Below, one piece after another: positions 1 through 64,000 of a stretch of 64,000 bases of DNA (within the stretch, counting starts at the first letter, position 1; every line of letters begins with the position of its first letter). The DNA comes from Sulfurovum sp. (GTDB lineage: Bacteria; Campylobacterota; Campylobacteria; Campylobacterales; Sulfurovaceae), in the NCBI GenBank assembly GCA_020525365.1, contig JAIZOF010000001.1, positions 1,325,456-1,389,455 of the forward strand. Direction: 5' to 3'. The notes beneath the pieces are model-generated. The model did not search any database and was not told the DNA's origin. It saw only the letters and a list, made by a program, of their open reading frames with translations. The translations under genes were made by a program, and so were the position numbers.

Positions 1-2103
<2,103 letters not shown>

Positions 2104-2155
2104 GGATACTGGTATCGCTCATCTTTTTCTAGTAAAACAAAAAGCACCATTTGGG

Positions 2156-2161
2156 TATAAT
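2156..2161 (+). promoter_or_regulatory. -10 box for valS
   Basis: TATAAT in the string GGGTATAATCGCG, 46 bases before the valS ATG. The same TATAATCGCG string precedes aspS. Confidence 0.5.
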
Positions 2162-2207
2162 CGCGATACTACTAAAGTATTAAGTGATAAGCATTAAGAG
2201 GGACGCA

Positions 2208-4841
2208 ATGAGTGAAACAAAAAAGAATGTCTATAATCCCAAAGAGATTGAAGAGAACTACTACAAGCTCTGGGAAGAGCGTGGTTATTTTGAAGTAGAA
2301 GGAAATAAGAAGATACAACAAGCAGATAAAACCTTCTGCATCATGATGCCACCACCCAATGTCACAGGGCATCTACATATCGGACATGGGCTTACTTTTA
2401 CTCTACAAGATATCATTATCCGATACAAGCGTATGGATGGCTATAGGACACTTTGGCAACCAGGAACTGACCATGCAGGTATTGCCACACAAAATGTTGT
2501 CGAAAAACAGCTTTTAGCAGAAGGTACAACAAAAGAGGAGATTGGGCGCGAAAAGTTCCTTGAGCGTGCTTGGCAGCAAAAAGACAACTCTGGTAGTGCC
2601 ATTACCAAGCAACTTCGTAAGCTTGGGGTCTCCCCCACTTGGAGCCGTGAACGTTTCACAATGGATGAAGGTCTTGCTAATGCAGTCAAGAAAGCCTTCA
2701 AACAGATGTATGATAACGGATACATTGTTCGTGGTAACTATATGATCAACTGGTGTACCCATGATGGTGCACTCTCAGATATTGAAGTAGAATATGAAGA
2801 TCATGCAGGCAAACTTTACCATATCCGCTACCCACTCTCCGATGGTTCTGGTATCGTAGTTGTTGCTACAACACGTCCTGAAACCTACTTTGGAGATACT
2901 GCAGTCATGGTACACCCTGATGATGTACGACACAAACATCTTATTGGAAAGACTGTTACCTTGCCGCTAATCGGTCGTAAAGTAAAGATTATTGCAGATA
3001 AGCATGTTGATATGGAATTTGGTACAGGGTTTGTGAAGGTCACACCCGCACACGATCCAAATGACTACGAAGTAGGCAAACGGCATCATCTGGAATTTAT
3101 AACTATTTTTGATGAAAATGGTATTCTTAACGAATATTGCGGTAATTTTTCAGGCATGGAGCGTCTTGAAGCACGTGAAAAGATTGTACAGAAACTTGAG
3201 GCAGAAGGCTTTATTCAAAAAATTGAAGACCACCAACATCAGGTAGGACACTGTTATCGCTGCAAGAATATCGTTGAACCTTATATCTCCAAACAGTGGT
3301 TTGTAAAAAAAACATTTGCTAAAGCTTCCATTGAAAAGGTCAACGCCAACAAAGCAACGTTTTTCCCTTCTCATTGGATCAATTCCTATAATGCATGGAT
3401 GAACGACTTGCGTGACTGGTGTATTTCACGTCAGCTCTGGTGGGGACATCAAATTCCAGTAATGTACTGTAATGACTGTGGTGCTGAGTTTGCCTTTGAC
3501 AATAAAAGACCAACTGTATGCAAAAAATGTGAAAGTAACAATATACACCAAGATGAAGATGTGCTCGATACATGGTTCTCTTCTGGGCTTTGGCCTTTTA
3601 GTACACTTGGATGGGGAAACGGTAACACACTTAAAGATAAAAAGTGGTTTGGGGATGACCTCAATACCTTCTATCCCAACCAATTACTCATCACTGGATT
3701 TGATATTCTCTTCTTTTGGGTAGCGCGTATGCTGATGATGGGTGAAAACATTACAGGTGAACTGCCATTTAAAGACATCTATCTTCATGCTCTTGTCAAA
3801 GATGAAAAAGGCGAGAAGATGAGTAAATCTAAAGGAAACGTTATTGATCCACTGGTAATGATAGAAAAATACTCTGCTGATGCACTACGTTTTACTCTTG
3901 CCATTTTAGCAGTTCAAGGGCGAGATATTAAATTGAGTGAAGAGAAGCTTGAGCAGAGCCGTAACTTTACCAACAAACTCTTCAATGCTGCAAATTATCT
4001 ACAACTTAACCATAGTATATTTGCTGATCTCAGACAAGAAGAGATTCAAACTCCTTTAGGGCACTACATGCTCTCTCGTTTCAATCTTGCGGTCAAAGAG
4101 ACACGTAACTACATCGATCAATACCGCTTTAATGATGCAGCAACCACCCTCTACCGCTTTCTTTGGGGTGAGTTTTGTGACTGGGGAATTGAGTTAAGCA
4201 AGGCAAGCAAAAAGAGTGTGGCAGAACTTGGCAGTATCTTCAAAGAGTCGCTCAAGTTACTGCACCCTTTTATGCCATTTATCACCGAAAACCTCTATCA
4301 AAGACTCTCAGGCAAAGTGCTTGAAGATAATACTTCCATCATGATAATGACATATCCCAAAGTATGGAAAGTTAATGAAGAGATTACCGAGCAGTTTAAC
4401 CTTGCCATCGAGGCAATCGTCTCTGTGCGACGTTGCAAAACCCTCATTGAGAAAGGTAATCAACGTATCGAAAAAGCAACGATTAAATTCAACAAACCTG
4501 CCGATACGGCGCTACTAAAACCTTTTATTGAAAAACTTACCAAAGTTGATAAAATTGAGTTTGCCAACAAAAAGCTTGACAACTGTGTTACAGATGTTTC
4601 CAACTCTCTTGAAAGTATGATCTCCACTGATGATATTGACATGAGTGCTATTGTGAATAAGCTAACCAAACAAAAAGAGAAACTTGAAAAAGAGTTAACC
4701 AAACTAAATGGTATGCTATGCAATAAGAAGTTTGTTGCCAATGCACCCAAACAAGTTATTGCCCAAAACCGTCAACAGCTTGAAGAGATACAAGCAAAAC
4801 TTGAAAAAGTTGAAACTGAACTTAAAGGGTTTAAGGTATAG
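2208..4841 (+). CDS. valS: Valyl-tRNA synthetase
   Basis: Charges tRNA-Val in the cytosol. It is a class I synthetase with the HIGH motif in PPPNVTGHLHIGHGL near residue 50 and the KMSKS motif in GEKMSKSKGNVIDP. An editing (CP1) domain lies between them, and a C-terminal coiled coil (roughly the last 70 residues) is typical of ValRS and absent from IleRS. The ATG at 2208 is preferred over the upstream GTG at 2184 because AAGAGGG sits just before it. The length of 877 aa is normal. Confidence 0.96.
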   Translation: MSETKKNVYNPKEIEENYYKLWEERGYFEVEGNKKIQQADKTFCIMMPPPNVTGHLHIGHGLTFTLQDIIIRYKRMDGYRTLWQPGTDHAGIATQNVVEKQLLAEGTTKEEIGREKFLERAWQQKDNSGSAITKQLRKLGVSPTWSRERFTMDEGLANAVKKAFKQMYDNGYIVRGNYMINWCTHDGALSDIEVEYEDHAGKLYHIRYPLSDGSGIVVVATTRPETYFGDTAVMVHPDDVRHKHLIGKTVTLPLIGRKVKIIADKHVDMEFGTGFVKVTPAHDPNDYEVGKRHHLEFITIFDENGILNEYCGNFSGMERLEAREKIVQKLEAEGFIQKIEDHQHQVGHCYRCKNIVEPYISKQWFVKKTFAKASIEKVNANKATFFPSHWINSYNAWMNDLRDWCISRQLWWGHQIPVMYCNDCGAEFAFDNKRPTVCKKCESNNIHQDEDVLDTWFSSGLWPFSTLGWGNGNTLKDKKWFGDDLNTFYPNQLLITGFDILFFWVARMLMMGENITGELPFKDIYLHALVKDEKGEKMSKSKGNVIDPLVMIEKYSADALRFTLAILAVQGRDIKLSEEKLEQSRNFTNKLFNAANYLQLNHSIFADLRQEEIQTPLGHYMLSRFNLAVKETRNYIDQYRFNDAATTLYRFLWGEFCDWGIELSKASKKSVAELGSIFKESLKLLHPFMPFITENLYQRLSGKVLEDNTSIMIMTYPKVWKVNEEITEQFNLAIEAIVSVRRCKTLIEKGNQRIEKATIKFNKPADTALLKPFIEKLTKVDKIEFANKKLDNCVTDVSNSLESMISTDDIDMSAIVNKLTKQKEKLEKELTKLNGMLCNKKFVANAPKQVIAQNRQQLEEIQAKLEKVETELKGFKV

Positions 4842-4882
4842 CAATTTTGTAAATAGAAATACCTACCAAAAGGATATTTACC

Positions 4883-5467
4883 ATGCAAAAGCAAGTACAA
4901 GAAGCTTATAATATACTTTTAGCCAAAGAGTATGACAAGGCTTTTGTTCTCTACTCTGACCTTGCTAAGCAGAAAGAGCCAAGCAGTTTTTACTATCTGG
5001 GCTTTCTCTACTTTAGGGGATTTGGAGTCAAGCAGAACCTTAAAAAGGCGTTTAAGTGCTACCTCGAAGCAGCAACACATGAAGTACCACTGGCACAATT
5101 TGAGGTAGCACTCATGCTTGAGAATGGAGATGGTTGTGAACAAAACTACTCCGAGGCGGCATTTTGGTATGAAGAGGCAGCGAAACGTGGAAATTTTGAA
5201 GCCTTCAATAATCTTGGCGCACTCTATCGTGAAGGTCTAGGAGTTGAACAAAATTACAAAAAAGCCTTCATCCTTTTCTCTAAATCTGCACAGGCAGGTA
5301 TTGCTCAAGCACAGTTCAATCTTGGTGCACTCTATGACATGGGTTTAGGATGTGAAGAAAATAAAGAAAAAGCCATTGAATGGTGTCGTAAATCTGCCTA
5401 CCAAGGTCACAAAAAGGCCAAAGAAATTATCAAAAGAATGCAACAAGATGGACAGATTGTTTTTTAA
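4883..5467 (+). CDS. Sel1-like repeat protein
   Basis: A 194-aa protein made almost entirely of about four Sel1-like (TPR-related) repeats. The recurring pattern is A-x-x-x-L-G-x-x-Y-x-x-G-x-G-V-x-x-N, for example in FNNLGALYREGLGVEQN and FNLGALYDMGLGCEEN. No signal peptide is visible, so it is likely cytosolic. Sel1 repeats mediate protein-protein contact; the partner cannot be named. AAAGGA precedes the ATG. It follows valS by 41 bases and may be co-transcribed with it. Confidence 0.85.
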   Translation: MQKQVQEAYNILLAKEYDKAFVLYSDLAKQKEPSSFYYLGFLYFRGFGVKQNLKKAFKCYLEAATHEVPLAQFEVALMLENGDGCEQNYSEAAFWYEEAAKRGNFEAFNNLGALYREGLGVEQNYKKAFILFSKSAQAGIAQAQFNLGALYDMGLGCEENKEKAIEWCRKSAYQGHKKAKEIIKRMQQDGQIVF

Positions 5468-5489
5468 GCAGATAGAGATATATGCGGTA

Positions 5490-6758
5490 CTATTTATCGG
5501 TAGATACAGTCATCTCTTCTGATAATTCCAAAGCCTCTATGTGACCAAGAGACCCTATCCCTGCAATACCTTGTAAAGACCCGTACATCTCAGTTGTATT
5601 TTGCAGTACACCGTCTATAAGTTTTTGTCGGCGTTTCCAGCTTGCCATAAGAGAACGTCTCTCTTTGTCTAGTTCGGTCTGCATTTGCATAAAGCCGTCT
5701 ACAATAGCTTTAAGTTGCATCTGGAACTCATTGCCGGTAAGATAGCTGTAGAGCAAGACCATCTTGTCTCCACGATTCTCCTCTTTTTGTACTGTTTTGT
5801 GTACCCGTATAAGGCTCTCTCGCAACAAACTAACTGAGCCTTTAAACTCATCGAAAGAGCAAACCCAAATACCATCAACCCAGCCCATACGCTCCATACC
5901 GTTTGGATAAACCGAAGTAACAAGTACCCCAATGTCAGCATTAACTTTAAGCATATCCTGCTTGAGTTTATTGATCCAATTATCACTCCATGCTTTAGTA
6001 TTTTTAGACTCATAGCAAAGCACACCACAGTTTTGTATCTCTCTCGTATGCACCGTCTGAACACAATCTGCTCCAAGACCACCCTTTTTAACCTCTTCAA
6101 TAGTATCAAATGGAAATTGGCTACTTAACCAATCTTCTATGGCAAGCTCCAATACTTCGCCCTGTACCTGCATACTCCCCTGTTCTACTTTACGTTTGGC
6201 ATCCTCGAGTGATCGCTTGAGTTGTTTGAGTTGTTCATCTTTCTCTTTGAGCTTAAGTATCTGTGTCTCTTCAATCTCTTTGAGTCTACGTGTTGCTACC
6301 TCATCAAGCATCTTTTGCATCCTTACTTTCTCATCAGACAATCTTGTGTTAAGCTCCTGCTCTGCTTCCATCTTTACTTTAAATACAAGCTCATTCTTTT
6401 CACGCTTGAGTCTCTCTATCTCAACTTTAGCAGTACTGAGCTCTTGTATCTGTTTGGACTTCTGCTCTAGCTCCTGTTGCATTTCTGCCATCGCTTCGCC
6501 CTGCTCCTGGGTAATTTGATACCTAAGCTCGTCAGCAATCTTGATACGCTCCTGTTTAATCTGTTCTCTTATTGCTTCACGTACTGCCTCTTCGGCCTGC
6601 TCTTTTTCTTTGTCAAGAGCCTCCTCTTTTGCTTTGAGAATTTTAAGTTGGCTCTTATGTTTTTGTTTAAACTTTTCTTCTATTTGATGGTAAAATATCT
6701 TATCAATATCAATCTGCATACTACAGCTTGGACACTGAATAGTACTAGGGGAAGACAT
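5490..6758 (-). CDS. DUF2130 coiled-coil protein
   Basis: A 422-aa protein. It starts with a possible zinc knuckle (CPSC), followed by a long charged coiled coil (about residues 30-210, rich in E, K and Q). A conserved globular part carries LGADCVQTVHTREI and CYESKNTKAW, which I recognise as DUF2130. That core has an acidic/E-x-K arrangement reminiscent of PD-(D/E)xK nucleases, so a DNA-related role is possible but unproven. It is convergent with the Sel1 gene. GAGGAG precedes the ATG. Confidence 0.85.
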   Translation of the reverse strand: MSSPSTIQCPSCSMQIDIDKIFYHQIEEKFKQKHKSQLKILKAKEEALDKEKEQAEEAVREAIREQIKQERIKIADELRYQITQEQGEAMAEMQQELEQKSKQIQELSTAKVEIERLKREKNELVFKVKMEAEQELNTRLSDEKVRMQKMLDEVATRRLKEIEETQILKLKEKDEQLKQLKRSLEDAKRKVEQGSMQVQGEVLELAIEDWLSSQFPFDTIEEVKKGGLGADCVQTVHTREIQNCGVLCYESKNTKAWSDNWINKLKQDMLKVNADIGVLVTSVYPNGMERMGWVDGIWVCSFDEFKGSVSLLRESLIRVHKTVQKEENRGDKMVLLYSYLTGNEFQMQLKAIVDGFMQMQTELDKERRSLMASWKRRQKLIDGVLQNTTEMYGSLQGIAGIGSLGHIEALELSEEMTVSTDK

Positions 6759-6837
6759 GAGAAACTCCTCATTTGGTAATATGAAGATATTTTATCAAAA
6801 AAAGAGACTTTAGTAGAAAAAATGTCAAATTGTCATA

Positions 6838-7602
6838 CTATTCCAAAAAGGAAAGCAGTGCAGCCGTAACTGCTACATTAAGGGACTCCACACCCCTACT
6901 CATTGGAATTGCAATACTCTCATTACATAAATGCTTCACAACAGTGGAGACCCCATCACTCTCATTTCCAAGTATAAATATAGTCTTTTTTGTATAGCGT
7001 TGTTCTTTGTAACTTTTTGTTGCATGAGAAGAGAGGGTGTAGAGTAAAGCACCATCTTGCTTGAAATCCAAGAGTGTCTCTTTCAGATTGGATGTTTTGA
7101 GAATAGGCATCTTAAAAAGCGTCCCCGCACTTGCTTTAATAACCAGTGGACTAATCTGTGAAACACCTTTGACTGGAAGCAAAATTGCATCAATGTTCCC
7201 CGCCGCACAGGAGCGGATAATCATGCCAAGATTTTGAGGATTTGTCACCCCGTCAAGTACAACAATACGGTAACTTTCATGTTGTGCTTTAAAAGATGCT
7301 ATTGAATCAAAGTGCTCAAGTACAATGTCAAGCGCCACTCCCTGATCCTGCTTGGCATTTTTCGAGATATACGAGAGTACTTTTTTATCATGATATGCAA
7401 TCTCTATATTTCTTTTTTTTGCCAATTTTGTTATCTGATCAAGTATTTTGGCAGGCTTATTGGAGCTAGAAAGATGGAGTTTATAGATAGAAATACATTT
7501 ATCCTGCAGTGCTTCAAATACAGCATTTCGTCCATAGATAGTCAAAACTTTATCAAAGAAAGTTTTTTTCTCAAGGTAGGCTTTTGAATCTTTCAAGTAC
7601 AC
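6838..7602 (-). CDS. rlmB: TrmH/SpoU-family RNA 2'-O-methyltransferase
   Basis: An S-adenosylmethionine-dependent ribose methyltransferase with a knotted SPOUT fold. An N-terminal substrate-binding domain (IYGRNAVFEAL) precedes the catalytic motifs: VTNPQNLGMIIRSC (motif 1, catalytic Arg), ILGNESDGV (motif 2) and IPMSRGVESLNVAVTAALL (motif 3). RlmB methylates G2251 of 23S rRNA; tRNA is an alternative substrate, so the symbol is a best guess. The start is uncertain: the GTG at 7602 has no room for a ribosome site, while a TTG two codons later is well spaced from AAAGGG. Confidence 0.85.
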   Translation of the reverse strand: MYLKDSKAYLEKKTFFDKVLTIYGRNAVFEALQDKCISIYKLHLSSSNKPAKILDQITKLAKKRNIEIAYHDKKVLSYISKNAKQDQGVALDIVLEHFDSIASFKAQHESYRIVVLDGVTNPQNLGMIIRSCAAGNIDAILLPVKGVSQISPLVIKASAGTLFKMPILKTSNLKETLLDFKQDGALLYTLSSHATKSYKEQRYTKKTIFILGNESDGVSTVVKHLCNESIAIPMSRGVESLNVAVTAALLSFLE

Positions 7603-7688
7603 CCTTTTTGGTGGGTAAAAATACCACTCTAATATCTAAATGTAATCGTAGTCATGTAAAATATTTTAATTAAAAAATAAATGGTATT

Positions 7689-8513
7689 TTATGATTCTCC
7701 ATTCCATGCAATATGTGGTTTGCCACCATTGTCAAATTCAACTGCAGGCATTCCCATAATATTGAAACCACTATCAACGTAGTGAATCTCTCCAGTCACA
7801 GCCGAGGAGAGATCTGAAAGAAAATACATACCCGAATTTCCTACCTCTTCAATGGTAACATTTTTTTTCAATGGTGCGTGTGCCGCATTCCATTTAAGCA
7901 TAAAACCAAAGTCACCAATACCTGCTGCTGCCAATGTTTTGATGGGACCAGCACTAATAGCATTGACACGAATACCATCTTGACCAAGGTCTTCAGCAAG
8001 GTATTTTACCGTCATCTCCAATGCTGCTTTGGCAACACCCATAAGGTTATAGTTTGGAATATACTTTACACCACCATAGTAACTCAAAGTTAATACTGAA
8101 CAACTATTGGACATGATAGGTTTTAGCTCTCTTGTTATCTCAATAAGCGAATAGACTGAAATATCCATTGCTATATCAAATGCTTCTTTAGAGATATTCA
8201 CAAATTGCCCATTGAGCCCCTCTTTGGGTGCAAATGCAATAGAGTGTACAACAAAATCAATTGTACCAAAATCTTTTTTAAGCGATTCTCTTAGTGTCCT
8301 AATCTCTTCGGGTTTACTCACATCACACGGATAGAGTCTTGCGCCACATCCAAGGTCTTCCGCAATAGGTGTAAGTTTTTGTTCAAAACGCTCATTAAGA
8401 AAGGTGATCGCCATCTCTGCCCCTTGTGCTTGGCACGCCTTTGCAATACCATATGCAATGGACTTTTTGTTAGCAATACCAAGTATCACTCCCTTTTTAC
8501 CCTTCATAATCAT
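7689..8513 (-). CDS. fabI: Enoyl-ACP reductase (NADH)
   Basis: Catalyses the last step of each fatty acid elongation cycle. It is a short-chain dehydrogenase with the FabI-type nucleotide loop GIANKKSIAYGIA. The catalytic Tyr and Lys are in YNLMGVAK (Y-x6-K pattern; the preceding Y of NYN fits the FabI triad), followed by RVNAISAGPIKTLAA. The length of 274 aa is normal. GTG 8516, ATG 8513 and ATG 8507 are all possible starts; GGAG stands about 10 bases before 8513. Transcribed separately from the divergent asparaginase gene. Confidence 0.93.
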   Translation of the reverse strand: MIMKGKKGVILGIANKKSIAYGIAKACQAQGAEMAITFLNERFEQKLTPIAEDLGCGARLYPCDVSKPEEIRTLRESLKKDFGTIDFVVHSIAFAPKEGLNGQFVNISKEAFDIAMDISVYSLIEITRELKPIMSNSCSVLTLSYYGGVKYIPNYNLMGVAKAALEMTVKYLAEDLGQDGIRVNAISAGPIKTLAAAGIGDFGFMLKWNAAHAPLKKNVTIEEVGNSGMYFLSDLSSAVTGEIHYVDSGFNIMGMPAVEFDNGGKPHIAWNGES

Positions 8514-8596
8514 CACTTTTTCTCCAAAATAAAATTTGGGTATTCTATCATATTTGAGGTAAAATATAGTACCATTGACAAAACCTAGGAGATACC

Positions 8597-9088
8597 ATGA
8601 ACAGTCTGCTTATCATTAACACTGGAGGCACATTCAATAAGCAATACAATCCTGTGAATGGTAAACTATACATCAATAAAATGGCTACTTTTCTTGAAAC
8701 AATTGCTAAAAAATGGATGATCCACTTTAAAATTATTAATATCATTGGAAAAGATTCTCTAGAGATTACTAGCCATGATAGGCTAGAACTTCTAACAACT
8801 ATTCACCAGGCAAAAGAGCAGAAGATTATTGTAGTACACGGTACAGATACCATGCATACAACAGCAACATATCTTGATGATGCAAAGCTCCAAAAGTGTA
8901 TTGTTCTTACTGGTGCCATGGTACCCTACAGTATTGACCCAGTTGAAGCAACTGCTAATTTTTCTTCTGCGTATGGATTTTTATATACGCTAGAGAGAGA
9001 CGGTATCTATATTGCCATGAATGGCATTATCTCCCCTTTTAATAAAATTACAAAAGACCGAAATGAAGGAAAATTTGTACAACAATAA
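8597..9088 (+). CDS. Half-length asparaginase-domain protein
   Basis: A 163-aa protein matching only the N-terminal domain of type I/II L-asparaginases. It has INTGGTFNK with the first catalytic Thr, and VVHGTDTMHTTA with the second Thr-Asp pair, then TGAMVPY. The usual C-terminal domain of about 150 aa is absent, and the frame ends cleanly with no asparaginase-like sequence after the stop. Full enzymes are about 320-350 aa and build the active site across subunits, so activity cannot be assumed. Short asparaginase-domain proteins occur in other Campylobacterota (recall). Confidence 0.8.
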   Translation: MNSLLIINTGGTFNKQYNPVNGKLYINKMATFLETIAKKWMIHFKIINIIGKDSLEITSHDRLELLTTIHQAKEQKIIVVHGTDTMHTTATYLDDAKLQKCIVLTGAMVPYSIDPVEATANFSSAYGFLYTLERDGIYIAMNGIISPFNKITKDRNEGKFVQQ

Positions 9089-9178
9089 ATAGCTACTTTT
9101 ATCTTGTTAAAAGTCAACAAAATATCGATTTACTTTAAAATATGATAAAATAGCACACTTTTTTTCAAGGAGCTTTTC

Positions 9179-10420
9179 ATGTCAGCTAAAACCCTCATCA
9201 TAGGTGCAGGTGGTGTCGGAAATGTCGTTGCTTTCAAATGTGCAATGAATATTGATGTGTTTGGCAATATTATCTTGGCAAGTCGCACACTTAAAAAATG
9301 TGATGAAATTGCAATCAATGTAGAGAAAAAAATAGGTATAAAAATTTCTACTGCTCAAGTTGATGCCGATTCCATACCTCAACTGACCAATCTTATCAAA
9401 AAAACAGAAGCAGATATTGTCATCAATGTAGCACTCCCCTACCAAGATCTAACCATTATGGATGCATGCATCAAATGCGGTGTAGACTACCTTGATACTG
9501 CCAATTACGAACACCCCGATGAGGCAAAGTTTGAATACAAAGAGCAGTGGGCACGCAATAAGGCATTTGACAAGGCAGGTATCATGGGATTGCTTGGCTC
9601 AGGATTTGACCCAGGTGTCACCAATGTATTCTGTGCTTATGCTCAAAAGCATTATTTTGATGAAATTCATACTATCGATATTCTTGACTGCAATGCAGGT
9701 GATCATGGCTATGCATTTGCCACCAATTTTAACCCTGAAATTAACCTACGTGAAGTTTCTGCCAAAGGACGCTACTGGGAAAACAATAGATGGATTGAAA
9801 CAGAACCTATGGAAATTAAGCAGGTGTGGAACTACCCCGAAATAGGACCTAAAGACTCTTATCTGCTTTACCATGAAGAGATGGAGAGTCTGGTCAAACA
9901 TATTAAGGGGCTTAAACGTATCCGCTTCTTCATGACCTTTGGTGAAAGCTATCTGACACACATGAAGGTACTGAAAAATATTGGTATGCTTGACATAGAA
10001 CCAATTATACATCAAGGGAAGGAAGTTATCCCCATCGAATTCCTTAAAACTTTATTGCCAGACCCTGCCAGTCTCGGATCACACACCAAAGGCAAGACCA
10101 ATATTGGTATTTTTGCCAAAGGTATCAAAGATAATAAACCAAGAACTATTTACATTTACCAAGTGAGCGACCACGAAAAGTGCTATGCAGAAGTAATGAG
10201 TCAGGCAATTAGTTATACCACTGGTGTACCTGCAATGATTGGAGCAAAATTAATGCTTGAGAAGCGATGGCACAAGGCTGGTGTATATAACATGGAAGAG
10301 TTTAATCCTGATCCATTCATGGAAGAACTTAACAAACAAGGGCTTCCTTGGAAAGTTAAAGAGCTTGATACCAACACCAGTCTAAGGGTAGATAAACCAA
10401 ATGGTATATCAATTGCATAA
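9179..10420 (+). CDS. Carboxynorspermidine/carboxyspermidine dehydrogenase
   Basis: A saccharopine dehydrogenase-like enzyme of 413 aa. The Rossmann motif GAGGVGNVVAFKCA is at the N-terminus, followed by the substrate domain (LGSGFDPGVTNVFCAYA, DCNAGDHGYAFATNFNP). In Campylobacter the orthologue joins aspartate semialdehyde to putrescine as the first step of the alternative spermidine route. AAGGAGC lies before the ATG, and the -10-like TATGATAAAATAG is about 25 bases further up. Assignment rests on family recall; a lysine-pathway saccharopine enzyme is the less likely alternative. Confidence 0.88.
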   Translation: MSAKTLIIGAGGVGNVVAFKCAMNIDVFGNIILASRTLKKCDEIAINVEKKIGIKISTAQVDADSIPQLTNLIKKTEADIVINVALPYQDLTIMDACIKCGVDYLDTANYEHPDEAKFEYKEQWARNKAFDKAGIMGLLGSGFDPGVTNVFCAYAQKHYFDEIHTIDILDCNAGDHGYAFATNFNPEINLREVSAKGRYWENNRWIETEPMEIKQVWNYPEIGPKDSYLLYHEEMESLVKHIKGLKRIRFFMTFGESYLTHMKVLKNIGMLDIEPIIHQGKEVIPIEFLKTLLPDPASLGSHTKGKTNIGIFAKGIKDNKPRTIYIYQVSDHEKCYAEVMSQAISYTTGVPAMIGAKLMLEKRWHKAGVYNMEEFNPDPFMEELNKQGLPWKVKELDTNTSLRVDKPNGISIA

Positions 10421-10466
10421 AACTATCAGTAGTAAAGCCGTGGATAATATCCATAAACAAAGACCT

Positions 10467-11243
10467 TTATTTTTTGTCAAATAGTGATATACCTATAAGA
10501 CTCATAAATCGCCCACTACACTTCTGCTCTTGACGGTAGGAGAAAAAGTGTTTTGTATCACAAGCAGTACAAATATCACTCATCTCAATATTCCTCTCTT
10601 GTAGACCTGCTTCCATTAGATGTGCCCTATTAATCAAAGGCAAATCAAGCATATATTTGTCTGCTTTTTGTTGTAGAGCATTGGAGTATTCACAAAAATG
10701 TACTGCAACCTCTTTACCCACCTCATAGCAACACTTTCCAATTGATGGAGCAATGCCTGCAATAATCTCTTCAGGGTTTGAACCATAAGTTTGTTGCATC
10801 TTCTTTACTGTTTTGAAAACAATTTTTGCTTTTGTGCCCTTCCATCCTGCATGGATAGCTGCTACGACTTGATGTGCATAATCATACAGCAATACTGGAA
10901 CGCAATCGGCTGTCAGTATGCCGAGCATTACCTCTTTTTGGTTTGTGATGAGTGCATCACAGTTTTTTACGGCACTCTTCTGATCTTTCCAGCCAGCAGT
11001 TTCTCTCTTTGTTACAACATATATATTATCACTATGTATTTGGTTTGCTATTACAAAGTTAAGTTTTCCTGATGTATTAAATACCCTTTCTACCTGTCTC
11101 CTGTTTCTAAGAATATATTCAGGTGTCTCTCCTGTATGTAATGCCAAAGAGAATCTAAAAAATGCACTATTGGATTTCATAGTTACGGCATGAAAACATT
11201 TAGGATATGCTTCAAGCAATTTAAAACGGTAAAGGTTTATCAT
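10467..11243 (-). CDS. pgeF: PgeF/YfiH-type polyphenol oxidase (laccase domain)
   Basis: A 258-aa protein with the multicopper-oxidase-like YfiH signatures NQIHSDNIYVV, GILTADCVPVLLYD and AAIHAGWKGTKAKIV, whose His and Cys bind metal. Family members act in peptidoglycan quality control by removing misincorporated residues, or as purine nucleoside phosphorylases. It is divergent to rodA, a cell wall elongation gene, which fits the peptidoglycan role. Length is normal. Confidence 0.9.
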   Translation of the reverse strand: MINLYRFKLLEAYPKCFHAVTMKSNSAFFRFSLALHTGETPEYILRNRRQVERVFNTSGKLNFVIANQIHSDNIYVVTKRETAGWKDQKSAVKNCDALITNQKEVMLGILTADCVPVLLYDYAHQVVAAIHAGWKGTKAKIVFKTVKKMQQTYGSNPEEIIAGIAPSIGKCCYEVGKEVAVHFCEYSNALQQKADKYMLDLPLINRAHLMEAGLQERNIEMSDICTACDTKHFFSYRQEQKCSGRFMSLIGISLFDKK

Positions 11244-11268
11244 GATGATTATCCTTAATACTTTACGA

Positions 11269-11274
11269 TATAAT
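11269..11274 (+). promoter_or_regulatory. -10 box for rodA
   Basis: TATAAT in GATATAATAATAAC, 34 bases before the rodA ATG. This promoter would probably also carry the CAU tRNA downstream. Confidence 0.45.
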
Positions 11275-11308
11275 AATAACCAAATTTATATTGGGATAGC
11301 ATACATAT

Positions 11309-12484
11309 ATGGAAGATTGGTTTATTAAAAATACTCTTAATAAAAGTAAAACATATACACTATATTTATTTAAGCACTTTTCCTACTTACTTATGCTTCA
11401 ACTTCTGCCCATATTCATCATCTCCTCATATCTAATATATGAGATTAATATTAAACTTTTCAATAAGCAAATGACCTACTATCTTATTGCTTTTATTATT
11501 TTTATTGTTACTATTGTTATCCCATGGAGACGTATACTTTGGTGGATTACTCCACTTTTCTATCTTGTCAGTCTTGGGCTACTTATTGCAGTGGAATTTG
11601 TAGGAAAGACTATTCTTCATGCTAAACGATGGATAGAACTTCCTGTCATACATATAACCATTCAGCCTTCTGAATTAATTAAGGTCAACGTCATCATGAT
11701 GCTTGCTTATCTCATACATAAAAAACCACCGCCAAAAGATGGGTATAGACTTTTTCAGTTCATTAAGCTTTCACTTATCATTATTATTCCATTTCTTATT
11801 ATTGCCAAAGAACCTGATCTTGGTACAGCACTGGCACTGCTCATTACAGGCTATGGTATACTCTTTCTTGTAGGGATAAACTGGAAAATCTGGCTATCTC
11901 TATTTATTCTTATCAGTGCAGGCTCACCAATTATATATCAATATGGACTCAAGTCTTATCAGAAAAAACGTATCCATGATGTAATCAATAAACCAAGCTA
12001 TCAAGTACGTCAAGCTCTCATTGCTATTGGAAGAGGAGGGATGGAGGGAAAAGATAAAGAGGATGCCACACAAACACAACTAAAATTCTTACCAGTCTCC
12101 TCCACTGATTTTATTTTTGCGTACCTTGGTGAGCGACTTGGTCTCAAAGGGATGATTATTGTTATAAGTCTTTATATTTTTCTCATCCTTAACCTACTCT
12201 ATATCTCATGGAAACATAGGCGTGATTATCTCATCAAAACCTATGCAAGTGGGTTAGCTTTTCTTATTTTTGTCTATATGGGAGTCAATATTTTTATGAT
12301 TATTGGACTTGCTCCAGTTGTAGGTCTCCCCTTACCAATGTTCAGTCATGGCGGAACCTCTTTTATTATTTTTACTATTATGTTTGGAATGCTACAAAAT
12401 TTAATCACATTTAAAGACTACAATCGATATACTTCCGACGCAAAAATAACCATGCAGATACGAGGTACTTTTGTATCAACCTAA
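11309..12484 (+). CDS. rodA: Rod shape-determining SEDS glycosyltransferase
   Basis: A polytopic inner-membrane protein of 391 aa from the FtsW/RodA (SEDS) family, which polymerises lipid II for lateral wall growth together with PBP2. Visible family signs are AKRWIELP, IQPSELIKV, AKEPDLGTALALL and, in the last loops, PLPMFSHGGTSF. At least nine hydrophobic segments can be read. Its partner mrdA (PBP2) is in this window at 32.3-34.2 kb but in another transcription unit. The stop codon ends one base before the tRNA gene. Confidence 0.92.
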   Translation: MEDWFIKNTLNKSKTYTLYLFKHFSYLLMLQLLPIFIISSYLIYEINIKLFNKQMTYYLIAFIIFIVTIVIPWRRILWWITPLFYLVSLGLLIAVEFVGKTILHAKRWIELPVIHITIQPSELIKVNVIMMLAYLIHKKPPPKDGYRLFQFIKLSLIIIIPFLIIAKEPDLGTALALLITGYGILFLVGINWKIWLSLFILISAGSPIIYQYGLKSYQKKRIHDVINKPSYQVRQALIAIGRGGMEGKDKEDATQTQLKFLPVSSTDFIFAYLGERLGLKGMIIVISLYIFLILNLLYISWKHRRDYLIKTYASGLAFLIFVYMGVNIFMIIGLAPVVGLPLPMFSHGGTSFIIFTIMFGMLQNLITFKDYNRYTSDAKITMQIRGTFVST

Positions 12485-12561
12485 GGGCTCTTAGCTCAGC
12501 TGGTTAGAGCACTCGGCTCATAACCGAGTGGTCCAGGGTTCGAGTCCCTGAGAGCCCACCA
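12485..12561 (+). tRNA. tRNA with CAU anticodon (Met or Ile2)
   Basis: A 77-base cloverleaf with encoded CCA. The acceptor stem GGGCTCT pairs with AGAGCCC. The D-loop is AGCTCAGCTGGTTAGAGC, the anticodon stem CTCGG pairs with CCGAG around CTCATAA, and the T-arm CAGGG/CCCTG encloses TTCGAGT. The anticodon is CAT. The stem and loop look more like Ile2 (lysidine-modified) tRNAs of other bacteria than like elongator Met tRNA, but the sequence alone does not settle this. It starts directly after the rodA stop codon. Confidence 0.93.
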
Positions 12562-12581
12562 CTTCAATACCATCAAGTTAA

Positions 12582-13238
12582 CTACTCCATATATTTATCT
12601 TTATGTGTGCTACATAAATATTTCGACAGTATCTCCACACTGGTAACTACCCCTTTTTTCTCAGTATGTTCAGTAAAACCCCAATCAACCATAATATAGT
12701 CAATGCCAGCATGCTTGGCAGCCTGTTCATCGCGTGGGCCATCGCCAATAAAGAGAGTCTTTTCTTTAGATATATTTAACCCATTGAGCAGTTTAAGCAA
12801 CATATCTGGATATGGCTTGCCTTTACGAACATCATCATAACACGTAATGGCATCAAAATAAGTATAGATATTCAAATAGGTGAGTGACTCAATAGTAGAA
12901 CGACGATAGGCATTGGTGGCAATTGCTAGCTTGAACCCCTTGTGTCTAAGTGATTCAAGCAGTGCCTTGATGCCCTCATAAAGCACCAGCTCTTTGTTGT
13001 GGTATTTGGTATAGTATTCAGAGAACCATCGTTCATGATCATGCTGAAAGGTTTTAGCATGGTAAAAAATCTGTGCTGGATTAACCGTATGATCATTGAC
13101 TTTTGAAAGAATATATGTTGTATCCATAGGTTCAAATCCAAGCTGTTGTCGTACATAATTGATAGCATTGGCTATAGTAGTGGAGGAGTTGACCAGTGTA
13201 CCATCCATATCGAAAATGATTAGTTCTTTGTTGACCAT
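12582..13238 (-). CDS. HAD-IA phosphatase, phosphoglycolate phosphatase-like
   Basis: A 218-aa HAD hydrolase. Motif I is IFDMDGTLVNS with the nucleophile Asp and general acid Asp, motif II is AIATNAY, the Lys motif is RKGKPYPDML, and motif III is FIGDGPRDEQAA. The helical cap fits Gph/PGP-like enzymes, which hydrolyse small phosphate esters. The true substrate cannot be read from sequence. It starts 3 bases after the PDC-sensor gene and is probably co-transcribed with it and psd. Confidence 0.85.
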   Translation of the reverse strand: MVNKELIIFDMDGTLVNSSTTIANAINYVRQQLGFEPMDTTYILSKVNDHTVNPAQIFYHAKTFQHDHERWFSEYYTKYHNKELVLYEGIKALLESLRHKGFKLAIATNAYRRSTIESLTYLNIYTYFDAITCYDDVRKGKPYPDMLLKLLNGLNISKEKTLFIGDGPRDEQAAKHAGIDYIMVDWGFTEHTEKKGVVTSVEILSKYLCSTHKDKYME

Positions 13239-13241
13239 GAA

Positions 13242-14177
13242 CTATTTACTTCTACCTTTTCTATCAGGGCGACTGAACTTAATATAGAGTGAGAGGCTTA
13301 CCAGTAAAAGAGAAACACCGACAATAAGATAGACCGCATACTCAATTTTGGTTGGATCTATAAGTGCCGATTTAAAGACAAGCATCAAAGCTTCAATGGA
13401 GAGTGCAATGATTATAGAGCCCAAGAACTTCACCATTGTCTGGTGGGTATCATCTTCTGTTCCACCATACTTCTTCTCTTGTCCAAGCACCTCTTCAAGC
13501 ATGATCGCTTTAACAAGATCAGCAATAGCAAGAGAGAGAGTCAACAAGATGGTAGACTTAAATACTTCATTGATGTCAATATTTGAAACATTGAGCCCAA
13601 AATGAAGAAAACTGGTAATACCTTTAATAAATAATAGTAGTGCTACACCCATTAAAGCAACCGAAAATGCCCCATAAATCCACTTATTTGCTATACCAAA
13701 GCTAGAATCAATAGAGCTTGGGTGTACCATTTTGAGGATATTTTTAAGTGTAATATCTACACAAATAACAGTGACCAAATGATTATTTGTATCATAAATG
13801 GGAAACGATGCTGTAACTACCATCTTATTGCTTCCCAATGAAGGGTATGGGTCGGTCAGAATACAGCGATGTTCTTTAAATGTACGGTAGTAATAAGCAC
13901 GATCACTTCTGTCTTCTCCTTTCCCTGTACTGCTAAGCTTAGCGTTGCGAGAAATATTGTCTATTATCTGGGTACCATTACCATCAATGGCATAAATGAC
14001 TTCTGCCAAAGGAAGCACCTCTTTAAGGTATTTAATCTTGCCAATAACCATATCAAGGGTAATACCCTCTTCGGTACCAATACTATGGGCAATATTTCTA
14101 CTTAAAATATAGCACAAATAAGCCCTTGCCTTAGTACGTATCTGCGCATAATCCTGTATCTCTTTAACTGTAAGCAT
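13242..14177 (-). CDS. PDC/Cache-type sensor membrane protein
   Basis: A 311-aa protein. The first ~170 residues look like a PDC (Cache-like) ligand-binding domain, with GTQIIDNISRNAKL, RAYYYRTFKEHRCILTDPYPS and TASFPIYD...VTVICVDITL in pieces. Four hydrophobic segments follow, ending in a basic tail. There is no histidine kinase, GGDEF or methyl-accepting domain, so the output is unknown. Unusually, no membrane segment precedes the sensor domain, so its topology is unclear. Similar proteins occur in Campylobacterota (recall). Confidence 0.75.
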   Translation of the reverse strand: MLTVKEIQDYAQIRTKARAYLCYILSRNIAHSIGTEEGITLDMVIGKIKYLKEVLPLAEVIYAIDGNGTQIIDNISRNAKLSSTGKGEDRSDRAYYYRTFKEHRCILTDPYPSLGSNKMVVTASFPIYDTNNHLVTVICVDITLKNILKMVHPSSIDSSFGIANKWIYGAFSVALMGVALLLFIKGITSFLHFGLNVSNIDINEVFKSTILLTLSLAIADLVKAIMLEEVLGQEKKYGGTEDDTHQTMVKFLGSIIIALSIEALMLVFKSALIDPTKIEYAVYLIVGVSLLLVSLSLYIKFSRPDRKGRSK

Positions 14178-14210
14178 ATCTCTTATATTCCTTCAAAATC
14201 TAATGAGTGT

Positions 14211-15029
14211 CTATACAACTCTTCCAATTACATCTGTAAATTTAACTTTCTGATTAACCGAAAGTGTTGGAACAATGGCACTTTTTTGTGCAAAATGTAA
14301 AACAGTTGAGCCCATCTCAAACCATCCCAAAAGCTCCCCTCTCTCAAGCATTACATTGTCATAAGTATAGTGTTGTGGTTTACAAATATCAGAATTGGTT
14401 TGCACCCTTGGCTCAAACATTACAACCATCTTGCCAACATTGAGTGCCCCTACAAGCACCAATACATGTGTACGTCCTCTCTCGTCTTCACATGCAATAA
14501 TAATCCGCTCATTTTCAGTAAAAAGTGCTTTTTTATGCCTCAAAAATGGAAAATTAACGGGGTAGAGTTTCCCAGGAATATGTGTGAGTGAATGAACCTT
14601 GAGTGTCATAGGCATATGATAACGATGGTAATCTTTAGGAGAGAGGTAAAAATTCATAAACTCTCCCTCTTCTACTTGTTCTGCTGCTGCTGTATGATAC
14701 TCACCAAATAGTCTCTTGATACTGTAGCCCATTCCCTTGATTTGGTAGGCCTTACCTTTCTTGATTGTACCATAGTCAGTTACAAGTGCATCGACACTGC
14801 TAATCAGTGCGTGCGGATCATTTGGTAAGATACGCTCAATTTCTAATGCACGCGTAAAGAGTGCATTAAGCGTCTTATAGCTTTTTGGATCACGAAATTC
14901 AGACATATCCAAACCCATAAGTTTCACATAGCCACTATTAATGATACCTTGAATAGCGGGGGGAAAAGGCTTAGAAGCAAACTTTCCAAAAACAAACGAG
15001 ATTATAGAAGTAAAATCTCTTCTTCTCAA
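14211..15029 (-). CDS. psd: Phosphatidylserine decarboxylase proenzyme
   Basis: Makes phosphatidylethanolamine at the inner membrane. The 272-aa proenzyme keeps the conserved FYLSPKDYHRYHMP block. Near the C-terminus is the self-cleavage site in FEMGSTVLHF, where Gly-Ser is cut and the Ser becomes the pyruvoyl group; the usual L of LGST is M here. The N-terminal part is short, as in other epsilonproteobacterial Psd. It is the first gene of the run psd - PDC sensor - HAD. Confidence 0.93.
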   Translation of the reverse strand: MRRRDFTSIISFVFGKFASKPFPPAIQGIINSGYVKLMGLDMSEFRDPKSYKTLNALFTRALEIERILPNDPHALISSVDALVTDYGTIKKGKAYQIKGMGYSIKRLFGEYHTAAAEQVEEGEFMNFYLSPKDYHRYHMPMTLKVHSLTHIPGKLYPVNFPFLRHKKALFTENERIIIACEDERGRTHVLVLVGALNVGKMVVMFEPRVQTNSDICKPQHYTYDNVMLERGELLGWFEMGSTVLHFAQKSAIVPTLSVNQKVKFTDVIGRVV

Positions 15030-15146
15030 TGGTTATCCTTTTTATATACAATTAGAGGTTAATTGGATTATACCATTAATGATTGAGGGTTAGGGACTAT
15101 CAGTAGAAATTGGATATGATTTCGCAACCATTACAGAGGATTATTG

Positions 15147-15899
15147 ATGGCAATTTATGTACTTTTTGATACAGAGACCACAGGCAATCAGGAACATGAT
15201 CGTATTATTCAAGTGGGAGCAATGATTGTTCATAACCGAGAAAATATTGAGATTTTTGATGAACTCTGTTCAACTGAAGTTCCCATCAGTATTGAAGCAA
15301 TGGAAATACATAACATCACCTCTGAACATATTGAAAATAAAGTACCCTTTTCCCAAACAGAATTCTTCAAAGAGATAGAAAAGTACAATAATAAGGAAAA
15401 TTATCTCATCGCTCACAATATCAGTTTTGACCTCGGTATGCTTGAAAAAGAAGGATTTGTCAACCACTATACCCTCATCGATACCGTGCGTATTGCAAAA
15501 CATCTTCTTCCAGATTCTCCCTACCACAGGCTTCAGTATCTGCGGTATTCATTAAAACTTTACAAAACTGAGATTGAGGAGGCAAAAAAGCTAGGTATCA
15601 CTATCAAGGCACATGATGCCATCGGGGATGTGCTGGTTATGAAATTACTGCTAAGTAGACTTATACAATTGATACAGGAGCAGTTTCCTGGAATCAATCC
15701 AATGCAGAAGATGTCCGAACTAACCAAAGTACCTGTTCTAATGAAGACTTTTAAATTTGGAAAGTACAAGGATCGCAATATCGAAGAGGTCTCTAGGGAA
15801 GACATGGGGTATCTTCGGTGGATGTATAAAAATCTTGATCTTGATGAAGATATGCAATATACACTAGGGCAGTATTTGGGAGAATCGCTTAAATGCTAA
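15147..15899 (+). CDS. DEDD 3'-5' exonuclease with ExoX-like C-terminus
   Basis: A 250-aa protein with a DnaQ-type exonuclease fold: FDTETTG (Exo I), NISFDLGML (Exo II) and HDAIGDVLVM (Exo III, His-x4-Asp). A C-terminal motif, FKFGKYKDRNIEEV...DMGYLRWMYKN, matches the ExoX-like/DUF3820 tail. It is probably a DNA repair or proofreading nuclease rather than the main Pol III epsilon. The ATG at 15147 is chosen over the TTG at 15144; AGAGGA precedes it. Its end overlaps the next gene by 7 bases. Confidence 0.87.
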   Translation: MAIYVLFDTETTGNQEHDRIIQVGAMIVHNRENIEIFDELCSTEVPISIEAMEIHNITSEHIENKVPFSQTEFFKEIEKYNNKENYLIAHNISFDLGMLEKEGFVNHYTLIDTVRIAKHLLPDSPYHRLQYLRYSLKLYKTEIEEAKKLGITIKAHDAIGDVLVMKLLLSRLIQLIQEQFPGINPMQKMSELTKVPVLMKTFKFGKYKDRNIEEVSREDMGYLRWMYKNLDLDEDMQYTLGQYLGESLKC

Positions 15900-17152
15900 G
15901 GTTTGTGGCTTCACCTACGGGCAATATGGATCTTGATACTCTGCATATAGCCCTTGTAAACTACCTTGTTTCAAGGCAACGCAATAAACCTCTTCTTGTA
16001 CGTATTGATGATACTGAAAAAGAGGACGTTATAGAGGGAAAAGATACCGAAATAATAGAAATTCTTAAGAAATTTGCAATTAACCACGAGCGGACTTGTC
16101 ACCAAAGTGAATATTTGCATCATTATCAAACCCTTGCTATTCGCTTACTCAAGGAGAAGAAAGCCTTCATCTGTACTTGTAATAGTATAGATTGTAATCA
16201 AATATGTCTCTCTCGAGATCAAAATAACTATGACCAGCTCAAGGAGAGTGGTGAACCTTTTACTATCCGCATAAGAAAACCTGATGAGGATATAGTCTAC
16301 CATGACACAATACAAGACAAAGTGATTACTGCACCTCATAAGATTGGTAATTTTATCATTCTGCAGAATGATGCCACACCTACATCTAGTTTTGCTACAG
16401 CATGTGCGGATATCTTAAATGGTGTAGACCTAATCATTGAAAGTACCCAAAAGATACATGAAACTGCAAAACAAGTTTACATCAAAAAGTTACTCGGCTA
16501 TCATGAAGCGTGCTGCTATGCACACCTCCCTTCACTGTTGAACTCTAAAGGGAAACCACTTGTTGAGGATGATAATTTTTCACTTCTAAGGCTCTTTTCG
16601 GATGGTTTCATTCCTGATGCTATCATCAACAATTTATTACTCTTACATATTACAGATTTCCCCAAAGAGATCTTTTATTTTTCAGAGATGGTCGAATGGT
16701 TCAAGCTTGAAGAAGCTCCCAAAGAACCAATGGTATTTGATATTAAAAAACTGCGGCACATCAACCGTATGCATCTACGTATGATGGATGACAAACAACT
16801 TTCGATACTCTTTGGATTTGCCGATGCTGACATCGGAAAGCTGGCAAAACTCTACCTCGATGAGGCTGCCACAATCAATGAACTTGCCACAAAAATTAGA
16901 CCCATTCTTGCACCAAAAGTATTTGAAGGGGCTTGGGCAAAACAGATGCGACAGATACAGCAGGTACTTATTGATGCGCCAATGCTTGATACATTTGATA
17001 AACTTGAAGCATATGTTATACAAAAGACAAATCTAAGACACGAAAAACTTGACACTCCCTTACGTCTTCTATTAACCGGTACACAACAAGGACCAAGCCT
17101 ACAAGATGTCTACACTTATATTCGATCTTATCTACTGGAGGTAATCTCATGA
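15893..17152 (+). CDS. Glutamyl-tRNA synthetase-like protein lacking catalytic motifs
   Basis: A 419-aa protein that aligns end to end with the GltX2 type of Campylobacter. It keeps FVASPTG at 4-10, RIDDTEKE at 37-44 and the C-terminal helical anticodon-binding region. The ATP-binding signatures are gone. The HIGH position (13-16) reads DLDT, the KMSKR position (221-225) reads KPLVE, and the usual RGEDH site near 183 reads ESTQK. The reading frame is intact and it sits in a tight operon, overlapping the exonuclease by 7 bases and YggT by 4. It is therefore probably a functional protein with a new role rather than a working synthetase. Confidence 0.8.
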   Translation: MLRFVASPTGNMDLDTLHIALVNYLVSRQRNKPLLVRIDDTEKEDVIEGKDTEIIEILKKFAINHERTCHQSEYLHHYQTLAIRLLKEKKAFICTCNSIDCNQICLSRDQNNYDQLKESGEPFTIRIRKPDEDIVYHDTIQDKVITAPHKIGNFIILQNDATPTSSFATACADILNGVDLIIESTQKIHETAKQVYIKKLLGYHEACCYAHLPSLLNSKGKPLVEDDNFSLLRLFSDGFIPDAIINNLLLLHITDFPKEIFYFSEMVEWFKLEEAPKEPMVFDIKKLRHINRMHLRMMDDKQLSILFGFADADIGKLAKLYLDEAATINELATKIRPILAPKVFEGAWAKQMRQIQQVLIDAPMLDTFDKLEAYVIQKTNLRHEKLDTPLRLLLTGTQQGPSLQDVYTYIRSYLLEVIS

Positions 17153-17427
17153 TCAACGCACTAATCTACTCTTTTGTTAACATCATACATATGATTATTA
17201 CACTTTATATTTGGGTGGTTATCATCTCAGCAGTGCTAAGCTTTGTTCGACCCGATCCAAGCAATCCAATTGTTCAGATACTTTACCGGCTCACTGAACC
17301 AGTCTACTACTGGCTACGACGTCATTTTCCATTTCTCATTATGGGTGGCATTGACCTTTCACCATTGGTCATTATCTTTGGGCTACAGTTTGTTGATCTC
17401 TTCATTATGAAACTTGTATTTGGATAA
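17149..17427 (+). CDS. YggT family membrane protein
   Basis: A 92-aa protein with two hydrophobic segments flanking the conserved stretch SFVRPDPSNPIVQILYRLTEP, diagnostic for YggT. The family has been linked to turgor or K+ uptake rescue and to cell division in other bacteria; its exact role is not known. It overlaps the upstream GluRS-like gene by 4 bases and sits 2 bases before the lytic transglycosylase. Confidence 0.9.
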   Translation: MINALIYSFVNIIHMIITLYIWVVIISAVLSFVRPDPSNPIVQILYRLTEPVYYWLRRHFPFLIMGGIDLSPLVIIFGLQFVDLFIMKLVFG

Positions 17428-17429
17428 AT

Positions 17430-18716
17430 ATGATACAAAGAATCTTTTTGTTGGTACTTTTTATTTTGCTACCACTGGCAATATCACCAGTAATGGCAAA
17501 ACATTTTACTTTCAAGCAAATACACAGTATGCCAAAAAGTACTGAAAAAGATTACTATATTTGGCGTTTTTTACAACAGAGGGGTACCACAGCTTACGAG
17601 GCTAAAGCCATTATCAAAGAGGTAAACTTTCTAAACAGAAAGCTCAAAACAGCTTATCGTACCAAAACAGGCTCTTTTTCAGGTCTTTATCAAGCTTTTG
17701 CTCATCGCAGCAATAATGTCCAAAAGCAAAAGAATCGTGCACAAGGAAGTCTTAACTTTAAAAAAGGCATCTCTATGGTTCAAAAGCATCGACTTAAGCT
17801 TGCTGCGCAATACTTCACCGCTGCTTACTATGCCTACAAAAAGCGACAAGAGAAAGATAAAGCACTTTTTTGGCTCTATCTTGTTACCAAAAAAAATCAC
17901 TATTTAACAAAACTCATACAGAGTTGCCATGTCAATATATACACTTTTCTTGCTGCAGACATTAGAAAAAAAAAGTATCCTAATGCAATTGTAGTTCCAA
18001 AGGTATCCAGACGGCGTATACAGGGAGTTGATATCAAGGATCCAATCATTTGGGCAAAGATAAAACAAAAACTCTTTTTGGGGAATAGCGATATCAATAA
18101 GCTTGCTGAAGACTACAAATCAGAAGAGACTATTGGTATACATACCTACATTAAAACACATGTTCATAACTTTACCAAATCATACTTTCCTATGCCCTAT
18201 CGTAATCTTATGAGACAGTATCCTATTGAGCGTCAAGCACTCATCTATGCCATTGCAAGGCAAGAGAGTCGTTTTATACCTGCATCTGTTTCACACTCTT
18301 TTGCATTAGGACTCATGCAGTTTATGCCCTTTTTGATCGATCATATTGCCAGGCAAAAAGGTGAAAAGCTTGACTATGATGATATATTTGATCCATATAA
18401 AGCTATCGAATATGCCAATATCCATCTAGACTACTTGACAAAATATCTCTACCATCCACTCTTCATTGCCTATGCCTATAATGGTGGTATTGGCTTTACC
18501 AAACATCTCATACGTCAAAAAAGAAATTTTAGACCTGGGTCATTCGAGCCCTACCTAAGTATGGAAAAGGTAAAGAATACCGAAACAGGCGAATATGGTA
18601 AACATGTCTTAACCAATTATATTGTCTATATGAATTTACTAGGAAAACCGATACGTCTACTACCCTTTATTGAGACACTCACCGACCCATCTATGACTGA
18701 TTGCTTTAGAAAATAA
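17430..18716 (+). CDS. Soluble lytic transglycosylase (Slt-type)
   Basis: A 428-aa exported protein with a signal peptide (about residues 1-23, ending PVMAK) and an alpha-helical middle. The C-terminal SLT domain has the catalytic Glu in AIARQESRF, followed by ALGLMQFMP and AYNGG. It cleaves the glycan strands of peptidoglycan in the periplasm, forming anhydro ends. It is the last gene of the run exonuclease - GluRS-like - YggT - Slt. Confidence 0.92.
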   Translation: MIQRIFLLVLFILLPLAISPVMAKHFTFKQIHSMPKSTEKDYYIWRFLQQRGTTAYEAKAIIKEVNFLNRKLKTAYRTKTGSFSGLYQAFAHRSNNVQKQKNRAQGSLNFKKGISMVQKHRLKLAAQYFTAAYYAYKKRQEKDKALFWLYLVTKKNHYLTKLIQSCHVNIYTFLAADIRKKKYPNAIVVPKVSRRRIQGVDIKDPIIWAKIKQKLFLGNSDINKLAEDYKSEETIGIHTYIKTHVHNFTKSYFPMPYRNLMRQYPIERQALIYAIARQESRFIPASVSHSFALGLMQFMPFLIDHIARQKGEKLDYDDIFDPYKAIEYANIHLDYLTKYLYHPLFIAYAYNGGIGFTKHLIRQKRNFRPGSFEPYLSMEKVKNTETGEYGKHVLTNYIVYMNLLGKPIRLLPFIETLTDPSMTDCFRK

Positions 18717-18723
18717 TGGTATA

Positions 18724-19239
18724 TTAAAATACTTTTTGAGTAAAGGTGTATTTAAATTTCTTAGTAAAATAGAGTGCTCCTTCTCCATAGAGGTTACTTT
18801 TAAAAACCAACTTCAAGCGTTGTTTCATATCATGCGGAAAAGTAACAATAAAATAGCTTCTCCAATTGGAGACAAAGGAGAGCTCTTTTAGTCTGCTATC
18901 TGAAGAATCAATAGGTTTTATCTTTTTGGGTCTAACCCCATTGAGTGTAAAATTAAAATGGTGTATCCCACGTTTAGATGAGTCATCATCAATATATAAC
19001 CCAACAATAAAACACTCATCCTCTTGATTATGTTGCATATTTTTAGAATCATAAAGATATGTTGCTATGAGGGATGCCCTTGTTAGATTTTCATCGTGCA
19101 GCTGTATCTTTTCAGTTTTTAGTAAATATTTATGATATGTTTTCTTTTTTTGATATGTTGCAAAAAGTTCAGACTGACCTTTACTACTACAACCTAAAAA
19201 AAATAGAGCAAAGGCAATCATCCATCCAATTGTACGCAC
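18724..19239 (-). CDS. Lipoprotein of unknown function
   Basis: A 171-aa protein with a lipoprotein signal (AFALFFLGCSS, lipobox Cys at 17). The mature part is charged, with several predicted beta strands (FIVGLYIDDD, YFIVTFPHDM) and no motif I recognise. It is convergent with the lytic transglycosylase, with 7 bases between the two stops. Confidence 0.7.
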   Translation of the reverse strand: MRTIGWMIAFALFFLGCSSKGQSELFATYQKKKTYHKYLLKTEKIQLHDENLTRASLIATYLYDSKNMQHNQEDECFIVGLYIDDDSSKRGIHHFNFTLNGVRPKKIKPIDSSDSRLKELSFVSNWRSYFIVTFPHDMKQRLKLVFKSNLYGEGALYFTKKFKYTFTQKVF

Positions 19240-19294
19240 TCTTTCTCCTTTGCTTGATTGTACGATTTTAACATAGTTTCAATAAAGATTAATG

Positions 19295-19300
19295 TATAAT
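19295..19300 (+). promoter_or_regulatory. -10 box for mobB/fbp
   Basis: TATAAT 30 bases before the GTG of mobB, the first gene of a close-packed run (mobB, fbp, small Cys-rich protein). Confidence 0.45.
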
Positions 19301-19330
19301 CCTATAGCATAAAATTGAAAGGACTTACGT

Positions 19331-19828
19331 GTGAAAACTCGAGTAGCTGTCGCATTTACTGGACCTTCAGGTAGTGGCAAAACCACGTTAGTCGAGAAGG
19401 TCTCCAAGGCATTGATTGGTACACAAAAAGTTGCCATTATCAAAAATGATCCTAAAGACAAAGCAGTTTTTGATATTGAAGGTAAAGATAGCCATACATT
19501 TTTTCAGACTGGTGCAGAGGTGGTCATCACCTCTCCAACACGAACAACCTACTTCTCACATAAAGAGAAGAGGCTTGACGAAATTATAGGCATGATTAAC
19601 GATTTTGATATATTACTTGTAGAGGGTCTTAAAACACTACCTCTACCACGTATTGCCATCTTCCGTAACAAGATTGATGAGAGCTATTTTGATTACGTAG
19701 AAGCAATTGCAATTGATGATACTATCGATCACAGCAACTATGTCATTCCAAAGGATATCGATATTCTTGACCTCAATAATCTCAATATGATTCTAAAATG
19801 GATCAAAAAACACGCCAAGGCAATCTAA
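19331..19828 (+). CDS. mobB: Molybdopterin-guanine dinucleotide biosynthesis protein B
   Basis: A 165-aa P-loop GTPase with Walker A GPSGSGKTTLVEK and the family features FQTGAEVVITSP and LLVEGLKTLPLPRI. MobB binds GTP and aids MobA in attaching GMP to molybdopterin, for enzymes such as nitrate or formate oxidoreductases. It starts with GTG, with AAAGGA upstream. fbp follows after 9 bases, a pairing also seen in other Campylobacterota (recall). Confidence 0.92.
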   Translation: MKTRVAVAFTGPSGSGKTTLVEKVSKALIGTQKVAIIKNDPKDKAVFDIEGKDSHTFFQTGAEVVITSPTRTTYFSHKEKRLDEIIGMINDFDILLVEGLKTLPLPRIAIFRNKIDESYFDYVEAIAIDDTIDHSNYVIPKDIDILDLNNLNMILKWIKKHAKAI

Positions 19829-19837
19829 GGAAATATA

Positions 19838-20692
19838 ATGTTGCGTATATTTGAAACCATTGAGCAGTGCGCCCTAAAGATAGATCACATCATTAAAACG
19901 GAAGATCTTGGATACTACAATACAGAAAATGCTTCTGGCGAAGAGCAGCTTAAACTTGATGTTAAAAGTGACCACATCATTGAAGAGGCCTTCAAAAGTA
20001 TCTCTTTGGTCAAGTCTCTTGTAAGTGAAGAGAAGGAGGGGGAATTGCTGCTACATGAAGATGGCAAGTATACTATCTGCTACGATCCACTTGATGGATC
20101 CTCTCTTGTAGATGTAAACCTTTCGGTTGGTTCTATTTTTGGTATCTATGAAGGAGAGCTTAAGGCAAAGAACCTTGTTGCATCTGCCTATATTGTTTAT
20201 GGTCCTCGTATAGAGATTATGCATGCTGTCAAAGGCGAATACCCCAAACACTACCGAGCACAAAATGGCTCTTTCAATCTTGTTTGCAAAGAAGTCATAC
20301 TCAATGAAAAAGGTAAACTCAATGCACCCGGTGGTACACAGCAAAACTGGTCCAATTGCCATAAAAGCTTTGTTGATGGTCTGTTTTCTGAAGGTTATAG
20401 GCTACGCTACTCTGGTGGTATGGTACCCGATCTACACCAGATTCTACTCAAGGGAGGTGGTATCTTCTCTTACCCTGATACATCAGATAAACCACATGGT
20501 AAATTGCGACAACTCTTTGAAGTAATTCCTTTTGCCTTCATCTACGAACAAGCAGGTGGTCAAGCAGTTGACAACAAAGGCAGACGCCTTATGGAACTTG
20601 TGCCTACTCATCCACATGATACCAGCCCATGTTTTTTTGGATCAACGTATGAAATAGAAAAACTTAAAGAGGTTTATGGGGTAAAATTCTAA
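19838..20692 (+). CDS. fbp: Fructose-1,6-bisphosphatase class I
   Basis: A gluconeogenic enzyme removing the C1 phosphate of fructose-1,6-bisphosphate. The metal-binding signatures are VSEEKEG and [23 protein letters not shown], followed by [14 protein letters not shown] and [20 protein letters not shown]. The length of 284 aa is short compared with about 330 for E. coli but usual for this phylum. The stop overlaps the next start by 1 base. Confidence 0.95.
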
Positions 20693-20889
20693 TGGCACAA
20701 GAGAGAACTGATGAATGGGCTATTGCCCTACAGGAAAAAAAGCGTGAACTGCAAAAGTGTCAGCAAGAGCATAAAATTTCCAGTTGCCTTAAGTGCGAAA
20801 AACTACTTGCATGTGAACTGCGCAATGCCTATGTCAAATCTGTCTACAACAGTATGAACAAAGGTACAAGTGGTGGGTTTGAATTCTAA
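20692..20889 (+). CDS. Small cysteine-containing protein
   Basis: A 65-aa protein with a Lys/Glu-rich helix followed by CLKCEKLLACELR, a possible metal-binding Cys cluster, and a tail KGTSGGFEF. It overlaps fbp by one base, so expression is coupled. No function is known to me. Its end overlaps the convergent GIY-YIG gene by 4 bases. Confidence 0.75.
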   Translation: MAQERTDEWAIALQEKKRELQKCQQEHKISSCLKCEKLLACELRNAYVKSVYNSMNKGTSGGFEF

Positions 20890-21137
20890 ATATATGTTTC
20901 TATTAACTTTATTTTTCTTTCACGACACATCTTCTTTTTGATGTAGTACTCTCGTTTTGAAGCGCTGCTTCTATCCTTAAATACTTCACTATAGACTAGT
21001 TTTACGGGGCGTCTACTGCGAGTATATTTTGCCCCCTTATTGGAGTGATTATGCTCTTTGACACGACGCTCAAGGTTTGTAGTAATACCAGTATAGAGTG
21101 TCTCATCAGTACACTCAAGCATATAGACATAATACAT
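20886..21137 (-). CDS. GIY-YIG nuclease domain protein
   Basis: An 83-aa single-domain protein of the UPF0213/YhbQ type. It has YYVYMLECTDETLYTGIT (the GIY-YIG pair reads YVY...YTG), NLERRVKEHN with the catalytic Arg, and a later KREYYIKK with the Glu. This gives possible nicking activity on branched or damaged DNA. No DNA-binding domain is attached. Confidence 0.9.
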   Translation of the reverse strand: MYYVYMLECTDETLYTGITTNLERRVKEHNHSNKGAKYTRSRRPVKLVYSEVFKDRSSASKREYYIKKKMCRERKIKLIETYI

Positions 21138-21218
21138 ACTGTTAGTTTACCCTCTCTACAGCACAATTTGGCTAAAATATTTTCTAATTTATAAACTCAT
21201 TTGTTTAAGGATACTGCC

Positions 21219-23174
21219 ATGCCATCTTGTCACAAAGCTTATATTACCACCCCCATCTATTATGTCAACGATATTGCCCATATTGGTCACGCTTATACAA
21301 CTATTATTGCAGATACTCTTGCACGTTATTCACGTATGAGTGGTCTTGAAACTTTTTTTCTCACCGGTACTGACGAACATGGACAGAAAATCGAAGAGTC
21401 TGCTAAAGCCAAAGGGAAAAGTGCACAAGTGTATGCCGATGAGATATCTGCAACCTTTAAAAATCTCTGGGATACCTTTGATATCAGTTATGATAAGTTT
21501 ATTCGTACGACTGATAAAGATCATATAAAAGGTGTGCAGAAAGTATTTAAAGTCATGTATGATAACGGTGACATCTACAAAGATGTCTATAAGGGGCACT
21601 ACTGCATCTCTTGTGAAACTTTCTTTCCTGAAATTCAACTTGTTGATGGTGAATTTTGTCCCGAATGTGGCAAATCAACTACTGTCGTTGAAGAGGAGAG
21701 CTACTTTTTTAAACTCTCTAAATATGAAGATAAACTATTAAAGTGGTATAACGAGCATCCAGAATGTATTCTTCCACGCAGTAAACGCAACGAGGTTATC
21801 CGTTTTGTAGAAGGGGGGCTTGAGGACCTCTCTATTACCCGTACTAGCTTTGACTGGGGCGTTAAGTTACCTACAGAACTTAATGATCCAAAACATGTAA
21901 TGTATGTTTGGCTTGATGCACTTATGAACTATGTTACTGCTCTTGGCTATGGTACCCATGAAGAAAATATGGATTTTTGGCCTGCACGTGTACAGGTTAT
22001 TGGTAAAGATATTCTCCGTTTTCATGCCATCTATTGGCCAGCTTTCTTGATGAGCCTTGGACTGGAACTACCTAAACATATTGCGGCACATGGTTGGTGG
22101 ACACGCGATGGGGAGAAAATGAGCAAATCTAAAGGTAATGTTATCGATCCCAAAGAGGTGGCAGATGCTTATGGGCTAGACAACTTCCGCTATTTCATGC
22201 TCAGAGAGGTACCTTTTGGTGGTGATGGAGACTTTAGTCAAAAGGCACTTATTGACCGTATTAATTCTGACTTAGGGAATGATCTTGGAAACCTACTTAA
22301 TCGTCTTATTGGTATGAGCGGAAAGTACTTTGAGGGAGTAGTAGACTCCTCTCATGTTACCAAATACTATGAAGCAGAACTTCATGAAGTGGAAGTCTCA
22401 CTCAATAAACTTGAACCACTACTTTTTGAAATGCAAATACACCGATATCTCGAAGAGCTCTGGAGACCATTAACCGTGGCAAACAAAGCTATTGATAAAT
22501 ATCAACCATGGACAATGATGAAAGAAGGAAAGGAGGAGGAAGCAATGGCACTTAATGGGCTCATTGCCAATATACTTTCCCAAGTTTCAATTATGCTCTA
22601 TCCTGTGATGCCACAGGTTTGCCCTAAAATTGCTACAGCACTTGGCTTCACTATCGACCACAACAGTTGGCAACAGTACATCAAAAATAGACAGCTATTA
22701 GAGACATTTACCATAGAGAAGATTCCACCGCTCTTCCCCCGCATAGAAGAGCTACGGCTTAAACAAACAACACCAGAAGATACATCCGTCATCCCAGTAT
22801 CTGAGAAAAAAGAGAAGAAACAGGAAACACAAAAAGAGGAAGGTGTAGCCCTCATTGGTATTGATCAATTTTTTCAAACCTCCCTAAAAATTGGTACAGT
22901 TATAAAAGCAGAAGAGGTGCCAAAAAGTAAAAAACTACTCCTATTGCAAGTGGATCTAGGTGAAGAGAATCCTAGACAAATTGTTGCGGGCATCAAAGAG
23001 TGGTACTCGGCTGAGGAGATTCTCAATACACAAGTCTGTGTAGTTGCCAACCTCAAACCTGCAAAACTCATGGGAATGATCAGCGAAGGAATGCTACTTG
23101 CCGCTAAAGATGAAGATGGTCTATGTATGATTCGTCCTGAAAAGTTGAAAAAATCTGGCACATCTATAGGATGA
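21219..23174 (+). CDS. metG: Methionyl-tRNA synthetase
   Basis: Class I synthetase of 651 aa. It has TPIYYVND and HIGHAYTT near the N-terminus, a zinc knob with CISC and CPEC, and the KMSKS motif in GEKMSKSKGNVIDP. A charged linker (about 530-555, rich in K and E) leads to the C-terminal tRNA-binding EMAP/Trbp111 domain (KIGTVIKAEEVPKSKKLL). ATG 21219 is chosen over the earlier in-frame start at 21201, because AAGG stands 8 bases before it. Overlaps the next gene by 4 bases. Confidence 0.95.
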   Translation: MPSCHKAYITTPIYYVNDIAHIGHAYTTIIADTLARYSRMSGLETFFLTGTDEHGQKIEESAKAKGKSAQVYADEISATFKNLWDTFDISYDKFIRTTDKDHIKGVQKVFKVMYDNGDIYKDVYKGHYCISCETFFPEIQLVDGEFCPECGKSTTVVEEESYFFKLSKYEDKLLKWYNEHPECILPRSKRNEVIRFVEGGLEDLSITRTSFDWGVKLPTELNDPKHVMYVWLDALMNYVTALGYGTHEENMDFWPARVQVIGKDILRFHAIYWPAFLMSLGLELPKHIAAHGWWTRDGEKMSKSKGNVIDPKEVADAYGLDNFRYFMLREVPFGGDGDFSQKALIDRINSDLGNDLGNLLNRLIGMSGKYFEGVVDSSHVTKYYEAELHEVEVSLNKLEPLLFEMQIHRYLEELWRPLTVANKAIDKYQPWTMMKEGKEEEAMALNGLIANILSQVSIMLYPVMPQVCPKIATALGFTIDHNSWQQYIKNRQLLETFTIEKIPPLFPRIEELRLKQTTPEDTSVIPVSEKKEKKQETQKEEGVALIGIDQFFQTSLKIGTVIKAEEVPKSKKLLLLQVDLGEENPRQIVAGIKEWYSAEEILNTQVCVVANLKPAKLMGMISEGMLLAAKDEDGLCMIRPEKLKKSGTSIG

Positions 23175-24157
23175 GCATGAAAATAGAAGATATCGTTAAC
23201 CTTACAGAAGGTCAGTTGGTCAACTCGCCTAAGGTTGGTACCATTGAAGCAGCAACTGTCTATGCCTCCAAGATTGATCAAGGAGACCTCTTCTTCTCCT
23301 CTTCTCAAGAGGAGATAGATAAGGCACTTGAAAATGGTGCTTATGCCATCGTTTATGATAATGATAAAATACTTAAAAAAGACGAAGAGATTGCGTGGAT
23401 AAAAGTAAGTAGTGTACAGCTAGCAGCATTTAAACTTATCCGCTACGTTGTACTCAAAAAAGAGGCAAAGTTTTATTATCTTTTAGAACATGAGATGAGT
23501 TTTTTAAAGATGATTCTCACCCACAAAGGGGGCATCGCTTTCATTACCAATGATTGGCGCAAAGCCTTTGAGAAGATACTCAACTCTGACAATACCCTGT
23601 TCGTAGGTACCGATAAAACATTACTACATATGATTAAACCTGATATACCGTATTTAAACAGAGAAGTTGAAGGATACCCCATCTCCGATACACTCTTTCG
23701 AACAACTTTTAAAGTCAATGGCTTTATCTACCAAGAAAAAAAGATGATTCCCTTTCACTTGGAGTATCTACTGCGAGTAGTACGTTTTTGCAATACTCAC
23801 GAACTACCCTACTCAATTGATCGTATCAGATACACCAAACACTTTATTCCTACACATATTGATGGAAATCTAAATCATACTAAGTCTAGCAGAAGCGATA
23901 AGGTTGCTATCTTTGTTGATAACTTACCCGATATTGAGAAGGCGCGCGAATATGTTAAATGCTCCAATATGTGGGTTAAAAGTATTGTACTCACCCCCCC
24001 TAAGACCAAGGTACCAGGGATAGACCATCCTCACTGGTTTGAGGACGAAGAAGAGGTACGTGAGCTACTCAAGAGTATGCATTTTAATTATGCTTTTATT
24101 TACAACACCGATAAGCGTATACTCAATACAATAAAAGAGACGTATAGCCTATTTTAA
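23171..24157 (+). CDS. MurE/MurF N-terminal-domain-like protein
   Basis: A 328-aa protein translationally coupled to metG. The first ~75 residues (GQLVNSP...ASKIDQGDLFFSSSQEEIDKALENGAYAIVYDN in pieces) match the UDP-MurNAc-binding domain of Mur ligases. The ATP-binding loop GTNGKT and the C-terminal ligase domain are not present. The remaining ~250 residues have no motif I can name. It could be a scaffold or regulator of wall synthesis, or a Mur-domain protein turned to another substrate. Confidence 0.6.
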   Translation: MSMKIEDIVNLTEGQLVNSPKVGTIEAATVYASKIDQGDLFFSSSQEEIDKALENGAYAIVYDNDKILKKDEEIAWIKVSSVQLAAFKLIRYVVLKKEAKFYYLLEHEMSFLKMILTHKGGIAFITNDWRKAFEKILNSDNTLFVGTDKTLLHMIKPDIPYLNREVEGYPISDTLFRTTFKVNGFIYQEKKMIPFHLEYLLRVVRFCNTHELPYSIDRIRYTKHFIPTHIDGNLNHTKSSRSDKVAIFVDNLPDIEKAREYVKCSNMWVKSIVLTPPKTKVPGIDHPHWFEDEEEVRELLKSMHFNYAFIYNTDKRILNTIKETYSLF

Positions 24158-24345
24158 AGGCTTGTCTGCTCTTACTCCTTACTTCCTAAACTACCTTAGT
24201 AATTCATACTTCATTGATTCCCAAAATCATTCAATATAGTGCGTATCTGGAGGTCATATCAAAAGGAGGGTAGCTAAAATATCATTTTGATACCCCCATT
24301 TCACATACAATCAATTAATTAATATTTAAAGAAGTGTTGTTAGAA

Positions 24346-24351
24346 TACAAT
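24346..24351 (+). promoter_or_regulatory. -10 box for the exported-protein module
   Basis: TACAAT in TTAGAATACAATAG, 22 bases before the ATG of the module's first gene. The start point expected near 24358 would give a very short leader that contains the G-run. Confidence 0.4.
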
Positions 24352-24360
24352 AGATACGAA

Positions 24361-24369
24361 GGGGGGGGG
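24361..24369 (+). repeat. Homopolymeric G tract (nine G) at the ribosome site
   Basis: Nine consecutive G stand where the Shine-Dalgarno sequence should be, 4 bases before the ATG at 24374. Runs of 8 or more G are the classic slippage-prone tracts of Campylobacter and Helicobacter phase-variable genes. It is striking in this AT-rich DNA. Length changes would alter ribosome binding or spacing rather than reading frame. TATAAT directly follows the run and overlaps the ATG, so a promoter-spacer role is an alternative. Confidence 0.85.
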
Positions 24370-24373
24370 TATA

Positions 24374-25507
24374 ATGAAAATATTTAAAAAAGTTGGAATT
24401 GCTTTAGTGATGATGATTGCTTTAGGTTTTAGTGGATGTGGAGACAGCAATACACAAAATGAAAATAATCCATCTGTTGAATATGGTGGAGATACAGAAG
24501 GAGATAATGATATATCAAAGTATACAAATGCAGATTGGTTATATCAAAATTATTTTGGAGAGTATGGATTCCCAAATGAATTAAAATGGATGATGCTACC
24601 AGAGCTTCAGATGATAGCAAATGGTTTTGCTATGCAGTATGCAAAAGGTGAAGATGTTCAAAAATCAATTTTACACTTAAATACCGCCATGACAACATCG
24701 TATTACAGTGGAAAACTTAATTCAATGGCTCAGTCAATGCAAGAAGGGTATCAAGAGGGTTTATATAATGTACATGATGTCAATCAAACCGTATTAAATC
24801 ATCAAAAGACTACGCGAAAAATAACTGCAGAGACTCAAAAAAATATTAATGAATCAATAAAACGTAAAAAGCAGTATAAAAAAGAACAAGAAGAGTTGGT
24901 TAAAAAATATCACTTGCCATACAGCATACCAGATAAAGTAACAAAAACTATTATATATTCTCCAGCAATGAAAGACAGTGGAGGGAAGAGTGGTTTGGTT
25001 GATAAGATAAACAAGTATTCTCATGATACAAAATTTAGTGGGTTAGATAAATGGGATTGGTCAAATGCAGATTTCTTTTGGACAAATGGAACTGGTGGTA
25101 TTGGGCATATGGGGTTAATTGATGCAAGTGATCGTAATGGATTTTGTGTGGTAATTGATTCAATGCCAGGTGTTGGTGTTCAATCTCATTATGGGCTTAC
25201 TGATTATGCGAACAAAAGTGGAAATAGTGATTGGACCACCATTGAAGGATACGAATATACTGCATGGAGTCCCTCTGACTCAAAAAGAAATGATGTACTC
25301 CAATTTGCCTACAGTAGAGTAGGAAAAACGAGTTATAGCTTGCTGGTTAGTAAAAATAATAGAAATAAATCTTATTGTTCAAGTTTCATATGGCAAGCTT
25401 TTTACGATAGTGGAGTCAACCTTGATAGTGATGGTGGTTTTTTTGTATGGCCTAGAGACATAACAAATCACTCATCTGTAATGATGTTTAATAGTCAAAA
25501 TCGATAA
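24374..25507 (+). CDS. YiiX-like permuted cysteine hydrolase lipoprotein
   Basis: A 377-aa lipoprotein (signal with lipobox FSGC, Cys22). Residues 142-180 form a Lys/Glu-rich helix. The C-terminal half resembles permuted NlpC/P60-like hydrolases of the YiiX/YebB type, with a His in GGIGHMGLID (H245), a Cys in SYCSSFIWQAF (C335) and WPRDI near 360. Such enzymes cut amide or ester bonds in peptidoglycan or lipids; the substrate is not evident. It heads a four-gene run of exported proteins and sits behind the G9 tract. Gene composition is AT-richer than the neighbours. Confidence 0.75.
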   Translation: MKIFKKVGIALVMMIALGFSGCGDSNTQNENNPSVEYGGDTEGDNDISKYTNADWLYQNYFGEYGFPNELKWMMLPELQMIANGFAMQYAKGEDVQKSILHLNTAMTTSYYSGKLNSMAQSMQEGYQEGLYNVHDVNQTVLNHQKTTRKITAETQKNINESIKRKKQYKKEQEELVKKYHLPYSIPDKVTKTIIYSPAMKDSGGKSGLVDKINKYSHDTKFSGLDKWDWSNADFFWTNGTGGIGHMGLIDASDRNGFCVVIDSMPGVGVQSHYGLTDYANKSGNSDWTTIEGYEYTAWSPSDSKRNDVLQFAYSRVGKTSYSLLVSKNNRNKSYCSSFIWQAFYDSGVNLDSDGGFFVWPRDITNHSSVMMFNSQNR

Positions 25508-25509
25508 CC

Positions 25510-26709
25510 ATGAAACATGCATTGGTTTTAATATCATTATTACTCATTGGGCATGCTGCTAAAACTGATACCTCAAAGATAGTACAAAAATGTGAAAATA
25601 CTTTTGTACTATCTGGATATGGGAATCAAATTATGCTTTTTGAGCATAAAGACAATAGCACAAAGTTTAACCTTTTAAAGATATACCATCAAGGAAATAA
25701 TGCTTTTTATGATTGTAAAAGAAATATAATCATTGCTTTGCAAAATAAAAAGAGAAGGCTAAAAGAGGGAATTTTAATTTACAACATTAGCAACAATTCA
25801 CAAAAACTATATGAAACAAATAGTGGATTTAATGGCATTATTGCTAAGTATAAAGATGGATTTATCTATAGCACCAGCAAAACCAAACTAAACAAAGTCA
25901 ATAATAATCAATTTGGTTATATCCCAAAAAATAAAATATTTTCAAAAAGTTTGATTTTAAATAGCAAAAATAACGAATTGTGGTATCACTATACAGAAGA
26001 TAGGTTTTTCGACTTAAACAAAAGGAGTGTAATCAAAACCTATCCATTTGGTATGTGGAAAATTTCCGAAATAATCAATCATGACCTATATGTTTATGCT
26101 GGAGATTTTTTAAAAATAAACCTAATAAACAAAAAAGCAACAAACCTATGGAGTATTGACCACCATATGTTAAAGCAAAATACAAAAGAGCTAAAATTAC
26201 CCAAAGCAAGAGTTGGGCTTTTTGTAAATGGTGTCTATTTCATCATAACATCTTCCAAGAGTTGGGATACGGTTACAAATAGGAACAACACAAAAGCAGT
26301 CAAATTTAAAAAAGGTGCCATATATCAAATTAAAAATCAAAAACTTTCATTTACAACCCTATTACCTTTTGATGATATTGTTTATGCCAATAGTCCAGAT
26401 AAAAAGTATTTATATATTTTTACAAAATCTAGAAAAGTAATCAAATACCATATTGAGAAAAATAAAATAGTACAAATATATAAATTGAACATTCATTTAG
26501 ATCAAAAATTTGAATTAGCAACTGTTGGGTTTACTGATGATAATTTTATCATATCATTTGAAGAGGATAGATACAGAAATGCCTATATCGTATTAGCAAA
26601 TAAAAATTTTACACATTTTAGCAAACCTTACAATATAAGAATGGGCGGCATAGACATAGCCACTCAAAAAAGTATTCATACAAACCATATGAGGGTGAAC
26701 AATCTGTGA
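25510..26709 (+). CDS. Secreted protein, possibly beta-propeller
   Basis: A 399-aa protein with a short signal peptide (about residues 1-16, ending HAA). The rest is a series of short beta-strand-like segments, such as GILIYNISNN, DGFIYSTSK, LYVYAGDFLKINL and KYLYIFTKSRKVIKYH. They repeat at about 40-50 residue intervals, as in a WD40/PQQ-like propeller, though no classic motif is seen. It starts 2 bases after the hydrolase stop, so the two are co-expressed. Function unknown; it may be a binding partner of the hydrolase or protease. Confidence 0.6.
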   Translation: MKHALVLISLLLIGHAAKTDTSKIVQKCENTFVLSGYGNQIMLFEHKDNSTKFNLLKIYHQGNNAFYDCKRNIIIALQNKKRRLKEGILIYNISNNSQKLYETNSGFNGIIAKYKDGFIYSTSKTKLNKVNNNQFGYIPKNKIFSKSLILNSKNNELWYHYTEDRFFDLNKRSVIKTYPFGMWKISEIINHDLYVYAGDFLKINLINKKATNLWSIDHHMLKQNTKELKLPKARVGLFVNGVYFIITSSKSWDTVTNRNNTKAVKFKKGAIYQIKNQKLSFTTLLPFDDIVYANSPDKKYLYIFTKSRKVIKYHIEKNKIVQIYKLNIHLDQKFELATVGFTDDNFIISFEEDRYRNAYIVLANKNFTHFSKPYNIRMGGIDIATQKSIHTNHMRVNNL

Positions 26710-26774
26710 AAAGAACAGCTGTCTCGTTTAAGTTGTTGCCTATTTTTTGAGGTTATTTTGTCTGGAGATGAAAA

Positions 26775-27167
26775 ATGCAATATTTTACCATTACTTTAGT
26801 TTTAAGCGTACAACTTTTTGCAAATAACCTATATTGGTATAACGATAATCAAAAAATACAAATTTACAATCTTGGTTATGATGAAAAGTATCATGCATTT
26901 TTTTACAGTAACTCTAAAAAGCGAAAAGCTAAAAAGATGGTATTAACAAACAATATCATTTTAGCTTTCAAGAAAAAAGTTGGTACCGATACATTAAATA
27001 TGATACTAGATAAGTATCATTTACAATTGATTCAAGCAATGGCTATAGGTAATGGTTTTTATGTATTGAGATGTTTAGACAATAACCCTTTAGGCGTTGC
27101 AAATCAAATATATGAGAATGAAAATAATATTAAATCATCATATCCAGACTGGATGTATTCAAAGTAA
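26775..27167 (+). CDS. Stand-alone subtilase pro-domain-like protein
   Basis: A 130-aa exported protein (signal ending LFANN) made up of what looks like the pro-domain of an S8 peptidase. It has a strand MVLTNNIILAFKKKV, a helix and strand DKYHLQLIQAM, then GNGFYVLRC and the typical close ANQIYENENNIKSSYPDW. In most subtilases this folds the enzyme and inhibits it in cis. Here it has its own signal peptide and stop. Its stop codon shares one base with the protease ATG, so both are made together. Confidence 0.65.
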   Translation: MQYFTITLVLSVQLFANNLYWYNDNQKIQIYNLGYDEKYHAFFYSNSKKRKAKKMVLTNNIILAFKKKVGTDTLNMILDKYHLQLIQAMAIGNGFYVLRCLDNNPLGVANQIYENENNIKSSYPDWMYSK

Positions 27168-28636
27168 TGAAATTATTATTGATCCTATTATTGGCAATAT
27201 TATTAATAGGTTGTGGAGAAAACAACAAAGAGGACCCACTCAAAAAAGACCAATGGTATTTAGATGGGTCAAAAAATGAATATATTGATATAAACTTACA
27301 ACATAGTTTATATAGAGGGAGAAACGTATTGATAGCCATTGTTGATAATGGTATAGATATTTTTCATGAGGATTTAAAAGAGAATATTGGGGTTGGTAGC
27401 TATAGTTATCTCACAAAAGAGTATAGTTTTAATGATGCAAATCATGGAACCGCATGTGCTGGAATAATCGCAGGGGTTGAAGGAAATGGCAAAGGCATAA
27501 GAGGAATTGCTTCAAAAGCAAAAGTAATAGGCTACAATGCATTAAAAGTACCATCTATTAGTAATATTGCAGATGCGCTTATAAGAAATAAAGAAAAAGT
27601 TTGGATTTCAAATAATAGTTGGGGTGATTTTAATTCATGGGGTGAGCCATTATTATTAAGAAGCATCGAAGAAGAGGCCTTAAAAGATGGTGTGCGGTAT
27701 GGTAGAAATGGAAAAGGTATTATTTATGTATTTAGTGCGGGAAATGGTTCAGCAGACGAGAAGAGTGTGCCAACTGACAATGTCAATTATAGTGGATTAG
27801 TGAACAACAGATATACAATACCAGTTGGTGCAGTTGATGAATTTGGTAAAAAAGCCCACTATTCAGAAGTGGGTGCTACATTAATTGTTGTTGCTCCATC
27901 AAAAGGGAGTACTGAAGGGGCTGGAATTGTTACAACAGATGTGACAGGAGAAAAGGGTTACAACCCTGAAACTTTCCCTAGTGATTATAAAAATCACAGT
28001 TATACCAAGAATTTTGGCGGAACTTCTGCATCAGCACCCATGGTAAGTGGTGTTGTTGCATTAATGCTTGAAGCAAATTCGCATTTAACTTGGCGAGATG
28101 TTAGAATGGTATTGGCTCAAAGTGCTACTAAAAATGACCCCAACGATAGTGATTGGGAGTACAATGGTGCAAATTTGCATATTAACCATAAATATGGATT
28201 TGGTTTAGTCAATGCAAAAGAAGCCATAGATTTAGCATTAAATTGGAAGGGTGTAGCAGAGGAAAAATTGATAGAAAAATTTCAAGATGTTAATGTATCA
28301 ATTCCTGACAATAATGACAATGGGGTAGATGGTGTTATCAATATAGAAAAAAATATTTCTATTGAATTTATTGATATTTATTTTAATACAAATGATCATC
28401 AAAAATTAGGAGATTTAGAAATTACTCTCATATCACCATATGGAACAAAAAGTATATTGGCACAAAGACATGAAGAAGCGTTTGAGGGTATTTTTAAATA
28501 TAATAATTGGAGGTTTGGAACAATGAGACATCTTAATGAGTATTCAAAGGGTGAATGGAAATTGCAAGTAAAAGATTTACGAGAAGGCAATAGTGGTACT
28601 TTTATATCGTGGGGATTAAAAATTTATGGGCATTAG
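27167..28636 (+). CDS. Kexin-like S8 serine protease lipoprotein with P-domain
   Basis: A 489-aa subtilase with a lipoprotein signal (LLIGC, Cys16), no pro-domain of its own, and the catalytic triad Asp60 (IAIVDNGID), His93 (NHGTACAGI) and Ser287 (GGTSASAPM). NNSWG and FSAGNGS contribute to the substrate and oxyanion sites. The last ~110 residues form a proprotein-convertase P-domain (LGDLEITLISPYGT, WKLQVKDLREGNSG...SWGLKIYGH). It is expected to be surface- or periplasm-anchored. The order prodomain-like ORF then protease suggests activation in trans. Codon use is richer in A and T than the flanking housekeeping genes. Confidence 0.9.
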   Translation: MKLLLILLLAILLIGCGENNKEDPLKKDQWYLDGSKNEYIDINLQHSLYRGRNVLIAIVDNGIDIFHEDLKENIGVGSYSYLTKEYSFNDANHGTACAGIIAGVEGNGKGIRGIASKAKVIGYNALKVPSISNIADALIRNKEKVWISNNSWGDFNSWGEPLLLRSIEEEALKDGVRYGRNGKGIIYVFSAGNGSADEKSVPTDNVNYSGLVNNRYTIPVGAVDEFGKKAHYSEVGATLIVVAPSKGSTEGAGIVTTDVTGEKGYNPETFPSDYKNHSYTKNFGGTSASAPMVSGVVALMLEANSHLTWRDVRMVLAQSATKNDPNDSDWEYNGANLHINHKYGFGLVNAKEAIDLALNWKGVAEEKLIEKFQDVNVSIPDNNDNGVDGVINIEKNISIEFIDIYFNTNDHQKLGDLEITLISPYGTKSILAQRHEEAFEGIFKYNNWRFGTMRHLNEYSKGEWKLQVKDLREGNSGTFISWGLKIYGH

Positions 28637-29014
28637 GTGCAACAAAACCTCATATTAAAAATAAATGTATCAATAAAATCGATTTAAGCGAAGATACTAT
28701 TGCCCATCAAAAAACAAAAAAATAGTTTCGTTAGATTATGTTAGCAGATATCTATTTTGAAGATAAGGCATACGAGAATAAAAACAACGATAGATCAAGG
28801 GGTGCGTACAACTATATATTTTAAAATGTTTTGTTATCATAGACCTAAAAAGAAGCAAACGCACGCATTAGGACATAGGAAAGATGGGTATGTATGTCAA
28901 TATGTTCGATGACTTAGAGATAAACAAGGCAGAAGAAGCAGAGCTAGATGGGAAGGGTTATACACCTACCTTACTCTTCCCATACTCTAGTCTTATACAT
29001 GCAAGGTAAACTCC
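28637..29014. other. Intergenic stretch after the protease module
   Basis: About 380 bases with no long frame on either strand. It has short coding-like fragments broken by stops and one small frame with a ribosome site (listed separately). No inverted repeats or transposase signature were found. It may be the decayed right border of the accessory module. Confidence 0.5.
28884..29009 (+). CDS. Possible 41-aa small protein
   Basis: A small frame beginning MGMYVNMFDDLEINKAEEAE and ending LIHAR, with GGACATAGGAAAG just before the ATG. The start is acidic with no signal peptide or membrane segment, and I recognise no family. It could be a real small gene or the remnant of a larger one. Confidence 0.22.
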   Translation: MGMYVNMFDDLEINKAEEAELDGKGYTPTLLFPYSSLIHAR

Positions 29015-29425
29015 CTATTTTATAAGCATATTCTTTAAATCATTTAAAAAATATTCTGGTCCAATATACCCAACATTTTCATAAATATTTTTCTCTGTAT
29101 TGGGATCAATATAAAGAATGGAAGGGAAAAAACTTCTCTTAAAAACTACAGGATAAGTATCATCTTTGTCAACAATAAGCGTCACATAGTCTTTTTTTAA
29201 GCGTGCTTTGACTTTTTTGTCTGCCAATGTGTGCTTAACCAATTTGTGGCACCATCGACAATGCTCCTTAACAAGAACCATTACCAACATCCTCTTTTTT
29301 GCCTTAGCCTTGGCTATTGCCGTAGCATAACTATGCTGTACACCTAACTGTTTAGCAGCTTGTGTTGCATCGGTTGCCAAAAGAAAGGAGCTAAACAGAA
29401 AAATCATCAGATACCATCTTGCCAC
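29015..29425 (-). CDS. Secreted thioredoxin-fold protein
   Basis: A 136-aa protein with a signal peptide (about 1-20) and a thioredoxin-like fold of the SoxW/DUF255 kind. The redox motif is CRWC in VKEHCRWCHKLV, followed by VTLIVDKDD and the cis-Pro segment FFPSILYIDP. It probably keeps periplasmic disulfides reduced or aids cytochrome or sulfur enzyme maturation. No partner gene adjoins it. Confidence 0.85.
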   Translation of the reverse strand: MARWYLMIFLFSSFLLATDATQAAKQLGVQHSYATAIAKAKAKKRMLVMVLVKEHCRWCHKLVKHTLADKKVKARLKKDYVTLIVDKDDTYPVVFKRSFFPSILYIDPNTEKNIYENVGYIGPEYFLNDLKNMLIK

Positions 29426-29508
29426 TTTTCAACCTTATTAATATTCTTAATAGAAATTGTAGCCAAAACCCTCTAACCATTTATTAATGTTTGTAGGGTA
29501 TTTTTTGA

Positions 29509-29514
29509 TATAAT
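29509..29514 (+). promoter_or_regulatory. -10 box for lipoprotein gene
   Basis: TATAAT in TTTTTTGATATAATGACC, 31 bases before the ATG at 29546. Confidence 0.5.
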
Positions 29515-29545
29515 GACCGCCATCGAAACACAGGAGAGAAATATT

Positions 29546-29929
29546 ATGAGACTACACTATGTATCAATTGTCGCATTAAGCATTGCACTTTTATTGACAG
29601 GATGCTCTAGCAGTCTATGGAAACCTTTTCCTTTTACAAAAGAACAAAGATTTCTTCATGCCATGGTCAAGGTAGCAAAAGACATAAAGAGTAATCCAAA
29701 ATACCACAAAATGGCACTCCGCACTCCTGCAAAAAAGCTATGGCTCAGAAATCTAATGTATAAACTGTGGGATAAGCAGATTACACGTAAACAGTTTATT
29801 GCAAAAGGTGTAGCCAAATATCCAAAACGTAAATATGAATTTACCTATATTGCAGATGCTTATGAGAAAAATAAATTTACATTTCAGAAATGGATAGGAT
29901 CTTTGATTCCCGCCTCCTTAAAACCTTGA
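29546..29929 (+). CDS. Small lipoprotein
   Basis: A 127-aa lipoprotein: MRLHYVSIVALSIALLLTGC, lipobox Cys at 20. The mature part is basic and aromatic (KYPKRKYEFTYIADAYEKN). AGGAGA precedes the ATG at 29546; the upstream in-frame start at 29513 lies inside the promoter. No family recognised. Its last 46 bases overlap the end of queC on the other strand. Confidence 0.75.
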   Translation: MRLHYVSIVALSIALLLTGCSSSLWKPFPFTKEQRFLHAMVKVAKDIKSNPKYHKMALRTPAKKLWLRNLMYKLWDKQITRKQFIAKGVAKYPKRKYEFTYIADAYEKNKFTFQKWIGSLIPASLKP

Positions 29930-30546
29930 AGCCTTAGCCGACAACTGTCACAGACACCACAAGCCTTATCTTCAGACTGGTAGCAACTCCATGTCGATTC
30001 AAGTGGCACATTGAGCTCTAGTGCTTTGGCAACAATCTCTCTTTTTTTCAAGTGGACCAAAGGCATCTTTATTTCAATATGGGTCTTCTCTTTTGTACCT
30101 AAATTGATTGCTCTCTCCATCTTCTTTATATAATGCTCTCTGCAGTCAGGATACCCAGAACTATCCTCTTCGACTACACCAATAAAAAGTGTTTCAGCCC
30201 CATGTTTCTCGGCTATAGATGCAGCAATAGAAAGAAAAATACCATTTCTAAAAGGTACATAAGTTACAGGTACACCATCCTCTAATCCACCCACAGGTAC
30301 ATCTATGCTTCTATCTGTCAAAGCAGAGGCACCAATTTGTGAGAAAAACGGTAAGTCTATCTCATATCGCCTAGAAGCCTCTACAGCATCTGCAATCTTC
30401 CTATAGCACAATAGTTCTTTCGATTCAGTTCTCTGCCCATAGTTAAAATGGAGTGCAATAATCTCATACCCTTCATTGCGTGCAATCATTGCACTAAGTG
30501 CACTATCCATACCACCAGATATAATACAAACTGCTTTTTTTATCAT
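29884..30546 (-). CDS. queC: 7-cyano-7-deazaguanine synthase
   Basis: A queuosine pathway enzyme forming preQ0 from CDG with ATP and ammonia. PP-loop ATP site IISGGMDSALSA, substrate segment HFNYGQRTESKEL, and C-terminal zinc site built from CYQSEDKACGVCDSC. 220 aa is normal. The product feeds Tgt, encoded at the left of the window. The 3' end overlaps the convergent lipoprotein gene. Confidence 0.95.
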   Translation of the reverse strand: MIKKAVCIISGGMDSALSAMIARNEGYEIIALHFNYGQRTESKELLCYRKIADAVEASRRYEIDLPFFSQIGASALTDRSIDVPVGGLEDGVPVTYVPFRNGIFLSIAASIAEKHGAETLFIGVVEEDSSGYPDCREHYIKKMERAINLGTKEKTHIEIKMPLVHLKKREIVAKALELNVPLESTWSCYQSEDKACGVCDSCRLRLQGFKEAGIKDPIHF

Positions 30547-30616
30547 ATATTAAACCTCCATATCAACACCTAGGATCTTTGCTGCATTTTACCAAGATTT
30601 GGGTAAAATGGTGCCC

Positions 30617-31051
30617 ATGTTGATAGATTTAACAAACAAGACAGACTTGCCAGTAGATATTGATTCTCTTGAAAAAATTGTAGAAGATTTGACACAACAC
30701 AAAGTAGAGTTAATTATTACAGACAATGAAGAGATTAAAGTGCTTAATATGGTACATCGAAACAAGTCTGAGCCAACCGATGTGCTCAGTTTTCCAATCA
30801 AGAGCGATGTGCTGCATGTACCACTTGGTTCTATTGTTATCTCTAGAGAGTATGTAGTTAAAAATGCTAACTTTTATGGGCACAGTGAGCAAGAAGAACT
30901 TACCTTGCTTTTTATGCATGGGCTGCTTCATCTCATAGGGTATGACCATGAGACAGATGCAGGAGAGATGCGTCACAAAGAGGAGGCATTAATTGATACA
31001 TGGAAGTTACCCAAAAGTCTTATTGTTCGCAATCAGGAGAAACAACTATGA
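30617..31051 (+). CDS. ybeY: Endoribonuclease YbeY, 16S rRNA maturation
   Basis: A metal-dependent RNase that acts in 16S rRNA 3'-end processing and ribosome quality control. The signature HGLLHLIGYDHETD has the three zinc-binding His residues, and EPTDVLSFP is conserved. The start ATG 30617 (MLIDLTNK) fits the family best; ATG 30608 is possible. It overlaps the exchanger gene by 4 bases (ATGA). Confidence 0.93.
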   Translation: MLIDLTNKTDLPVDIDSLEKIVEDLTQHKVELIITDNEEIKVLNMVHRNKSEPTDVLSFPIKSDVLHVPLGSIVISREYVVKNANFYGHSEQEELTLLFMHGLLHLIGYDHETDAGEMRHKEEALIDTWKLPKSLIVRNQEKQL

Positions 31052-31980
31052 GTTTTCTTATTTTTGTCACCGCCATGGGTATTCTAATTTGGGGTGCAGA
31101 TATACTCATCTATCAAAGTGAGAAGATCGCATTACGTTTCAATATTCCTGAGTTTATTATTGGTGCTACCCTCATTGCACTAGGAACATCTCTGCCTGAA
31201 ATGGCTGCCTCCATTGCTGCAAGTGCTGAAAATAAGACCGATATTGCTATCTCTAACGTGATTGGAAGCAATATTTTCAATATTACATTGGTACTGGCTT
31301 CTGTTTTTCTTATAGCACGAAATATCTCACCTAGTAGGGACTTTTTTTCCAAAGACAGTACTTGGATACTAATGCCAGTCTTCACATTCATACTTGTAAT
31401 CTTGGATGATATAATTTCACGTTTTGATGCCATACTACTACTGCTACTCATGGGATCCTATGTATTTTTTTTATTTCAAGATACAAGAAATATGCCCAAG
31501 GAAGATCTTGAAGATGTTGCAAAAAAACCCTTTGTTTGGGTTTCAACTCTTTCAATGTTAATACTGGGTTTTATACTTGTCATTATCGGTGCTCATTTCA
31601 CTGTAGAGAGCGCATCAGATATTGCTAAAAGTTTTGGTATATCCGAATGGGTTATTGGAATTATCCTGATCTCCTTAGGAACATCACTTCCTGAACTGGT
31701 CGTCAGTGTTTCTGCAGCTATAAAGGGTAAAGTTGATATGGCGATTGGGAATATTATTGGTTCAAATATGGCCAATATTTCTGTAGTACTTGGATCAGCA
31801 GCTCTCATTAAACCGTTACCCATTAAATCACTTCATTATATTTTTGATATTACCGTGATGGGTATTGCCACACTATTGCTTGTCTTTCTTGTGGCGAATA
31901 AACTCTATACTAAATCTGCTGGTACTATCCTGCTGATCATTCTTGGTCTTTTTCTAGAACATATCATACAAGGTTTCTAG
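31048..31980 (+). CDS. Na+/Ca2+ exchanger family protein (YrbG-like)
   Basis: A 310-aa inner-membrane CaCA-family antiporter with the two inverted alpha-repeats GTSLPEMAASI and GTSLPELVVSV, each followed by GSNIFNITLV or GSNMANISVV. About ten membrane segments. It exchanges Ca2+ (or another cation) for Na+ or H+. AGGAGA precedes the ATG at 31048, which overlaps the ybeY stop. The second alpha-repeat and C-terminus (from 31670) are duplicated downstream. Confidence 0.92.
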   Translation: MSFLIFVTAMGILIWGADILIYQSEKIALRFNIPEFIIGATLIALGTSLPEMAASIAASAENKTDIAISNVIGSNIFNITLVLASVFLIARNISPSRDFFSKDSTWILMPVFTFILVILDDIISRFDAILLLLLMGSYVFFLFQDTRNMPKEDLEDVAKKPFVWVSTLSMLILGFILVIIGAHFTVESASDIAKSFGISEWVIGIILISLGTSLPELVVSVSAAIKGKVDMAIGNIIGSNMANISVVLGSAALIKPLPIKSLHYIFDITVMGIATLLLVFLVANKLYTKSAGTILLIILGLFLEHIIQGF

Positions 31981-32311
31981 AAAACTACGTTCTCCTTAGG
32001 AACATCACTTCCTGAACTGGTCGTCAGTGTTTCTGCAGCTATAAAGGGTAAAGTTGATATGGCGATTGGGAATATTATTGGTTCAAATATGGCCAATATT
32101 TCTGTAGTACTTGGATCAGCAGCTCTCATTAAACCGTTACCCATTAAATCACTTCATTATATTTTTGATATTACCGTGATGGGTATTGCCACACTATTGC
32201 TTGTCTTTCTTGTGGCGAATAAACTCTATACTAAATCTGCTGGTACTATCCTGCTGATCATTCTTGGTCTTTTTCTAGAACATATCATACAAGGTTTCTA
32301 GAAAACTACGT
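31670..32311 (+). repeat. 321-bp tandem direct duplication (two copies)
   Basis: Bases 31670-31990 and 31991-32311 appear identical. The unit starts TCTCCTTAGGAACATCAC and ends AAAACTACGT, covering the last third of the exchanger gene plus 10 bases after its stop. The perfect match points to a recent event or an assembly error. Confidence 0.95.
31991..32301 (+). pseudogene. Truncated second copy of exchanger C-terminus
   Basis: The duplicated unit carries about 102 codons of the exchanger C-terminal region without its start and ends at the same TAG. An internal ATG at 32059 could give an 80-aa fragment, but no ribosome site is apparent, so it is probably not expressed as a functional protein. 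Confidence 0.85.
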
Positions 32312-34218
32312 TTTAATGGGTAACGGTTTAATGAGAAGCTGCTGATCCAAGTACTACTATATTGGCCATATTTGAACCAATAATATTCCCAATCATATAT
32401 CAACTTTTTTTCTGCTTGTTGCTTTTCTGAAAGAACAATATAGTTATGTTTGTATAGCCACTTATATATTTTTGCTGCCATAGGTCCTGCTGTACTTCCA
32501 CCATGACCGCCATGTTCAATGAGTACCGTGACCACATATTGGGGATCTTCATAGGGTGCATAGGTTGTAATCCAAGCATGCGATCGGTGATAATAGGCAA
32601 GTTCAGACTCTTTTAGACGTTTGGCAGTCGACTGGGGAATAGATTGTACCTGTGATGTAGCAGTTTTTCCGGCAACCACAATAGGTAAATTATGCATTGT
32701 TTTATATGCGGTTCCTCTTCGAGAGTTACATACATCATACATGCCTTTTTTAATTTCTGAAATAGCATATGGATTCAGAGACATGGGTACAATCTCTGGT
32801 ACTGTTGCATTACCATCTACCAGTTTTGCAACACGAGGCTTAACTAAATTTCCAGTTGCTATCAGTGCTGTATAGCGTGCAATCTGAATCGGCGTAACCA
32901 AATCATACCCCTGACCGATAGAAGCAATGGCTGTTTCACCTTTATACCATGGCTGTCCAAAACGACGCCTCTTCCATGCCTTATCAGGCATAACGCCAAT
33001 ATATTCTCTGGGTAAATCTACACCTGTTTTCACTCCAAGCCCAAAAGAGCGCAGATACTTTGCTGCAGCATCAATACCTACCTTGAGGCTTTTGTCGTAA
33101 AAGTAGACATCACAACTCTCCCTAATTGCCTTTCTGAGTGCAACCTTACCATGCCCAAAATGTTTCCAACATCGAAACTTATGGCTACTTTTTCCTATAG
33201 TAATATATCCCTTACAGTGATCTGAGTTTTTTAAAATACCAGGATGGGTTTCCTCGAAGGCAAGTGCCATTCCCATTTTAATAGTTGATCCTGGAGGATA
33301 GATTCCATGTACAATCTTATTGGAAAAAGGGTGAGAAAAATCTTCCCTTAATGCATGCCAATCTTTAAAACTGATTCCTCCAACAAAAAGGTTTGGGTTG
33401 TAAGCGGGGTAACTCACTGCAGCAACAAGTTCTCCTGTAACACGCATTACAATAGCAACACCTGTTTCTTTCTTCTTTTTAAATATATTATGGATCATAC
33501 GTTGCAAATCAATATCAATGTTCAGTGTTAGATTTTTATTATCTTGTGGTGGTACTTTCTTAAGAACTTCTATTGCTCTATTGGTTGCTGTTACCTTGCT
33601 GACAACATAGCCATATTCCCCCTGAAGTACTTTATTGTAATACCGTTCTAAACCTGTTTTTCCTACTTGTCCAACAATACTTACAACCTTATCAATACTG
33701 TTTTCTTTTGGATTGGAGCGACCAGTATATCCAACAAGATGAGCAGCATAGTTTCCATATGGATAGTAACGTTTTGTTTCTACTTCAATTTTAATATTAG
33801 AATTAAGACTCAACTTTGCATACGCACCCATCATCTTTGCATAAGGAATAAAATCTACGACCTTAATAAACTTGTGATTGTACAGCGAACTATACTTTCT
33901 GTAGACTTTGTACAGTAAGATGATATTAAGATCAGGAAATGCTTCAGAGAGTATCTCTCCTACTGTCTCAAGTGCCTTGCTTCCACTCTTTAGGTGTGGT
34001 CGTATCGAGATAGAGAATCCTATTTGATTCATTGCAAGTAGCTTTCCGTGCACATCAGAGATACTGCCTCGAATAGGCTTAATAAACTCTTTATGCTCTA
34101 CATTTTCCTTGGCAAGTTTCTCATAGTAATAGTTAGATTTAATGCTAATATGATAGAGTCTTGCAATCATAGTGACCCATACAGAAACAAAAATAAAAAA
34201 TATCAATTGATATTTCAT
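32275..34218 (-). CDS. mrdA: Penicillin-binding protein 2 with altered C-terminus
   Basis: A class B transpeptidase of lateral wall growth, the partner of RodA. 647 aa: an N-terminal membrane anchor (FIFVSVWVTMIARL), a pedestal, then the transpeptidase domain with the nucleophile Ser in PGSTIKMG, the second motif in ESCDVYFYD and the third in GKTATSQV. The last ~45 residues, from about KLIYDWEYYW, are encoded by an inverted copy of the exchanger gene and look foreign to PBP2. The natural end was probably near QQAEKK. It is preceded by a membrane protein gene with a 4-base overlap. Confidence 0.93.
   Translation of the reverse strand: MKYQLIFFIFVSVWVTMIARLYHISIKSNYYYEKLAKENVEHKEFIKPIRGSISDVHGKLLAMNQIGFSISIRPHLKSGSKALETVGEILSEAFPDLNIILLYKVYRKYSSLYNHKFIKVVDFIPYAKMMGAYAKLSLNSNIKIEVETKRYYPYGNYAAHLVGYTGRSNPKENSIDKVVSIVGQVGKTGLERYYNKVLQGEYGYVVSKVTATNRAIEVLKKVPPQDNKNLTLNIDIDLQRMIHNIFKKKKETGVAIVMRVTGELVAAVSYPAYNPNLFVGGISFKDWHALREDFSHPFSNKIVHGIYPPGSTIKMGMALAFEETHPGILKNSDHCKGYITIGKSSHKFRCWKHFGHGKVALRKAIRESCDVYFYDKSLKVGIDAAAKYLRSFGLGVKTGVDLPREYIGVMPDKAWKRRRFGQPWYKGETAIASIGQGYDLVTPIQIARYTALIATGNLVKPRVAKLVDGNATVPEIVPMSLNPYAISEIKKGMYDVCNSRRGTAYKTMHNLPIVVAGKTATSQVQSIPQSTAKRLKESELAYYHRSHAWITTYAPYEDPQYVVTVLIEHGGHGGSTAGPMAAKIYKWLYKHNYIVLSEKQQAEKKLIYDWEYYWFKYGQYSSTWISSFSLNRYPLKRSFLETLYDMF
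32312..32406 (-). repeat. Inverted partial copy of exchanger gene
   Basis: About 95 bases that match, in reverse complement and with a few small differences, 31729-31826 (and its copy 32050-32147). It begins with TTTTAATGGGTAACGGTTTA next to the tandem copy and runs into the mrdA coding sequence. With the upstream copy it could form a long hairpin. Confidence 0.9.
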
Positions 34219-34673
34219 AAAACTACCGCCACAAGAAGGTCAACAATCAAAGAGTAAAAAAGAATACTATCTAAAATAATATTATTGGTTTGAAAAATAA
34301 AATCAAATATCAATAAAAAAACCAAATAAACAAGATCGATCGTCAATACAGTTAAAAGCGATATACACACTTTACATCTTATAAAATATATAAAGTATGG
34401 GTATATAAACGCATAAACAAAGAGGATTGCTATAAAAACCAATAATAGTGGCAATGAAAGATTGAACTCCATATTTACAAGATATAAAGATGCAACAATA
34501 AAATAAAAAATATTTCCCTTTTCAATCTCCACAATTATTATATATCCCATTATGCCAACAAAAAGAGGAAGAAGTACATAAATAGAAACAAGCATTGGAT
34601 AAAAGAGTACAAAGAGTATGAGGAGGATCCGTAATAACCTTTGCAAAAAAATCTTTATCGTACTACTTGTCAT
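34215..34673 (-). CDS. Membrane protein, possible MreD counterpart
   Basis: A 152-aa protein of about five hydrophobic segments, directly before and overlapping mrdA by 4 bases. MreD commonly sits in this position in rod-shape operons and has similar size and hydropathy, but I see no clear MreD motif. The role is inferred from position only. Base composition is very AT-rich, partly because of the Ile/Leu/Phe codons. Confidence 0.6.
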   Translation of the reverse strand: MTSSTIKIFLQRLLRILLILFVLFYPMLVSIYVLLPLFVGIMGYIIIVEIEKGNIFYFIVASLYLVNMEFNLSLPLLLVFIAILFVYAFIYPYFIYFIRCKVCISLLTVLTIDLVYLVFLLIFDFIFQTNNIILDSILFYSLIVDLLVAVVL

Positions 34674-34679
34674 CTATAT

Positions 34680-35141
34680 CTACACCTTATAGACTAGTGC
34701 CACTTCATTGCATGAAGGAAAGTGGATGCACTTAATACAGTCTGCCCATATCTTATGTTCAGGAATAGTCTCTTTGTTTATTTCATAAAATCCAATTTTC
34801 TCAAAAAAATCTGGTAGATAGGTTAGAACCAATACATCCTCTTTGACTCCTAGTGCTTTTGCTTCTTCAAGAGAAAATTCTACCATCTGCTTACCAATAT
34901 ACTTTCCACGGTAAGCCTTGTTAACAATAAGACTGCGTATCTCAGCAAGACGCGAGGAGTGGATATGTAGTGCCGTATAGCCTACAAGTTTTTCTCCTTG
35001 TTTAGCAAGGACGTAGGATCGTATATTGGTGGCCATCTCATCTTCACTACGTTCAAGTATGGTCCCGTCTTTTACCTTTTCGTCTACCAGTGCCTGCATG
35101 GCAGGAATATCAGTAAGTTTTGCTTTGACTAGTTTAATCAC
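34680..35141 (-). CDS. GNAT N-acetyltransferase, ArgA-like
   Basis: A 153-aa acetyltransferase. The acetyl-CoA loop is RSLIVNKAYRGKYIGKQMV (R/Q-x-x-G-x-G/A variant), followed by VLVLTYLPDFFEKIGFYEI and a C-terminal metal-like pair CIKCIHFPSC. It is similar to the short N-acetylglutamate synthases of Campylobacterota, which start arginine synthesis. The GTG at 35141, with GGGAG before it, is preferred over the ATG at 35156. Overlaps the end of ysxC by 8 bases. Confidence 0.8.
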   Translation of the reverse strand: MIKLVKAKLTDIPAMQALVDEKVKDGTILERSEDEMATNIRSYVLAKQGEKLVGYTALHIHSSRLAEIRSLIVNKAYRGKYIGKQMVEFSLEEAKALGVKEDVLVLTYLPDFFEKIGFYEINKETIPEHKIWADCIKCIHFPSCNEVALVYKV

Positions 35142-35763
35142 TTCTTGCTCCCTCATCTCTTCCTACACCAAAAATTGTATGCATAATCTCACGATGTATG
35201 CTTTCATATCCATTCTTTTTTAGATTGGAAAGTGTCATTGAATTAGGAAATTCACGTTTGAGTTTATTGCGTTCTTTTTGATTGAGCTTGTCTATTTTAG
35301 TAAAAACCATTAAATAGCGTTGATCAGGTCTGATAAATTTTAAAATATAAGCCTCCATATCATCATCAATCTTTGCATATGGGTGTCTTGCATCACGTAG
35401 ATGAATAAATAGTCTGATAGAAACACGATGCTCAATGAACTCTACCAGATTCTTTTGCCACACTTCTTTAAGTGATTTGGAGACCTTTGCATACCCAAAT
35501 CCAGGAAGGTCCACAAAGCGTACAGGATAGCTCTGCTCTTTATAAAGGTAGCGAGTCTCAAAAAAGTTTATCAGCTGTGTTTTTCCTGGTGTTGCAGAAC
35601 TTTTAGCAAGATTTTTCCGATGGGTCAATCCGTTCAGTGTTGAACTTTTGCCCACATTAGAACGTCCAAGAAATACCACTTCACTCATATCTTCATGTAC
35701 TGAATCGACGATACTCTGTGCAGATTTAATAAATGATGCTTCTACAATCTGTGGATTACTCAC
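35134..35763 (-). CDS. ysxC: Ribosome biogenesis GTPase YsxC/EngB
   Basis: An Era-like GTPase needed for 50S assembly. G1 is GRSNVGKSSTLN, G2 is near SATPGKTQ, G3 is DLPGFGYAK and G4 is TKIDK. 209 aa is normal. It overlaps lptA by 8 bases and the GNAT gene by 8, within a long minus-strand run from hisB to mrdA. Confidence 0.94.
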   Translation of the reverse strand: MSNPQIVEASFIKSAQSIVDSVHEDMSEVVFLGRSNVGKSSTLNGLTHRKNLAKSSATPGKTQLINFFETRYLYKEQSYPVRFVDLPGFGYAKVSKSLKEVWQKNLVEFIEHRVSIRLFIHLRDARHPYAKIDDDMEAYILKFIRPDQRYLMVFTKIDKLNQKERNKLKREFPNSMTLSNLKKNGYESIHREIMHTIFGVGRDEGARSD

Positions 35764-36226
35764 GTCTCTTCTCCAAATTAAAAATAAACTTTACTGGTTT
35801 CTTCTTCTTCCCTTTGATATCACCATTTCCAGTATGCATATTTAAAATAACTTCATCACCATTAATATAACTTTTATTTACAAGATCTTCTATGGCAACT
35901 TCACCTTTAAGGATATATGTAACATTTTTGGGAAGATATGTAATTTTCTGCGCACTCCCCTTGTAAAAAGTATTCTTATATTGTAACTCAAAGGTTACGC
36001 TTCCAATTGCTTCATACTTCTTTGTCTTATTATTTTGATTAAGGTAAACAATAATTTCATCTGCATGTATCCAGTTTTTCATCTGAATCACTTTAGTATT
36101 TCCCGTAAAGTGAATCTCCTTTTTGAGATCTATTATCTTCATAGTGTCAGAAGTAATCTGAACACTCTCTGCAAAGAGTAAGGAATGTCCTAAAACTGCT
36201 GTTAATAAAATGATTATATATTTCAA
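35756..36226 (-). CDS. lptA: LPS transport periplasmic protein LptA
   Basis: A 156-aa protein with a signal peptide (to about LLFAES) and the OstA/LptA beta-jellyroll pattern (IDLKKEIHFTGNTKVIQMKNWIHADEIIVY in pieces). It bridges LPS through the periplasm from LptC to LptD. It directly follows lptC, with a 4-base overlap, as in other Gram-negatives. Confidence 0.88.
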   Translation of the reverse strand: MKYIIILLTAVLGHSLLFAESVQITSDTMKIIDLKKEIHFTGNTKVIQMKNWIHADEIIVYLNQNNKTKKYEAIGSVTFELQYKNTFYKGSAQKITYLPKNVTYILKGEVAIEDLVNKSYINGDEVILNMHTGNGDIKGKKKKPVKFIFNLEKRRE

Positions 36227-36768
36227 TCTGTACCCTTTGTCTTAGCCTTAGAGATATTATTTTCTTCAGCATAGAGCGTTGCATTCACGCCGGTTGCTTG
36301 TAGCACTTGTCTGTCGGCATAGTATGTCATGCCCTTACCGTATATAACACTTTTTCCTTTCGTTGCAACAAAAGAAGAGGTCGTATAAAGTATGGTGCTC
36401 TTCTTATCATAACGGGCATGTTCTGTCCGATAACTAAACCCTTCTCTTTGGTGCATCGTCACATTACCATCAAGGTAGAGACTATCTCCTTTATATATTC
36501 CACTATCAGCAAAAAGCTGATAGATATTCTTATTGTGATAACGTAAATGGTCTACTTTTAAAACAGTACCGGCTCTAACACCATGGGCAGCAAATGCTAT
36601 CCCTTCCCTGTTAGATATGGTTGCTTCTGTAAAAGTTGTATTGGAAAACTCCAACTCTTTTTGTATATTTTTTTCTACTATTTTCTGAGAATTTAACTTA
36701 ATTGACATTGTTATAATCGATGTCAGTATGATCAAAGTCACCAAAAATAATTCTAATTTTAATCCCAT
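36223..36768 (-). CDS. lptC: LPS export protein LptC
   Basis: A 181-aa protein with one N-terminal membrane anchor (LFLVTLIILTSIITM) and a periplasmic beta domain (GVRAGTVLKVDHLRYHNKN, GDSLYLDGNVTMHQREGFSYR in pieces) of LptC type. It takes LPS from the LptBFG extractor and hands it to LptA. Between kdsC and lptA, as in the yrb/lpt clusters. Confidence 0.85.
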   Translation of the reverse strand: MGLKLELFLVTLIILTSIITMSIKLNSQKIVEKNIQKELEFSNTTFTEATISNREGIAFAAHGVRAGTVLKVDHLRYHNKNIYQLFADSGIYKGDSLYLDGNVTMHQREGFSYRTEHARYDKKSTILYTTSSFVATKGKSVIYGKGMTYYADRQVLQATGVNATLYAEENNISKAKTKGTD

Positions 36769-37256
36769 AATGCCAGATACTTCTTTTCAAGTCCCTCTTG
36801 TTTGATGAGATATTCAATCATCTCACGTACCGCACCATCACCACCTTTTTTTGTCAGAACAATATCTACAGTGTCATTAATATGGCTACTTGCATCTCTT
36901 GGAGCAAAAGAGATTCCTGCCATCTTAAGCATAGAAATATCATTGAGGTCATCACCGATAGCAGCAATATGTTTCATTTCAATATCTAGTTTTTCTAGAA
37001 GCTTCTCAAGAACCTCTCTTTTGTTTTCTACACCTTGATAGAGGTGTTCTATATGTAACTCTTTTGCTCGCCGTGTAACAATATCAGATTTACGCCCTGT
37101 AATAATAGCTACCTGTCGCCCAAGACGTCTCCATGAGGCAATCGCTAAACCATCTTTTACATTGAAAGACTTTATCTCATCTCCATCAGCACTATAGGTA
37201 ATACGACTATCAGTCATGGTGCCATCAACATCAAGAATGATTAACTGGATACTCAT
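36759..37256 (-). CDS. kdsC: KDO-8-phosphate phosphatase (KdsC type)
   Basis: A 165-aa capless HAD phosphatase: motif I DVDGTMTDSRI, then FNVKDGLAI, motif II IITGRKSD and motif III GDDLNDISMLK. KdsC yields free KDO for the LPS core, consistent with the lptC-lptA genes just downstream. It overlaps hisB by 4 bases and lptC by 10. Confidence 0.92.
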   Translation of the reverse strand: MSIQLIILDVDGTMTDSRITYSADGDEIKSFNVKDGLAIASWRRLGRQVAIITGRKSDIVTRRAKELHIEHLYQGVENKREVLEKLLEKLDIEMKHIAAIGDDLNDISMLKMAGISFAPRDASSHINDTVDIVLTKKGGDGAVREMIEYLIKQEGLEKKYLALWD

Positions 37257-37825
37257 AAGACACCTTTTGTACTTGGAATACCGCTATTTTCATTGATTGC
37301 AACTGCACGCCTTAAGGCAACTGCAAGTGCTTTGAATGATGCCTCAATAATATGGTGCTTATTTTTACCTCTATTATAAATAAGGTGCAATGTCAACGAA
37401 AGATTGGATGTAAATGCACGAAAAAACTCCTCAACAAGCTCCACATCAAATGTTCCTACTTTGCCACCAATAGGTAACTCAAAGACGAGAAAACCACGGT
37501 TTGACAGGTCAATATCACAAGTAATGCTTGCTTCATCCATTACCACTGTTGCATTACCAAATCGCTCAATGCTTTTAACTGGATAGATTACTTCACGAAG
37601 TGCCTGTGCAATGACTATCCCCACATCTTCAACTGTATGATGATCGTCAATATGTATATCACCATTACATTTGACCTCCATGTCAATATGTGCATGTTTG
37701 GTAAAAGCTTCAAGCATATGATCAAAAAATCCTATACCGGTATCAATCTTTGCTCTCCCTTTACCATAAAGGTTTACTTTCACACTAATTTGTGTCTCTT
37801 TTGTTTCTCGTCTTTTCTCAATCAT
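37253..37825 (-). CDS. hisB: Imidazoleglycerol-phosphate dehydratase
   Basis: Histidine biosynthesis, monofunctional form (190 aa). Duplicated metal-binding motifs FFDHMLEAF...DDHHTVEDVG and the later KHHIIEASFKALA. The ATG at 37825 is chosen because GAGG sits 6-9 bases before it; a further ATG at 37843 lacks this. It lies among envelope genes rather than with other his genes. Confidence 0.95.
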   Translation of the reverse strand: MIEKRRETKETQISVKVNLYGKGRAKIDTGIGFFDHMLEAFTKHAHIDMEVKCNGDIHIDDHHTVEDVGIVIAQALREVIYPVKSIERFGNATVVMDEASITCDIDLSNRGFLVFELPIGGKVGTFDVELVEEFFRAFTSNLSLTLHLIYNRGKNKHHIIEASFKALAVALRRAVAINENSGIPSTKGVL

Positions 37826-37845
37826 CTTTTTCCTCGCTTCCATGC

Positions 37846-38637
37846 TTAACTTCGTAAAATCGGTGCCCCTGATAAACCTAAATAGTTATCCCTGTAATCC
37901 CGAGCTGCCTCTTTACTCTTAAAACCCATCATAAAAACCCTATAAAGTGTACGACCGGCATTATCTTGTGCTCTTTTAATTACAACATGGTACCTGTTCA
38001 TTCCAATTCTCTTATACTTTTTCTTAGTAATTTTTGCACCCTCATAACGACTAAAAGCACCTACTTGAATACCAAAATTTGTCAGCCTGATACGCTCTAT
38101 TTTCTTTTCTGCTTTGGCTTTAGTAATCTGTTGTGATGTCTGCACCTTTCCTGCAAAACCAACTACCTCAATTTTTACCTTAGCAATCCCAGTCTTATCA
38201 AGTCCAAGTTCTTTGCCTGTTGCGTAGCTACAATCAATAATGCGTCCTTTCACAAAAGGACCTCTATCATTAATACGAGCAATAGTACTTTTTCCATTCT
38301 GAAGATTGATAATCTTTACCATAGTATCCATCGGCCAGGTCTTGTGCGCTGCCGTCTTTGCATACATATTATAATGCTCACCACTGCTGGTATATTTACC
38401 ATGAAAGTTTGGTCCATACCAACTTGAAATACCCCTCATGGTTTGCCCTACTGAGACATAAGTCGGTCTATAGGACTTTCCAAGCACCACATAACTACGC
38501 ATAGCTGCCCTCTTCATAGAAGGACTAGTATAACCCTTGTCAGGATAGTTTGCATATCGATTTAAACAACCTGTCATTAGCAATAAAATTAAAAGGACTT
38601 CTATGGAAAAGAGGAAGAAAAGGCGTTTACTTGACAT
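37846..38637 (-). CDS. rlpA: RlpA-like lipoprotein with SPOR domain
   Basis: A 263-aa lipoprotein (LLLMTGC, Cys near 23). The double-psi beta-barrel domain carries ISSWYGPNFHGKYTSSGEHYNMY and ARINDRGPFVKGRIIDCSYATG, followed by a C-terminal SPOR domain (FGIQVGAFSRYEGA). RlpA cleaves denuded septal glycan in some bacteria. It lies 20 bases upstream of hisB. Confidence 0.92.
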   Translation of the reverse strand: MSSKRLFFLFSIEVLLILLLMTGCLNRYANYPDKGYTSPSMKRAAMRSYVVLGKSYRPTYVSVGQTMRGISSWYGPNFHGKYTSSGEHYNMYAKTAAHKTWPMDTMVKIINLQNGKSTIARINDRGPFVKGRIIDCSYATGKELGLDKTGIAKVKIEVVGFAGKVQTSQQITKAKAEKKIERIRLTNFGIQVGAFSRYEGAKITKKKYKRIGMNRYHVVIKRAQDNAGRTLYRVFMMGFKSKEAARDYRDNYLGLSGAPILRS

Positions 38638-38765
38638 AAAGTCCCTTATACTTATGATAGTGAAGATATTATCTCATATTTGACTTTATAGCTGCTTGAA
38701 ACCATTCAAAGTAAAGCAAGTTCTTCTTAAATACCATTTCTAAATATTTGGTATATTTTGATATT

Positions 38766-39536
38766 TTAAATACCAAAAAGTCTCTGTGTATTTGATGCTA
38801 TTGTCTCTTCCATATGACTCCTCTCCATACCACTTAGCTCACACATTTTTTCAACAATAAGGGTACAGTATGAGGGCTCATTTTTTTTCCCTCGGAATGG
38901 ATGTGGCGTTAGATAAGGAGCATCTGTCTCTACTAAAAGTCTCTCATGAGGAATTTCTGGGAAAATATTAAGCAATTTACGAGCATTCTTAAAGGTAAGT
39001 ACACCACCTATACCATAGTAAAAATTCTTTTTAGAGAGCGCAAGAAGCGACTCATCAGCATTATAGCAGTGCAATACACCGCCTGCTTCTCCTGCATATG
39101 TATGCAACATCTCCAGACAATCAATACTCGACTCTCTTACATGTACAATGAGTGGTTTTCCTAATACTTTTGCCCACTGAATTTGGTCAAGAAATACCTC
39201 CTTCTGTAGTGCCTTTTCGGCACGAATTGCTTCCTCTTCTTCAGGTAGTCTATAGTAGTCAAGTCCACACTCTCCAATTGCCACACATTTTGGATGTGAA
39301 ACAAATCTTTCAAGATAGCTCCGATCATAGCGTGAAGCATCATAGGGGTGTACTCCTACAGCAAAATAGACAGATGAAAATTTCTCCGAAATTTCAACAG
39401 CACGCTCCAGTGTACGCGGATCTGCACCCGGTATGATAAATTTTTTTATCCCACTTTGTTTGGCTCTTTGTAAAACCTCATCAAGATCCTCATTGTAACG
39501 ACAATCATCAAGATGGCAGTGAGTATCAATAATCAT
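38766..39536 (-). CDS. tatD: TatD family metal-dependent DNase
   Basis: A 256-aa TIM-barrel hydrolase: metal site IDTHCHLDD (HxH), GECGLDYY, HVRES and VETDAPYLTP. It probably acts as a 3'-5' exonuclease in DNA repair or turnover. Its own transcription unit between recN-like and rlpA. The end is close to a putative hairpin-free spacer of 128 bases before rlpA. Confidence 0.93.
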   Translation of the reverse strand: MIIDTHCHLDDCRYNEDLDEVLQRAKQSGIKKFIIPGADPRTLERAVEISEKFSSVYFAVGVHPYDASRYDRSYLERFVSHPKCVAIGECGLDYYRLPEEEEAIRAEKALQKEVFLDQIQWAKVLGKPLIVHVRESSIDCLEMLHTYAGEAGGVLHCYNADESLLALSKKNFYYGIGGVLTFKNARKLLNIFPEIPHERLLVETDAPYLTPHPFRGKKNEPSYCTLIVEKMCELSGMERSHMEETIASNTQRLFGI

Positions 39537-39598
39537 GAAAAAATACTCCTTATTTTTTAATATGAATTAAATCAAAACCCTACTTAAACAATAGTTTA

Positions 39599-41134
39599 TT
39601 ATTTGCTACTTCGTAACTTTTGTGCAAATGCTACTGCCTGTTCAGTTGGGGATTCTCCAGCAACAATACGGGCAATCTCATCAATACGCCCCTCATCATC
39701 AAGTATGCGTGCACGACTAATGTCTCCTTTTCTTTCTACAACAATATGCTGTGTTGCCTTGGCAGCAAGGTGTGGCTGATGAGAAATGGCAAAGACTTGA
39801 TACCCCCTTGCGAGTGTCTCAATCATCCCTGCAATAGCAATGGACTCATCACCACTAACATTTGCATCAATCTCATCAAGTATGAGTACACCTTGTTCTT
39901 CTTTTTCTTTTGGCATAGTTGTAGCCATCAGTGCCAATCTAACACGGTTAAACTCTCCACCACTAAGTGTTTTAAGTGATGAATCACCAAGTTTTATCTC
40001 CACACTATCAAGCCCCTGCTCGCCAAGTGGAACCGAAGAAAATACAAACTCCAATGCGGAAAGTTTTAAACTAGAGAGATAGTGTTCAAGGGTTTTTTCA
40101 AGTCTTTTTGCCTCCTCTTTTCTCTTCTGTGAAAGATGAGAGGCAATCGTGTGCAATTCTACATATTCCACCTCAAGAAACTGCTCAAGCAGACTTTTGT
40201 CCTGCTCTGCATGTTCATATCCTGCCAACTCACAGATTTTCTCCTCCTTGTAGGCAAGCGCCTCCTCTATGGAGCCATAACGATTCTTTAATCCTGTAAG
40301 GTCACTTAATCTGTTGAGTACCTCTTCTACATTTACCTCTTTAAGCTCATCAGCAAGCAGTTCACTCTCTTCAAAATCTGCACGGAGTTGATTCATTGCC
40401 TCTGAAAAGGGTGTTATATTTTTATCGAGTAGTCGATAAATCTCCTCCACACTACTCTCATATTTGAAAATCTCATTTGCCCGCACCAATGCATCACGAA
40501 TCTTATCAATACGTGAGAGTTGTTGCTTTACTTTTAAAAGCTCCTCTTCTTCTCCAGATTTAGGGTTGATCGTATGAATCTTCTCTATCTCATAACGTAT
40601 CAATTCGATCTTCTCCGTCAGCCTCTTCTCTTCATCTCGTATCTTCTCTAATTGAAGTATCTTCTGTCGATAATTTGTATATCGTTTTGCATACTCTCTA
40701 AGAGATTTTTTAAAGCTACTCTCCTTGGCAGAGAGAGATGCGTCTATCATTTTGAGTAAAGAGGCTACATCTATTCCCTCTTGATCGCGTACAGAAAGAT
40801 ATCTGACAAACGGTGAAAACATCTCTAAGAGTATTTTTTTAGAGATGTTTTGTCCATCAATAAAATAGCGTAGCTTCTCTCTTTTTATGGTTTTAATACA
40901 GAGTTTCTCCTCTAACATATAAGCATCACTTTTCAAATTTGTAGGCTTTTTTAGGTCGAGCTCACAAAGTGTTGCAACACTCTTTATTGTATGCCCAAAT
41001 GCAGAAAGTATTGCCGAAATAAGTACTGATTTACCCGCACCACTTGATCCACTAAATACGATAAGTCCTTGCTTGAACTCAAGTTCAAGTGTCTGAAAGG
41101 TTACAAGATCACGCAGATGGAGTCTCTCTATCAA
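39599..41134 (-). CDS. recN: RecN-like DNA repair ATPase
   Basis: An SMC-like ATPase of 511 aa with Walker A GSSGAGKSVLI, a long coiled coil (about 140-350), signature LSGGEFNRVRLA and Walker B GVLILDEIDANVSGDES. RecN gathers DNA ends at double-strand breaks. Its start overlaps nadK by 4 bases, the same nadK-recN order found in many bacteria. Confidence 0.93.
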   Translation of the reverse strand: MIERLHLRDLVTFQTLELEFKQGLIVFSGSSGAGKSVLISAILSAFGHTIKSVATLCELDLKKPTNLKSDAYMLEEKLCIKTIKREKLRYFIDGQNISKKILLEMFSPFVRYLSVRDQEGIDVASLLKMIDASLSAKESSFKKSLREYAKRYTNYRQKILQLEKIRDEEKRLTEKIELIRYEIEKIHTINPKSGEEEELLKVKQQLSRIDKIRDALVRANEIFKYESSVEEIYRLLDKNITPFSEAMNQLRADFEESELLADELKEVNVEEVLNRLSDLTGLKNRYGSIEEALAYKEEKICELAGYEHAEQDKSLLEQFLEVEYVELHTIASHLSQKRKEEAKRLEKTLEHYLSSLKLSALEFVFSSVPLGEQGLDSVEIKLGDSSLKTLSGGEFNRVRLALMATTMPKEKEEQGVLILDEIDANVSGDESIAIAGMIETLARGYQVFAISHQPHLAAKATQHIVVERKGDISRARILDDEGRIDEIARIVAGESPTEQAVAFAQKLRSSK

Positions 41135-42003
41135 TTTCTATCTCCCCAGTGTAGTTTTTCACGCAAAACAGAGAAATAATTATGCTCTTTGCGGTGTATA
41201 AGAATTGCCCCTTTTTTTGCCCCCGCAATATAAAGAATATCACCCTCTTCTAGCTCATAGACTTCCTGTCCATCAATGGAAGCAATGGCACGATACTTTT
41301 CTACATCAAGCTCAATACTAAAATCTGCAGGCACTACTAGCGGTCGCTGATTGGCAAGTGAGTGTGTCAAAACAGGGGTAATAATAAATGCTTGTGTCAA
41401 TGGATAGAGAATAGGACCACCGGCAGAGAGATTGTAGGCAGTAGAGCCTGTTGGTGTGGAGATAATAAGTCCGTCTCCAGTATAAGAATTAAAACGCTCT
41501 CCATCGATAGAAGCATTAACCTTTACCATTTTGGAGGGCTCAGGAGAGGTAATAACTACATCATTAAAGGCAATAAAGCTAATTTTACTACCACTACTTT
41601 TTTGGATATATCCCTCAATCATCATACGGTCATCAATACGATACTCTCCCATGAGCAGTCGGTCAAGAAATGTATCAACTTCACCAATAGTAATATCGGC
41701 AAGAAATCCCAATTTGCCCGCATTGATCCCAACAACCGGTTTATCGTAACCATAGCTTCGACGCACAAGAGAAAGAAGTGTGCCATCTCCTCCAAGAGAG
41801 ACAAGAAAATCAATCTGGCAGCACATCTCTTCAAATAGAATACCTTTTAGCCCTATCATCTTTGCCGAACGCTCTGAAAGCAATACAGAGATACCCCTGC
41901 TCTCAAACTGTTGTCTAATATGCTCATAAATTGACTTAATCTCTGGTGTATTTGGCTTAAGAATGAATCCTACTGTTTTCACCTGTTGCAACTGTTTCAC
42001 CAT
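41131..42003 (-). CDS. nadK: NAD kinase
   Basis: Phosphorylates NAD to NADP. 290 aa with LGGDGTLLSL, GINAGKLGFLADI, the substrate motif FNDVVI and SPTGSTAYNLSAGGPI (here TPTGSTAYN). GGAG before the ATG. Translationally coupled to recN. Confidence 0.95.
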   Translation of the reverse strand: MVKQLQQVKTVGFILKPNTPEIKSIYEHIRQQFESRGISVLLSERSAKMIGLKGILFEEMCCQIDFLVSLGGDGTLLSLVRRSYGYDKPVVGINAGKLGFLADITIGEVDTFLDRLLMGEYRIDDRMMIEGYIQKSSGSKISFIAFNDVVITSPEPSKMVKVNASIDGERFNSYTGDGLIISTPTGSTAYNLSAGGPILYPLTQAFIITPVLTHSLANQRPLVVPADFSIELDVEKYRAIASIDGQEVYELEEGDILYIAGAKKGAILIHRKEHNYFSVLREKLHWGDRN

Positions 42004-42156
42004 ATTTTCTCCATCTATGTCTTGCTTAATGACAGCCTAACATATTCTTGCTTGAGTGGCTCAAAAATATGTCATATTGTCATTTTTTTAATGGCTAGGG
42101 TTTAAGGATGTAACAATATATTCGTCATCAATGTTTGCCCCTAAACAACTTTTTGA

Positions 42157-42162
42157 TATAAT
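42157..42162 (+). promoter_or_regulatory. -10 box for aspS
   Basis: TATAATCGCG, the same string as before valS, 31 bases before the GTG start of aspS. Confidence 0.5.
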
Positions 42163-42193
42163 CGCGCTACTTAATTCATTACGAGGAATAGAC

Positions 42194-43948
42194 GTGAGAA
42201 CACACTATTGTGCCGAAATCCATGAAATACATATTGGTGAAGAGATTACCGTAGCAGGATGGGTCGCCAGCCGGAGAGATCATGGGGGTGTTATTTTTAT
42301 TGACCTTCGCGATAAAGACGAGGTTGTACAACTTGTCTGTGACCCTGCAGATAATATGGATGCACACAAGATAGCTGAAGAGGTACGTGATCAGTTTGTC
42401 CTTATTGCAACCGGAAAGGTACGTGCCAGAGGCGAAGGACTCGAGAACCCCAACCTTAAAACAGGAAAAATTGAGATTGTTATTCATCAACTCATTATTG
42501 AAAATCGATCCAAACCAATGCCATTTGATTTGGGAGACGAGAAGGTTAATGAAGAGATTCGGTTAAAGTATCGCTATCTTGAACTACGCAATCAAAAATC
42601 TTATAATATTTTTAAACTTAGATCAAAAGCAACCATTGCAGCACGAAACTCACTTGATGGTCTTGGATTTCTTGAAGTAGAAACACCCGTACTGACTAAA
42701 TCTACCCCTGAAGGTGCACGTGATTACCTTGTACCTAGCCGTGTACATCTTGGTGAATTCTATGCACTACCACAATCCCCACAACTTTTTAAACAACTAC
42801 TGATGGTCTCTAGTTTTGATCGGTATTTTCAAATTGCTAAATGTTTCCGTGACGAAGATCTCAGGGCTGATAGGCAACCAGAATTCACCCAGATAGATGT
42901 TGAAATGAGCTTTTGTACAGAAAATGATGTTATCGGTGTAGCAGAAAACCTTATCGGCGATATCTTTACACAATGTGGATTTAAGATCCCTAAAACTTTC
43001 AAACGCATGACATACCATGAAGCTATGGAGAAATATGGAACAGACAAACCTGACATGCGTTATGAACTTGCAATGGTCGATGTAATCGATATTTTTGAGC
43101 ACTGTGATAATGAGATATTCTCCCAAATTGCTTCTGAACCAAAGAAAAACCGTATCAAGGCACTCAAGGTTCCCAACGGTGACAATATCTTCTCTAAGCG
43201 TCAAATGAAAGGGTTTGAAGATTATGTTAGAAAATTTGGTGCACAAGGGCTTGGCTACTTTCAAATGAAAGAAGATGGGCTCAAGGGACCACTAACGAAG
43301 TTTTTTTCTGAAACAGATCTTAAGGCGATCATTGACCGCTGTGATTTGGCTGTAGGCGATGTAGTCTTCTTTGGTGCAGGAGAGAAGAGGGTAGTGCTTG
43401 ATTACATGGGTCGATTCCGTATCTATCTAGCAGAATTAATGAATATCATCCCCGAGAATACCTTTGAGTTCCTCTGGGTTGTTGATTTCCCAATGTTTGA
43501 AGTGGAAGATGGGCGTGTAAAAGCACTTCATCATCCTTTTACGCAACCAAAATCACTTGATTTTAAAGAAGATCTTGAAGAGATTGAGTCAATTGCTTAC
43601 GATATTGTACTTAACGGTACAGAGCTTGGGGGTGGTTCCATCCGTATCCACAAAGAAGAGATACAAGGGGAGATCTTTAAACTGCTTGGCATCTCTGAAG
43701 AGGAGGCACAGGAGAAGTTTGGTTTCCTACTTGATGCCTTAAAGTTTGGTGCACCGCCACATGGTGGATTTGCACTTGGTCTTGATAGACTCATAATGCT
43801 CATGGCAGGTACGGACAGTATCCGTGATGTCATTGCTTTCCCTAAAACACAACGTGCACAGTGTCTACTAACACAAGCACCAAGTCCAGTCGATACAGAA
43901 CAACTTAAAGATTTGGGTCTACGTATCAGGCAAGCACCGACAGCATAA
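42194..43948 (+). CDS. aspS: Aspartyl-tRNA synthetase
   Basis: A class II synthetase of 584 aa: an N-terminal OB-fold ([19 protein letters not shown]), motif 2 [18 protein letters not shown], a bacterial GAD insert and motif 3 [15 protein letters not shown]. Start GTG 42194 with CGAGGA upstream; the longer open frame from 42131 covers the promoter and is not used. It could be discriminating or not; that cannot be read here. Confidence 0.95.
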
Positions 43949-44040
43949 GTCATTAATATAGTAAACGGTTGGTGTTTGTGCAAACATTTCAATTTGCTTT
44001 TATTAGCGTAACAATATCTACTAAAAAAGGATAAATATTT

Positions 44041-44634
44041 ATGAAAAAACTCTTTTTAATTATCGGTGCACCAGGCTCTGGAAAAACGACAGATGCGAGT
44101 ATCATAGCAGAAAAACACAAAAATAAGATTGTTCACTACTCTACAGGTGACATGCTTCGCGAAGAGGTAGCAAGTGGTTCTGAACTTGGAAAAGAGATAG
44201 AGAACTACATCTCCAAAGGTGCACTTGTACCACTAAATATTATTGTTGATACTATTATCTCGGCAATCAACAATGCGCCTGTAGACAATATTCTTATCGA
44301 TGGATATCCAAGAAGTGAAGAGCAAATGACTACATTTGATGAAATTGTAGGCAGGGAAGGAAATATTGACCTTGCTTCTGTTATTGAAGTACGTGTTAGT
44401 GAAACAGTTGCCAGGGAACGCATTTTGGGTCGTCGTGCTGAAGCGGCTCCAGGTGAAGAGAGAAGTGATGATAGCGAAGAGGTCTTTGTAAGTCGTATGA
44501 AGATATATACGGAACCACTTCCAGCTATCCAGAAGTTTTATAAAAATAAAAATCTTCTCAAGATTATAGATGGAGAAAGGGTACTTGAAGAAGTTGTTGC
44601 AGATATGGAAACATTCATTTTAAAAAGTATATAG
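44041..44634 (+). CDS. adk: Adenylate kinase
   Basis: Interconverts ATP + AMP and 2 ADP. 197 aa with P-loop GAPGSGKTT, AMP-binding STGDMLREEV and DGYPRSEEQ, and a short LID without the Cys4 zinc site. AAAAGGA lies upstream of the ATG. It follows aspS after 92 bases. Confidence 0.95.
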   Translation: MKKLFLIIGAPGSGKTTDASIIAEKHKNKIVHYSTGDMLREEVASGSELGKEIENYISKGALVPLNIIVDTIISAINNAPVDNILIDGYPRSEEQMTTFDEIVGREGNIDLASVIEVRVSETVARERILGRRAEAAPGEERSDDSEEVFVSRMKIYTEPLPAIQKFYKNKNLLKIIDGERVLEEVVADMETFILKSI

Positions 44635-44656
44635 TTATGACCAAACCTCTATGTAG

Positions 44657-44690
44657 AGAGTAGCAAGACTTGGGTCGTCATGACTACTCT
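44657..44690 (+). terminator. Candidate hairpin terminator after adk
   Basis: AGAGTAG (44657-44663) pairs with CTACTCT (44684-44690), with an inner GAC/GTC pairing, about 20 bases after the adk stop. Only a few T follow, so its strength is doubtful. Confidence 0.4.
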
Positions 44691-45063
44691 TTAAAATTAT
44701 CAATATATTAACTTAATATAGATAAAAATTATTTTCCATGCTCCTATCTTTTTGTGTCTGGAAAATTTGCTACCATTTGGGCATAACATCTATTGGTTTT
44801 TAGTACTTCCATTACTCCCCCTAAAGACTCACTTAAAATCCCAAACATATTGAACTCATTTTTACAAGGCAGATACTCTTTTTCTACTTGAGTGTATTAG
44901 AGGCTTGGTAGGTGGTAATTTCTGCTTGGTAGCCACCAGAAAGAGAGGGTTGCTAAACTTTTTCACCCTATATGACTCTTTGTTTAAACTTTTAAGCCAA
45001 TTATTGTAATATATAAAACACTTAATTTACATCAATTTTTTTGATCAATAATATGGAGCTCTC
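44691..45063. other. Intergenic stretch between adk and adaptor gene
   Basis: About 370 bases with no convincing gene. On the minus strand, 44896-44744 is open for 50 codons (reading ...NMFGILSESLGGVMEVLK...) without a usable start. Before it, another minus-strand frame (...FSNPLFLVATKQKLPPTK...) ends in a stop. Together they look like a decayed or frameshifted small gene, but I recognise no family. Confidence 0.35.
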
Positions 45064-45882
45064 ATGAATAAAATACTATTCATCATAACCCTTTTAACCC
45101 TATGTGCTTATGCAAATACACTCACCGTAACTGGTACTATTGTTTCTGATAATAAAAAATATATTGGTGCACGCTACATGGGGTATGTTAAAGAGGTCTA
45201 CAGGGAAGTAGGAGACTCGGTAAAGCGGGAAGATACACTTTTTAAGATGGATTCTGCAGAGTTTGACATACTCAAAGAGCAAGTCAATCTTGGACTCGAA
45301 CAAGCTGAGATACTCACTGATGTCTATCGTAGTAAACTTGATGAAATCAGACGTGAAAAGATGCTACTTAGAGAACGTAAAATATCGGGAGCTAACTTTA
45401 ATTTCGATGATATGAACGATAACCTTTCCATTACAGCAGAACACACACAGTCAATGCTTAAGGCAATGCAGGCTATTGTCAAGAATGCTGCACAGAAAGT
45501 CAAAGAGGTTAGTGTTATCTCTCAGTATCTTGAGGTCAAGGCACCAAGTGATGGTATTATTGTACAGAAAAATCTACATGTGGGGGATATGGTCATGCCG
45601 GGCTTTCCTGTAATGGTTTTAGTCGACCTTAACCATCTTGAGATAGAAGCACAAGTTGCAGAGACTGATTTACTTAAGATAAACAAAGGGGATTTTATTA
45701 AATTTGAGATTCCATCTATCCACTACAAAGGTCATGGACGCATTAAATCTATTGTTCCTAGTGCTAATCCTATGACACATACTTTTTTGGTACGTATTTC
45801 TTTCCATAAAGACCACAAGAAGATTTACCCAGGTATGTATGCCAAGTTGTACATCGATTATACACCTTCAAAAAACAGATAG
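45064..45882 (+). CDS. HlyD-type periplasmic adaptor of an RND efflux pump
   Basis: A 272-aa protein with a signal peptide (ending CAYANT). Biotinyl-lipoyl-like halves GARYMGYVKEVYREVGDSVKREDTLFKMD and VKAPSDGIIVQKNLHVGDMVMPG (in pieces) flank a short helical hairpin, and a beta-barrel end follows (ETDLLKINKGDFIKF, PGMYAKLYID). It is short for MFPs, which are usually 350-400 aa. It is convergent with the RND permease genes that are its likely partners, with 56 bases between the stops. Confidence 0.85.
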   Translation: MNKILFIITLLTLCAYANTLTVTGTIVSDNKKYIGARYMGYVKEVYREVGDSVKREDTLFKMDSAEFDILKEQVNLGLEQAEILTDVYRSKLDEIRREKMLLRERKISGANFNFDDMNDNLSITAEHTQSMLKAMQAIVKNAAQKVKEVSVISQYLEVKAPSDGIIVQKNLHVGDMVMPGFPVMVLVDLNHLEIEAQVAETDLLKINKGDFIKFEIPSIHYKGHGRIKSIVPSANPMTHTFLVRISFHKDHKKIYPGMYAKLYIDYTPSKNR

Positions 45883-45938
45883 AGGTGTATTTCTATTTTA
45901 TAAGAGTATATTTTTAATTTTTCTAAATATAGATTTCG

Positions 45939-47837
45939 TCAACCTCTTTTGCGTATACTCTCCCACAGATGAATGAGACGTTTTTTTACTAAAGTAAAGA
46001 TATCATAGTTATGTGATATCTCTTCATTGCTCTCATCCTTGCACGCTTTTGGCAATACAAATACCTGCTTAATGCTGTTTGCTAAAATACACATTAGACC
46101 ATCTGGCTCATCATCAATATTCTTACAATACTCTTTTTTTTCATGCTGTATATCCATTGCCTTGGCATTAGACATCAGTACAGGAATAAAAAAGAGCGCA
46201 ACAGCAGTTGCAGCAATGCTTCCAAAAATAAGTGCAATCCCTAGTCCACCGAAAATTGGATCAGTAGAGAGTAGCAGTGAACCTAAAATAATTGCAACTG
46301 CTGTCATCAAGATTGGCTTGGCGCGAGTTGCCGTTGCTTTAGCAATAGCCCGATTCTTCTCCATCTTCTCCTCTTTCATTAAAGAGCGTGAGAAATCAAT
46401 CAGTAGCAATGAACCACGTGCACTAATTCCCATAAGTGATATAAACCCGATTAATGAGGTTGCAGTTAGAAAAAAGTGGACATCAGCAAATGCTAAAGAT
46501 ATCTTGTCAGTAATCCAATGCCCAACAATCACTCCAATAATGGAGAGAAAACTACCTGCTAAAACAATACCACTAAGTGCAAATGATTTATAGTAGACCA
46601 CCATTAATAAAAACATCAATATCAATGCAGCAATAAACGCACCACCTAAATCACGGAAAGTATCGAGTGAAACTTTCATCTCTCCATCCCAACGTATCAG
46701 TATCTTCTCGCCACTCTTTTTATCTACTGCATGTAAATCGAACATATACGTACTTATACCAGGATCTTTGGTAATATTGTACTCCTTCTTAAGTACTTCT
46801 AGCATCCTATCCCGTGCCTCAAGTAGTGGGTAGACTTGAGAGACAAGATCACATTCTGCGGTAATCGTTGCCATATTCTTGAGGTTTTTTCTAAAAATTG
46901 TTGGGCTTGAAGGCATCTCTTTAATATCCACAACCTCAATAAGTGGCACCATCATCCCTTTTTGATTCATGAGTCGCAAACGTGAAAACTTTTGCTTTAA
47001 TGTCTCCTTACTCTCGCCTTCAATAATGCGAGACTCATTATCAAAGCGTACAAAGATTGGAACCTGATCCTGCTGATTCTTAGTATTTTTAACTGCTACT
47101 GGCATCCCCTTAAATGCCAAGTAAATAATCTGATTAACCTGTTCAACACTGAGTTCACTTCGTATGATCTTCTCTTTATTTGGAAGAAGCATATAAGTAG
47201 TATAGATATCATCCATCATCACATCAATATCAACCAACCCTTCTGTATTTTGAAGTATGGTAGAAATTTTTTGTGCCATATGACGTAGCTGTTCATCACT
47301 TTTAGTATAAAGCTCTACAATGATTGTCGCAAGTGTCGGAGGTCCCGAAGGCATCTCAATAAACTTAATATTGGTATGCGGTACAATCATCTCACAGCGA
47401 CGCTGAATAAGTGGGCGGATACGATGCACCATCATAAAAGAGGGTTCATTCCTTGTATGCTTACCTGTCAGATTGACTACAATCTCTGCTTGATTCTGAA
47501 ACCGCTTAAAGGCACTCCCCTTGACAAGTCCAGCATAATCTAATGGTGCCCCCTGCCCCAAAAAGACTTCCATGTCAGTTACTTCTGCCTCTTTTCTAAG
47601 CATATCAACCACACACTGTGTCACCCGACCCGTCTCCTTGATGGAGGCATCGGTCGCAGTATCAATATAGATAGTGAAGGTATTGGCACTTTTTCCTGGA
47701 AGCATTTTTGCAAGTACCAGTTTAGTTGGAAACATCATCACTGAACCCATTAAAGAGACAAGTACAATACCAATAACAACCCAGCGTTTACGCCTATTTT
47801 CCAATATACCATAAAGGAAAGATTCAAATCGTGTCAT
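45939..47837 (-). CDS. RND efflux permease, C-terminal half
   Basis: A 632-aa protein carrying the second repeat of an RND transporter: a first membrane helix (WVVIGIVLVSLMGSVMM), a porter-domain pair, then the TM8-12 block (ALILMFLLMVVYY, FISLMGISARGSLLLIDFSRS, KPILMTAVAIILG, IAATAVALFFIPVL). The position of the AcrB TM10 Lys is Arg here (ISARGS). A soluble tail of about 70 residues follows. It overlaps the N-terminal-half gene by 4 bases. Together the two equal one normal permease of about 1,000-1,200 aa. Confidence 0.85.
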   Translation of the reverse strand: MTRFESFLYGILENRRKRWVVIGIVLVSLMGSVMMFPTKLVLAKMLPGKSANTFTIYIDTATDASIKETGRVTQCVVDMLRKEAEVTDMEVFLGQGAPLDYAGLVKGSAFKRFQNQAEIVVNLTGKHTRNEPSFMMVHRIRPLIQRRCEMIVPHTNIKFIEMPSGPPTLATIIVELYTKSDEQLRHMAQKISTILQNTEGLVDIDVMMDDIYTTYMLLPNKEKIIRSELSVEQVNQIIYLAFKGMPVAVKNTKNQQDQVPIFVRFDNESRIIEGESKETLKQKFSRLRLMNQKGMMVPLIEVVDIKEMPSSPTIFRKNLKNMATITAECDLVSQVYPLLEARDRMLEVLKKEYNITKDPGISTYMFDLHAVDKKSGEKILIRWDGEMKVSLDTFRDLGGAFIAALILMFLLMVVYYKSFALSGIVLAGSFLSIIGVIVGHWITDKISLAFADVHFFLTATSLIGFISLMGISARGSLLLIDFSRSLMKEEKMEKNRAIAKATATRAKPILMTAVAIILGSLLLSTDPIFGGLGIALIFGSIAATAVALFFIPVLMSNAKAMDIQHEKKEYCKNIDDEPDGLMCILANSIKQVFVLPKACKDESNEEISHNYDIFTLVKKRLIHLWESIRKRG

Positions 47838-49558
47838 TTTATTTTCTCTCCTTCTTTTTTGGGTTTCTCTTCTGCTTGCTTATGCTCCTTTGTATGGTGG
47901 GAAATTACCTCTTTCTTTATCTTCTTAAAGTTGAGGAATTTTCTTGCCATATAGGGAGCAAATACATATGCAACAAAGAGTGAAACAGCAAGTCCTACAG
48001 GCACATTAAGAGGAATAGGTTTCATAAACTGCCCCATCATCCCCCCAACAAAACCCATAGGCACCATTGTCAAGATAATGGCAATAGTGGCAACATTGGT
48101 TGAGGGGCCTATTTCGTCTGTTGCCTGCACAATAATCTCATCAACACTCTTCTTCTCAATGTCTAGATGTAACCGCCGATGAATATTCTCAATAACAATG
48201 ATAGCATCATCAACAATGAGCCCCAAAGAGAGCAAAAAGGCAAAAAGGGTGATACGGTTAATCGTCTGATCTGTCAGTTGTGCTATAAAAAGTGTTGTTG
48301 CTAAAATCATTGGTACAGCAATAGTCACAACCATCGACTCTCGCCATCCCAAAAATGGGATGAGTATTAACATAATAATAAAGATAGTAATCTCTAAATG
48401 ATGTACTAGTTCATTAACTGCCTCATCGGCCCTAACACCATAGTTTCTGGTAACAATAAATCCAACACCTGCAGCATTAAGCTGTGCTTTAGTAGCCTGT
48501 ATCTTCTCTATAGCCTCTTCTGCAATAAGGACTGCATTGGTTCCTTTGAGTTTAGAAATAGTCATCGTAATTTGTGTATCAAGCCCCCTAAATGAACGGT
48601 CAGCTACTTCATGCTCCCCATCTTCTCTTTTCTCTTCTTTATAAGTATTCTCCCTAATTGCTACTGGATCAATATCCATTCTTTTTCTATAGTCTATCTG
48701 TGTACTCTGGTAATTTTGTATATCGTAGCCATACTCCACCTTGGCAATACTCTTGAGATAGATAGGTGAATCCATATATTGTGCAATAATCAGATTTTGA
48801 AGATCCTCAACCGTATTGATGGCATTCTCTATTCCAAAGACAACCAATTTTCCCAGTTTGTTTTCTGTATCAATCATAGGTGCATTAGTAGAAATAGATT
48901 TAATTGCACTGGCAACTTGCCCCAAAGAGATATGGTAGGCAGAGAGTTTATTGAGATCTACCAATACATTAAACTGTGGACGCTTAACGCCTTTAAGTGT
49001 AGTCTTTGAAACATTATCTAGTGCATTGATTTCCTGCTGAAGTTCACGGATAGTACGGTAGAGTTTAACCACATCAGATTTAATATTGGGAAGTTGGTAA
49101 AAGGCTACTGTCAAAATAGGAATATCGATATCAATATCAAAAGGTTTAACCAGTGGTGGCATGGTATTCTTGGGGAGCTGATCCATATTTTGCATCACTT
49201 TATCATAGAGCTTTAGATTAGAAGATTCACGATTCTCTCCAATATAGTACTGCACATTGACAATACCAAAATTGTTCATTGCTGTGCCGTAAACATGCTC
49301 CACCCCTTTGATTTCACGTATACGACGCTCAAGTGGCTTGATAACCACATTGAGTACCTCTTTGGGTGAAGCGCCTGGCATTGCCACTATAACAGCACCG
49401 CCACTAACCTCAATCTGTGGATCCTCCTCCCTTGGCATTGTATTAAGAGAGATAAACCCCAAAAGAAGAATGGCTACAGCAAGAATAGGTGTGAGTGGAT
49501 TACTAAGAAATGTTTTTGAAAAGTATCCAGCAATATTTTTTATTTTATAATTTTCCAT
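47834..49558 (-). CDS. RND efflux permease, N-terminal half
   Basis: A 574-aa protein with the first RND repeat: TM1 (TPILAVAILLLGFISL), MPREEDPQ, a porter domain (GASPKEVLNVVIKPLE), and TM2-6 including the proton-relay pair in GLIVDDAIIVIENIHRR. It ends in a Lys/Glu/His-rich cytosolic tail after TM6 instead of running into TM7. The start ATG 49558 lies 7 bases after a TATAAT box, so the mRNA may be leaderless. No ribosome site is seen. Confidence 0.85.
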   Translation of the reverse strand: MENYKIKNIAGYFSKTFLSNPLTPILAVAILLLGFISLNTMPREEDPQIEVSGGAVIVAMPGASPKEVLNVVIKPLERRIREIKGVEHVYGTAMNNFGIVNVQYYIGENRESSNLKLYDKVMQNMDQLPKNTMPPLVKPFDIDIDIPILTVAFYQLPNIKSDVVKLYRTIRELQQEINALDNVSKTTLKGVKRPQFNVLVDLNKLSAYHISLGQVASAIKSISTNAPMIDTENKLGKLVVFGIENAINTVEDLQNLIIAQYMDSPIYLKSIAKVEYGYDIQNYQSTQIDYRKRMDIDPVAIRENTYKEEKREDGEHEVADRSFRGLDTQITMTISKLKGTNAVLIAEEAIEKIQATKAQLNAAGVGFIVTRNYGVRADEAVNELVHHLEITIFIIMLILIPFLGWRESMVVTIAVPMILATTLFIAQLTDQTINRITLFAFLLSLGLIVDDAIIVIENIHRRLHLDIEKKSVDEIIVQATDEIGPSTNVATIAIILTMVPMGFVGGMMGQFMKPIPLNVPVGLAVSLFVAYVFAPYMARKFLNFKKIKKEVISHHTKEHKQAEEKPKKEGEKIK

Positions 49559-49565
49559 TACGGTC

Positions 49566-49571
49566 ATTATA
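49566..49571 (-). promoter_or_regulatory. -10 box for the RND permease genes
   Basis: TATAAT on the minus strand (CTATAATGACC). The last T is 7 bases before the ATG at 49558, which puts the start of transcription at or next to the start codon. Confidence 0.45.
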
Positions 49572-49717
49572 GCAACAATTAGCATAAAATAACTATTTTT
49601 ATATTCATTTTAATTGATTATTTTATCTATAAAGATAAGAATAAACTAATACATCTATAAATATTTTTATGGCACAATGTTTACCGAAATACATAAATTA
49701 GAATTTAAGGATAGATT

Positions 49718-50515
49718 ATGACAAAGACAATTACAAGGCTTACAATAACAATCTTGCTCTTTCTGTTTGCCTCTACAACTGTAGAAGCAAAAGAGAAAAC
49801 TGCCTACTTTAATGCATCGTATGCTAGTACAAAAACGGTTGTTTCCAAACTTAAAAAAGCAGGTTTTACTGTATTGACTACCTATTCACCGGCACAAAAG
49901 GGATACCTAAAAGTTATTGTTGTCACCAACAGCATACTCAAAAAAATAGCACGTAAACCAAAGCGTGGTTTTGCTGCAATCCAAAAAATACTAGTTAACT
50001 CCAAAACAAAAACCGTATTAACAACCAACCCAACCTACTGGCTCAAGGCATTTCTCCAAAAAGACTACAATAGCGGTGTTGCAAGCAGTACCAAGAAGAT
50101 GCTCAGTCAAGCACTTGGAAAACTAATACCTACAAAAGATATACTCGATGATGAAGAACTTTCTGGATACCACTTTATGATCGGCATGCCCTACTATGAA
50201 GATATGCTCAAACTTAAAAAAGATGCCAAAGGAATCAAAGGAACAAAACAACTCTTTGCATTGAAGCTCTCTAGCAATACAACACTTTATGGTATCAAAA
50301 TGGGTAAAGATGTAGAGAGTTTTATTGATACCATCGGCGAGGATAAAGCACTTGTACTTCCCTATACCGTACTGATTGAAGGAGGAAATGCATATGCGCT
50401 ACATGCAAAATATTACCTTGCCATCTCCTACCCATTGCTAACCATGGGTGAATTTATGAAGATCTCTAGTATTCCCAATACTATTGAAACATTACTTACA
50501 AAAGCAGTTCAGTAG
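49718..50515 (+). CDS. Exported protein of unknown function
   Basis: A 265-aa protein with a clear signal peptide (cleavage near VEAKE). The first ~90 residues (AYFNASYASTKTVVSKLKKAGFTVLTTY) look like a small alpha/beta domain of DUF302 flavour. The C-terminal part repeats alpha/beta elements (FALKLSSNTTLYGIKMG, ALHAKYYLAISYPLLTMGEF). No catalytic motif found. AAGGA precedes the ATG. Confidence 0.7.
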   Translation: MTKTITRLTITILLFLFASTTVEAKEKTAYFNASYASTKTVVSKLKKAGFTVLTTYSPAQKGYLKVIVVTNSILKKIARKPKRGFAAIQKILVNSKTKTVLTTNPTYWLKAFLQKDYNSGVASSTKKMLSQALGKLIPTKDILDDEELSGYHFMIGMPYYEDMLKLKKDAKGIKGTKQLFALKLSSNTTLYGIKMGKDVESFIDTIGEDKALVLPYTVLIEGGNAYALHAKYYLAISYPLLTMGEFMKISSIPNTIETLLTKAVQ

Positions 50516-50638
50516 TATAATAACCCATGTATACGTTTTATAAACAAGAATCTCATTTATGAGGATAAAACATTCAAGTATATAAAACCAAATAGGTACA
50601 ATGGGTATACCACAACAAAACAATAATGGAGTAATGGG

Positions 50639-50968
50639 ATGGAAGGCTTGATAGAAGTAAGTTATACGGTGATGTGTGAAAACGATGTAGCACTTGAAAT
50701 AACACTCAAAACACTCCTTGAGAATGAAAAAGTGATGCGCGTCATCAAGGGTGAGTTTGCTAAAGGGCTACGAAATATTATTCTTAACAGTAAAGATGAA
50801 GAGGCAAAAGTTTATCTGAAAACTGATAAAACCGTATATACCTTTACTGCTAACAAGAATGATTTTGCCGACCTGCTTGAACTTGCTGAAGAGGATGCAC
50901 GTAAACATAAACGACTCAAAAAAGAGTGTGATGGGGTAGAGTTGGTAGATATTCGGACAGTTAATTAG
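50639..50968 (+). CDS. Hypothetical 109-aa protein
   Basis: A small acidic alpha/beta protein (YTVMCENDVALEITLKTL..., KVYLKTDKTVYTFTANKNDFADLLELAEEDARKHKR in pieces) with no signal peptide or known motif. ATGGGATGG at the start means ATG 50639 overlaps a weak ribosome site. Upstream of the helicase by 58 bases. Confidence 0.6.
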   Translation: MEGLIEVSYTVMCENDVALEITLKTLLENEKVMRVIKGEFAKGLRNIILNSKDEEAKVYLKTDKTVYTFTANKNDFADLLELAEEDARKHKRLKKECDGVELVDIRTVN

Positions 50969-51014
50969 CAAATAGCTTTCTCACTATTGCCTGCTATCTA
51001 CTTCTTGATTTTGC

Positions 51015-51020
51015 TATAAT
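51015..51020 (+). promoter_or_regulatory. -10 box for the SUV3-like helicase
   Basis: TATAAT in TTTTGCTATAATCCCTCT, ending only 6 bases before the ATG of the helicase gene. Transcription would begin at or beside the A of ATG. Confidence 0.55.
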
Positions 51021-51026
51021 CCCTCT

Positions 51027-53849
51027 ATGGCAACAAAGAAAAGAAAATATCTGATTAAACTCAACAACAAAATACGAAACTACTTTCATGGACTTCCTTT
51101 TGAAGAAGGAATCACTACACTCGATGATGACATCCTGCTAGGGCTATTGATGTTGCTAGAGATACAACTGCCCTCTTTTGATCGCAATGAGATGATTCGT
51201 GCACTCAGACGTATTTGGAGTGAAAAAGGCGTAGGTATACGTGAAAGTATTGTCTCTTACCTCACACAACCACACAAGGCAATACATAAAAGTTCACAGC
51301 AAATGCATGATACAGACAAGGTGGGAAAAATACTCTCTATTCTCTCTAAGCATACATATACCAAGCATGAGGAGGCACTTATTCTTGAAGCCTTCATCGA
51401 TAAACGCCACTCCAAAATCACCCCAGAGAAAATCCTCAACAAACTTCACTATCTTCGGATAAAAGAGCAACTAAAAAATTTAGAAACAACACTAGAAGTA
51501 GCTTTTAGTACCCTTAATAAGATGGAGTTTATACACCATTTCACCTTTAAGCTCAAAACCTATGACTTCACCAAACCACTACTTTGTATCACTGACTCAA
51601 TTGATCTTGATGCATTACAAAAAGAGGAGAGTAGGATAGTACTGGAGATACTTGAAAAGCTTAAACAAGAGAGTATTGAAACAAAACAGAAAGAAATTGA
51701 GACGTTCCTTGAAGCACTTTATGCTCACTCTCATCCTTATCTTGATGAAGAGACTATTACAGCAGCACTTAAGTGTATGCCACCAGAAGCAACCCTTTAT
51801 CATGCACCACTCCCTCCTGCTATTATCAATAAAATATTAAAAAATATAGATAGTCAATATGAGATTTTTGAAAGTGCAGATCATTTCATTATTGAAAAAA
51901 AGAAATTTCATCATCTTTTCGATACAGTACTCCACTATACTACTTCAGTTTCCTATGAAAAACCTTCTCTTTATGACCTCGTATGGCGGGGCAAAGAGCT
52001 ACCAATCAAGGAGGATCTTTACCATATCAACAATAATCTAATTTCTCATTTTAAAGCTGCTATTGACGATTTGCTTGAAGAGATGTGTTACGAAAGCCAA
52101 AAACTTAACTTGGAGGAGAAGATACTTAAGGACATGATTGTCCGCTTTATTGTGCCACAGATAGAGAGCTCTCATACCCTTAAGCTCAAAGAGAAAACCA
52201 AACGGCGTACTCTATTTCATTTCAGAGAGTATATTAAGCCATTACTTAAAAAACAAAAACGTGAAGAGCTACTGGCAAAGACCATCCGAGACTTTAAGTA
52301 TCTCTATCCACTTGCACGTAAATTAAAACGCCAGATTATCTTTCATGTAGGACCAACCAATTCAGGTAAAACCTATGAAGCACTTCAGCATCTTAAAGCA
52401 GCAACGACTGGATACTATCTTGCACCACTAAGACTACTTGCGCTAGAGGGATACGAAAGTCTCAAGTCTGATGGCATGAAAGTTTCACTCATTACTGGCG
52501 AGGAAGAGATTATTGATGAGGAGTCTACCCACATCTCCTCAACTATTGAAATGATGAACGCTTCAGTCGATGTCGATGTTTGTGTTATCGATGAGATACA
52601 AATGATCGCAGATCGTGATCGTGGTTGGGCATGGGCAAACGCACTCATTGGTGCACCAGCAAAGAAAGTTATTTTAACTGGTTCAATTGACGCATTACAT
52701 GCACTTAAAGAACTCTGTATCTATCTTGAAGAACCCCTAAAAGTAGTAGACTTCGAGCGAAAAAACCCATTGGAGATAATGAGATATGCTACCCCAATGA
52801 AGCAGATTAAACCACAGACTGCGATAGTAGCATTCTCTAGACGAGATGTGCTTTCACTCAAACAGCAACTCTCGCAAAAATATAGTGTTTCAGTTGTTTA
52901 TGGCAATCTCTCTCCTGAAGTACGGCGTGAGGAAGCACGCCGTTTCCGTGAGGGAGAAAGTGATATACTTGTTTCCACTGATGCCATTGCAATGGGGCTT
53001 AACCTTCCTATCCGTACCATTCTTTTTGCCAAAGATAATAAATTTGATGGACTTAGACGACGCGAACTGTTACCAAATGAAGTACTTCAAATTTCTGGAC
53101 GTGCTGGGCGTTATGGTATTGAGGAGAAGGGGTATGTGGGTGCACTCGATATACATACACTCAAGACTATCAATAAAGCGTTCTATACACCTCTGTTTAA
53201 TATCGAATTGCCCGTTTCAGTTATGGCAAGCCTAGAACATATCATGCTCATAGGTGAAATACTTGAAACTGAAAATATTACTACTATTTTGAGCTTCTTT
53301 GCAGAAAATATGGAATTTGATGGCCCCTTTGTTGCTGCCAACATTGAGAGTATGTTAGAGATTGCTGCTATCGTTGATGAATATAGCCTTGATCTGCGTA
53401 CCCGTTATTACCTCAGTTGTGCACCCGCAAGTATCTCATCTCCTTATATCGAATCAGTCTTTCACCGGTACATCCGACAAATTGAGGCGGGCAGCAAAGT
53501 ACTCTATATTCCACCGCATGACCTCCCCACCTTTGCCCAGACTAACGATATGCTTCTTAATGCTGAAGATAGAGTACGAGAAATTTCGCTCTATCTCTGG
53601 CTAAGCTTCAAATTCCCTGACTTCTTCGAAGACACACAAAAAGCTATTCAAATGCGTGTAAAACTCAATACTTATATTGAAAATTCTCTACGAAAAGGAC
53701 TCTTCACCAAAAACTGTCGACGCTGTGGAAAGGTGCTTGACTTCTCTTATCGGTTTTCTATCTGCGATGCATGCCACAATAAAAGAAAACGTGGATCATC
53801 TGGCTCACATCATCATCGTAGCAACCATCGAGGAAAAGTAAAAAAATAA
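51027..53849 (+). CDS. SUV3-like superfamily 2 RNA/DNA helicase
   Basis: A 940-aa protein. A poorly conserved N-terminal half precedes helicase motifs I (HVGPTNSGKTYEAL), II (VIDEIQMIADRDRGWAW), III (LTGSIDAL), V (STDAIAMGLNLPIRTILF) and VI (QISGRAGRYG). A SUV3-like C-terminal domain and a zinc ribbon (CRRCGKVLDF...CDACHNKRKRG) follow, ending in a basic His/Arg-rich tail. Mitochondrial SUV3 works in RNA decay. A bacterial role in RNA turnover is likely but not proven. No ribosome site precedes the ATG. Confidence 0.88.
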   Translation: MATKKRKYLIKLNNKIRNYFHGLPFEEGITTLDDDILLGLLMLLEIQLPSFDRNEMIRALRRIWSEKGVGIRESIVSYLTQPHKAIHKSSQQMHDTDKVGKILSILSKHTYTKHEEALILEAFIDKRHSKITPEKILNKLHYLRIKEQLKNLETTLEVAFSTLNKMEFIHHFTFKLKTYDFTKPLLCITDSIDLDALQKEESRIVLEILEKLKQESIETKQKEIETFLEALYAHSHPYLDEETITAALKCMPPEATLYHAPLPPAIINKILKNIDSQYEIFESADHFIIEKKKFHHLFDTVLHYTTSVSYEKPSLYDLVWRGKELPIKEDLYHINNNLISHFKAAIDDLLEEMCYESQKLNLEEKILKDMIVRFIVPQIESSHTLKLKEKTKRRTLFHFREYIKPLLKKQKREELLAKTIRDFKYLYPLARKLKRQIIFHVGPTNSGKTYEALQHLKAATTGYYLAPLRLLALEGYESLKSDGMKVSLITGEEEIIDEESTHISSTIEMMNASVDVDVCVIDEIQMIADRDRGWAWANALIGAPAKKVILTGSIDALHALKELCIYLEEPLKVVDFERKNPLEIMRYATPMKQIKPQTAIVAFSRRDVLSLKQQLSQKYSVSVVYGNLSPEVRREEARRFREGESDILVSTDAIAMGLNLPIRTILFAKDNKFDGLRRRELLPNEVLQISGRAGRYGIEEKGYVGALDIHTLKTINKAFYTPLFNIELPVSVMASLEHIMLIGEILETENITTILSFFAENMEFDGPFVAANIESMLEIAAIVDEYSLDLRTRYYLSCAPASISSPYIESVFHRYIRQIEAGSKVLYIPPHDLPTFAQTNDMLLNAEDRVREISLYLWLSFKFPDFFEDTQKAIQMRVKLNTYIENSLRKGLFTKNCRRCGKVLDFSYRFSICDACHNKRKRGSSGSHHHRSNHRGKVKK

Positions 53850-53855
53850 TTGATG

Positions 53856-53906
53856 TACTACAGTAACTGATATTGCAAATGATTAAAAAAATATCCCACT
53901 GTAGTA
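53856..53906 (+). terminator. Hairpin after the helicase gene
   Basis: TACTACAGT (53856-53864) pairs perfectly with ACTGTAGTA (53898-53906) around a 33-base loop, a few bases after the stop. No T-run follows directly, so it may act in RNA stability rather than termination. Confidence 0.35.
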
Positions 53907-53992
53907 ATATATTTAATTAGGAGTAAATATATCTTAGTTAACAAAAATTGTGCTATACTTACCCATCTAAAATAAATCAAAAAGGATTAGAT

Positions 53993-54379
53993 ATGCCAAA
54001 AATTAATAAATATGTAGATATCGACACGGTTGAAAGAGAAGCAAAAAAAGATCTTATTGATAGACACTCACCATTCATTACCGTTCAAGGTGAGGCAAAA
54101 AAAGGTGAAATGCTTGCTGTCAATGTTAAAATGGGTCAGGAATATACACATCCTGATGATTTTGACCATTATATTGAATCTATTACACTTTTCGATGGTG
54201 ATACCAAACTTGCAATGACAACTTTTGTTCCAGGAACACTTGGGAATGAAAAGTCTCATGCCGAAGTGACTTTTAACATTAGACCAACTAAAAGTAAACT
54301 CAACCTCATCGCCCATGGATACTGTACAAAACATGGTATTTGGGAGTCAACACCAGTTGAAGTTCAGGTTGCTGGCTAA
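53993..54379 (+). CDS. Superoxide reductase-like protein (class II SORL)
   Basis: A 128-aa protein of the neelaredoxin/superoxide reductase family. The iron ligands appear as RHSPFI, HPDDFDHYI (two His) and YCTKHGIWE (Cys and His). It removes superoxide by reducing it to peroxide. The N-terminal desulforedoxin domain is absent. AAAGGA precedes ATG 53993; the upstream frame from 53948 has no ribosome site. A strong terminator follows. Confidence 0.85.
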   Translation: MPKINKYVDIDTVEREAKKDLIDRHSPFITVQGEAKKGEMLAVNVKMGQEYTHPDDFDHYIESITLFDGDTKLAMTTFVPGTLGNEKSHAEVTFNIRPTKSKLNLIAHGYCTKHGIWESTPVEVQVAG

Positions 54380-54387
54380 TACTTGAC

Positions 54388-54415
54388 TGGAGAGCTTTTC
54401 TGGCTCTCTTTTTTA
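54388..54415 (+). terminator. Rho-independent terminator after superoxide reductase
   Basis: GAGAGC (54390-54395), loop, GCTCTC (54403-54408), then a run of T. The best intrinsic terminator in the window. Confidence 0.85.
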
Positions 54416-54454
54416 CAATATATACCAAAAATAAATCTATTCTTTTCTTTTAAT

Positions 54455-54649
54455 CTACTGCACATCCAACAGTGCATTAATCTGTGCAAGCTCTTTCATG
54501 TCTTCATCTGCTATTATCTTCTCATAATAGAGCTGTAGTGCTGTACGAAATAAATTGGTAGTATCATCTCCTGTCAATTTCTGAAGCTCCTGAAGCTTCT
54601 GTACTTGATCACTTGTGAGTGTAATTGTAAACTGTTGCGGGGCTGCCAT
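54455..54649 (-). CDS. Ribbon-helix-helix-like small protein
   Basis: A 64-aa protein, MAAPQQFTITLTSDQVQKL..., of the beta-strand/helix/helix layout (FTITLTSDQVQKLQEL, TNLFRTALQLYYEKI) typical of RHH DNA-binding regulators such as MetJ/Arc or antitoxin-type proteins. GGAG stands before the ATG at 54649. No toxin gene adjoins it. Its target is unknown. Confidence 0.55.
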   Translation of the reverse strand: MAAPQQFTITLTSDQVQKLQELQKLTGDDTTNLFRTALQLYYEKIIADEDMKELAQINALLDVQ

Positions 54650-54742
54650 CTCCAATACTCCTCTTATGATTATTTTTATACATTCTATCATATCAATATA
54701 AAGTATAAGGACTTTTTAAAATTGAGCTATTAAATAGACAGG

Positions 54743-55513
54743 TTAAGATATATGAAAGAATGTACTTCCGCTTCCTGAAAAGAACCACTCTTTTGGTGCA
54801 ACTTCTTTAAGCTCTGGATAGGTAATTTGTGCAGCAGCATAGAGGTCGTTTAGCATAGTCGGATCGGAAACAAGCTCAAGAAGGTCACGACTTTTATGGT
54901 TTTCCCAACCAACAAAGGAGGAAGGATCAATACGTTCAAGCATTTGTGTTCTGAAGGTTTCATAAACCAATGCAGTATTGCAATCAATATTGGGGGTAAA
55001 AAGTTCTAACTGAAATACCTCTTCTTCAAAAGGCTCTACAATCTCCCCAAACCCACTAACATTTGCCGAGGGATAATTGTAGATAAAAAAAGGTAGATCT
55101 GCACCAATTTGACTACCTAGTTTAGCAAGTGTTTTGGTATCTATTTCTAATTCACACACCTTATTTATCAATCGCATAAAAGCTGCTGCATCAGAACTAC
55201 CACCACCCAAACCTGCCTGTGAAGGGATACGTTTTTCAACAGAAACCTTGTATGATGTAAAAAAATCTTCCAATTTTTTAGAGCCGGTATACGCTAAAAG
55301 TACTTTATAGGCTTTAAAGATAGTATTAGAAGTGGTCGGTATGTCATCACATCCATCAATGGTAAAGGCATTGCACCGATAAGGTTTGAGGGTAATAGTA
55401 TCATAGAGGTTGTCTACACGCATGAAACGAGAGAGAATAGTGTGATAACCATCTTTGTATCCAGTAATCTTAAGGAAGATATTTACTTTGGCGTAAGCAT
55501 TTATGGTTTGCAT
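54743..55513 (-). CDS. ispE: 4-diphosphocytidyl-2-C-methyl-D-erythritol kinase
   Basis: A MEP-pathway isoprenoid enzyme of the GHMP kinase family, 256 aa: AYAKVNIFLKITG, and the ATP loop PSQAGLGGGSSDAAAFMRL, then FFSGSGSTFF. It overlaps the truB end by 13 bases, so the two are coupled. Confidence 0.94.
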   Translation of the reverse strand: MQTINAYAKVNIFLKITGYKDGYHTILSRFMRVDNLYDTITLKPYRCNAFTIDGCDDIPTTSNTIFKAYKVLLAYTGSKKLEDFFTSYKVSVEKRIPSQAGLGGGSSDAAAFMRLINKVCELEIDTKTLAKLGSQIGADLPFFIYNYPSANVSGFGEIVEPFEEEVFQLELFTPNIDCNTALVYETFRTQMLERIDPSSFVGWENHKSRDLLELVSDPTMLNDLYAAAQITYPELKEVAPKEWFFSGSGSTFFHIS

Positions 55514-56343
55514 CTCTTTTCCTTATATTTTTCAAGACGATTAAGTTTATAGGTGACTATATCTTGTTTAATTTCAAGAATACTAAAAAAATTAGAAGTC
55601 TCCACCAAATAGGTACCATTCTCTTTATTTTCAAAATATTCTACCGATATTTTTTTTCCTAGTTCAAGATATGCATCATCACCAAAATAGTTATTGCGTG
55701 GTATCTTCAAATACTCAAAAGGGTTAAGGGGTTTTTCGTTCTCATAATAAAATTTTCCTTCACAAATACGGTGTAAAGATGAAAGTGTAGCATCTACTCT
55801 CAACTTATCGGCAATCATCTCACCAAGGCTTCGAATATAGGTACCTTCACTTACTGTTGCCTTAAAGTGAATAAAAGGATGGTTATAGGTCATCAGTTCA
55901 ATATCATAAATAGTCGAGGTAACCTTTTTGAGTCTAACCTCTTTTCCTTCTCGCGCTAGATCATAAGCATGTCTGCCTCCAATTTTTTTGGCAGAATACT
56001 GAGGTGGACAGTAGGTAAGTTCACCTTTGAGTGAATCAAGTACTGTTTTAATCTTCTCATATTTCAATGGTGCTATCTCTTGAATCGTATTAATATTTTC
56101 AATATCAAGTGAGGGGGAATTGGCACCCAACCAAAGGGTGGCCTTATAGCTTTTAGGTGTCTTGTCAAGATATTGAAAAAGTTTAGTGTATTGCCCTGTA
56201 GCAACAATAAGGCAACCAGTAGCAAATGGATCCAAGGTACCAGAAAAACCAACTTTTTTGGTATTATATTTACGTTTAACGTAGCCCATATAGCTATTTG
56301 ATGAACGAAAAATGGGCTTTTGTACAACAAAAAGACAATTCAC
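55501..56343 (-). CDS. truB: tRNA pseudouridine55 synthase
   Basis: Makes pseudouridine at position 55 in the T-loop of tRNAs. 280 aa: KVGFSGTLDPFATGCLIV with the catalytic Asp, then LKGELTYCPPQYSAKKIGGRHAYDLAREG (in pieces). GTG 56343 after AAGGTGG gives the usual N-terminus MNCLFVVQKP; the GTG at 56352 is less likely. Confidence 0.92.
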   Translation of the reverse strand: MNCLFVVQKPIFRSSNSYMGYVKRKYNTKKVGFSGTLDPFATGCLIVATGQYTKLFQYLDKTPKSYKATLWLGANSPSLDIENINTIQEIAPLKYEKIKTVLDSLKGELTYCPPQYSAKKIGGRHAYDLAREGKEVRLKKVTSTIYDIELMTYNHPFIHFKATVSEGTYIRSLGEMIADKLRVDATLSSLHRICEGKFYYENEKPLNPFEYLKIPRNNYFGDDAYLELGKKISVEYFENKENGTYLVETSNFFSILEIKQDIVTYKLNRLEKYKEKRCKP

Positions 56344-56405
56344 TGAAACCACCTTTTTGTCATAGATGCATACTCCCCACTCTTCATTTTTATTCTATGC
56401 TATAT

Positions 56406-58472
56406 TTAAATTGGTTGCACAAATGAACTAAGTATCTCTTTCTTGTTTCCGCCAAAGTTAATAAGAAGCTTATACTCTTTGCCCGATTTATTAGCAGCCT
56501 GTACACGACCAATACCAAATATTTTATGTTTAACCAGATCACCTTTTTTATAGGCAGACACTTTAGTGATTTTGAGTGAGGTGTCCTGAATGAGTCCAGC
56601 TTCACCAAGAAATCGACTTTTCTCAACCATTTTACGACGACCTCTATAAAAACGGCTGTCAACATAACAAAGTGTTAGATCACTTTTGGCACGGGTGATA
56701 GCAACATATCCTAAACGACGCTCTTCTTCCATATTGCACCCCTCCCCTAGTAGTGGAAAAAATTCCTCTTCCATTCCAATAATAAAAAGATGTTCAAACT
56801 CCAGTCCCTTAGCAGCGTGAATGCTCATAATAATGATAGCATTCTCTTCTATTTGATCCTGATCACTTTGTAGGGAAATATCATTAAGGAAATCATCAAG
56901 CGTAAGATTGGGGTTCTTGTCGACAGTATCACGAAAGTAGCCATAGAACTCCTCAATATTCAAAATACGATCAAAACCATCAACCATGGCAGCGTAGTAG
57001 TCTTTGAATTTAATATGCTCTTCAAAAAGGCTGAGAAAACTATTCAAATCATGTTTTATTTCTTCTTGAAGTATATGGATATCTTGAACCAGTTTTTCCA
57101 ACCCGTTAGCAACCTTTTTGCTCATCACTACAGGCTGTTTGCCTTTTATGCTTTGTTCAATATATTCATAGAGAGAAAGATGGGCATCGAAAGCAGCCTT
57201 TTGTATTTTATTGATGGAAGCTTTTCCGATACCACGTTTGGGTTTATTGATGATGCGTAGCAATGAGAAGTCGTCATGTGGGTTAGCAAACACACGAAAG
57301 TAAGAGATAATATCTTTAATCTCTGCACGTTCATAGAAACGCATACCACCTATGAGTTTGAAATCAAGACTCTCTTTGGTAAATCCCTCTTCAAGAGAAC
57401 GTGAAAGGGCATTGATACGATAGAGTACAGCAATTTCATCAGGATCTGTACCCTTATTGAGTAAATCTTTGATCTGATGAGCAATTGCCTTGGTCTCCAT
57501 GGATTCATCAAATGAATGAAGAAGCTTTACCTCTGGTCCTTCTCCTTTGTGAGAGATCAACGTTTTCCCCAAACGGGTAGAATTATGATCAATCAATGCG
57601 TTAGCTGCCTTAAGAATAGGTTCAGTAGAACGGTAATTGGTCTCAAGTTTAACTACTTTGCAATGATCAAAATTATCAGAAAACTCAAGAATATTACGAA
57701 TATTTGCCCCACGCCAACTGTAGATACTTTGGTCTTCATCGCCAACCACACAAAGGTTTTTATGCTCAGAAGAGAGTAACTCAAGTAAACGAAACTGTAG
57801 TTCATTGGTATCTTGATACTCATCAACCATAATATATTTATAACGGTTGCTAGTCTCTTTTCGTAGCTTATCATCACTTTTAAGTATCTGATAAGTAAGC
57901 ATGAGCAGATCATCAAAATCAACAAGATTATTCTCAATAATATTCTGTTGATATTTCTCATAGATAGAAGCAATTTTTTTATAGTCAGATAGTTCTGCTT
58001 TTTCTATAACCACTTTGGGCGTAAGCAGAGAGTTTTTGTATTTAGAAATCTCTGAAGCAATAAATGAAAGATTAAGATTTATCTTGAGATCTTTGGCAAT
58101 ACTGCGTAACAGCTGTTTTTTATCATTGCTATCGATAATAACAAAACTGTTGTCACGACCAAGTTTTTCAATATGGAATTTTAAAAAGAGTAGTCCAAAC
58201 TTATGGAAGGTACACAGTAGTGGTGGATGGGAGATTTTATTGGGTATTAGCTTAAGCGCACGTTCACGCATTTCAGCAGCAGCTTTGTTGGTAAAAGTGA
58301 GTGTGAGTGTATCTGTAGGGTCTATGCCTATCTCTCCAATTAAGTAGGCTAAGCGTGTCGTTAATGTCTTTGTCTTTCCGCTACCCGCACCAGCGAGAAT
58401 AAGCATAGCTCCATCAACATGTTCAACCGCTTCACGTTGTGCCGGATTTAGACTACTGAGTATCTCTTCCAT
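56406..58472 (-). CDS. uvrD: UvrD/PcrA-type 3'-5' DNA helicase
   Basis: An SF1A helicase of 688 aa: Walker A LAGAGSGKTKTLT, motif II VDEYQDTNE, motif III VGDEDQSIYSWRGAN, MSIHAAKGLEF, and motif VI YVAITRAKSDL. A C-terminal Tudor-like piece (KKGDLVKHKIFGIGRV) is typical of PcrA. It acts in nucleotide excision and mismatch repair and in removing proteins from DNA. Confidence 0.93.
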   Translation of the reverse strand: MEEILSSLNPAQREAVEHVDGAMLILAGAGSGKTKTLTTRLAYLIGEIGIDPTDTLTLTFTNKAAAEMRERALKLIPNKISHPPLLCTFHKFGLLFLKFHIEKLGRDNSFVIIDSNDKKQLLRSIAKDLKINLNLSFIASEISKYKNSLLTPKVVIEKAELSDYKKIASIYEKYQQNIIENNLVDFDDLLMLTYQILKSDDKLRKETSNRYKYIMVDEYQDTNELQFRLLELLSSEHKNLCVVGDEDQSIYSWRGANIRNILEFSDNFDHCKVVKLETNYRSTEPILKAANALIDHNSTRLGKTLISHKGEGPEVKLLHSFDESMETKAIAHQIKDLLNKGTDPDEIAVLYRINALSRSLEEGFTKESLDFKLIGGMRFYERAEIKDIISYFRVFANPHDDFSLLRIINKPKRGIGKASINKIQKAAFDAHLSLYEYIEQSIKGKQPVVMSKKVANGLEKLVQDIHILQEEIKHDLNSFLSLFEEHIKFKDYYAAMVDGFDRILNIEEFYGYFRDTVDKNPNLTLDDFLNDISLQSDQDQIEENAIIIMSIHAAKGLEFEHLFIIGMEEEFFPLLGEGCNMEEERRLGYVAITRAKSDLTLCYVDSRFYRGRRKMVEKSRFLGEAGLIQDTSLKITKVSAYKKGDLVKHKIFGIGRVQAANKSGKEYKLLINFGGNKKEILSSFVQPI

Positions 58473-58596
58473 ATTGTGAAACTCCTATAGATACTCTTAT
58501 TATATCGCTTTTATCATTAAACGTTTTCATGGAGCAAAAAAGTCACCAATACAGTATGTATTACACATACTTAAGAGAGTGTTGATATTGTGAATT

Positions 58597-59415
58597 TCAT
58601 TGACCCAATGGATGAAAACGCCTTACGGTTTCTTGTAAATTTTGCTTTTGGATGTGCGTATATATTTGTGTTGTCTCTAGTGAGCTATGGCCGAGAAGCT
58701 CTTGTACCACACGCAAGTCTGCGCCCCCAATAATGAGAGAGGATGCAAAGGAGTGGCGCAGTACATGTGGAGAGATATGAAGGTATTTTTTGACAATCTT
58801 GTAGGCACTGATACGACTGAGTGGGTCACCGCGATAGTTAAGCCAAAGGTAACTGCTTACCATGGTTTCCCTAGAAAGGTAAGCCTCAAGTGCCTCTATG
58901 GCAATAGGAGCAAGTGGCACTACGCGTTCTTTTTCACCTTTAGCAAAACGAATTTTAAGCCACCCCTCTACTATGTCGCTACGCTGAATACTGAGTGCTT
59001 CAGAAATGCGACAACCACTAGCATAAAGAAAGAGAATCAATGCATAATCGCGTAATCCCTGAAGCGTACTACGATCAATTAGTGAAATACCTGCCATAAT
59101 CTCTTCTAGGCTAAGATATTTAGGTAGGTTTTTGGGTACTTTAGCCATAGGAATTTTAATCTTTTCATAGGTAAAGTTTTGACGATGACAGAAAGTAAAA
59201 AAAGTATTAATAGAGGAGAGTTTACGATTGAGGGTACGTTTATTATCAAATGCAGAAAGAAATGTTAGTACATCGGCTGTCTTGAGTTTGGTAAGTGGCT
59301 TTTCAACCTGCCCTTCAAGCTGCTGAAGATCACCAAGATAAGAGGAGATAGTCAAATCATCAAGTGCCTTGGTTACACTTAGGTATTCTTTAAACGCTAT
59401 GAGCAAATCGCTCAT
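58597..59415 (-). CDS. xerH: Tyrosine recombinase, XerH type
   Basis: A 272-aa integrase-family recombinase with the full catalytic set: Arg in SGCRISEAL, Lys in FAKGEKERVVPL, His-x-x-Arg in HVLRHSFAS, His in LLGHSSL and Tyr in TTQIYTHI. Campylobacterota use one such recombinase (XerH at difH) for chromosome dimer resolution, and this is the only one in the window. A mobile-element integrase is less likely given the housekeeping neighbours. Confidence 0.85.
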   Translation of the reverse strand: MSDLLIAFKEYLSVTKALDDLTISSYLGDLQQLEGQVEKPLTKLKTADVLTFLSAFDNKRTLNRKLSSINTFFTFCHRQNFTYEKIKIPMAKVPKNLPKYLSLEEIMAGISLIDRSTLQGLRDYALILFLYASGCRISEALSIQRSDIVEGWLKIRFAKGEKERVVPLAPIAIEALEAYLSRETMVSSYLWLNYRGDPLSRISAYKIVKKYLHISPHVLRHSFASSLIIGGADLRVVQELLGHSSLETTQIYTHIQKQNLQETVRRFHPLGQ

Positions 59416-59420
59416 GATTG

Positions 59421-60434
59421 CTACTTATAACCCAATGCATCAAGACGGATAATCTTACCGTCCTTGTAGAGTTTGTTTCCAGAGATAAATACTGGTGATT
59501 TCACTTTTCCAACATCGTAAACCTTTGACTGTTTTAGCTTGGTATCGGTAACAATGAGTGAACCTTGCATATCAAGTACATATATTGTACCTCCAATAAC
59601 TGTAGCTGCAGAAAATTTTGCAAATCTAAACTTCTTTTTAGCAAGTCTTTTCAATTTGGTATTGAGTTTGACAATCTCACCCTCTTTGGTAAAGAGATAA
59701 ATATGGCCTCTGTATACAGCAACCTCTGCAATGTTGGCATGGTGATAAAATTCTTTATCTGTGCCAAGTGCAAGAAGCTTTTTGGGTGTTGCTGCCACAA
59801 GTGTATTGCCTGCTCTTAAAAGGAAGATGATATTGTTAAATACCTTTTTGCCACTTAGGTAGATCACTTTGGCTGCTTCTGTGTCATCTGTATCAAAAAT
59901 AATAAGTTTCCCATCAAGCATTGGTACCACTACTATAGAATCAATAAAGAGTGGATCTGCCATCCCGCTATCAATCGCATATGTATGCTCTGCATGGTTC
60001 TCTATAAGCTTTTTCCCATCTCGTAGTCGGTAGAGTCCAAAAGTATTATTGCCAAGAATATAGGCAATCAATCCATTTTTAATACTTGCTGAGACAACAA
60101 TTTCATGCAACTCAATACGTTTTTTGACTTTCCCACGCTTTTTATCAATCAGTGCAAGTGTCCCATCCTTATTGCCAGCTAATATATATTTTCTGTTCTC
60201 ATTTAGGAAGTGGAATCCTGCCTCCAGCGTGATCCGACTGATCCCCTTTTTATCAATATAGTGTCCATTATCAAGTGTTGCACCATGGTGACTTTTATGA
60301 ACAATTGTACCGCTATAATGACTCTTTATCTGAGAAATAGCATGGGTCTGCTTTGGCTCAAAATACTGTTTTGGACTACAGCCAGAAAATAGCAATAGCC
60401 CACTTGTCAATAAAAGAAAAAAATATGGTCTCAT
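59421..60434 (-). CDS. BamB-like beta-propeller lipoprotein
   Basis: A 337-aa lipoprotein (LLLFSGCSP, Cys about 19) with repeated short beta segments (YILAGNKDGTLALIDKKRG, LIAYILGNNTFGLYRL, HIYLFTKEGEIVKLNTKLK) in propeller fashion, resembling PQQ-like BamB of the outer-membrane protein assembly machine. The partner upstream is YfgM-like, the same pair as in E. coli. Repeats are degenerate, so this is inferred. Confidence 0.65.
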   Translation of the reverse strand: MRPYFFLLLTSGLLLFSGCSPKQYFEPKQTHAISQIKSHYSGTIVHKSHHGATLDNGHYIDKKGISRITLEAGFHFLNENRKYILAGNKDGTLALIDKKRGKVKKRIELHEIVVSASIKNGLIAYILGNNTFGLYRLRDGKKLIENHAEHTYAIDSGMADPLFIDSIVVVPMLDGKLIIFDTDDTEAAKVIYLSGKKVFNNIIFLLRAGNTLVAATPKKLLALGTDKEFYHHANIAEVAVYRGHIYLFTKEGEIVKLNTKLKRLAKKKFRFAKFSAATVIGGTIYVLDMQGSLIVTDTKLKQSKVYDVGKVKSPVFISGNKLYKDGKIIRLDALGYK

Positions 60435-60435
60435 A

Positions 60436-61029
60436 TCAATTAGTCTTCAGTGTGCCATGCTCCAAAAGTTTTGCCGGCATAAAGAGCGGAGAGCGCTCAT
60501 CAATCAGTCTAAGTTTATTTTTTGCTCTTTTTTTGTCACCTGCTTTGATTGAGAGATATGCCTGCTCAAAATAAGATAAATCCTTATAGAACTTAGAACT
60601 AGTAGATTTTTGCTCAATTGCGTCTATGGAGTATTGGCTTATATCAGAGATAATCTCATTCTTGCTACCTGAAAGTACTTTAAGTGCGGCAATATCTTTT
60701 TTCTTTATTGCCTGAGAAAATTCAAAGAGCTCATAGAGCGCTGGATTTTTCTCTTTGAGTACCTTACGTGCTTCTGCATTATCTGCTTTTTGCTGCAGGG
60801 TCGACAATGCCTTGTTTGCTGCTTCTAGTTTGGACCGATATATCGCATCCATCCCTGTTTTGATTGTAAAAATAAGAAGCAGCACAATCACTGTTCCCCA
60901 AATCATTATTTTATATTTTTTATAGAATGACTCAAGTTTAAAGGCACTCTCGAGTATTTTCTCATCACTACTCAACTCTGTTTTCACATAATTGACATCA
61001 TCTTTGATACTCACATAGAACTCCTGCAA
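60436..61029 (-). CDS. YfgM-like TPR membrane protein
   Basis: A 197-aa protein with a cytosolic N-terminus, one membrane segment (about 43-60, MIWGTVIVLLLIFTI) and a periplasmic helical TPR-like domain, including the LSYFEQAYLSIKAGDKKRAKNKL repeat in pieces. YfgM-type proteins bind SecYEG and periplasmic chaperones. It lies one base before the BamB-like gene. GGAG before the ATG. Confidence 0.65.
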   Translation of the reverse strand: MQEFYVSIKDDVNYVKTELSSDEKILESAFKLESFYKKYKIMIWGTVIVLLLIFTIKTGMDAIYRSKLEAANKALSTLQQKADNAEARKVLKEKNPALYELFEFSQAIKKKDIAALKVLSGSKNEIISDISQYSIDAIEQKSTSSKFYKDLSYFEQAYLSIKAGDKKRAKNKLRLIDERSPLFMPAKLLEHGTLKTN

Positions 61030-61043
61030 TTTTACTTGGCAAT

Positions 61044-61049
61044 ATTATA
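61044..61049 (-). promoter_or_regulatory. -10 box for yfgM-bamB-like genes
   Basis: TATAAT on the minus strand (GGGTATAATATTGCC), 14 bases before the ATG at 61029, followed by GCAGGAG as ribosome site. Confidence 0.5.
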
Positions 61050-61189
61050 CCCTTTGGAGTTAAAAATTAGCCCAAATTTTGTGCAGGAGATATCACCTAT
61101 CAGATACGGGGCGAGATTTAAAAGTATTATCTTTCCTTATAGCTAAAATAGATAGTTACATTTTCTCAAAATGAAGAGAAAGGATAAAA

Positions 61190-63391
61190 TGTGCCACAAG
61201 GGAACCAAGAAAAGCCAATCATACAAAACTGGTTAGAGGTTATATTTTCCAGTTTAAACAGTTCCTTTCTCGAAGGACAAAATCGGTTGCAATGGAAGGA
61301 GATATTAACCAACATTTTTCGTTACATCAAAGGCACTTTCGTCTGTTCAATTTCCTGTTCCCCAAGAGATTCCCAATCTTGATAAGAGCTCAATCTCATT
61401 AAAAACAGGGTTTGGCTCTAGAAAGAGAGATTTATGCATTTGTAGTGATGATTTTGGTTTTGCTTTGGCTTGCTCAAGGCGTCCAAAGTCTGCCAGAGAG
61501 CCCGGTAGCTGGATAGGTGAAATAGAAATTCCTGAAGCAATCATGGAACATTGGGGTATTTTACCACCGATGGGGAAGATTAACCCAGGCGCGATGCAAG
61601 AGCTAATGAGTTTAGAGCGTGCTATTAAGCATAATAAGGGGAGATCAAGGAGACCACATCGTCTGACGCACTCTACTAAACTTCGTGACTATTTGGCAGA
61701 TCGATACACAAGTACATTTTTTCATAGTGGAGAAAGAGACTCTTTTGGTGCGTGGCGGTTCAATCATGCACTTAAAGCAACGGTAGTAGGGCGATCATCT
61801 GGTGGCTTTTTATGTTATCCCCAACATAATTTCTCATCTTAAAGAGAAAGGCAGCACTCTTAAGTAGCCGTTCGGAACTGATTTGGCGCTACTGCAGAAG
61901 CAGTTTCTGAAATATTTCATCAATGGGGAGCGCTTTCTCTCATTTTATCAACAAACCTACGATCGATTTGACCATTATCAAGCAAGGGTTAGTTTTGCCC
62001 GTATGATGGAGTATAGTTTATTCTACCAAGCAAAGGCAAGCAAGTTATCTTGCACAGCTTTATTCACCCTGCCATTGAGAATCCTGTACCTGTTAGTATC
62101 GATATGTCCAAACCAATTTTTAATCCACAGGGGTGAATGCCGGAGGAAAGACTATGCATAATCAGTCCTCTCGGCAGTCTACATGAGTGAAAGTATCTAC
62201 TGCCTTTTTAAGTGTGATGCAACACGTACAAAAGTGGGGCACTACAAAGAGTATTGAGGCTGTTATTGATGATCCGCAGTCGGTGAAGAATGACATCTCC
62301 ACTTTTGCAGGGCGCATGCAGGAGTTTGCTAGACTTTTTTACCAAGAGTGATGCCATTGTTGGGGTTTGGTGAAATTGAGCTTGGAACAGACTCGGATGA
62401 AGCGGCATCACTCTTTCGTGTGATGCTTGAGACATTCAAAAATCGTGGTATCAGTTTGTAGTTACAGCCATCATAAACGTCTAGCCTCTTTGATGGCAAA
62501 GTAGTGATGACGTAGAACTGGTTGCCGCACTCTATGATGAAGGAAACAGCGTGTACCTACCTATACTTTTGCAGGGAGTATTGGAAGAGTTATGCATTTG
62601 AGACAGCGCAGCTATGGGGTTCCTCCTGCCATTATACAGGAGGCAAAAAAGGATTTATGGTGGACAAAGAGAATCTCCGATCATAGAGAGATCTACCTCT
62701 TTAGAGCGAAATGCGACAAAGATTGGACGGAGTAGACCATGAACTTAAAATCATTGAAAAACAGAAGCAAAAGCTTCTTGATGAAAGCTTCCCTGAAAAG
62801 TAACACCGAAAAACACTGGCAACACTGGAAATCGTTATAATGCTGCGACCAAAGGCGTGAAGTGCTTAAGGTCAAAAGAGCTTGGGTAGAAGGGGCACAG
62901 ATTGCTCCAGCAGGGCACATAAGCGTAAACGGGTGTGAAGCTGGAAGAGGCAAAACTACAGGAGACTGAACCACTGAAAGTAGGAGATAACATCGAGTAC
63001 CGATCCCACAGGGGAACTGCTTGCTATTCGTAGTAAGATGCAGCCATTGAGGTGGATGGTCTGAAGATGCGCGCGTACCACTTAAGGAGCTTAAAAGCAA
63101 CGAAGCGCGTAAGCCCAAAGTACCCAAAACCCAAAGGTAATGCACTATGTTGAAAAAGCGGAGCCTCTGTCTCATAATAACTGCTTGGGATGTATGCACA
63201 GTGAAGCCATTGAGACTGTTGACAAGTTTCTTTCTGATGCACTGGTGAACAACCTGAGTGAAGTGCAGATCATACATGGTACTGGCGGGGGTGTCTTGGC
63301 AAAGCTGGTGACTGATTACCTCAAACGGCATCCAAAGAGATACAGACGTTCTACCGTATGCCTGGAAATCTAGGCATTACGGTTGGTCTGG
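61190..63391 (+). pseudogene. mutS2: mutS2 broken by many frameshifts
   Basis: The three plus-strand frames together give an ordered MutS2 protein. They show QFLSRRTKSVAMEGDINQHF near 61240-61320, ATVVGRSSGG at 61769-61805, RFDHYQARVSFAR near 61960, the Walker A motif GVNAGGKTM at 62133-62156 (one base short at the first Gly), IDDPQSVKNDISTFAGRM at 62250-62320, HHKRLASLM near 62475, SYAFETAQ near 62590, and the Smr domain DKFLSDALVNNLSEVQIIHG at 63215-63290, ending YRMPGNLGITVV near 63355-63390. At least a dozen frame changes and in-frame stops separate these pieces. As it stands the gene cannot yield full MutS2. Confidence 0.9.
63200..63391 (+). pseudogene. Smr-domain end of the broken mutS2
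   Basis: The last uninterrupted piece: SEAIETVDKFLSDA, VQIIHGTGGGVLAKLV, TDYLKRHPK, then a frame change before YRMPGNLGITVV. The Smr domain is a nicking endonuclease module. Its 77-aa frame from 63140 has no ribosome site and is probably not expressed alone. Confidence 0.75.
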
Positions 63392-63458
63392 AGTCCTGGT
63401 TTCCAATTGGTGAGATAAATACTTGAGGGAGAATGAGGCACTCTCATGTGGCATTTAA

Positions 63459-63557
63459 ATGAAGCCTTCACTCAGTTACACCTTAAAAGGCAAATTGAAG
63501 ATCTATGCTGTCTCTATCGATATGCAGTATCGTATTAGTATAGAGTTAAAGCTGTAG
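63459..63557 (+). pseudogene. RelE/YafQ-like toxin remnant
   Basis: A 32-codon frame reads MKPSLSYTLKGKLKIYAVSI followed by DMQYRISIELKL. This resembles the middle of RelE/ParE-superfamily toxins (PSL...LKGKLK...YSFSID..YRI..E). The start and end of such a protein are absent or out of frame, and no antitoxin is evident. Confidence 0.4.
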
Positions 63558-64000
63558 ATGATGGATATGGTCGATAGCGATTGCCTGACTTTTTTGAGAG
63601 ATTTCTCGTTCTTTGGTTTCTAAGGTTTTTGAGAGAAGAGATCTTAGACATTCAACCGTCTGACCCCTAAAAGTTAGGTAATGATGGATACAGAATTTTG
63701 CTTACCCCAAGAGATTATATTGCTAGACTCAACTATCACTCTTCTTAAATGCCACCCACAATGGTAAGGACAAGCATAAACTAAAAAGCTTAACACGTTT
63801 AGTTTGCCAGAATGAATTGAGCTGTTGGGTTTACCTCTTTTTTGGTGGGGTAGAGGTGTTGGAAGTCACCACAGCTGTCGGTGCAGAAGCAACCTGTTAT
63901 CTTGTTAAGCTCCTCTTCATGGATTCTCTAGGCGTTCTTCTTTTTAAAACCTTTTTTTTATATGCTCTATGTGGTTTTCTAACTCTTTGAGTGAGTTGAC
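63558..64000. other. Unreadable right edge of window
   Basis: About 440 bases with only short frames on either strand, all broken by stops. I recognise no gene. A minus-strand fragment (CFCTDSCGDFQHLYP) and a plus-strand fragment (MDTEFCLPQEIILLDSTITLL) may be remains of genes. The mix fits the same process that broke mutS2. Confidence 0.5.

Follow-up and report, generated by a model that had tools for sequence, protein, structure and literature searches.

Organization and base composition of the locus

The window, that is, the whole 64,000-nucleotide stretch of DNA analysed here (G000:C1:1325456-1389455), belongs to a genome of 1.47 Mb and contains, at 24374-28636, four consecutive genes (g1 to g4) that all lie on the + strand and are separated, by ORF positions, by gaps of 2, 65 and -1 nt. 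The four ORFs were found exactly where the initial annotation had placed them, and the genes on either side, which it had called housekeeping genes, are ordinary single genes. Its description of all four products as exported agrees with the lipoboxes of g1 (FSGC) and g4 (LIGC) and with the signal-like hydrophobic N-terminal segments of g2 and g3. The features are as follows:

24341-24351, + strand: possible -10 elements TAGAAT and TACAAT, weak, from the sequence and a consensus scan
24361-24369, + strand: G9 tract where the Shine-Dalgarno sequence of g1 (ATG at 24374) would lie; possible slippage site with a putative function
24374-25507, + strand: g1, lipoprotein with an N-terminal domain and a C-terminal permuted NlpC/P60 domain (C92, YaeF/YiiX-like)
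25510-26709, + strand: g2, exported protein, likely a beta-propeller (AF2 and Foldseek), with a 39% relative in genome G016
26775-27167, + strand: g3, predicted stand-alone exported subtilase pro-domain with Lys as its final residue
27167-28636, + strand: g4, lipoprotein protease with S8 and P-domain, without a pro-domain of its own
28637-28969, + strand: non-coding stretch, 100% identical to a partial copy elsewhere in the genome (copy C, see below), which looks like decayed mobile DNA

The stop codon of g3 and the start codon of g4 overlap by one base (TAATG). GC of the locus is about 31%, and the four genes had been described as richer in AT than their flanks. This is clearly the case for g2 (GC 0.277) and g3 (0.267), which are strong outliers relative to the 54 other ORFs of the window (0.381 +/- 0.030), whereas g1 (0.335) and g4 (0.337) lie at the edge of that spread (about -1.5 sd) and depart further in GC3, which is 0.22-0.26 across the four genes and 0.326 +/- 0.044 in the other 54.

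Nine G residues do stand immediately 5' of the g1 ATG, as had been pointed out; the tract is unique within the window, and a G9 occurs in 7 of 100 shuffled sequences. Since the genome contains only 8 tracts of at least 8 G, the G9 tract does not belong to any evident class of contingency tracts, and its membership of an enriched contingency set is not supported. Slippage at the tract could tune the translation of g1. Promoter-like sites in the region show no excess over shuffled sequences in the consensus scan.

A subtilase pro-domain encoded apart from its protease

The product of g4 is a P-domain subtilase lipoprotein, as initially annotated: besides its lipobox, it matches the Pfam S8 (E=5e-43) and P-domain (E=5e-18) families, can be aligned with furin from one end to the other (E=4e-56), and keeps an intact D/H/S catalytic triad. 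The mature N-terminus lies about 32 aa ahead of the S8 domain, and no pro-domain profile match was detected within g4. Pro-domains act as intramolecular chaperones in the textbook subtilase, and several lines of evidence point to g3, whose exported product of 130 aa begins with a signal-like segment, as the missing part.

Neither g3 nor g2 has a matching Pfam family. The assignment of g3 as the separate pro-domain of a P-domain subtilase, already made in the initial annotation, is borne out by a natural fusion, by fold matches, and by the 48 further split loci described below. The fusion is a 760-aa protein of genome G433, in which an N-terminal g3-like part is joined to an S8 plus P-domain part 48% identical to g4. 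Its pro-domain part matches g3 with E=7e-7 over 89 aa, and the two share the pattern NSLYWY..., ...HPVFY.SK...KMVL.N.II...YP.W. In an AlphaFold (AF2) model of g3, which is of modest confidence (pLDDT 70, pTM 0.51), the secondary elements follow the propeptide order. Foldseek matched this model to the BPN' prosegment and to the PC1 prodomain on furin (each with prob 1.00), to POIA1, and to ASP-ORF2 (3wqb_B; prob 0.99, TM 0.51/0.64), with E-values of about 0.07-0.15 and with a few unrelated folds reaching similar scores. The pro-domain profiles (A1, A4) gave no sequence match to the ORF2 chain or to other PDB propeptides, so that the correspondence is one of fold only. Because the g3-like part is fused to a protease in G433, because genes of the same kind stand beside other subtilases, and because the predicted fold is that of a propeptide, g3 can be read as the pro-domain missing from g4, and the two genes very probably encode a pro-domain and its protease as separate proteins.

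The designation of g4 as kexin-like is supported for its architecture (S8 plus P-domain) only and not for its cleavage. The positions of furin D154, D191, D258, and D306 are occupied in g4 by N, D, N, and S in the alignment; residues 154, 258, and 306, all Asp in furin, are among the determinants of its dibasic preference. A relative of g4 in Geobacteraceae likewise carries N, N, and S at these three positions, while the fused G433 protein retains D154, D258, and D306 but not D191. With these acidic residues of the furin S1 and S2 pockets replaced, dibasic specificity of g4 is doubtful, and its S1 pocket does not necessarily accommodate the C-terminal Lys of g3. Since the alignment is poor in the loops around furin 258, the replacements are to be taken as a warning rather than as proof.

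Distribution of split pro-domain genes in Campylobacterota

A locus search covering a sample of the family and 397 genomes sampled from the phylum identified 48 further Campylobacterota loci in which a separate pro-domain gene adjoins a subtilase, with nearly all pairs no more than 16 nt apart and with gaps of -29 to +8 nt in nearly all. These loci exhibit two layouts. The pro-domain gene lies upstream of a protease without a P-domain in 28 of them and downstream of a P-domain protease, the order known from Aeromonas ASP/ORF2, in the remaining 20. Arg is the last residue in 26 of the 28 upstream pro-domains (Lys and Gln in one each), as if the stop codon had taken the place of the scissile bond; no terminal-residue rule is seen among the 20 downstream ones. 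Profile comparison places both groups in one family (E=5e-16).

A tree built from the S8 domains has two strongly supported halves, which separate the upstream from the downstream layout. The window g4 pairs with the Geobacteraceae protease (100/99) on the P-domain side, apart from the other upstream pairs, which implies that the layout of the window, the sole case seen of an upstream pro-domain with a P-domain protease, probably arose separately. Fused pro-domain subtilases occur in both halves of the tree; as the loci were found in part by pro-domain profile searches, split forms are over-represented relative to fused ones. The long P-domain proteases of the family had been supposed to carry fused pro-domains, which proved wrong, since most have a downstream pro-domain gene instead. 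One such pair, a second P-domain subtilase followed by an ORF2-like pro-domain gene, is present in the genome of the window itself (L043, 5520-7828 in reverse-complement coordinates; about 964-966 kb of G000:C1).

It thus seems that the upstream or downstream position of the pro-domain follows the protease clade across a phylum in which separate genes are common. No literature on such split pairs in Campylobacterota was found in a search made mostly without subscription journals. The 48 loci offer material on why pro-domains detach, on how frequently fusion and splitting occur, and on how an anchored protease stays off.

The upstream ORF of L052, considered as a pro-domain, proved unrelated and was dropped. 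A lone gene for a pro-domain-like protein of 123 aa lies by a pyruvate kinase gene (L063, G036:C68, 328-699), with no adjacent subtilase on this short contig. A plasmid of Nitratiruptor sp. YY09-18 (L066, NZ_AP023066.1) carries a fused pro-domain subtilase near glycosyltransferase genes.

Neighbouring envelope proteins and their recurrence in another phylum

The initial annotation had classified g1 as a YiiX-like hydrolase lipoprotein. Its match to the Pfam C92 family (E=3.7e-5, 24.3 bits) falls just below the curated cut-off of 27, but a relative in a Geobacteraceae MAG (L065) passes it (E=7.7e-7, 29.8 bits), and both display the permuted His-acid-Cys order in an alignment (A2), which together with the lipobox upholds the classification. 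Judging from this alignment, H245, D262 (E in L065), and C335 of g1 are likely to form the triad. Permuted NlpC/P60 enzymes bind or cut lipids (PMC3142127), and g1, which is lipid-amidase-like, would be likely to act on acyl-amide or ester bonds. It shares with YaeF and YiiX the His before Cys, the acidic third residue, and the lipoprotein or membrane setting, and differs from them in its weak C92 profile score and in carrying roughly 200 additional residues ahead of the catalytic domain, where a conserved motif reads NYTNADWLYQNYFG or close to it.

As for g2, it had been left as an unclassified repeat protein and is best read instead as probably a beta-propeller: its AF2 model, which is confident in part, is all-beta (mean pLDDT 57), and Foldseek relates it to beta-propellers, for instance AztD and BamB, with E-values as low as 2e-7 and TM-scores of 0.3-0.45. 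No relatives of g1 were found on plasmids or phages, none of g2 on plasmids, and neither g1 nor g4 in viral contigs.

A scan of genome contigs returned a single g1 relative, that of the Geobacteraceae MAG, where the gene order is as in the window: the g1 relative (26%), a lipoprotein in the position of g2, a membrane ORF of 186 aa, and a g4 relative (57%). The lipoprotein has a start motif in common with g2 but matches it only with E=0.04. The 186-aa ORF, which occupies the place of g3, was considered as a divergent pro-domain and gave no match; the sole pro-domain match of the MAG is fused to another subtilase. GC is 45% at this locus, 50% in its surroundings, and roughly 31% at the window locus, so that the two are not linked by a recent transfer. 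Proteins as close to g4 as that of the MAG were absent from 75 other genomes of its family. Thus, the proposal of a four-gene module stands in part, and the outcome named as refuting it, that the families are never together elsewhere, is not fully borne out: g1 and g4, possibly with g2, recur in the same order, whereas g3 is missing and no second set of four was found. Since this order recurs in another phylum, g1 and g4 constitute a genuine but rare cross-phylum set, with two genomes as its members and with g3 outside it in the second, and g1-(g2)-g4 represents a new candidate envelope system.

An alternative is that the four genes came to lie side by side by chance within an AT-rich accessory island, where a protease pair with a split pro-domain stands beside two unrelated exported genes with which it shares no function. 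In its favour, a search of 396 other Campylobacterota genomes for g1 yielded two local matches only and no whole protein; the g2 relative of G016 stands without g1, g3, or g4; protease pairs of both layouts occur without g1 and g2; and 65 nt separate g2 from g3. This explanation is nevertheless considered unlikely, as it leaves unaccounted for the presence in a different phylum of g1 and a 57% identical g4 in the same order, with a g2-like gene between them.

Relationship to known systems and proposed mechanism

The closest published parallel found to the split pairs is the ASP/ORF2 system of Aeromonas sobria, in which a kexin-family protease without a pro-domain is likewise accompanied by an adjacent gene for a small secreted pro-domain-like protein. 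ORF2, the external chaperone and inhibitor of ASP, and g3 both end in Lys, and the fold match noted above (3wqb_B) extends the likeness; this last residue of ORF2 sits at the catalytic Ser of ASP (PMC5638518). The two systems differ in that orf2 lies downstream of asp, while g3 lies upstream of g4, in that the g3-type profiles have no sequence match to ORF2, and in that the same publication does not appear to describe g1- or g2-like partners of ASP. Furin and kexin (S8B) and bacterial S8 plus P-domain proteases share the domain architecture of g4, which differs in having its pro-domain on a separate gene, in being a lipoprotein, and in the replacement of the furin-specific acidic residues. Separately encoded propeptide folds are also known in MEROPS family I9 (POIA1 and the yeast peptidase B inhibitor), in Plasmodium SUB1-ProM, and in Toxoplasma MIC5. 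These, however, either target a protease with a pro-domain of its own (SUB1) or do not originate from an enzyme precursor, whereas g4 lacks a pro-domain.

Taken together, the best reading of the locus, to which we assign a probability of about two in three, is that g3 serves as an external pro-domain, chaperone and inhibitor at once, for an anchored protease with g1 as a possible target. According to this model, g3 and g4 would amount to one protease divided over two genes, with both products exported. The g3 protein would fold as a subtilase pro-domain, bind nascent g4 in trans, and aid its folding, and its C-terminal Lys would plug the active site of g4 until g3 is degraded, after which g4 would be an active, lipid-anchored S8 and P-domain protease. 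The permuted NlpC/P60 lipoprotein g1 and g2, a likely propeller scaffold, may be its envelope partners. Their partnership with g3 and g4 is drawn from the one other genome, where a separate pro-domain did not turn up and the g2 match is weak (E=0.04); we infer it, along with the substrate and the chaperone or inhibitor action, from the comparisons above. The likeliest use, held with low confidence, would be that g4 trims or releases g1 or the targets of g1 while g2 holds them together; activation or release of the hydrolase by the protease, as raised in the initial annotation, is plausible. It is also conceivable, though doubtful, that the set represents an envelope system shared across phyla. 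In it, a P-domain protease with an external chaperone would control a lipid-modifying NlpC/P60 lipoprotein with a propeller adaptor, in a phylum where separate pro-domain genes, in two clade-specific orders, would be the usual route to such proteases.

The role of g3 might also be mainly that of an I9-type regulator, which keeps g4 off until a signal arrives rather than helping it to fold. Stand-alone propeptide-like proteins, including the Pleurotus and yeast inhibitors and SUB1-ProM, do inhibit mature enzymes (PMC6993865), and ORF2 itself inhibits ASP with an IC50 of 84 nM (PMC5638518). We regard this as rather improbable, given that g4 has no other pro-domain and that the precursors of the G433 relative and of usual subtilases include theirs. 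Least probable by far is a conflict system in which g1 is a lipid-degrading toxin that g4 frees to attack other cells. One permuted NlpC/P60 effector, Tox-Act1, does act as an antibacterial phospholipase (PMC12994826), and g1 diverges faster than g4 (26% vs 57%), but the inter-bacterial action raised in the initial annotation is not shown by any of the results, neither an immunity gene nor a secretion machine or polymorphic tail is seen, all parts resemble resident envelope proteins, and PADLOC returned only generic subtilase matches, on which account identity as a defence system was rejected.

Partial copies of the locus and other genomic observations

Two partial copies of the locus exist in the same genome, the complete locus being found only in the window. 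Copy B (L041:7651-8919) is an exact copy of window positions 25594-26862 and interrupts a cytochrome c peroxidase-like gene, while copy C (L042:7993-10115) is an exact copy of positions 26847-28969, in which g4 is intact and g3 lacks its signal. The copies lie 295 kb apart, have 16 bp in common, and together tile the locus; they reflect either a real duplication or an assembly error.

Elsewhere in the window, an exact 322-bp tandem duplication (31670-32312) affects the 3' end of a sodium/calcium-exchanger-like gene and is adjoined by an inverted partial copy of 92%. The second contig of the assembly (L111, G000:C2, 7.7 kb) resembles animal DNA and contains a retrotransposon-like ORF as well as masked sequence, which suggests that the bacterium is animal-associated and has a reduced genome.
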